Below are positions 1 through 26,411 of a stretch of 26,411 bases of DNA, piece after piece. A model generated the notes under the pieces. That model was not told the DNA's origin. It saw only the letters and a list, made by a program, of their open reading frames with translations, and did no database searches. The first letter of the stretch is position 1, and every line of letters begins with the position of its first letter. The stretch covers positions 1 to 26,411 of IMG/VR virus record IMGVR_UViG_3300049215_000780; one strand, written 5' to 3'. The DNA is from a virus. The translations under genes were made by a program, and so were the position numbers.

Positions 1-597
1 ATGACTGCAACCACCGGACTCGATCTGTCGAACTGGCTAACCGACGCGGAAGTCTGCGCCCGGCTGGGCATCAGCTCGCGGTCGCTTTACCGCGAGGTAG
101 AGGATAAGAGACTCCATCCCCAGTTCCGCAAACGGGAGCGGATGCGTCCGCAGCGAGTGTTCGATCCGGAGGAGGTCAATGCCCGCATGGCGCCGGCGCC
201 CATGCGGGTGATGCCGCCAGTGTCGCCAGGGACGGCGGAACTGGCAAGACCTGAGCACGCGGGCGGGCCGTCGCTGGCGGCCGAGACGATTCATCTGCGC
301 CTGGCGGAGCATGAGGCGGTGCTCGCGAAGGTGGGCCGGCTGATCGCGCTGGCGGAGGCCGGCCGCGAGCCTCCGCCGATCTGGACGTCGCTCGATCAGG
401 CGGCAGAGGTCACCGGGCTGTCGGCGGACCTCCTGCGCAAGCTGGTCCGGCTGGAAGCGCTCGATGCCGTGCGAGACAAGCGCAAGCTGAAGGTGCGGCG
501 CGAAGACCTGGGCGACCTCGATGTTCGCAAGGTGCTGGTGAAGGCCGAGGCCAAGGCCGCGAAAACCGACGTCAAAACGGGGAGGAAGAAGAAGTGA
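1..597 (+). CDS. Two-module helix-turn-helix DNA-binding protein
   Basis: Probable DNA-binding regulator of 198 residues. An N-terminal module (about residues 13-60, including LTDAEVCARLGISSRSLYR) reads like the winged helix-turn-helix of excisionase/MerR-type proteins. After a Pro/Ala-rich linker, a second module (about 127-175, including SLDQAAEVTGLSADLLRKL) has the same layout, so the protein may contact two half-sites. The C-terminus is Lys-rich. The ATG is the first base of the window, so the true start could lie upstream. Its stop overlaps the start of the next gene, which encodes a third module of similar type, suggesting one operon and a shared regulatory or excision-related role. The fold assignment is from pattern only; the target is unknown. 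Confidence 0.7.
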   Translation: MTATTGLDLSNWLTDAEVCARLGISSRSLYREVEDKRLHPQFRKRERMRPQRVFDPEEVNARMAPAPMRVMPPVSPGTAELARPEHAGGPSLAAETIHLRLAEHEAVLAKVGRLIALAEAGREPPPIWTSLDQAAEVTGLSADLLRKLVRLEALDAVRDKRKLKVRREDLGDLDVRKVLVKAEAKAAKTDVKTGRKKK

Positions 598-929
598 GCC
601 GCGCCCTGGTTCGCCGCAGCCGGGCTGCGGCGGACTCCGCCCTGGCGCGCCGCGTGCCGCTCGAAGAACCTGCCCAGCCCGTCATGCCCGCGCCGGGGGA
701 TTCCGCGAGGGTGTTCGCCTGGCTGATCGAGCAGGCGGCGGCGCAACGGCTGCCGCAGTACCTCACGATACGGGAAGCGGCGAAGTATGTGGGGCTGCGG
801 GAGGGGTTTATCTACGGCCTGATCGAGGCCGGCGTGCTGCGGGCCGCGAACGACGGCCGCGTCAAGGTGCGCCGGTTCGACCTCGACAACCTGGCGCCCG
901 AGGATTTGGTGCCGGGGAGGAAAAGCTGA
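594..929 (+). CDS. Excisionase-like helix-turn-helix protein
   Basis: Small DNA-binding protein of 111 residues. The GTG start overlaps the previous stop (GTGA) and has GGAGGAAGAAG just upstream. The C-terminal half (about residues 55-105) contains LTIREAAKYVGLREGFIY followed by GVLRAANDGRVKVRRFDLDN, the helix-turn-helix plus short wing of excisionase/MerR-like proteins. The N-terminal half is Ala/Arg-rich with no recognisable domain. It may act with the preceding two-module protein, as a recombination directionality factor or a repressor. The serine recombinase of the element lies almost 5 kb away, so a functional link is only a guess. Confidence 0.7.
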   Translation: MSRALVRRSRAAADSALARRVPLEEPAQPVMPAPGDSARVFAWLIEQAAAQRLPQYLTIREAAKYVGLREGFIYGLIEAGVLRAANDGRVKVRRFDLDNLAPEDLVPGRKS

Positions 930-1184
930 ATGCGGTTGCGTGTGGCCATCCGCGGTTTCGCAGGCAGAGTTCGCGTTTTTGAGGAAGTGGTCGATGCGGC
1001 GGAGTCCGAGCTCGATTCGCTTCTTCCGAGCCTGGCGAGGAAGCACGCCGAGGTGCTGGCGTCCTCGCCGATGCACATGATCGAGATCGAGTTTCTCGAC
1101 GAGCCCGATCCCAACGAGCGGTTCCTGCGATTCGGAACCGATCCCTGGGGCATGGTGATGCCGTTACAGGTGAACTTGTCATGA
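930..1184 (+). CDS. Hypothetical protein
   Basis: 84 residues, not recognised. ATG follows the previous stop directly and a GGGGAGG ribosome site lies about 9 bases upstream. The protein starts with a basic stretch (MRLRVAIRGFAGRVR) and continues as an acidic helix-prone segment, with no Cys cluster, membrane segment or known motif. It overlaps the next gene by ATGA, so it is probably translated as part of the early operon. Confidence 0.6.
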   Translation: MRLRVAIRGFAGRVRVFEEVVDAAESELDSLLPSLARKHAEVLASSPMHMIEIEFLDEPDPNERFLRFGTDPWGMVMPLQVNLS

Positions 1185-1423
1185 GCTGCGCCGATTATCT
1201 GAAGTCCCGAGGCTGGAAGCTCACCCGCTATGGGTGGGAAAAAATGGGCTGGGAACTGCCGCCGGAGCGGGCGCTCTGCCTGGAGCGTCACGTCGCTGCG
1301 ACGGGCGGCACGTTTCCGCTGCCCATTTCCGCGACGCCGGAGCACCTGAATGCGACCTACCCCAGCGCATCTCAGATCGAGGCTGCGCGCAAGGCGATTC
1401 GGCGGGGAGGGTTGCGGGCATGA
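1181..1423 (+). CDS. Hypothetical protein
   Basis: 80 residues, not recognised. The ATG overlaps the previous stop (ATGA). The N-terminus (YLKSRGWKLTRYGWEKMGW) is rich in Trp, Tyr and Lys and may be a small nucleic-acid or protein contact module; the C-terminus is basic (EAARKAIRRGG). Codon use matches its neighbours and it overlaps the next ATG by ATGA, in keeping with a real small operon gene. Confidence 0.6.
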   Translation: MSCADYLKSRGWKLTRYGWEKMGWELPPERALCLERHVAATGGTFPLPISATPEHLNATYPSASQIEAARKAIRRGGLRA

Positions 1424-1746
1424 GCGCGCCGACCATCACGTTCTCGGGCAGCCGTGGCGAGGAGTGGGAAAGTGTGCTGGGGGCCAGGACGTTTGCGATC
1501 CTGGACCCGGCGACGTCCCGGGTGAGTCTTGGGTGGGGCGCCGAACGATCCGCGCATTCAGAGCGACGTTGCCGTCGTTATGCTCGATGTCCACGCGCTG
1601 ACCCGCCAGCAGCAGGATGCGCTAATCGACCACCTGGCGCGGAAGTTCGGCTCGCCCAGGGACGAGGTTGCGCGCAATGTGGCCACCCGTGGCGTGCCGA
1701 TCCGCCTGGACGACGACACGAGAATCAGATTGCCGGAAGGGTATGA
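1420..1746 (+). CDS. Hypothetical protein, probably the N-terminal part of a frameshifted gene
   Basis: The ATG overlaps the previous stop (ATGA). About the first 38 residues (MSAPTITFSGSRGEEWESV and on to ATSRVSLG) look like ordinary protein. The later part is Arg/Cys/Ala-rich and resembles an out-of-frame reading of the next gene. The likelier reading is that this supplies the N-terminus and the protein continues in the next frame from about base 1530. Removing one base near GGGTGGGGCG (about 1531-1540) would join the two. Function unknown. Confidence 0.4.
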   Translation: MSAPTITFSGSRGEEWESVLGARTFAILDPATSRVSLGWGAERSAHSERRCRRYARCPRADPPAAGCANRPPGAEVRLAQGRGCAQCGHPWRADPPGRRHENQIAGRV

Positions 1747-1813
1747 GCCCGCGCGGCGGGCCTCAAAACTCCTCTGCGGTCCCAACGCCTATGACATGAG
1801 GTTTTTCTACTAA
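1529..1813 (+). CDS. Hypothetical phage protein (probable C-terminal part of the 1420 gene)
   Basis: 94 residues if started at TTG 1529, but no ribosome site precedes that TTG and an in-frame TGA lies at 1523. The reading frame is protein-like: LTRQQQDALIDHLARKFG, then RGVPIRLDDDTRIRLPEG. This resembles small phage or plasmid proteins in which a helical segment precedes a GVPI-D-D strand, but I cannot name the family. The stop TAA overlaps the next ATG. It is most simply the second half of one gene starting at 1420, joined by a +1 shift that is either a sequence error or a real mutation. Confidence 0.5.
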   Translation: MGGAPNDPRIQSDVAVVMLDVHALTRQQQDALIDHLARKFGSPRDEVARNVATRGVPIRLDDDTRIRLPEGYEPARRASKLLCGPNAYDMRFFY

Positions 1814-2070
1814 TGCCCTGCAAGCACATCACGCTGCCCGGTGGAGCGCACGCGATGGTCCGGATGGCACCGACACGCGCGCGGAGCTGCTCGGTTTGCA
1901 AACGCAAGACCGCCGATTACAGGCTGTGCGACTACCGGACCGGGTTCGCCTCCGGGAAGCCAAGGACGTGCGACGCCGTGCTGTGCAAGGCCTGCGCGGT
2001 TCACCGGGAGCCCGATATCGACTATTGCCCGCTGCACGCGGCGGCGGTGGAGGGGAGGTTGAAGCTGTGA
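1813..2070 (+). CDS. Cys-rich putative zinc-binding protein
   Basis: 85 residues. Cys and His lie in pairs typical of zinc sites: C26/C29, C39, C53, C58/C61, H64, and C72/H75 (CPLH). Up to two zinc ions could be held, as in small treble-clef or ribbon proteins found widely in phages. The ATG overlaps the preceding TAA by one base and the stop overlaps the next GTG, so it is embedded in the operon. Function is unknown; nucleic-acid or protein binding is inferred from the zinc pattern only. Confidence 0.65.
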   Translation: MPCKHITLPGGAHAMVRMAPTRARSCSVCKRKTADYRLCDYRTGFASGKPRTCDAVLCKACAVHREPDIDYCPLHAAAVEGRLKL

Positions 2071-2480
2071 CCGAGGGGAACGACGACGCGAAGGTTCTGG
2101 AGATTCTCGGCGGCGACGAACGCGTCATGCGGCTGTTGGAGATTGCGCTGACCGCGTACAAATTTCTGCCTGGCGGGATGATAAATTTAACCACCGGTAG
2201 GCCAACCCGGAAGGCGATCATCGACGCAATTGAGGCGTTCGGGTTTCGCGCGGCGGATATTCCGTGGGAGCGGTTCCCGAAGCGCTTTCATCAGAACCGC
2301 CCTCAACTCCAACTGTTCCGGGGAGACTTGACCGACGCGGCGATCGAACAGCACTGGGCGGAAGTGATCGCGGCGCAACCGCCCGACGCGCCACGCCGCC
2401 GGGCGAAGCGCGGCGGGGCGAAGAGCTCCACGGCCGCCGACGCCGAAACCGGCGCCCCTGCAGGGCAGGAGGCTCGATGA
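2067..2480 (+). CDS. Hypothetical protein upstream of the ATPase
   Basis: 137 residues. I chose GTG 2067 because it overlaps the previous stop (GTGA) and follows GGAGGGGAGG. An open frame continues further upstream but only shadows the zinc-binding gene. An acidic helical N-terminus leads into FLPGGMINLTTGRPTRKAI, then an IPWERFP segment, and a basic, Ala-rich disordered tail (RRRAKRGGAK). It directly abuts the HerA-like ATPase (ATGA overlap) and may work with it. No known domain was recognised. Confidence 0.6.
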   Translation: MTEGNDDAKVLEILGGDERVMRLLEIALTAYKFLPGGMINLTTGRPTRKAIIDAIEAFGFRAADIPWERFPKRFHQNRPQLQLFRGDLTDAAIEQHWAEVIAAQPPDAPRRRAKRGGAKSSTAADAETGAPAGQEAR

Positions 2481-4222
2481 AGCTCGAATTGGCGAAGGAC
2501 TTCAGCCTTCCCCCGGACGCGGTAACGCAGACGATTGCAGTTCTGGCCAAGCGCCGTGCCGGCAAAAGCTACACGGCGCGCCGGTTCGCCGAGCAGCTCT
2601 TCCGCATCGGCCAGCAGGTGATCGTCGTGGACCCGAAGGGGGACTGGTGGGGCATGCGGTCGAGCGGAGATGGGAAGTCGGCCGGCCTGCCTATTACGAT
2701 TTTGGGCGGGGAGCACGGTGATGCGCCACTCGAACCCGGCGCGGGCGAGCTGGTGGCGAGCGTAGCGGTGGAGGAGAACGTGCGCCTGCTCCTGGACGTA
2801 TCGGCCTTCCGCAAGCACGAGGTGGCGACGTTCATGGCTGCCTTTCTCGAAACGCTGTACCGGCTGAAGGCGCAGGAGCGGTACCGAACTCCGGTGATGC
2901 TGATCCTCGACGAAGCCGACGCAATCGCGCCGCAGAAGCCGTACCGCGGCGAGGAGCGCATGCTGGGTGCGGCGGAGGATATCGTGCGCCGCGGCGGACA
3001 GCGCGGCATCGGCACCATGCTCGTGACGCAGCGTTCGGCGGTGCTGAACAAGAACGTCCTGACGCAGAGTGAGGTGCTGGTCGCCCTGCGGACCATCGCC
3101 CCGCAGGACATGGAGGCGATGGACGCCTGGATCGAGAAACACGGCACGTCGGAACAGCGGAAGATCCTGATGGAATCACTGCCGTCCCTGCCCATCGGGG
3201 ACGCCTGGTTCTGGTCTCCCGGCTGGCCCACTGAGGCGGGGATCTTCCGGCGCGTCCACGTGCTGCCGATTGAGACGTTCGATAGCGGCGCCACGCCCAG
3301 GCCCGGGGAGAAGCGGGTACAGCCAAAGCGCCTGGCCGATGTCGATTTGGCGGCGCTCCGCCAGCGGATGTCAGCCACGATTGAGCGCGCCCGGGAGAAT
3401 GACCCGAAACTGCTCCGCGCGGAGGTGGCGCGGCTGAGGGCCGAGATGGGGAGAGCGCAGGCCGCGAACCCCGAACTGACGGCCGCCCGGGAATCGGAGG
3501 TCCGGAAGGAAGCGGCGCGCTCCGTCCATCGGGATTACGGCGAGATTATTCTTGCAATCGCCGATGCCGCGGACAAGCTGAACGAGGCGCTGGTTCAGGC
3601 GCAGCACCTGGCCCGGTTCGTCGATACGATTACCGAGCCGCGCCGGCTCCGGGCGTCGCCGTCGATCGAGGGCCGCCGGATCGAGCGGCCGGCGCCGGCG
3701 CGGGCCGGGGCCGCCGGCAGGGCCGTTAGTTCCGGCGGCGGCCGTAACGGCGGTGGGGCGCTACCGGCGATGCACCGCGCGATGCTTTCCGCGCTGGCGC
3801 AGCATCCGGCGGGCCTTACCAAAGCGCAGGTGCGCCTTCATGCCGGGTACGCCGATAGCGGCCCCGTTTCGACCGCGTTCGCTGAGTTCCAGCGGAACTG
3901 CTGGACTCAAACGGACGGGCGCCTGGTGAGGATTACGTCCGAGGGCATTGCGGTGTTGGGCCCATTCGAGCCGCTGCCGACCGGGAGCGCCCTCCTCGAA
4001 CTTCTGCTTGCCGGCGAAAAACTTTCCAAGGTCGAAAAGGCGCTGCTGCGCGCGGTGGTCGAAGCTGGCGGGGACGCGGTGCGCAAAGGCGCGGCGCGTG
4101 AGGCGGCGGGTTACGCCGACAGCGGGCCGGTGTCGACGGCATTTGCGCGCTTGCTGCGGTACGGGTATCTGGAGGCGCGTGGGGCGGGCGCGGTCCGCCT
4201 GGCGAGGGAGTTGAGGGATTGA
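2477..4222 (+). CDS. HerA/FtsK-like ATPase with tandem winged-helix-like tail
   Basis: 581-residue P-loop ATPase of the HerA (DUF87) class, a group of DNA-translocating hexameric motors. The Walker A is AKRRAGKS (residues 24-31), with Ala in place of the usual first Gly; K30 and S31 are intact. The Walker B is LILDE (142-146), and TQR (184-186) fits the conserved polar residue after the core strand. DPKGDWWG (52-59) is typical of phage-borne members. After the ATPase core comes a charged helical region (about 280-400), a Gly/Ala/Arg linker, and a tail with two copies of GYADSGPVSTAFA (457-469 and 545-557), which look like paired winged-helix units. ATG 2477 overlaps the previous stop (ATGA); the frame is open further upstream but that part shadows the preceding gene. 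The likely job is DNA movement or remodelling in phage replication or packaging; this is inferred. No partner nuclease gene is adjacent. Confidence 0.85.
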   Translation: MKLELAKDFSLPPDAVTQTIAVLAKRRAGKSYTARRFAEQLFRIGQQVIVVDPKGDWWGMRSSGDGKSAGLPITILGGEHGDAPLEPGAGELVASVAVEENVRLLLDVSAFRKHEVATFMAAFLETLYRLKAQERYRTPVMLILDEADAIAPQKPYRGEERMLGAAEDIVRRGGQRGIGTMLVTQRSAVLNKNVLTQSEVLVALRTIAPQDMEAMDAWIEKHGTSEQRKILMESLPSLPIGDAWFWSPGWPTEAGIFRRVHVLPIETFDSGATPRPGEKRVQPKRLADVDLAALRQRMSATIERARENDPKLLRAEVARLRAEMGRAQAANPELTAARESEVRKEAARSVHRDYGEIILAIADAADKLNEALVQAQHLARFVDTITEPRRLRASPSIEGRRIERPAPARAGAAGRAVSSGGGRNGGGALPAMHRAMLSALAQHPAGLTKAQVRLHAGYADSGPVSTAFAEFQRNCWTQTDGRLVRITSEGIAVLGPFEPLPTGSALLELLLAGEKLSKVEKALLRAVVEAGGDAVRKGAAREAAGYADSGPVSTAFARLLRYGYLEARGAGAVRLARELRD

Positions 4223-4272
4223 CGAGTTCGCAGCTCATGTCAGTGAAGAAGTCTTTCCACGGCGAGCTGCGC

Positions 4273-4305
4273 GGCCGGTGCGTTCGGCACGAGAACGCGC
4301 CGGCC
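4273..4305 (+). terminator. Strong hairpin after the ATPase gene
   Basis: A 13-base stem (GGCCGGTGCGTTC with GAACGCGCCGGCC, one G-T pair) closes a 7-base loop. It sits in the 105-bp gap between the ATPase gene and the next gene. The following bases are ATCTCTTG, not a clean T-run, so it may be a weak terminator, a processing site or an mRNA stabiliser. Confidence 0.45.
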
Positions 4306-4327
4306 ATCTCTTGAAGGGAGACACAGG

Positions 4328-4567
4328 ATGGACATGGTCGGGATAGGCGGAAGGGAAATAAGCCGGGGTGAGTTTTTGCAGAGGGCAAAAGAGCGGGCGC
4401 TGGCGCACCTGCCGCACGATCCTTTGGAGGCCATGACTTCGATGATGTCTGACCTCGGCAAGCACCCGGAATTAAAGAATCACGTCTGGTTAAGAATCGC
4501 GCCGATGTTCTTCGGCGCTAGCCATGACGAGGCTGCGGTGCGCCGCTGGATAGAGGGGTTCCACTAA
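4328..4567 (+). CDS. Small phage-type hypothetical protein
   Basis: 79 residues. ATG follows GAAGGGAGACACAGG, a good ribosome site. The protein is helical, and MSDLGKHPELKNH followed by RRWIEGFH at the end is a pattern I recall from small phage proteins near HerA-like ATPases, though I cannot name the family or a function. Its TAA overlaps the next ATG (TAATG), so the two are translationally coupled. No membrane segment or metal site is visible. Confidence 0.65.
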   Translation: MDMVGIGGREISRGEFLQRAKERALAHLPHDPLEAMTSMMSDLGKHPELKNHVWLRIAPMFFGASHDEAAVRRWIEGFH

Positions 4568-4830
4568 TGCCGGCACGGGTGGAGTTTGTTCGCTCGGGTC
4601 GCGGCCAGGCGCGCTGCGCACCCGATCCGGAATATCCGAACGGCGTTGCTTTGAATGTTGCACGGCCGGGAGCGGAGACGTGCACTATCGCGCTGCCGTA
4701 TCCGGCGCCGGAGTGCGGCATGTGGATCATTCGCTGCGACCGGTGCCCGATGTCGATCGCGGTGACGGCGGCGGGGCGGCCGGACGATCCGATCAGCGTC
4801 ACGGTCGAGTGCAAGAAGCGGTCGAACTGA
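4567..4830 (+). CDS. Small phage-type protein with CxxC
   Basis: 87 residues. The start overlaps the preceding stop. The C-terminal half has IRCDRCPMSIAVTAAGRP followed by DDPISVTVECK, a motif I recognise from small uncharacterised phage proteins: a CxxC knuckle, a TAAGRPDDP turn and a final Cys. A small zinc-bound beta fold is likely. It is the last gene before the strand switch and converges with the minus-strand zinc ribbon gene, whose stop is 3 bases away. Confidence 0.7.
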   Translation: MPARVEFVRSGRGQARCAPDPEYPNGVALNVARPGAETCTIALPYPAPECGMWIIRCDRCPMSIAVTAAGRPDDPISVTVECKKRSN

Positions 4831-4833
4831 TGC

Positions 4834-5004
4834 CTATCCCTTGCATTTCCGCATTTCCCTCGCCGAGTGAGACTTGCCGCACTTGGGGCAGGTCCGCAAC
4901 ACAGGCTTGCGCCCCGGATTCGCGCGCAACGCGGCTTGGAGACGTGCGGCCTCCGACCGCACGTCTTCATCGGGGATCGCTCTCCGGCAGTGGGGACACT
5001 TCAT
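4834..5004 (-). CDS. Small zinc-ribbon protein
   Basis: 56 residues, starting MKCPHCRRAIP. Two CxxC pairs, CPHC at the N-terminus and CPKCGKSHS near the C-terminus, are separated by a helical segment, so the protein is probably one zinc ribbon. I chose ATG 5004 because GGAGG lies 8 bases upstream; the frame is open further upstream but that overlaps the neighbouring gene. It is the second gene of a two-gene minus-strand operon. Confidence 0.7.
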   Translation of the reverse strand: MKCPHCRRAIPDEDVRSEAARLQAALRANPGRKPVLRTCPKCGKSHSAREMRKCKG

Positions 5005-5006
5005 GG

Positions 5007-5375
5007 TTACGCCTCCAGCCTCCAGCCATCCAGCAGGGCGGCGCGATTGGTCTCCTCGTCTTCGACGCGCATGATGACGGTCGCGACCGGGCCCCATGCG
5101 TATTTGCGCTCCGAGGAGATCAGGCGCATCAAGCCGAGCGCCTCCAGCGTGCCCGACTGCCCCTCGGGGGACGTGCTGGAGATCCCGGTCGGCGCATAGA
5201 GTTTGCGGGTGACGATCTCGCGCGTCCAGTCGTAGGACCCGCCCACCTTGACGGGGCGAAGGGTGCGGTGATCCCAGTTAGTGTTGACGACTCGGTCGAT
5301 ATCTGGCGCGGCCGGCGGAAGTGGCACATCACAGTCCATCGCGCGGCCCTTGTAGAACACGTCATACAGTTGCAT
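5007..5375 (-). CDS. Hypothetical protein, first gene of minus-strand operon
   Basis: 122 residues, not recognised. ATG 5375 follows AAAGGAG at good spacing. The protein looks globular and mixed alpha/beta, with SYDWTREIVTRKLYAPTG and GLMRLISSERKYAWGPV, ending in an acidic segment (RVEDEETN). No metal site or membrane segment is seen. It is transcribed away from the serine recombinase gene, and its stop is immediately followed by the zinc-ribbon gene, so both likely share a promoter in the 5376-5488 gap. Confidence 0.65.
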   Translation of the reverse strand: MQLYDVFYKGRAMDCDVPLPPAAPDIDRVVNTNWDHRTLRPVKVGGSYDWTREIVTRKLYAPTGISSTSPEGQSGTLEALGLMRLISSERKYAWGPVATVIMRVEDEETNRAALLDGWRLEA

Positions 5376-5488
5376 TGCCTACTCCTTTTCCTCTTATCCC
5401 TGTATCGCCGGGAAAGCGGCGGCCTCTACTTCTTGCCGCAGTTCGAGGATGTCACAATAGCAGTTTTTGTGTCAAGAGGAATTTGAGG
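5376..5488. promoter_or_regulatory. Divergent intergenic region
   Basis: This 113-bp gap separates the minus-strand pair from the recombinase and is more AT-rich than its surroundings. It must supply the upstream signals of both units unless they are read through. TGTCACAA (about 5450) and TGTCAAGA (about 5470) form a short direct repeat. TTGCCG at 5433 could be a -35 element but I see no convincing -10. Confidence 0.35.
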
Positions 5489-6214
5489 ATGCTCGCCGCT
5501 CTATATGTCCGGGTCTCGAAAGACAAGTGCGACGCGTGTGGCCACGCCAAGACGGACCACTCGAAAGGGAAGGGTCGTTGCGAGCGCTTGAGGTGTACGT
5601 GCCGGCGGTACGAGGGGCAGGACCCGCAGAACCAGCTCGGCCCGTTGCGGACCTACGCGCGCGCCCAGGGATGGGAGACACGGGACTTCGTCGATTACGA
5701 GACCGGAAAGCACGCTCGGCGGGCGGCGATGCAGCAGGTCTTCTCGGCGGCGTCGCGGCGCGAGATCGGCATGGTGGTGGTGTGGGCTCTCGACCGGTTT
5801 ACCCGCGAGGGCGTGTCCGAGACTTTCGCACACCTCAAACGGCTGATGGATTTTGGCTGCGGGTTCGAGTCTTACACCGAGCCGCAGTTTCGCACCGCCG
5901 GTCCGTTTGGCGAGGTGATGATCGCGCTGGCGGCGACGATCGCGAAGATGGAGCGGGCGCGGATCTCCGACCGCACGAAGGCGGCGCTCGAGCGGTTGCG
6001 GGGCGAAGGGAAGAAGCTGGGGCGGCCAGGGAAGGTGTTTCGGATCGACCAGGCGCGGGAGCTACGGCAGGACGGCGCAAGTTGGCGCACGATTGAGAAG
6101 CTGCTGAAAGTTCCCCAGGCGAGCATTCGCCGAGCACTGGAAAAGGCGTCGAAAAATGGCCCGAAAAAGGGTGTGTCAAAAACCCCCTCGCGGGCTGCGG
6201 CGAAGGGGCATTGA
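5489..6214 (+). CDS. Small serine recombinase (resolvase/invertase type) with Cys/His insertion
   Basis: 241 residues. The catalytic motif YVRVS (6-10) carries R8 and nucleophile S10. DRFTR (102-106) matches the conserved DRxxR, and MERARISDRTKAAL (about 154-167) begins the long dimer helix. GKKLGRP and a C-terminal helix-turn-helix (about 183-225) complete the resolvase layout. I chose ATG 5489, preceded by AAGAGGA, so that YVRVS sits at the N-terminus; the open frame extends upstream to 5321 but that part has no family character. Between S10 and the conserved QDPQNQ is an extra module with C14, C17, H19, H24, C31, C36 and C38, probably a zinc site. The enzyme should cut and exchange DNA strands through a 5' phosphoserine. 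Whether it integrates the element, resolves multimers or inverts a segment cannot be told here. Confidence 0.88.
   Translation: MLAALYVRVSKDKCDACGHAKTDHSKGKGRCERLRCTCRRYEGQDPQNQLGPLRTYARAQGWETRDFVDYETGKHARRAAMQQVFSAASRREIGMVVVWALDRFTREGVSETFAHLKRLMDFGCGFESYTEPQFRTAGPFGEVMIALAATIAKMERARISDRTKAALERLRGEGKKLGRPGKVFRIDQARELRQDGASWRTIEKLLKVPQASIRRALEKASKNGPKKGVSKTPSRAAAKGH
6175..6208 (-). terminator. Possible minus-strand terminator inside the recombinase end
   Basis: Read on the minus strand, CCCCTTCGC pairs with GCGAGGGG (one bulge) and is followed at once by a T-run (GTTTTTGAC). It lies in the last codons of the recombinase. It could stop antisense transcription, but no minus-strand gene ends here, so it may be fortuitous. 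Confidence 0.3.
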
Positions 6215-6232
6215 AAATAAAGGAGTTAGAAA

Positions 6233-6616
6233 ATGGAAATTTTCTGTGCCAAAACGGCCGTTTTGACACGACTCGCGCCGGATCTTGAGGTGGGGAATTT
6301 CGGCGGGACGGGCCGCCGGCCGCGCCCGGCCGCCCAGAGTGCGCAGAACTGCACGATTATTTTTTCGCATGCCGAATCGCCTGGACGTGACGGCTTGAGC
6401 AGCACCGAATATGAATGGCGGTGGGCGGAGATGTTGGCCGATCACTGCGCGCGGCGAGCGCTTGTGGACCTTTTCCCGCCGGATCGGGACGATGAGCCGC
6501 CCTTCGAACTCGACGACGACACACCGGCCCCTCCATGGAACGGCTTCTTGCGATGGGCGATGGATATCGGCCGGCGGGAAGGCGAATGGTTGCGGAGCAC
6601 GGGAGGCGCAAGATGA
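6233..6616 (+). CDS. Hypothetical protein, paralogue of the 6866 gene
   Basis: 127 residues from ATG 6233, which has a strong AAAGGAG site. From about residue 57 (STEYEWRWAEMLADHCARR) to the end (GFLRWAMDIGRREGEWLRS) it is clearly related to the whole product of the gene at 6866, sharing EYEWRWA, LFP, DEPP, ELD and FLRWAMDIGRREGE. The first 55 residues have no counterpart there and cover a DNA palindrome, so either the N-terminus is an addition or translation starts later, for example at TTG before SSTEYEWRW. The family is unknown; the conserved Trp/Arg pattern suggests a small helical protein. Confidence 0.6.
   Translation: MEIFCAKTAVLTRLAPDLEVGNFGGTGRRPRPAAQSAQNCTIIFSHAESPGRDGLSSTEYEWRWAEMLADHCARRALVDLFPPDRDDEPPFELDDDTPAPPWNGFLRWAMDIGRREGEWLRSTGGAR
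6246..6269. promoter_or_regulatory. Palindrome, candidate operator or recombinase site
   Basis: A perfect 14-bp core AAAACGGCCGTTTT (6251-6264) is extended on both sides to GTG.CAAAA and TTTTG.CAC, 24 bp in all with one mismatched pair. It lies just downstream of the recombinase gene and overlaps the first codons of the next gene. A related half-site (GTGTCAAAAA) occurs at about 6173. It could be an operator or a site for the neighbouring recombinase; no protein is assigned from sequence alone. Confidence 0.45.
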
Positions 6617-6873
6617 GGTTCGACGATTCACTGGCGCAAGAGGCTTATCAGCACGGCCAGACGCTCCAGCGGTTGAGCGTGGCCGTATCCGCCTTGCGCC
6701 AGATACAGGAGATTGCAGCCGGCGGACGCCGCCCGAAGCTGCCGGCGATCCAGCGCGTGGCGGAGATCGCGCTTGACGTCCTCGCGGCTTCGCACGGAGG
6801 CGTGATTGACGACATGCAGCCGCCGGAGCTTTCTCGGCCAAAGTCAATGCAAGGAGGAGCCGAGCGTGGCTAG
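6613..6873 (+). CDS. Hypothetical protein
   Basis: 86 residues, not recognised. ATG 6613 overlaps the previous stop (ATGA) and follows GGGAGG. The product is largely helical: DDSLAQEAYQHGQTLQRLS, then QRVAEIALDVLAASHGG, with a Pro/Ser tail. It is placed between the two paralogous genes at 6233 and 6866 and may be part of the same duplicated cassette, though no second copy of this gene is visible. It overlaps the next gene by 8 bases. Confidence 0.6.
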   Translation: MRFDDSLAQEAYQHGQTLQRLSVAVSALRQIQEIAAGGRRPKLPAIQRVAEIALDVLAASHGGVIDDMQPPELSRPKSMQGGAERG

Positions 6874-7075
6874 TTACGAATGGCGGTGGGCAAATGATCT
6901 GGCGGATTGGTGCGCGCATCGAGCACGGATAGGCCTTTTCCCGGTGCCGCCAAACGACGAACCGCCCTACGAGCTCGACGAGCCGGAACCGGCGCCCGCA
7001 TGGAACGACTTTTTGCGCTGGGCAATGGATATCGGCCGTCGAGAAGGGGAATCGCTGCGGAGCTTAAACTCATGA
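6866..7075 (+). CDS. Hypothetical protein, paralogue of the 6233 gene
   Basis: 69 residues beginning VASYEWRWANDLADW. GTG 6866 is chosen because AAGGAGGAG lies directly upstream and because the paralogous region of the 6233 gene starts at the same point. Shared elements are EWRW near the start, GLFP or DLFP, NDEPPYELDEPEPAP and FLRWAMDIGRREGESLRS. No known domain; both copies are preserved in frame, so both are probably under selection. The stop overlaps the next ATG (ATGA). Confidence 0.65.
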   Translation: MASYEWRWANDLADWCAHRARIGLFPVPPNDEPPYELDEPEPAPAWNDFLRWAMDIGRREGESLRSLNS

Positions 7076-7164
7076 CCGGAATAGAGAAGCTTATTCTGCG
7101 GTGGGGGAGACGGAAGACGATATACGCCGTCTACAAACGGCTTGGAGGTGTGGGTCGTGGCTAG
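7072..7164 (+). CDS. Very small hypothetical protein
   Basis: 30 residues, starting MTGIEKLILRWGRRK, basic and helix-prone. The ATG overlaps the previous stop (ATGA) and its stop overlaps the next start, so position supports a real coupled gene. It is too short to judge from composition and could instead be a leader between neighbours. Confidence 0.4.
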   Translation: MTGIEKLILRWGRRKTIYAVYKRLGGVGRG

Positions 7165-7411
7165 TTACGGTGAGCAATCCATGTCCTTTCGCCCAGGAGA
7201 TCGGGTCATGTACCGCGACTATTATCCGGAGAGCCGCTACAGCGAGTTTTTAGGGGTGGGCGAGGTTGTCCGGGTGAAACGCTGCTGCCAACGGCCGGTA
7301 GTTGTCGTGTTCCGCGACTGCTCCGATGGCAAGCCAAGACGTCGAAGTTTTTCGGCGAAGAATGTGACGCTCGTCGAAGCCAGGGAGCAAACTCATGCCG
7401 ATCCGTCCTGA
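7157..7411 (+). CDS. Small beta-rich hypothetical protein
   Basis: 84 residues from GTG 7157 (GGAGGTG upstream), or 76 from ATG 7181. MSFRPGDRVMYRDYYP, then GVGEVVRVKRCCQRPVVVVF and ending AKNVTLVEAR, has the alternating strands of a small SH3-like barrel, a fold common in nucleic-acid or protein contact modules. The assignment is by pattern only. It overlaps the HNH gene start by 17 bases. Confidence 0.6.
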   Translation: MASYGEQSMSFRPGDRVMYRDYYPESRYSEFLGVGEVVRVKRCCQRPVVVVFRDCSDGKPRRRSFSAKNVTLVEAREQTHADPS

Positions 7412-7886
7412 TCTTCGCCCCTTTTACCACGGCCCGGCCTGGCAGGCGGTGCGCCAGCGCATTCTCACTCGCGCGGGCGGATGCTTCGACGACCTGGGGA
7501 AGTATCGCGGCGGTGCGAAGTGCGAGCAGTGCGGCCGCGTCGACCGGAGGCGGTACTGGGTGTTGTCCATGCGCACCGTGAACTTCGACATGCTCCTCGT
7601 CGATCAGTACTTCTCCCTGGTTAAGGGCGACGGGCAATTGTGGAGGTCGTGCGTTTCGGGCGGGCAGCGAACGCCGCTGCGGCTTCGGGGGGAGCAGTGG
7701 AAGCTTGTTCGGCGCGTCAAGCTGCAAATCGGTGTCGCGCACGTCAACGGCGTGGCCGGGGACGACCGTGACGAGAACCTACGCGCCTGGTGCCAATGGT
7801 GTCATCTGCGCCACGATCAGGCGCAGCACAAACAAACCCGGAGCGCGCGCAAGGATGCCGCGCGGCCGCTGTTACAGGAGAAATAG
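7395..7886 (+). CDS. HNH endonuclease
   Basis: 163 residues. The nuclease core is VAHVNGVAGDDRDENLRAW then CQWCHLRHD. H116, N128 and H137 fit the H-N-H catalytic positions. C43/C46 (CEQC) and C133/C136 (CQWC) fit the structural zinc site that frames this fold. Phages use such nucleases beside packaging genes for DNA cutting, or as homing enzymes. This one lies about 3 kb before the small terminase and downstream of small hypotheticals, so either role is possible. ATG 7395 overlaps the previous gene by 17 bases and follows CAGGGAG. The insertion of about 65 residues between the first CxxC and the core is longer than in minimal HNH proteins. Confidence 0.85.
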   Translation: MPIRPDLRPFYHGPAWQAVRQRILTRAGGCFDDLGKYRGGAKCEQCGRVDRRRYWVLSMRTVNFDMLLVDQYFSLVKGDGQLWRSCVSGGQRTPLRLRGEQWKLVRRVKLQIGVAHVNGVAGDDRDENLRAWCQWCHLRHDQAQHKQTRSARKDAARPLLQEK

Positions 7887-8078
7887 ATGCGAATCGTTCT
7901 GTGGTGTTTGCTTGGCGCGGCGGCCGTGCTTGCCGCCGTCGTGCGTTTCCGGCGGCCGAAGGCGCCGCCGATCGATCCGTCCCTCTACCGGCTCACGGAT
8001 GAGCAGCGGGAGGAAGCGACGCGGGAGCTGGAAGAGTATTTTCGCCGTTGCCGCGGAGGCAGGGGCTGGCCTTCTTAA
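7887..8078 (+). CDS. Small single-pass membrane protein
   Basis: 63 residues. The N-terminus (IVLWCLLGAAAVLAAVV, about residues 3-19) is a clear membrane segment followed by basic residues (RFRRPKAPP), so the C-terminal part should face the cytoplasm. The rest is acidic and helical (DEQREEATRELEEYF), with CAGGAG upstream of the start. Size and topology would allow a lysis accessory role, but nothing identifies one. Confidence 0.6.
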   Translation: MRIVLWCLLGAAAVLAAVVRFRRPKAPPIDPSLYRLTDEQREEATRELEEYFRRCRGGRGWPS

Positions 8079-8086
8079 AGGGTGCC

Positions 8087-8443
8087 ATGTGGCTCTACAT
8101 CCCATCCGAATCGGAAGTTTCTGCTCGGGTATTGGAGGGCTCGACCTGGGAATTAAGATCGCCCTCCGACGATCCCGAATTGTGGTGCTATGCGAGCGGG
8201 ATAGCTACGCGGCAGCCGCTCTCGTGGCCCGGATGGAAGGAGCGGCCCTGGATCCGGCTCCTGTCTGGGATCGAGTTGACACCTTCCCAGCAGCGGAGTT
8301 TCACGGCTGCATGGACCTTCTCATTGCAGGCTACCCCTGCCAGCCGTTCAGCGTCGCCGGACTGCGCCGGGGAGAACACGACCCGCGGCACCTCTGGCCT
8401 TACATACGACGAATTATTTGGGATGCGGCCCCGTGGAGAGTGA
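8087..8443 (+). CDS. Overprinted reading frame in the methyltransferase remnant (MWLYIPS type)
   Basis: 118 residues beginning MWLYIPSESEVSARV, Trp/Ser/Thr-rich, from ATG 8087. The same DNA encodes a cytosine methyltransferase N-terminus one frame over from GTG 8089, so the two starts overlap as ATGTG behind one AAAGGG site. I recall similar MWLYIPS-like hypothetical proteins in phage annotations, and their motif order matches an alternate reading of methyltransferase motif I and the PCQ motif. It is therefore probably a shadow frame that gene finders favour, unless it is a true overprinted gene. The present ORF ends just before the DinD-like gene start. Confidence 0.35.
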   Translation: MWLYIPSESEVSARVLEGSTWELRSPSDDPELWCYASGIATRQPLSWPGWKERPWIRLLSGIELTPSQQRSFTAAWTFSLQATPASRSASPDCAGENTTRGTSGLTYDELFGMRPRGE

Positions 8444-8457
8444 AACGTGGAACTTGA
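8089..8457 (+). pseudogene. Cytosine-5 DNA methyltransferase, N-terminal remnant
   Basis: 122 residues from GTG 8089. Motif I, SFCSGIGGLDLG (10-21), binds S-adenosylmethionine in this family. Motif IV, GYPCQPFSVAG (81-91), contains the catalytic Cys C84. DPRHLWPYIRRII (98-110) is the conserved segment after motif IV. The frame then ends; the ENV motif, later motifs and the target recognition region are missing. The family's terminal motif X appears 250 bases downstream in the same frame (8676-8799), so a full gene was probably disrupted by replacement of its middle. No activity is expected from this fragment alone. Confidence 0.75.
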
Positions 8458-8675
8458 TTACGAGCATTTTTCAAAATCGCTTGATGAGAAGAAGAGGACG
8501 ACGAAAACAGGGGTGGAATACTGGATGGGGCGCGACATTATGACGATGCTTGCCTACGGATCGTGGGAGAAGTTCGACGGTGTAGTGGGAAAGGCGATGG
8601 AGGCGGCGTCACATGGGGGGCTACGAACCCAAGGACCATTTTGCCCAAACGGCGAAGAAGGTCCTCATATGGGAC
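8447..8675 (+). pseudogene. DinD-like N-terminal fragment with frameshift
   Basis: From GTG 8447 (GGAGAG upstream), the frame reads YEHFSKSLDEKK, then GVEYWMGRDIMTMLAYGSW and EKFDGVVGKAMEAASHGG. This matches the N-terminal domain of DNA-damage-inducible protein D (DinD). At a run of six Gs (8615-8620) the family sequence continues one frame over as GYEPKDHFAQTAKKVLI; five Gs would keep it in frame. Similarity ends near 8675, where methyltransferase sequence resumes. The open frame runs on to 8938 with unrelated sequence. Either a broken insertion or, if the G-run is a sequencing error, a short in-frame domain. Confidence 0.6.
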
Positions 8676-8799
8676 TGCCCCTCTGGTGGACGAATATCGC
8701 GTGGAACAGACCCGCTGCATCGGAAATGCAGTCTTTCCTGGACAAGCAGCGCTCGCACTTACGGTTCTTACTATTCGAGCTGCCAAAAGATGGTTCTAG
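8676..8799 (+). pseudogene. Cytosine-5 DNA methyltransferase, C-terminal remnant
   Basis: The frame carries VDEYRVEQTRCIGNAVFPGQ followed by an Ala/Leu-rich helix to a stop at 8797-8799. RCIGNAVFP is the terminal motif X (usually GNAVxP) of cytosine-5 methyltransferases. It lies in the same frame as the N-terminal remnant at 8089. It is the only part of the rear half of the enzyme left. It converges with the LuxR-type gene, sharing 4 bases at the ends. Confidence 0.65.
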
Positions 8800-9131
8800 G
8801 CCACGCGCCGCCGCATCGCCTCGCAGCCGGCGGAACCGCAGAGGCAGTCCGGCGGGTGAAGGCCGGGCGGCGCACCCTCGCGGGTCAGGGCGCCGTCGTT
8901 CTGCAAAGCCCACAGCACCAGTTGCAGGCGGCCGTTGACGCCGGCAGCGGCCGTCATGGCCTGGATCCGGTTATCCACGGTCGAGACCGCGACCTCCAAC
9001 TCGTCCGCAATCTCCTTGCTCGCCAGGCCGCGGCAGAGCAGCCGGAGGGTCTCCCGACGCGCGCGGGACAGGATCACTCGCGGCTTCTCCGGGTTATCCT
9101 CCGATTTTGCGGGTTTTCTGGCTAGAACCAC
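8796..9131 (-). CDS. LuxR-type helix-turn-helix regulator
   Basis: 111 residues. Residues about 20-78 form a GerE/LuxR-type DNA-binding domain: LSRARRETLRLLCRGLASKE, then IADELEVAVSTVDNRIQ, then AGVNGRLQLVLWAL. There is no receiver or ligand-binding domain. The tail contains CLCGSAGC (about 96-103), perhaps a small metal knuckle. GTG 9131 is taken as start, with a promoter-like element ending about 25 bases upstream; an internal GTG before the HTH is an alternative. The gene faces the + strand gene at 9211 across a shared promoter region, so it may control that region or the neighbouring operon. It is the only minus-strand gene between the recombinase and the capsid genes. Confidence 0.78.
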   Translation of the reverse strand: MVLARKPAKSEDNPEKPRVILSRARRETLRLLCRGLASKEIADELEVAVSTVDNRIQAMTAAAGVNGRLQLVLWALQNDGALTREGAPPGLHPPDCLCGSAGCEAMRRRVA

Positions 9132-9134
9132 GGA

Positions 9135-9163
9135 TTTACCTGGTACTCACCGAAAAGTATAGA
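9135..9163 (+). promoter_or_regulatory. Promoter-like element toward the 9211 gene
   Basis: TTTACC (9135-9140), 17 bases, TATAGA (9158-9163) fits a sigma70-type promoter. The predicted start is about 40 bases before TTG 9211. The -10 overlaps that of the opposite promoter. Confidence 0.45.
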
Positions 9164-9184
9164 ATTTAACCCTATTTAGCACAA
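9156..9184 (-). promoter_or_regulatory. Promoter-like element of the LuxR-type gene
   Basis: On the minus strand, TTGTGC (9184-9179), a 17-base spacer and TATACT (9161-9156) make a good sigma70-type match, with the start codon about 25 bases downstream. The region is markedly AT-rich for this genome. Confidence 0.55.
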
Positions 9185-9210
9185 GGCCTACAGGTCCATA
9201 ATCGAGTCGA

Positions 9211-9606
9211 TTGAAAGCCCCGAAAGTCAACGTCGCTGCGCTCGTGGACCAGGCCGGCCGGCTCAAGAAAGAAATTGCCGCCCTCCGCGGCAAAGAAGAA
9301 AAACTCAAGCTCATCCAGGGCGAAATTATTGCGGCGCTGGCGCTTAAGCCGGACCAGGAGCGTACGGTCAGCGGCACGGAGTTCACCGCGCTGGTCGGGA
9401 TACAGGCCATCGACCGGGAAGTCACCGACAAGCTGGCGATCTTCACAGCCCTCGGCCGCGACCGTTACCTCGATCTGAGCCGTGTGCCGCTCGGCGAGCT
9501 CGACAAGGCTCTACCCAAGGAGTTTGTCGAAGGGGTTACCAGCAGCAGCCGCACTGGCCGCCGGGAGTGGAAATACCTTCCCGGCCGGCTCGCCAAGGCG
9601 GCGTAG
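9211..9606 (+). CDS. Hypothetical protein with coiled-coil N-terminus
   Basis: 131 residues from TTG 9211; no better start is available after the upstream stop and no clear ribosome site is seen. Residues about 8-45 (VDQAGRLKKEIAALRGKEEK) form a helical, coiled-coil-like segment. The remainder is mixed, with ALGRDRYLDLSRVPLGELDK and a basic end (GRREWKYLPGRLAK). No family recognised. It is the first + gene after the divergent promoter region and may be a target of the LuxR-type regulator. Confidence 0.6.
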   Translation: MKAPKVNVAALVDQAGRLKKEIAALRGKEEKLKLIQGEIIAALALKPDQERTVSGTEFTALVGIQAIDREVTDKLAIFTALGRDRYLDLSRVPLGELDKALPKEFVEGVTSSSRTGRREWKYLPGRLAKAA

Positions 9607-9688
9607 AAAGCATTAGCCCGTACCGGGCGGGCATCAGCCCTGGCAGGCGGCCGAAAGCCTGGCTCCCGGAGTTCACGACCGGATAGCT

Positions 9689-9919
9689 ATGTTGTTCATC
9701 GGATCACCACCCGCATGTCTGGCATGCCACGTGCCCCTTTCGCGTGGCGCCTGTCTCAACCGCATGTGCCAGGCCTTCCCCGGCCAGCGGCAGATCCGCG
9801 ATGAGCGCCTTCTCAGTCTCGACCGCAAAACCCGACAGTCCGCCTGGCCGCGCCGACGGCCGGCGCGGGCCGCGAAGAACTGCCGGCAGGCGCGAGCCAC
9901 CCGGAGACGCGAGAAGTGA
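9689..9919 (+). CDS. Zinc-knuckle hypothetical protein
   Basis: 76 residues from ATG 9689. C10/C13 and C22/C27 form a possible zinc knuckle (CLACH, eight residues, CLNRMC) with the same spacing as in the next gene. The tail is very basic (RRRPARAAKNCRQARATRRR), suiting nucleic-acid contact. No strong ribosome site is seen, so the start is uncertain. The stop overlaps the next GTG. The 82-bp gap before it holds short hairpins (GCCCG/CGGGC and CAGGC/GCCTG) but no T-run. Confidence 0.5.
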   Translation: MLFIGSPPACLACHVPLSRGACLNRMCQAFPGQRQIRDERLLSLDRKTRQSAWPRRRPARAAKNCRQARATRRREK

Positions 9920-10368
9920 GCGCACTGGCGTCTTGCATCCTCTGCCGCCATATCGCGGGGGACTCGGGGTGCCTGAACCGAAACTGCCGCAACTTTGCCG
10001 GCGTTGCCTCCCCGCGGCCGGTATCCCACCGGACCGTCCAGCAGCGCCCAGCTTCGCGGCGTCTCCCCGTTCTCAGGCCCGGCGGCGGCCTGGCGTATCT
10101 TGCCACTGCGGAAGAAATCCGCCAGCTCGTACGGGGAGGTGCCGCTAAGTCATTCGGCAAAGGCAGCCGCCTGGACGGCGCCGTGTTGCGGGAGGGTCCA
10201 TCCCGGCCGCACGCCGGCACACGCTACATCCACTGCCACGAGGTCTCCGAGACCTGGACCGATCCGGACGGCGTCGTACACCCGCGCCATCCGCTCGAAC
10301 CCAACGTGCGGGGCGTCTATACATTCCGTTTCATTCCGCTGGAGGAGGCCGCGTTCTACGGTCGGTGA
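9916..10368 (+). CDS. Zinc-knuckle hypothetical protein
   Basis: 150 residues from GTG 9916 (GTGA overlap; GGAGACG upstream). C7/C10 and C19/C24 (CILC, eight residues, CLNRNC) repeat the knuckle of the gene before it. The C-terminal part (HPLEPNVRGVYTFRFIPLEE) looks like a small beta unit. No family recognised; the shared knuckle suggests gene duplication followed by change of the tail. Confidence 0.55.
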   Translation: MSALASCILCRHIAGDSGCLNRNCRNFAGVASPRPVSHRTVQQRPASRRLPVLRPGGGLAYLATAEEIRQLVRGGAAKSFGKGSRLDGAVLREGPSRPHAGTRYIHCHEVSETWTDPDGVVHPRHPLEPNVRGVYTFRFIPLEEAAFYGR

Positions 10369-10372
10369 AGCG

Positions 10373-10564
10373 ATGAAAGCCCGCAGATCATCGAGGGCCG
10401 GCGGCAAATTTCTCGCGAGCCTGCGGCAACAGGCCTCGCGTGAAGACGGAGCCCCACAGGCGGCCCCGCCGGCACGGCCGCCGCTCCGTTTCCCCATCTC
10501 GGAACCCGACGAGCCCGATTATCACCGCATGTCCGATGACGGGTGTCCGCACCACTTTGAGTAG
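10373..10564 (+). CDS. Small hypothetical protein
   Basis: 63 residues from ATG 10373. Basic N-terminus (MKARRSSRAGGKFLASLR), a Pro-rich middle and an acidic end (EPDEPDYHRMSDDGCPHHFE). The composition suggests little stable fold. It fits exactly between its neighbours, ending one base before the next ATG, but could be a chance frame. Confidence 0.45.
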   Translation: MKARRSSRAGGKFLASLRQQASREDGAPQAAPPARPPLRFPISEPDEPDYHRMSDDGCPHHFE

Positions 10565-10565
10565 C

Positions 10566-11123
10566 ATGAAACCCCTGACGGTCAATCAGCTTCGCGCAGC
10601 CCAACTCGTGGCCGAGGACCGGCTAACCAACACGGAGATTGCGAAGAAGTGCAAGGTGGCGCGCCGGACGGTCGACAACTGGAAAAAACTGGCCGCGTTT
10701 CGCGCCGAGGTGCAGCGGATCCAGCGCGCGGCCGAGCAGCAGGTGGTCGAATGCGCGGTCTCCGACAAGAAACGGCGGGTAGCGCAGCTCAACGCCGACT
10801 GGCTGGCGCTCGACCGCATTCAAAAAGAGCAGGCCGCGTTCCTGCGAGCCGTCGAAAAGAAACACAAGATCGTAATCGCCGGCGCGAGCACAGGCTTAGT
10901 CACGGAGCGGGTGACCACCGCCGGCACCGAATACCGGCTCAACACGGCGCTGCTCCGGGCGCGCCTCGCGATCCAGGAAGAGGTGGCGCGCGAGCTGGGG
11001 CAGCGGATCGACAAGAGCGCGCGTGCGCTGGTGCGAAGCGTCGAGGATCTGAGCGACGACGAGCTCGACGCCATGGTGAAGGACGGAGAGCGCCGCTTCG
11101 GCGCGGAGGCGGTGCGCAGATGA
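10566..11123 (+). CDS. terS: Probable terminase small subunit
   Basis: 185 residues from ATG 10566. Residues about 5-42 form a helix-turn-helix (LTVNQLRAAQLVAEDRLTN then EIAKKCKVARRTVDNWKKL), the DNA-recognition layout of phage small terminases. A long helical, charged middle and an acidic end (EDLSDDELDAMVKDGE) fit oligomerisation and contact with the motor. The call rests on fold pattern plus position immediately before the large terminase, with only two very small genes between. Its role would be to recognise phage DNA for packaging. A regulator is the alternative. Confidence 0.7.
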   Translation: MKPLTVNQLRAAQLVAEDRLTNTEIAKKCKVARRTVDNWKKLAAFRAEVQRIQRAAEQQVVECAVSDKKRRVAQLNADWLALDRIQKEQAAFLRAVEKKHKIVIAGASTGLVTERVTTAGTEYRLNTALLRARLAIQEEVARELGQRIDKSARALVRSVEDLSDDELDAMVKDGERRFGAEAVRR

Positions 11124-11224
11124 GGGAGGGCATGCGCTATTTCTGCACCCGGCTCTATCTGCCGTGGTACGGGCAGCCGGACCGCGAGGGAATCATCATT
11201 CATACGATGCTTTCCTGCAATTAA
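11120..11224 (+). CDS. Very small hypothetical protein
   Basis: 34 residues from ATG 11120, overlapping the small terminase stop (ATGA). Rich in aromatic residues (YFCTRLYLPWYGQP). Unrecognised. Supported only by its coupled position. Confidence 0.35.
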   Translation: MREGMRYFCTRLYLPWYGQPDREGIIIHTMLSCN

Positions 11225-11227
11225 GCC

Positions 11228-11404
11228 ATGCCGGATTCTCAGGCGCAGGTCAGATGGGCACACGCCGTCCTCGAAGGCGATGCTAAGGGCGACCGGAAAT
11301 TTGCGCGCGAGGTCGTCAATAACATGAGCGGCCGCCAGATGAAGGAATTGCCGCAGCGCAAAGGTCCAGGCAGATACCGGGTGCCGGAAAACCGAAATGA
11401 ATGA
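11228..11404 (+). CDS. Small hypothetical protein before the large terminase
   Basis: 58 residues from ATG 11228. DSQAQVRWAHAVLEGDAKGD, then FAREVVNNMSGRQMKELP and a basic end (QRKGPGRYRVP). I have the impression of a small conserved phage helical protein but cannot name it. Its stop overlaps the ATG of the large terminase (ATGA), so translation is coupled. Confidence 0.55.
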   Translation: MPDSQAQVRWAHAVLEGDAKGDRKFAREVVNNMSGRQMKELPQRKGPGRYRVPENRNE

Positions 11405-12168
11405 AAGCGCTCGCCGAATCGGACTTGCGGCTTCAGCGGGAACTCAAGCTGATCCGGCAGGCTGCACAATACCGGGAGAGGCGCGCGGAGCTGCGGCTCA
11501 AAGCGGAAGCCAGCCTGGCCGAGTTCAGCCGCCAGGCGTGGCACGTTCTGGAGCCGGCGACTCCCTATGTCCATGGCTGGCACATCGACGCCATGTGCCG
11601 GCATCTCGAAGCGGTGAGCAAAGGGTGGATCCGCAATCTGCTCATCAACATCCCGCCACGGCACATGAAGTCGCTCTCGGTGGCGGTCTTCTGGCCCTGC
11701 TGGGAATGGACCACGCGGCCTCATCGCCGCTGGATCTTCACGTCTTATGCCGAGCCGCTGTCCATCCGGGACTCAGTCAAATGCCGGCGCCTGATTCAGT
11801 CGCCCTGGTATCAGCGTAACTGGGGCGACCGGTTCCAGCTCACCGGCGACCAGAACGAAAAGCGGCGGTACGACAATACGGCAACCGGCGTGCGGATCGC
11901 GGCCGGCGTCCGCGGAACGATCATCGGCGAGGGCGGCGACGTCCTGGTCGGCGACGACCCCAACAACGTGAAGGAACGCGAGAGCGAAGCGGCCCGCGAA
12001 GAGGTCAACCAGTGGTGGGACGAGGTCATGTCCACTCGCGGCAACGATCCCAAAACGGTGGCGAAGGTGGTAGTACAGCAGCGCTCGCACGAATACGACC
12101 TCTCGGGGCATTTGTTGGAGCGCGGCAGCTGGGAACATCTTTGCCTGCCGGCGGAGTACGAAGCATGA
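11401..12168 (+). CDS. terL: Large terminase, ATPase half (split gene)
   Basis: 255 residues containing only the packaging motor of a phage large terminase. The Walker A is the PPRHMKS variant (85-91, K90). VLVGDDP (181-187) gives the Walker B with D185/D186. QQRSHEYDLSGHLL, near residue 225, is the conserved motif after it. The ORF stops just after LPAEYEA. In this family the chain continues directly into a segment with DPRT and ELLWPERF, which here begins 680 bases downstream (12851). The two parts seem to match end to end without missing sequence. The motor would hydrolyse ATP to drive DNA into the prohead. A one-piece protein is not encoded, so the halves would have to assemble as separate chains. 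Confidence 0.88.
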   Translation: MKALAESDLRLQRELKLIRQAAQYRERRAELRLKAEASLAEFSRQAWHVLEPATPYVHGWHIDAMCRHLEAVSKGWIRNLLINIPPRHMKSLSVAVFWPCWEWTTRPHRRWIFTSYAEPLSIRDSVKCRRLIQSPWYQRNWGDRFQLTGDQNEKRRYDNTATGVRIAAGVRGTIIGEGGDVLVGDDPNNVKERESEAAREEVNQWWDEVMSTRGNDPKTVAKVVVQQRSHEYDLSGHLLERGSWEHLCLPAEYEA

Positions 12169-12401
12169 AATCGATTTTGCGGCGTCTCTTTTATCGCCCG
12201 TTAATGCGCTTGGCGCACCGGCATGGCTGGCACCACGTCACCACCTCGCACCTCGAAGACGGCTCCGTCCAGCACTGGTGCCAATGGTGCGGGCTCCGAG
12301 AAACACTTCGGCGCGACACGTTTGCCGGAATGAAGCTCGTCGTGGACTACCGCTGCCCGAAAAACACGATTCTCATCACGAACATCGGAACACCGCGATG
12401 A
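12165..12401 (+). CDS. Small hypothetical protein inside the split terminase
   Basis: 78 residues from ATG 12165, overlapping the end of the ATPase half (ATGA). The N-terminus is basic (MKSILRRLFYRPLMRLAHRH) and the middle holds CQWC (39-42), with C64 further on, perhaps a metal site. It has no endonuclease motif (no LAGLIDADG, GIY-YIG or HNH), so it does not look like a homing gene. First of three genes separating the terminase halves. Confidence 0.5.
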   Translation: MKSILRRLFYRPLMRLAHRHGWHHVTTSHLEDGSVQHWCQWCGLRETLRRDTFAGMKLVVDYRCPKNTILITNIGTPR

Positions 12402-12559
12402 CGGACGAAGAAGCCGACCGAATCGGAACCCTGGCGCGCAAAGCGCTCACGGAAGTGCTCGACGAAATCGACGCGCTCAACCGCGAGTTCTGGAGCGCGG
12501 AATTGGCCGACGCCCAACGCATTCAAACCGCATCTGGCCTTTGGAAAAACCGCAAATGA
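12398..12559 (+). CDS. Small acidic hypothetical protein inside the split terminase
   Basis: 53 residues from ATG 12398 (ATGA overlap). One helix-rich chain, TDEEADRIGTLARKALTEVL then DEIDALNREFW, with no known motif. It may be a small coiled-coil partner. Confidence 0.5.
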   Translation: MTDEEADRIGTLARKALTEVLDEIDALNREFWSAELADAQRIQTASGLWKNRK

Positions 12560-12846
12560 AACGCCGCTTTCGCGATCTTCTCCGCAGGCTCCTGGTCCGC
12601 GCGGCTGCGGGCTCTGCCGTGTTCATGCCGCGGCCCACGCCGGCTCAGCCCAATCCGCCGCCGGCCGTAGAAGATCCCGCATCGTACCTCCAGGTCGAGT
12701 GGCACCTGCAAGCGCATCGCGAGCAAGTCAACGTCTCCGCCGACGAACTGGCGCAGGCCTGGCGCAATGCTGAGGATCACTGGAGCCGGGAATACCGGGA
12801 TCTGCCGGCGCAGCTCGCCGCGGTCACCAGGCGGCGAACCAAGTAA
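12556..12846 (+). CDS. Small hypothetical protein, possibly exported, inside the split terminase
   Basis: 96 residues from ATG 12556 (ATGA overlap). The first 30 residues combine basic residues with a hydrophobic stretch (RRLLVRAAAGSAVFMP), then a Pro-rich linker (TPAQPNPPPAVEDP) and a Trp/Glu-rich helical end. This could be a weak signal or anchor segment, but it is not convincing. Third of the genes between the terminase halves; its stop lies 4 bases before the TTG of the nuclease half. Confidence 0.5.
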   Translation: MKRRFRDLLRRLLVRAAAGSAVFMPRPTPAQPNPPPAVEDPASYLQVEWHLQAHREQVNVSADELAQAWRNAEDHWSREYRDLPAQLAAVTRRRTK

Positions 12847-12850
12847 TTCC

Positions 12851-14614
12851 TTGCCCAAACACACGACGTCCATAGGCTGGTCCGACCCGCGAACCAAGCC
12901 GGGAGAACTGTTGTGGCCGGAGCGGTTCGGCCCTCCCGAGCTGGAAGAACTGAAGAAATCGCTGGGACCGTTCGGCGCCGCCGGGCAGCTCCAGCAGCGG
13001 CCGTCTCCCGCCACCGGCGGCGTGTTCCAGCGGCACTGGTGGCGCTTTTGGCAACCGGCCGGCGCCAGTCTGCCGCCGATCCCGGTCAAGCAGCCCGATG
13101 GGACATTTCGCTCGATCGAGCCCATCACGCTGCCGCCGCTGGACGAAACGCTCCACTCCTGGGACATGAGCTACCGCGACCTGAAAGAATCCGACTTCGT
13201 GGTGGGCCAGCACTGGGGCCGTGCCGCGGCCCGCAAATTCCTATTGCACCAGGTCAAAGGACGCTGGGACTTCTCGCGAACCGCCAGCGAGGTCAAGAAA
13301 CTGGCCGAGGAGCGGCCCGCCGGCGCGAAGCTGATCGAGAACGCCGCTAACGGTCCGGCCATCATCTGGGCGCTCGAAGCGCAGGTGCCGGGCATCATCG
13401 CCATCGTCCCGATTGGCTCGAAAGAGGCGCGCGCATCCGCCATCAGCCCGCAGGTCGAAGCTGGAAATGTCTTTTTGCCGCACCCGGCGATCGCGGAGTG
13501 GGTGCCGGCCTTCATCAACGAATGCGCCGCGTTTCCGCGCGGCGCCAACGACGACCAGGTCGACGCGATGTCCCAGGCGCTCAACCGGCTGAACAAGGCC
13601 GAGATAATGCGTCTGCTGCCCGAGTTCCGCGCACACAACCGCGAGGGCGAGCCGGCCGAGGCCTGCCACGTCGTGCGGTCCCACGCGCTGGACGGCTGGT
13701 GGCTGCACTGGGTGGCCGCGAGCTGGCAGGCCGGCGTCTGCTACGCGGCTTGGTTCTGTCTGCGCCCGGACCAGCAGCTTCACGTCTACCGCGAAATCGA
13801 ATGCCGCGGCACCGCCGAAGAGGCGGGCGTCGCCATCGCCGAGGCGTCGATCGAGGAGCTGCAAAATACTCGCAGCCTGGTCCTGTTTCTACAACCCGAC
13901 TGCTTCGATGCGCACGTGACGGGCAAGCCCATTGCAGGCGAAATAGCCAAGGGCATCGAAAACGTCGCCGGGCGCGACGCCACCTTCACCTACGCCTTCA
14001 CCGACGCCGAACGCGCCATGACGGCCGATCAGGCATGGCTGTCCCTGGAAACGCGGCGCCGCAAAGCGCAGAAGGCGAGCATCCTCCTCAAAGGAGCGAC
14101 CGGAGACCGAGCGGGCGGATGGGAGCACATTCGCGGTCTGCTGCGCTGGTGGTCCCTCAGCACCGCCGAGCCCATTCCCTACGACCGGGAGACCGCAAAG
14201 AAGCTCCTCGACGAACCGGACGGCCAGGCGCGGTTCGACGAATATATGCGCCACGTCGCCGGAGAAAAGCCCGCGGAGCCGCTTCCCGGGCTGGTGATTC
14301 ACGACTCCTGCCAGTCCATGATCGCAGAGCTTCCCAGCCTCACCCGGGATGAAAAAAAGATCGACCTGGCCGCCCCATCGCTTTGCGGCGAAGCCCTGCT
14401 CGCCGGCATTTTGGGATACCGGGAGCACGCTGAGATCCGGCCGCCCGTCGAAGTCTTTACCGCCCAGCGCATTCTCGATCTGCGCCGCCGCAATCCGGAC
14501 GCCGACGCCACCCAGATCCACAATGTGGCCGCCAAGGCCGAGGCCGACTACGAGCGGCAGTTCGGGAAGCGCACCGGCTGGAACTTTTCCCGCATCGGGC
14601 GGGCGAGGACATAA
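12851..14614 (+). CDS. terL: Large terminase, nuclease half, with extra C-terminal domain
   Basis: 587 residues from TTG 12851, the start that fits the beginning of the conserved TSIGW...DPRTKPGELLWPERF segment. Residues about 95-245 form the RNase H-like nuclease: SWDMSYRD with D105, and NDDQVDAM with D234, D235 and D238 as likely metal ligands. This domain cuts concatemeric DNA during packaging. A further 340 residues follow, where most large terminases end. They read like another terminase nuclease: LHVYREIECRGTAEEAG, GGWEHIRGLLRWW (about 422-434), PGLVIHDSC (479-487) and LTRDEKK (497-503), then LCGEALLAGILGY where a DH..DA pattern would be expected. The second unit therefore seems degenerate. 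The TTG start has no strong ribosome site and may depend on coupling to the previous gene. Confidence 0.8.
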   Translation: MPKHTTSIGWSDPRTKPGELLWPERFGPPELEELKKSLGPFGAAGQLQQRPSPATGGVFQRHWWRFWQPAGASLPPIPVKQPDGTFRSIEPITLPPLDETLHSWDMSYRDLKESDFVVGQHWGRAAARKFLLHQVKGRWDFSRTASEVKKLAEERPAGAKLIENAANGPAIIWALEAQVPGIIAIVPIGSKEARASAISPQVEAGNVFLPHPAIAEWVPAFINECAAFPRGANDDQVDAMSQALNRLNKAEIMRLLPEFRAHNREGEPAEACHVVRSHALDGWWLHWVAASWQAGVCYAAWFCLRPDQQLHVYREIECRGTAEEAGVAIAEASIEELQNTRSLVLFLQPDCFDAHVTGKPIAGEIAKGIENVAGRDATFTYAFTDAERAMTADQAWLSLETRRRKAQKASILLKGATGDRAGGWEHIRGLLRWWSLSTAEPIPYDRETAKKLLDEPDGQARFDEYMRHVAGEKPAEPLPGLVIHDSCQSMIAELPSLTRDEKKIDLAAPSLCGEALLAGILGYREHAEIRPPVEVFTAQRILDLRRRNPDADATQIHNVAAKAEADYERQFGKRTGWNFSRIGRART

Positions 14615-15051
14615 TGTCTCTCGTCTTCCGAAATTTCCTGGCTGCCGGCCGCAAACGCAATTTGGGGCGCTTCGGGCTGTTTCGCGGGAGCGACGATCTC
14701 TCATGGATCGACAACCAGCCCGATCCGCTGCAATGGGCCACGGTAACCTTCTCCGCCACGCCCATCTTCGATGCGGCGCTCGGCCAGGTGTTAACGCTTA
14801 CCCTCAGCGGCGCGGTGACATCGAGCAGCCTCACCTCGGGCGGTGGAAACCCGACCCAGGGCACGCAGATTTACCTGCGGCTCTTGCAGGACAGCACCGG
14901 AGGCCGTACCTTCGCTTTTCCAGCCAACCTCAAAGTGGACAACAACTACGCGATCGACAGCCGGGCCAACTCCTGCACGATCCTACCGATCGAGTGGAAC
15001 GGCACCGCGTGGGAATTTTTCTCGGCACCGTTTAGCTTTCTGAATACCTGA
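14614..15051 (+). CDS. Putative virion surface or fibre protein
   Basis: 145 residues. The ATG overlaps the previous TAA. After a basic N-terminus, the body has TLTLSGAVTSSSLTSGGG, IYLRLLQDSTGGRTFAFP and IEWNGTAWEFF. This is a beta-rich repeat pattern common in the C-terminal parts of phage fibre or head-decoration proteins (the DG.GGRT..WP and DGT.W motifs). The neighbouring tailspike-like gene ends with a similar YDGTQWLDL, supporting a shared structural role. Exact position in the virion is not known. Confidence 0.6.
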   Translation: MSLVFRNFLAAGRKRNLGRFGLFRGSDDLSWIDNQPDPLQWATVTFSATPIFDAALGQVLTLTLSGAVTSSSLTSGGGNPTQGTQIYLRLLQDSTGGRTFAFPANLKVDNNYAIDSRANSCTILPIEWNGTAWEFFSAPFSFLNT

Positions 15052-16952
15052 TGCCCCAACTCGATTGGCCTACCGAAATTGCCCGCAAGCCGGCCGAGGA
15101 CCCGCGCAACTACGACTTTGCTGCGCTGGCGCCAGGCGGCAGCCTCACGGTGGGCAGCAATACAATCACGTTCCCGCGTGGCCTGCCGCCAGGCATCAAC
15201 GCCAATTCGCCGAACGTGTTACGCCTCTACTTGTCCGGCGGAGTAGGCACAGCGGAAGCCGTGACGGTGACCGCCGTCGACACCGCCGCGAGCCAGGTGA
15301 CCATCATCTGCGCGTACACCCACACGGGTGCGTGGACTATCGCCAGCGCCACGGGAGGCGTCCAGGAAGCCATCTGCCAACTGCCCAGCAGCGGAGGGGT
15401 TGTGTTGGCGCCAGCCGAAACCATCTCTCTTCACGCACCCATCAAGCGGCGCTTCGGCGTCCCGCTCTGGGTGCAAGGGGCGGGCCGCCAGGCCACCATT
15501 TTCGCCATCGCGGCGGACTTCGACCTATCGGCAAAAGGCGTCTTCGACTGGAGCCCCGGGGACGGCCTGGGCACGACCGAAGGCGGTATCTCCGACTTCA
15601 CGGTATTGTTCAGCCAGCCGACCAACCAAGGATCGTCCATCGCATCCTACACACACTGGCCACCCGCATTCTATGCCAACGGCAACTACCACCCGACGGT
15701 CGAGCGCGTCGATGTGATCCAGGGCTGGACCGGCTTTATGTTGGACGGAAACAACAACGGTGCCACGTTCCAGGATTTGCGCGCTTCCTGCTTCCACCGG
15801 ATGTTCGATTTGGAGACGACGGGGCACTGCTACGACGACGTCTTCGTCGAGGGCTGTATCGCCTCGACGCTCGGGCTGCAGGGTGACCAGTTCACCGCCT
15901 GGCTCACGCAGTCGAACGACATCACGTTTCTTTCAGCCGGGTCCATTGACGGCCTGCACGTGACGGCCTGTTCAATGTCTATCAAGTTCGGCACCTTCAA
16001 CACGGGCAGCGACGGCGATGCCTGCGCCGCCATCATCATGTCCACCTGGATGGACATGGGAGGGGTTGCGGTATTCGATGGCGCAATCACCATCATGGGG
16101 TGCCAGATTCTACCCACAGCCTCGGTCGTCGGCATTTCCCATTTGAAGGGCCAGGTAAGGGTAATGGCCTGCGAGTTCGACGGATCCGGACGCGCGTATC
16201 TGATGCAGGCGGCCGGGACCACCACGGCGGTGCCGTTCGTGCGGGCTTCCCTGGTGGACTGCGATTTTTATTCGACGGCGGATGCGATTGCCGTGCAGGC
16301 GATCGGCGTCAGCCCCTACTCCGGGACGGCGACGCTGCGGATTCACGCCTGCGGCTTTTATCGCGCCACCAACACCAACTACAGCACCCAGTCCGTGCTG
16401 GTGCAAAACGGGACCGCAACCGTGCGCGCCTCGATCTGCGGCAACATGTGGAGCGACATCGGGACGGGCTACTCCATTCAGATTCAGGCTATCGACAACG
16501 TTGACCACGTCATCGCCGCCAACGACGGCGGCGGAGGAGCGGGAGCGATCGTGGGCGCCAAAACCGCGTGGGGGGCGGACAACGTTCGATTCACGGGAGT
16601 GACCGCCCAGTATCCGAACTCCATGACTGCGGGAGCTGTCGGCACCGCGGCAGTCACCGCCGGGCAGACCGAAAACTACATCGCTTCGGAGACCGGGGCA
16701 AACAATGCGATTGCCGGCGCTCTCACAGATCCGGCCGGTACGGCGGTCGCGCTGGCCGCGGCGCTGAAGGTGACGGTGAAGCTGGCCCACACCCTGCAGG
16801 CCGGAGCCAACACTTTCGCACTCAACGGAGGCGCGGCCAAGAGCATCAAGAGCTCGCGCAACGCCAGCAACAACATCGGCACCGCCTACGCCGCCGGAGG
16901 AGTCATCGCGCTCGTCTACGACGGAACCCAGTGGCTCGATCTTTCGCAATGA
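15051..16952 (+). CDS. Beta-helix tailspike-like protein
   Basis: 633 residues, Gly/Ala/Thr/Ser-rich, with regularly spaced short strands typical of a right-handed beta-helix of the pectate-lyase/tailspike type. Recognisable points are VQEAICQLPSSGGVVLAPAE (about 105-124), which opens such folds, FYANGNYHPTVERVDVIQGW (about 207-226) and GCQILPTASVV. The last 90 residues (IASETGANNAIAGAL, NTFALNGGAAKSI, VIALVYDGTQWLDLSQ) form a fibre-tip-like domain. It probably binds or degrades a host surface glycan; no catalytic residues can be assigned by eye. ATG 15051 overlaps the preceding stop (TGATG). It lies between terminase and portal, an unusual place for a receptor-binding gene. Confidence 0.75.
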   Translation: MPQLDWPTEIARKPAEDPRNYDFAALAPGGSLTVGSNTITFPRGLPPGINANSPNVLRLYLSGGVGTAEAVTVTAVDTAASQVTIICAYTHTGAWTIASATGGVQEAICQLPSSGGVVLAPAETISLHAPIKRRFGVPLWVQGAGRQATIFAIAADFDLSAKGVFDWSPGDGLGTTEGGISDFTVLFSQPTNQGSSIASYTHWPPAFYANGNYHPTVERVDVIQGWTGFMLDGNNNGATFQDLRASCFHRMFDLETTGHCYDDVFVEGCIASTLGLQGDQFTAWLTQSNDITFLSAGSIDGLHVTACSMSIKFGTFNTGSDGDACAAIIMSTWMDMGGVAVFDGAITIMGCQILPTASVVGISHLKGQVRVMACEFDGSGRAYLMQAAGTTTAVPFVRASLVDCDFYSTADAIAVQAIGVSPYSGTATLRIHACGFYRATNTNYSTQSVLVQNGTATVRASICGNMWSDIGTGYSIQIQAIDNVDHVIAANDGGGGAGAIVGAKTAWGADNVRFTGVTAQYPNSMTAGAVGTAAVTAGQTENYIASETGANNAIAGALTDPAGTAVALAAALKVTVKLAHTLQAGANTFALNGGAAKSIKSSRNASNNIGTAYAAGGVIALVYDGTQWLDLSQ

Positions 16953-16980
16953 AGCCGCCCACCACGCAAGGAGTCTACCA

Positions 16981-17295
16981 ATGCCAGCGTTAGTCGTTAT
17001 CGCCCCCGGAAAAAGCAACGGGAAATCCATGCCGCCGCCCAAAGCACCGGGCAAAGGGAAGCGCCGCGAAATGCCGCCGCCAACGATAACCGGCGCGCCC
17101 GCTCAGGAGCCGGACGATGACGACGAGGGCCTGACGCCCGCCGAGGTGGGGTATGGATCGGGAGACCGCTGCCAAGACTGTGCGCACCTGGGCCAGGACG
17201 GCGACTGCTCGAAATATCACTTCAGCGTCAGTCCGGACGGCCACTGCCTGGCGGGCTTCGAGCCGGCGGCACCGGGACAGGGAAATGTGGCCTGA
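16981..17295 (+). CDS. Small Cys-motif phage protein
   Basis: 104 residues from ATG 16981, with AAGGAG upstream. A disordered Lys/Pro-rich and Asp-rich N-terminus precedes a module with C64, C67, C76 and C89 (DRCQDCAHL ... DCSKYHF ... GHCLAGFEP), a pattern I recall from small uncharacterised phage proteins. A zinc or iron-sulfur site is possible. It overlaps the next ATG by 11 bases. Confidence 0.6.
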   Translation: MPALVVIAPGKSNGKSMPPPKAPGKGKRREMPPPTITGAPAQEPDDDDEGLTPAEVGYGSGDRCQDCAHLGQDGDCSKYHFSVSPDGHCLAGFEPAAPGQGNVA

Positions 17296-17809
17296 ATTGG
17301 AAGCCATTGCCGCCATCCTGCCGGCGCTCCTCGCCTGTGGCGTCGGCGCCTGGGCGTGGAAGCGGACCCAGCGCGAGCGGGCGCGTCTGGCGGCGGAGAA
17401 CTCCAATTTGACCCAGACGCTCGACCAGTCGATTGCGATGCTCAAAGAGCGCAACGGCGAACTGCTCCAACAGGGCAAGGACCTCGAACGACTGGCCGCC
17501 GAGCGCTACGACGCCAACGAACGCGCGAAGGGCTGGCAAGCGAAAGCGGAGCACTGGCAGCAGCAATTCGAGGCCGCCAATGCCGACGCCATTGCATCGC
17601 GCGAGACCGTCGCCGACTGGATCGCACAGCGAACCTTCGGGCGCAGCATCTTCGGCAAGGGGCCTGCCCTGCCGGAGCAGTCCACGCACCCGCAGCCGGT
17701 ACCCAAGCCGCGGATGCAGGCGCGCGTGGCCGTGCAACTCGCGGAAGCCAATTTCGAAAAGGCGATGGCCGAACAGAGCCGGCCGCGCCAATCCAAACCA
17801 GGAGAGTAA
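17285..17809 (+). CDS. Membrane-anchored coiled-coil protein
   Basis: 174 residues from ATG 17285 (ACAGGGA upstream). A membrane segment (AIAAILPALLACGVGAWAW, about 7-25) is followed by basic residues and a long coiled coil (about 28-105; RARLAAENSNLTQTLDQSI and KERNGELLQQGKDLERLAAE). The tail is Pro-rich and basic. The topology resembles small phage membrane proteins such as inner-membrane spanins, but no lipoprotein partner is encoded nearby, so lysis function is only a possibility. It sits among head genes. Confidence 0.6.
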   Translation: MWPELEAIAAILPALLACGVGAWAWKRTQRERARLAAENSNLTQTLDQSIAMLKERNGELLQQGKDLERLAAERYDANERAKGWQAKAEHWQQQFEAANADAIASRETVADWIAQRTFGRSIFGKGPALPEQSTHPQPVPKPRMQARVAVQLAEANFEKAMAEQSRPRQSKPGE

Positions 17810-17816
17810 ACACAAC

Positions 17817-18095
17817 ATGTCGTGGTACGTGGAAGCCATCGGAAAAGTGCCCGCGGTCGCACAGGCCGTCGAGCTTCAGTTCGCGCAATCCTCGGGATAC
17901 CAGGAGCCCGAGGAAACCATCCGGCAGCAGGCGCGGACCACTATCGCCGCCGTGCTTGCGGCCCAGAGCGAAGGCGCCGTCGTGAAAGTCCGCGCCTCCG
18001 GCAGCCAGTCCACCAACTACAAAGGCGGCGGGGCCTCAGGCTATGTGAATACGCTCAACATTTCCGTCGAGCCGCAATTCAACTTCGTCGAGTAA
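17817..18095 (+). CDS. Small hypothetical protein before the portal
   Basis: 92 residues from ATG 17817 (GGAGAG upstream, slightly far). SWYVEAIGKVPAVAQAVE forms a helix. SEGAVVKVRASGSQSTNYKG and NTLNISVEPQFNFVE look like a beta sheet. Small phage proteins of this shape occur near head genes, but I cannot name it. It ends 3 bases before the portal start. Confidence 0.55.
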   Translation: MSWYVEAIGKVPAVAQAVELQFAQSSGYQEPEETIRQQARTTIAAVLAAQSEGAVVKVRASGSQSTNYKGGGASGYVNTLNISVEPQFNFVE

Positions 18096-18098
18096 GCC

Positions 18099-20582
18099 TT
18101 GCAAGTCATTGCCCCCGCGCCACAGCCGCCCGACAAGAAGCAGTTGCTCGAAATCTTCCGGGAATCGGTTGCGAAAATCATCAAGGAAGACGTCCCCCTG
18201 GACGCCGAGCCGGAAAAGCTATGGCAGTACCGGCAGGCGTCCAAGGCGGACCTCTACTGGCGCGGGCTGCAATACGTGTCGCCAGCCCTTTTCGAGGGCG
18301 GCCTGGCGATGTTTTCGAGCGTGGGGACGCCGCTCGCCTCGACGGAGCCCCAGCGCGGCGCGACAGGGCTCTACGATTACGTCCAGAACATCTACCGCGG
18401 CTACGGCCGGAAGTTCATCGGCGCGATCGGCCTGCGGGCTCCCAACGTCAAGGCCGTGCCGGACGATCCGGAGGACGAAGACTCCCAGCGCCGTACGCGC
18501 ATGGCGGACACGGCCGCGCAGATCCTGCGCGCCAAGTGGGACATCGACCAACGCAACCTCGAACTGGCGATGCACCTGTGGAAGTCAGGCACCACGTTCG
18601 GCTACACGCCATACATCACCAACGGCGGCAAATACGGCAAGACCACCCAGCCGCGCGTAGAAGCGCGCCAGGTGCCGCTGGGACCGCCGGTCTACGCGTG
18701 CCCGGGCTGCGGGGCCAAGACGCCCGACCAGGGCCAGCCCGTCGCAAACTGCCCGCAATGCGGCCGGCAGCTCGGCCCCGAGAATCGCGTGGAACCGGAG
18801 ACCACCGACGTACCCGAGGTCGTGGGCCAGGCACAATACGACAACGGCGCGGTGGAATTTCACCTCTGCAACATCTTCACCGTCACGACGCCGTTTTTTG
18901 CCCATGACCTCGAAGACACGCCCTGGCTCACTTATGAATACGACGAGTACAAGGGACGGCTGCTGGCGGCGCACCCGGAGCTCCGCGAGCAGGGGTCGCT
19001 TGAGAACTTCGGCGACGACTCGGCTTCGTCGGGCGTGGGCAGTATCGTGCGGGACACGGCCGCCTCGCCCATGGGAGTGCCGACGCCGCGGCGGACCTCG
19101 CGGTGGCGCTACACGCGGATCTGGCTGAAGCCGGAAATGTACGAGTCGATCGAGGACAGCCAGGTGAGCGACGCGATCGGCGGGTACGTGCCGGACGGGA
19201 AGCTGCGCACCGGCCTTCAGCAGTTCTACCCGGACGGCCTCAAGGTCACGCTCGTGCAAGGCAAGATCGTCCAGCTCGAAAACGAGCGGCTGCAAGATGT
19301 ATGGGCGATGTGTAAGCCGGAGACCTCGGAGTACATCTTCGCCGATCCGATGGGGCAGGACATGCTCCAGATTCAGGATCTCAAGAACGACATGCTGAAC
19401 ATCGCGGCGGAGACCCTGGAGCGCGGCCTGCCCATCACCTTCGTCCACCCGGACACCGTCGATACCGAGCAGTGGACCCAGACGCAGTCTGTGCCCTGCG
19501 AGATTATGCCGGCGACTCCCGCGGTCGGCTCCAACCTGGGCGACAACTTCTTCCAGACCCAGGCCGCGCGGTTCAGCGACCAGATGCAGCCGTGGGTGGA
19601 AGCAACGGTCGCGGAAGCGCGCGACGTGGTCGGCTGCAACCCGGTGATCTACGGCGGCGACGACGGGTCCCAGACCGCCCGGGAAGCCGAAATCAAGAAG
19701 AACGCCGCGTTGCAGCAATTGGGCGTGCCCTGGCTGAACATGCGCAAGTTCCACGCCGCGGTGCAGACCAACGGGGTGAAGCAGCTCGCGCGCTACGGCG
19801 CCGGCATGATGCGGGCGGTGAAAGAAGGCGCGCAGGGCTTCGAGAGCCTGATGCTCAACGTGGCCGAGCTGAAGGAGGACGGCTGGCATTTCGAGGCGGA
19901 AGAGGCCATCCCGATGAGCTGGGGCCAGATGCGGGACCTGCTCATGTTCATGATGGAGAAGCCGCCGCAGGTATTGCAGGCGTGGGGTTACGGCCACCCC
20001 ATGAACATCGCCAAGATGCAGTCGCTGCTCGGCATGACCGGGTGGTACACGCCGGGGCTCAACGAGCGCGACAAGGTAATGGACACCATCGGCCGGCTGC
20101 AAAAGGCGCAGCCCATCCAGAAGCCGAATCCGGACGGCTCGATCGACCTGCAGCCCAGTATCCCGGCGGACAGCTTCGAAGACGATGCGCAGCTCGTGGT
20201 GGACCTGGTGAAGGCATGGGCGCAATCGCCGGCGGGCCGGCGCGCGCGGCAGATGAATCCGGAGGGATACGCCAACGTGATCGCATACGGCACTCAGTAT
20301 CAAAAGATGCTGAACCCTCCGCCTCCCCCGCCGCCTCCTCCTCCGCAGCCCAGCCTAAGCATCACGGCCAAGCTGCCGGAGCTCGACCCTAACACGCAAC
20401 GCGCGGTGCTAGCGGACTTCAACCTCGCCGGAGCCCCGCCGGCGCCCGGCGCGCAGCCAGGCGCTCCGCCGGCTCCGGCCGGTCCTCCTCCGCCCGCAGG
20501 GCCTCCGCCCGGCGGCGTCGATATGGGCGGGATGCCGCCGCCGCCCGGTCCGATGGGGGCGCAGCCGGTCAACGTGCAATGA
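18099..20582 (+). CDS. Portal protein
   Basis: 827 residues from TTG 18099, the only start near the neighbouring stop. The order and length fit a large portal: helical clip and wing sequence (LYDYVQNIYRGYGRKFIGAI), a central body with RWRYTRIWLKPEMYESI, then NPVIYGGDDGSQTAREAEIK (about 513-532) and the helical crown-like end (DDAQLVVDLVKAWAQSPAGR). Portals form the dodecameric DNA channel at one capsid vertex. Unusual here is a zinc ribbon within the body, with C201/C204 and C218/C221 (CPGCGAK ... CPQCGRQ). The last 85 residues are Pro-rich with a run of about 10 prolines (near 20318-20348), probably disordered and exposed. It lies downstream of the terminase and upstream of scaffold and capsid, as expected. 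Confidence 0.82.
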   Translation: MQVIAPAPQPPDKKQLLEIFRESVAKIIKEDVPLDAEPEKLWQYRQASKADLYWRGLQYVSPALFEGGLAMFSSVGTPLASTEPQRGATGLYDYVQNIYRGYGRKFIGAIGLRAPNVKAVPDDPEDEDSQRRTRMADTAAQILRAKWDIDQRNLELAMHLWKSGTTFGYTPYITNGGKYGKTTQPRVEARQVPLGPPVYACPGCGAKTPDQGQPVANCPQCGRQLGPENRVEPETTDVPEVVGQAQYDNGAVEFHLCNIFTVTTPFFAHDLEDTPWLTYEYDEYKGRLLAAHPELREQGSLENFGDDSASSGVGSIVRDTAASPMGVPTPRRTSRWRYTRIWLKPEMYESIEDSQVSDAIGGYVPDGKLRTGLQQFYPDGLKVTLVQGKIVQLENERLQDVWAMCKPETSEYIFADPMGQDMLQIQDLKNDMLNIAAETLERGLPITFVHPDTVDTEQWTQTQSVPCEIMPATPAVGSNLGDNFFQTQAARFSDQMQPWVEATVAEARDVVGCNPVIYGGDDGSQTAREAEIKKNAALQQLGVPWLNMRKFHAAVQTNGVKQLARYGAGMMRAVKEGAQGFESLMLNVAELKEDGWHFEAEEAIPMSWGQMRDLLMFMMEKPPQVLQAWGYGHPMNIAKMQSLLGMTGWYTPGLNERDKVMDTIGRLQKAQPIQKPNPDGSIDLQPSIPADSFEDDAQLVVDLVKAWAQSPAGRRARQMNPEGYANVIAYGTQYQKMLNPPPPPPPPPPQPSLSITAKLPELDPNTQRAVLADFNLAGAPPAPGAQPGAPPAPAGPPPPAGPPPGGVDMGGMPPPPGPMGAQPVNVQ

Positions 20583-20598
20583 CGCGAAAAGGAACCTC

Positions 20599-21870
20599 AT
20601 GTCTCCAGCAGCCGAAATGATCGCCGATCCGAGTCCGAGCCTGGACTCGTCCATGGATTCTTTCTTTTCCCCCGAGCCGCCGGCGCCGGACGCCGGAACG
20701 GGCGGCGGGGCCCCGCCGGCGCCCGAGCCGGCCGAAGAGACGGTCGAGGACCCCACGACGGCCGCCGCCGGCGAACCCGACGACCAGGCTCCTCCGCAGC
20801 CCGCCACGCCGGCAGGGCCGCCGGCTCCGGCGCCGGCCGCCGGCGCGAATCTGCCCGAAGGCGCGCAGATGTCGCAGGACGGCAAGCGCATCAACATCGA
20901 GGTGCCGCGCTGGAACAGTATCTACGCGGGTCACAAGTTCGCGCAGGAGGTGCAGCAGTTCGCGCCGACGGTGCAGGAGGCGCAGCAACAGTATCTGCGC
21001 GCCAACGATCTCCGGCACATGCACGCGGACTTCACGTCGGGCGACCCGCAGAACATCGACGAGTTCCTGAACTACTGGGAGTCGCAATCGCCCGAGGGAT
21101 TCGCCGCCATGGCGGCCCGCGCCGTGGAGCGCGCCCCCGCGGCCATCCGGGAGCAGATGGCGTCCGGGTTCCTCACCAGCAAGGCCGACGATCTCTACTC
21201 GAGGGCCGCCGAGACCGGCGACCCCAACGACCTTTACCGGGCGCGCATGTTCGAGTGGAGCCACACCGGGCAGTACCGCACCGAGGCGCCCGCCAAGCCC
21301 GATCCGGTGGCCAGCCGCCTGCGTGACGTGGAGCGGCGGGAGCAGGCCTTGCAGCAGACCCAGCAGCAACAGGCCGAGCGCCAGTGGGCCAACTGGAACA
21401 AGGGCACCCACGACGCGATCGGCGGGGGCCTCAACGGCCGCATCGACCAGATGCTGGGCGATGTGAAAGCCAAATTCGCCGACACGCCCGAACTTTTTAA
21501 CGCGCTCCGCAACCAGATCCGCCTCCAGGTGATTCAGGGGGTGGAACAGGACCAGGAGTGGCTCCGTAATTTCAATCTCGATTTCCGCGGCGCCCGGCGC
21601 ACCATGTCTCCGGGCGACCGCCAAGCGCTGGTAAACAGCTACCTCGCCAAGGCCGATCAGATCCTCACCGCGAAAGCCGCGCCGCTCATCCGCCAGGCCA
21701 CCGCCAAGCTGGTGCAACAGAACCAGACGGAACACGCCCGGCAGCAGCGCGGAGCCGACCGAAGGGGCTCCGCCGCACCCGGCGCGCCGGTGAAGCGTTC
21801 CATCGCCAGTACGAAGCAGCGTACCGAAATGTCGCTGGACGAAAAGATCGACGCCGACATGGGCATCTAA
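20599..21870 (+). CDS. Probable scaffolding protein
   Basis: 423 residues from ATG 20599, with AAAAGGAAC upstream. The first about 85 residues are Pro/Ala/Glu-rich and probably disordered. The rest is highly charged and helical with long Gln-rich coils (REQALQQTQQQQAERQWAN, about 248-266) and an end rich in basic residues. This composition, and the place between portal and major capsid protein, are the standard marks of a scaffold that guides capsid assembly and is later expelled. No protease domain is visible. Assigned by position and composition, not by sequence motif. Confidence 0.65.
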   Translation: MSPAAEMIADPSPSLDSSMDSFFSPEPPAPDAGTGGGAPPAPEPAEETVEDPTTAAAGEPDDQAPPQPATPAGPPAPAPAAGANLPEGAQMSQDGKRINIEVPRWNSIYAGHKFAQEVQQFAPTVQEAQQQYLRANDLRHMHADFTSGDPQNIDEFLNYWESQSPEGFAAMAARAVERAPAAIREQMASGFLTSKADDLYSRAAETGDPNDLYRARMFEWSHTGQYRTEAPAKPDPVASRLRDVERREQALQQTQQQQAERQWANWNKGTHDAIGGGLNGRIDQMLGDVKAKFADTPELFNALRNQIRLQVIQGVEQDQEWLRNFNLDFRGARRTMSPGDRQALVNSYLAKADQILTAKAAPLIRQATAKLVQQNQTEHARQQRGADRRGSAAPGAPVKRSIASTKQRTEMSLDEKIDADMGI

Positions 21871-21885
21871 CCGAAAGGATTTCCA

Positions 21886-23217
21886 ATGTCCGCAACCAAC
21901 GCCGATGTGGTCGGCGGCCAGTTTGAAAAGGTCCGCCCCAAGCTCCAGGAGTGGTACGAAACGACCACGCTGGTCTCGGGGCTGATCCGCAAAGCCTCCG
22001 AATCGCACAAGATCTCCGCCTGGACCCAGACGCTCTCCGGCGGCACTACTCTCTCGGCCTTCCGCGTTCCGCTGATGCGCTACGTGGGCGGCGACTACGG
22101 CACCTTCAGCTACGACGAAGGCGACCTGGGCGGCGGCAGCTCGATGCGCGTGGACTTCATGACCATCGGGTACTTCCCCGCCGAATACGCCGTCGAAATC
22201 TCCTCCCTCGCGAAGGAAGCCACCGCCAGCTCGGAGCAGGCCGTGGTGGACGTCTTCAAGTACCACCTGAAGAAGTCGATGAAGGAGATGCAGCAATACG
22301 AGGACACGGGCTACCACCAGGACGGCACGGGCGTCCTGGCCACGGGCAACGGCACCGGCACACCCGGCACCTCCTCGCCCTGCACCTACAACCTGGACAC
22401 CTCGTTCGGGCCGCAGCGGCTGCGCTACAACCAGCCGGTCGATATCTTCTCGAACGACCTGACCACCCAGCGCAACTCGGGCGGCCCGGTGCGGGTCAGC
22501 TCCTACGACCTGGTGGGCAAGACCGCGACGTTCACCTTCCCCGGCAGCGTGACGCTCTCCGGCACCACCAACACCGACAAGATCTGCTTCCGCGGCATGT
22601 CTCCCACGGTGTCGGTGGGCTCCTGGAAGCTGGGGCTCTACACCTTCAACAACTCGGCGACCTCGGGCACCACGCTCGGCCTGAACCGCGCCACGGTGCC
22701 CGAAGTGGTCACCCCGAACGTGGCCGCCGGCTCGACGGCGCTGGTGCCGGCGCACGGCCTGCTGCTCAACGACCAGATCATCCAGCGGCGCGACGAAGAA
22801 GCGCTGGCGGGCATGGTCGGGATCGCGCACCAGGCGCAGCGGGCGGCGGTGTACTTCACCGGGATCGCGATCTCGGAGTGGCACCGCGGCGGGTCGGACA
22901 AGATGATCGACATCGTTCCGGCCGACATCAAGCAGTCCACGACGTTCACCTGGACGGGCGTGAAGCACTACGTCAGCAAGAAGCAGGACCGGAGCCGCAT
23001 CGACTGGATCATCCCCAAGAACTGGGGGCGCGCGATGCTGCACGACCTGAAGTTCCACGAGGTGGAAGGGCGCCGCATCTTCGAGCTGCGCTCGGCCTCG
23101 ACCGGGTTCCCCAAGGCGGGCATGACGTTCTACCTCATCCAGAGCGAGAACGTGTATTGTGTGGACCCCGGCGCCGGCGGCATCATCACCGGCCTCTCTC
23201 TGCCTTCGGGCTATTAG
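21886..23217 (+). CDS. Major capsid protein
   Basis: 443 residues from ATG 21886, with AAAGGA upstream, 15 bases after the scaffold stop. An N-terminal helical part (EKVRPKLQEWYETTTLVSG) leads into GGDYGTFSYDEGDLGGGSS and RVDFMTIGYFPAEYAVEIS, which fit the extended loop and first strands of HK97-fold capsids. The long helix SEQAVVDVFKYHLKKSMKEM corresponds to the spine helix. The later part has strands and a C-terminal NVYCVDPGAG segment. There is no cleaved delta domain; the separate scaffold gene upstream is consistent. Codons are almost all G/C-ending, as expected for an abundant protein. The call rests on position, size and fold pattern. Confidence 0.75.
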   Translation: MSATNADVVGGQFEKVRPKLQEWYETTTLVSGLIRKASESHKISAWTQTLSGGTTLSAFRVPLMRYVGGDYGTFSYDEGDLGGGSSMRVDFMTIGYFPAEYAVEISSLAKEATASSEQAVVDVFKYHLKKSMKEMQQYEDTGYHQDGTGVLATGNGTGTPGTSSPCTYNLDTSFGPQRLRYNQPVDIFSNDLTTQRNSGGPVRVSSYDLVGKTATFTFPGSVTLSGTTNTDKICFRGMSPTVSVGSWKLGLYTFNNSATSGTTLGLNRATVPEVVTPNVAAGSTALVPAHGLLLNDQIIQRRDEEALAGMVGIAHQAQRAAVYFTGIAISEWHRGGSDKMIDIVPADIKQSTTFTWTGVKHYVSKKQDRSRIDWIIPKNWGRAMLHDLKFHEVEGRRIFELRSASTGFPKAGMTFYLIQSENVYCVDPGAGGIITGLSLPSGY

Positions 23218-23276
23218 CCCGAGACGCCGCACGGCGAGCGCGGGCTTCAGCCTCCCCGCTGGCAAGCCGGCGGCGT

Positions 23277-23308
23277 GGACCTGCGGGGCCGAAAGGCTCC
23301 GCGGGTCC
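23277..23308 (+). terminator. Strong hairpin after the capsid gene
   Basis: A 14-bp stem (GGACCTGCGGGGCC with GGCTCCGCGGGTCC, two G-T pairs) closes a GAAA tetraloop, a very stable form. It lies 59 bases after the capsid stop and is followed by GCCTGATTTTAT. It probably ends or stabilises the capsid transcript; the T-run is short. Confidence 0.65.
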
Positions 23309-23340
23309 GCCTGATTTTATATGCGCCTCTGGGCGCCGCT

Positions 23341-23646
23341 ATGTATAACAAAGTCGCTAGCCACCAACCGATTCAAAGCAGCCCCACCCTTTCCGGCACC
23401 GGCCCCCGGCCGCCTGCCCAACGTCCATCCGAGTTCGCCCAGGCACTTGTTGGCCAGGGCCTCGAACTCAACGACCGGCTGGCTCACCTGAGCGGCCGGC
23501 TTTTCGGAGACGGCGAGCACGGCAAATCGGAGCCGCTACCCGGCAATCCCGAGGGCGAACTGCCGCTCGAACAACTGGTCCACCGCGCGCACTTTCTGCT
23601 CAACGAGGCAATTTCCCGGCTGGACGCCATCCAGTCCCGGCTGTAA
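23341..23646 (+). CDS. Hypothetical protein
   Basis: 101 residues from ATG 23341; an in-frame GTG at 23275 would overlap the hairpin and is less likely. No strong ribosome site precedes either. The first 40 residues are Ser/Pro-rich (SSPTLSGTGPRPPAQRPSEF) and the second half is helical (EQLVHRAHFLLNEAISRLDA). Not recognised. Confidence 0.5.
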   Translation: MYNKVASHQPIQSSPTLSGTGPRPPAQRPSEFAQALVGQGLELNDRLAHLSGRLFGDGEHGKSEPLPGNPEGELPLEQLVHRAHFLLNEAISRLDAIQSRL

Positions 23647-23675
23647 CGAAATGCCAGCGCGGGCTGAAACGCGCC

Positions 23676-23704
23676 GGGCGGTGAAACGCCGCCCAGCTCT
23701 TTTG
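23676..23704 (+). terminator. Hairpin with short T-run
   Basis: GGGCGG (23676-23681) pairs with CCGCCC (23689-23694) across a 7-base loop, followed by AGCTCTTTT. It sits in the 66-bp gap before the next gene and may be a weak terminator. Its T-run also touches that gene's GGAGG site, so it could affect translation. Confidence 0.45.
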
Positions 23705-23712
23705 GAGGTCTT

Positions 23713-24516
23713 GTGAACGTCATCGTGAAATACTCGGGCTACAGCGCCGAGTTCGAAGAAGTCCTGTATCGCGCCACCGGGGTGCGGCCGGACCAGGCCG
23801 GCGACCAGCCCGTCCCCAATCCCGCCGCCTCCACCACGGCGGGAGACGCCTTCGCGGTGAGCGTGCCGTCGCACCTCCATATCCGCCTCCTCACCTATTT
23901 CGTGGGCGAGTCGGAAGACCGGGCGCGGGAGCTGGCCACCGCCGTCTGGAGAGCCGCTCAGGCCTGGCGGCCGGCGGGCCTGGACCTGGAGCTTCTGTTC
24001 GTCCCTCCTCTCACGCCCCAAGCCGCGGCGGACGAAGCGGAGGCGCAGTTGAAGGGAACGCTGCCCCTGGAAGAGGAGGCGGAAAGGAACCGGGAAGCCG
24101 CCGCCTGGCGCGAGACGGCCGAACAGTGCCAGCGGAACACGGATTACTACCGCGGCCTGGTGGTTCGCATCGGCAAGTTGTTCGGCCTGGCGGCGCGCAC
24201 GTCGGACGACGGCAGCGTCCAGGAAGACATCCTGGTGGCGAAAGTGCCGGAGCTGGTGGAGGCGCTGTTTCGCGAATGCGCCCAGCCGGTCGAGGTGCAG
24301 GAGGTCCGCGGCGCCGTGGCGCGGGGCTGGTGTCATCCGGCCAACGCCAGCAAGGAAATGGACGGCGATCTGGCGGAGGCCATTACGGCGGAAGTTCTCT
24401 CGCTCCTCAGCGGCACGGAGATCCGTCCTCAGGACCTGGTCCCGCCCAGCTCCGACGAAATCCGGGAACTGGAACGGATGATGGGCGACCCGCCGACGCC
24501 CGGGCACGAGGCTTAG
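23713..24516 (+). CDS. Phage-type hypothetical protein
   Basis: 267 residues from GTG 23713 with GGAGG upstream. The middle (about 136-182: ETAEQCQRNTDYYRGLVVRI, FGLAARTSDDGSVQEDIL, KVPELVEAL) and the following RGWCHPANASKEMDGDLAEA are two patterns I recall from separate small phage proteins, here in one chain. The N-terminal 110 residues include a strand/helix unit (HIRLLTYFVGESEDRARELA). A linked set of small phage modules is the best description; the function is unknown. Confidence 0.6.
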   Translation: MNVIVKYSGYSAEFEEVLYRATGVRPDQAGDQPVPNPAASTTAGDAFAVSVPSHLHIRLLTYFVGESEDRARELATAVWRAAQAWRPAGLDLELLFVPPLTPQAAADEAEAQLKGTLPLEEEAERNREAAAWRETAEQCQRNTDYYRGLVVRIGKLFGLAARTSDDGSVQEDILVAKVPELVEALFRECAQPVEVQEVRGAVARGWCHPANASKEMDGDLAEAITAEVLSLLSGTEIRPQDLVPPSSDEIRELERMMGDPPTPGHEA

Positions 24517-24519
24517 CCG

Positions 24520-25179
24520 ATGTGGTGGAAAACCAAAGTTGCGAAGCTCAACGAGCTGCTGGGCGCCGAGCTGGGGCGCAACCCGTTCGGCGAGCCACTG
24601 TATGAGTGGGGCTGGTCCGAGGACCTGACCCACTACATGCAGGCCCTCGATCCCCACACCGGGCGGCCCATTTTCGACTACGAATGCCAGTGCGGTGTGA
24701 ACAAGACCGTGCACGCTGCGTCCTGCAAGATCTCGATTGCCAAGCCGCGCTACATCGAGCGGAAGCTTTGCCCCCAGTTGAAAGAACAGTGGGTGGCGCT
24801 GCTGTGGACCTCCTGCGGCACGCTCGATGACTGGCTGAAGGAATTCGGCACGCGGTTGCGCTGGAGCGCCACCGGCTGGCGCGTCCCGACTAACGCGTGC
24901 CTGGGGCACGGAGAAGTGCCGGACCGGGCGGTGACGTGGGAGCTGATCCACAAGATCCGGGCGGACCGCAAGAAGTCCTATGTGGACTGGCTTCAGGAGA
25001 CCGAGGACGCCCTGGCCCTGAAGGAGCGGCGAGACGAATCGCGCCTGGACGCCATGATCTCGGACGCCTGCACGGCGTTCGGCAACGCCAAACCGGGGGC
25101 GCGAATGGGCGGAGTCAGCCTGCCGGCAAAAGAAACCTCCGCTACCGGCGTCGAGGCCGGCAAGCTCATCCTGCCGTAG
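24520..25179 (+). CDS. Hypothetical protein
   Basis: 219 residues from ATG 24520, 3 bases after the previous stop, MWWKTKVAKLNELLGAELG. YECQCGVNKTVHAASCK (about 48-64) holds C-x-C and further Cys/His that may bind metal. The rest is helical and charged (QETEDALALKERRDESRLDA). Unrecognised; the position after the capsid genes would allow a tail or connector role. Confidence 0.6.
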   Translation: MWWKTKVAKLNELLGAELGRNPFGEPLYEWGWSEDLTHYMQALDPHTGRPIFDYECQCGVNKTVHAASCKISIAKPRYIERKLCPQLKEQWVALLWTSCGTLDDWLKEFGTRLRWSATGWRVPTNACLGHGEVPDRAVTWELIHKIRADRKKSYVDWLQETEDALALKERRDESRLDAMISDACTAFGNAKPGARMGGVSLPAKETSATGVEAGKLILP

Positions 25180-25192
25180 AAAAAGGAAACTC

Positions 25193-25837
25193 ATGAAGGA
25201 CACTTTGCTTTCCCGCCGCATCACTCGCGGCCACGTCGTGATCGCGTCGGTCTATCCGGACACGCCGCCGGTAGTGGAGCGGCCGTTCGACGGCTGGACT
25301 CGCTACCAAATCGGCGCCTGCAAGAAAGGCGAAAAGCCCGTGCTGATCCGGGTGCAGGACGCGGTGCAGTTCACCAAGGATCCGCTCAACCGGGAAGTGG
25401 TCAACGAAAGCCTCATCTTCTGCGAGCAAGTGGCGGACGATCTGCTGCGGCACTGGGCCGCCACGCCGATCGGCGCGCCGCCCGGCTCCGGGCCAGGGAT
25501 TGGGCTCATCGCCGAAGAGACGCCGACCGAAGAGGAAATCGCGATTCTCACTGCGCGGCAGAACCTGCTGTTCGAATACCTGTACCACGAGGGAATGCGG
25601 ATGGCGCAGAACCAGGACTGGCGCGGCATCAACCGGCATCACCGGATGGCGGCCGAGTACCTGGGTCTCGAAGAAGTGTGGGCGCGAGACCCGCGCAAGG
25701 AGGGAAACGTTCCTTGCCCGGCCTGTACCACGCCGATCTCGGTACACGCGTTCATCTGCCCGAGCTGCGGGACGGTGCTGAAGAAGCTGCCGCCGGAGCT
25801 CGCGGCCCTGCAGCCCGAGGCGCGGCGCCGGCCGTAG
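25193..25837 (+). CDS. Hypothetical protein with C-terminal zinc ribbon
   Basis: 214 residues from ATG 25193, with AAAAGGAAAC upstream. The N-terminal 150 residues are mixed, with HVVIASVYPDTPP and KGEKPVLIRVQDAVQF as strands and helical ARQNLLFEYLYHEGMRMAQ. A zinc ribbon closes the protein: C175/C178 (CPAC) and C189/C192 (CPSC). Function unknown. The last 86 bases overlap, on the opposite strand, the end of the adenine methylase gene. Confidence 0.6.
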   Translation: MKDTLLSRRITRGHVVIASVYPDTPPVVERPFDGWTRYQIGACKKGEKPVLIRVQDAVQFTKDPLNREVVNESLIFCEQVADDLLRHWAATPIGAPPGSGPGIGLIAEETPTEEEIAILTARQNLLFEYLYHEGMRMAQNQDWRGINRHHRMAAEYLGLEEVWARDPRKEGNVPCPACTTPISVHAFICPSCGTVLKKLPPELAALQPEARRRP

Positions 25838-26411
25838 CGGCCGGCCTGGTGGGGACGCCCGATCCGGCGACCTCCGCGATCGCGGCCAGAAGCGCCTGCC
25901 GCTCGATGGGCTCCATCAGGCGAAGGCGCGCGGTCCACCGCCGCTGTCTGCGGCGGATCCGCTCGCGCTCGCGCTTGTTGTCGCCGAGGAAGCGATAGTC
26001 GTGGAGCTCGACCGGCCGGGGGAAATTGCACCAGACCCATTCGGCCGCCGGCTTGCCGCGGGTGGCGGCCTGGAAGGAATAGACGCTCCACTTGCGGAGC
26101 GCCTTGGCGTACATGGCGGAGGAGTACCCCGAGATCATCACATGGCACGGCAAGCGTTGAATCACCGCCAGCAGCTCCTGGTGGTCGCGATCGCTCAGCT
26201 CGTAGCGATAGCGGCTGCCGGAGGCGCGCGTCGAGAGCAGGTAGGGCGGGTCGCAGTAAACCAGCTCGCGGCCGGTGAACGGATAGGCGCGGAGAAACTC
26301 GATGCCGTCGCCGACGAGGAATTGAAATTCGGAGCCGCCGGAAGCGGCGCCGGTGGCCAGCGGCGCCAGCTCGGGCGGCGGGGGGCCGCGCCCCCCCCCC
26401 GCCCCCCCCCC
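25752..26411 (-). CDS. DNA adenine methylase, C-terminal part (cut at window edge)
   Basis: The minus-strand frame from the window edge to the TGA at 25752-25754 encodes about 219 residues of an N6-adenine methylase of the type carried by phages. VYCDPPYLLSTRASG contains the DPPY catalytic motif (26241-26252). Preceding it is FQFLVGDGIEFLRAYPFTGR, and following it are DRDHQELLAVIQ, VMISGYSSAMY and EWVWCNFPRP. The last part is basic, then Ala/Pro-rich where it overlaps the zinc-ribbon gene. It should methylate adenine in DNA using S-adenosylmethionine, perhaps to protect phage DNA. The S-adenosylmethionine-binding N-terminus is outside the window. The first coded residues come from poly-C/poly-G sequence and are unreliable. 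Confidence 0.82.
   Translation of the reverse strand, partial: GGGAGGGRGPPPPELAPLATGAASGGSEFQFLVGDGIEFLRAYPFTGRELVYCDPPYLLSTRASGSRYRYELSDRDHQELLAVIQRLPCHVMISGYSSAMYAKALRKWSVYSFQAATRGKPAAEWVWCNFPRPVELHDYRFLGDNKRERERIRRRQRRWTARLRLMEPIERQALLAAIAEVAGSGVPTRPAATAGAAPRAAGPRAPAAASSAPSRSSGR
26391..26411. repeat. Homopolymer tract at window end
   Basis: Ten Cs, one G and ten Cs end the window, preceded by CGGCGGGGGGCCGCG. On the minus strand this is poly-G inside the methylase frame. Such runs are typical of a poorly sequenced or artefactual contig end, so base counts here should not be trusted. Confidence 0.7.

Follow-up and report, generated by a model that had tools for sequence, protein, structure and literature searches.

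The large terminase (TerL) of the phage lineage described here is quite probably a two-polypeptide enzyme, expressed from an unspliced operon and assembled non-covalently, with a probable origin in the invasion of its gene by a homing endonuclease. The window, i.e., the whole stretch of DNA analysed, comprises 26,411 nt of an uncultured phage (IMG/VR record IMGVR_UViG_3300049215_000780). The TerL domains are not located on a single polypeptide in this window, with a second ORF lying ~680 bp past the stop codon of the first one. Comparison with a related virus (IMGVR_UViG_3300044470_000195, hereafter L083) indicates that the gene of an essential enzyme has really been split here, and that the split is inherited.

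Two chains and the genes between them

The features of the terminase locus, all of them on the plus strand, are the following:

10440..11123, +, candidate small terminase subunit (HTH; phrog_2538, E 1.3e-9)
11401..12168, +, TerL chain 1, predicted ASCE nucleotide-binding core (phrog_38; dN/dS 0.18 against L083)
12165..12401, +, insert gene 1, 78 aa, containing a CxxC motif and starting at an ATG that overlaps the stop codon (TGA) of chain 1
12398..12559, +, insert gene 2, 53 aa, an ORF with an ATGA overlap with gene 1
12556..12846, +, insert gene 3, 96 aa, conserved in the L083 insert
12851..14614, +, TerL chain 2, with a putative lid, a linker, an RNase H-like nuclease and a C-terminal extension (phrog_38, TIGR01630, Terminase_6C)
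13628..14611, +, C-terminal extension of chain 2, ~330 aa, 51% identical in L083 and not present in any one-piece relative
18099..20582, +, portal-like protein, 3.5 kb downstream of chain 2 (phrog_156 portal, E 2.9e-4)

Profile searches matched chain 1 (255 aa) to positions 254-476 of the TerL family phrog_38 (E 6.6e-41) and chain 2 (587 aa) to positions 482-705 (E 2.9e-50), the family being tiled by the two chains with no overlap between them. A first-pass annotation of this DNA had read an ATPase half ending in LPAEYEA at 12168 and a nuclease half starting at 12851, and the matches to consecutive phrog_38 stretches bear this out. Chain 2 was also matched by TIGR01630 (psiM2_ORF9; E 1.3e-24) and Terminase_6C (E 4.8e-10). 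Chain 1 contains Walker A (PPRHMKS) and Walker B (VLVGDDP) motifs and terminates in ...CLPAEYEA, followed by a TGA stop codon at 12166-12168. The start of chain 2 is ambiguous, corresponding either to the TTG at 12851, without a clear ribosome-binding site, or to an ATG at 12767, within gene 3.

The insert between the chains spans 682 bp and holds three small ORFs, with ATGA overlaps linking chain 1, gene 1, gene 2 and gene 3, the last of which ends 4 bp ahead of the TTG of chain 2. The ORFs display coding-like GC3 values (0.70-0.77) and a codon-position GC pattern near that of the flanking genes, and no repeats were detected around the insert. Gene 3 is 45% identical to L083:5474-5755 (BLASTP 2e-15), with a dN/dS of 0.49 against L083. 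Gene 1 reached no family above the cut-off in profile searches and has a weak match to L083:4900-5076 (BLASTP E 0.036; 29-bp DNA match, E 0.009). No relative of gene 2 was found in any of the fetched loci.

A longer record of 57.7 kb (G001), whose first 26,379 bases are identical to the window, carries the same split, which because of this identity does not constitute independent evidence. In the last 32 bases of the window (26380-26411), 15 positions differ from G001, likely as a contig-end artefact. End repeats are absent from both the G001 and L083 records, so that both may be incomplete. Elsewhere in the window, a 633-aa gene without any family match lies between the terminase and the portal (15051-16952) and has, by eye, the look of a repetitive, beta-rich tail or spike protein, and the segments 6410-6598 and 6875-7063 are ~75% alike, likely through a local gene duplication. 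Among the reference families, phrog_4758 and phrog_5573 (~250 positions long) match only the ATPase half or only the nuclease half of TerL; other split or fragmentary TerLs may therefore exist among reference phages.

Position and inheritance of the break

The two halves are joined in one frame at exactly this point in ~150 relatives (~70 one-piece ORFs that were extracted, together with 83 of 85 further loci). Searches of each half by tblastn against the fetched viral loci indicated that they adjoin in one frame almost everywhere. In the nearest cellular relative, found in a Terriglobia (Acidobacteriota) MAG (L099), residue 255 of chain 1 leads straight into residue 2 of chain 2, and the sequence is unbroken across the junction (...CLPAEYEGPGRATSIGFSDPR...). 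Both the number of one-piece relatives and the exact junction in L099 agree with the initial statement that these segments are contiguous in ordinary members of the family. The nearest annotated phages checked (CRP-901, ct7L0027 and Aeromonas phage 56) also have a one-piece TerL. That of Roseobacter phage CRP-901 (OQ401623) is the closest cultured relative of chain 1, with 54% identity; it is encoded by one gene of 476 aa with the connector gene immediately after, whereas the window has two genes.

Bacterial genomes searched with a chain 1 alignment yielded four relatives, three of them one-piece and one (L102) with a break of the split-intein type. Among the relatives examined, only the window lineage and L083 are split at this point, and the search for more split relatives in viral contigs, using alignments of chain 2, the C-terminal extension and gene 3, returned the same two viruses only. 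The first-pass annotation had proposed looking for relatives with the same split and the same inserted genes; L083 is such a relative, being divided at the same point and sharing gene 3.

L083 is 69% identical to the window in chain 1 and 63% over chain 2. Its insert occupies the same split point and is twice as long (1276 bp), comprising the gene 3 homologue, a probable gene 1 homologue, two other small ORFs and an HNH remnant located directly before chain 2. This remnant corresponds to an N-terminally truncated endonuclease (LDHVHG...FQILCANCN), with weak matches to Pfam HNH (E 0.0051) and phrog_2255 (E 0.0029) and no convincing match in the PDB. The block had originally been described as free of homing-endonuclease motifs, which is true in the window but not at the L083 junction. 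Each of the two viruses has a stop codon overlapping a start codon at the junction. One gene of the L083 insert has a relative elsewhere in the genome of the window phage (L094:13293-13448, 60%), which suggests that small genes move about within this phage group. Chain 2 of L083 also shows a 1-bp frameshift among its first ~30 codons (6070-6120), being either a sequencing error or real.

Separate trees of each half placed the window and L083 as sisters, with support of 0.97 and 0.98. Since both trees agree, the insert most likely dates to their common ancestor, and the presence of the same split in the independent L083 argues that it is not an assembly artefact.

The location of the cut within the enzyme was mapped onto a model of a one-piece relative (L009, pLDDT 90), the fold of which strongly matches T4 gp17 and D6E TerL in Foldseek. 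In this model the last strand of the ASCE core comprises residues 235-238, the lid helices 272-291 and the first nuclease strand 320-326, with the split point at residues 244-245. The lid was assigned from the order of the secondary-structure elements and the Foldseek match to D6E and T4 gp17; the D6E lid residues align opposite L009 271-292 in an hhalign comparison that is not significant as a whole. In D6E TerL, the lid sits just before the linker (PMC5727402). This topology suggests that the cut lies inside the ATPase domain, after the nucleotide-binding core and before the lid, so that chain 1 would be a core without the lid and chain 2 would contain the lid, the linker and the nuclease. 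The division of TerL by three coupled genes, as proposed in the first-pass annotation, is thus upheld, but the cut is not at the boundary between motor and nuclease. What had been called the nuclease half does match the nuclease, but would also include the lid, the linker and the C-terminal extension.

Near-invariant TerL residues are largely kept across the two chains, 58 of 59 in the window and 55 of 59 in L083, where the four missing residues are all located in the frameshifted stretch. The ATPase core retains its invariant Lys and Asp-Asp in chain 1, and the RNase H-like nuclease retains its acidic residues (D105, D235 and D238). Against L083, dN/dS is 0.18 in chain 1, 0.13 in the nuclease part of chain 2 and 0.30 in the C-terminal extension; these sequence comparisons indicate that both chains are under purifying selection. 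No second TerL was found in the 57.7-kb G001 record or in the 48.4-kb L083 record.

The C-terminal extension (residues 260-587 of chain 2) is missing from all the one-piece relatives (~70 extracted ORFs). A two-sequence profile of the extension matched the nuclease part of the Mesyanzhinovviridae TerL (hhalign E 1.3e-6, Prob 82), while the best of 30 column shuffles used as a control reached E 3.3. When the Mesyanzhinovviridae TerL profile was compared with all the ORFs of both genomes, the extension was the top match (E 0.0009). Two of the acidic active-site positions appear to be lost, as judged by eye from the hhalign alignment. By these comparisons, the extension looks like a degenerate nuclease domain from a different TerL family. 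In the AlphaFold model of chain 2, confidence is limited to the nuclease, so this reading of the extension rests on profile comparison. The extension may represent a relic of a previous terminase, or it may serve in docking.

Origin and function of the split

According to the explanation preferred here, a homing-endonuclease gene would have entered terL in the ancestor shared by the window phage and L083; this endonuclease would later have decayed, leaving its remnant in L083, and small phage genes would have gathered in the gap. Terminase genes often have homing endonucleases as neighbours (PMC10448857), and in nrdA of Aeromonas phage Aeh1 a homing insertion left a two-chain enzyme that still works (PMC3653736). 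Both chains would be translated from one operon by termination-reinitiation, with the three small genes in between. Chain 1 would supply the ASCE ATP-binding core and chain 2 the lid, the linker, the nuclease and the added C-terminal domain, with reassembly taking place through docking of the lid onto the core. It has been described in T4 that, once the hinge is missing, the ATPase and nuclease domains each remain active but translocation is lost (PMC9958956). A cut upstream of the lid would spare the connection between lid, linker and nuclease, which T4 gp17 needs to have linked for translocation. A break of the T4 type would in this way be avoided, which may be why the split is tolerated. 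A more specific and rather doubtful proposal is that of a working packaging motor of two polypeptides in which the degenerate nuclease-like domain helps to hold or regulate the complex, replacing the covalent link.

Several alternatives were weighed against a two-chain enzyme. The packaging genes could be decaying, with the phage being defective or reliant on another TerL, in agreement with the frameshift early in the L083 chain 2, the accumulation of small ORFs and an HNH remnant, and the possible incompleteness of both records. This is unlikely considering the purifying selection on both chains over ~69-79% identity, the retention of near-invariant residues and the lack of another TerL in 57.7 or 48.4 kb. 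An assembly error or chimera might be suspected from the metagenomic nature of the data and the differences from the longer record in the last ~32 bases of the window; nevertheless, the split recurs at the same codon in an independent virus with 69% identity and a homologous insert gene, and G001 has the same structure, which makes this reading extremely improbable.

The block could also be an undescribed self-splicing intron containing ORFs, with a full-length TerL produced from spliced RNA as in ICP1 terL. The terL gene is a known hot spot for introns and homing, with that of ICP1 being spliced (PMC10448857), and an in-frame join of the chains is possible. However, no relevant ribozyme family was found in either insert (Rfam, even at E <= 10), the insert consists almost wholly of overlapping coding ORFs, and stop and start overlap at the junction in both viruses. 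In addition, the two inserts (682 versus 1276 bp) do not have their ends in common, their shared parts being limited to gene 3 and 29 bp of gene 1. An intron is therefore quite unlikely, and the joining of the chains during or after translation, e.g., by a split intein or translational bypassing, seems very improbable. It is true that same-family TerLs in L071, L070, L072 and L102 consist of two genes around a third one and carry split-intein halves, but a search at E <= 0.1 detected neither an N- nor a C-terminal intein signature in the two window chains, and the conserved EYE motif lies right at the end of chain 1. In the same search, the positive control L071 gave N- and C-intein matches with E values of 4e-11 and 6e-7. 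The translational bypass of T4 gene 60 covers ~50 nt, and the 682 nt of the window are far beyond that case. The original alternative of two assembling chains or a joining step hence leaves the two chains as the best reading, inteins and known intron families not having been found.

The split suggests that two chains can come together to form a packaging motor. A central unsolved problem of viral packaging is how the lid and linker convert ATP hydrolysis in the core into DNA movement, and a motor naturally divided between core and lid would provide two independently variable chains, making non-covalent core-lid coupling directly testable. Provided that the homing origin is true, an essential enzyme made as one chain can become a two-chain enzyme through the invasion of a mobile gene.

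Comparison with known systems

No description of a two-chain unspliced TerL was found in the open-access literature, and the closest systems each share part of the arrangement. The herpesvirus terminase UL15 (PMC3079670) is a TerL homologue in two pieces with other genes between them, although in the host cell the pieces are brought together by splicing of the RNA, and its intron genes lie on the opposite strand. The TerL inteins of mycobacteriophage (PMC5050341) and cyanophage Mic1 (PMC7156551) likewise reflect the invasion of TerL by mobile elements, but one chain is restored. An ordinary in-frame intein was also observed in a same-family TerL (L077:1683-4451), with an HNH-like ORF, by eye, on the opposite strand inside it. 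The spliced terL of ICP1 and other terL introns (PMC10448857) resemble the window in having an interrupted large terminase with homing endonucleases nearby; however, RNA splicing restores one chain in ICP1, whereas no intron was detected in the window.

Within the same TerL family, L071 (5917-8941), L070, L072 and L102 also have two genes, a gene in between and overlapping start and stop codons, the intervening gene of this type of break being GIY-YIG-like by eye. In these loci the break interrupts the ATPase core beside Walker B, and the intein halves are able to restore a continuous protein; neither the Walker B-adjacent break nor the intein halves are present in the window.

Aeh1 nrdA, with its mobE insertion (PMC3653736), resembles the window in that the gene of an essential enzyme is cut in two with no intron or intein. 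It differs in encoding a ribonucleotide reductase and in the presence of the endonuclease, which the window lacks and of which L083 keeps a remnant, while the gap in the window holds three small genes. Both chains of Aeh1 nrdA are functional, as those of the window would be.
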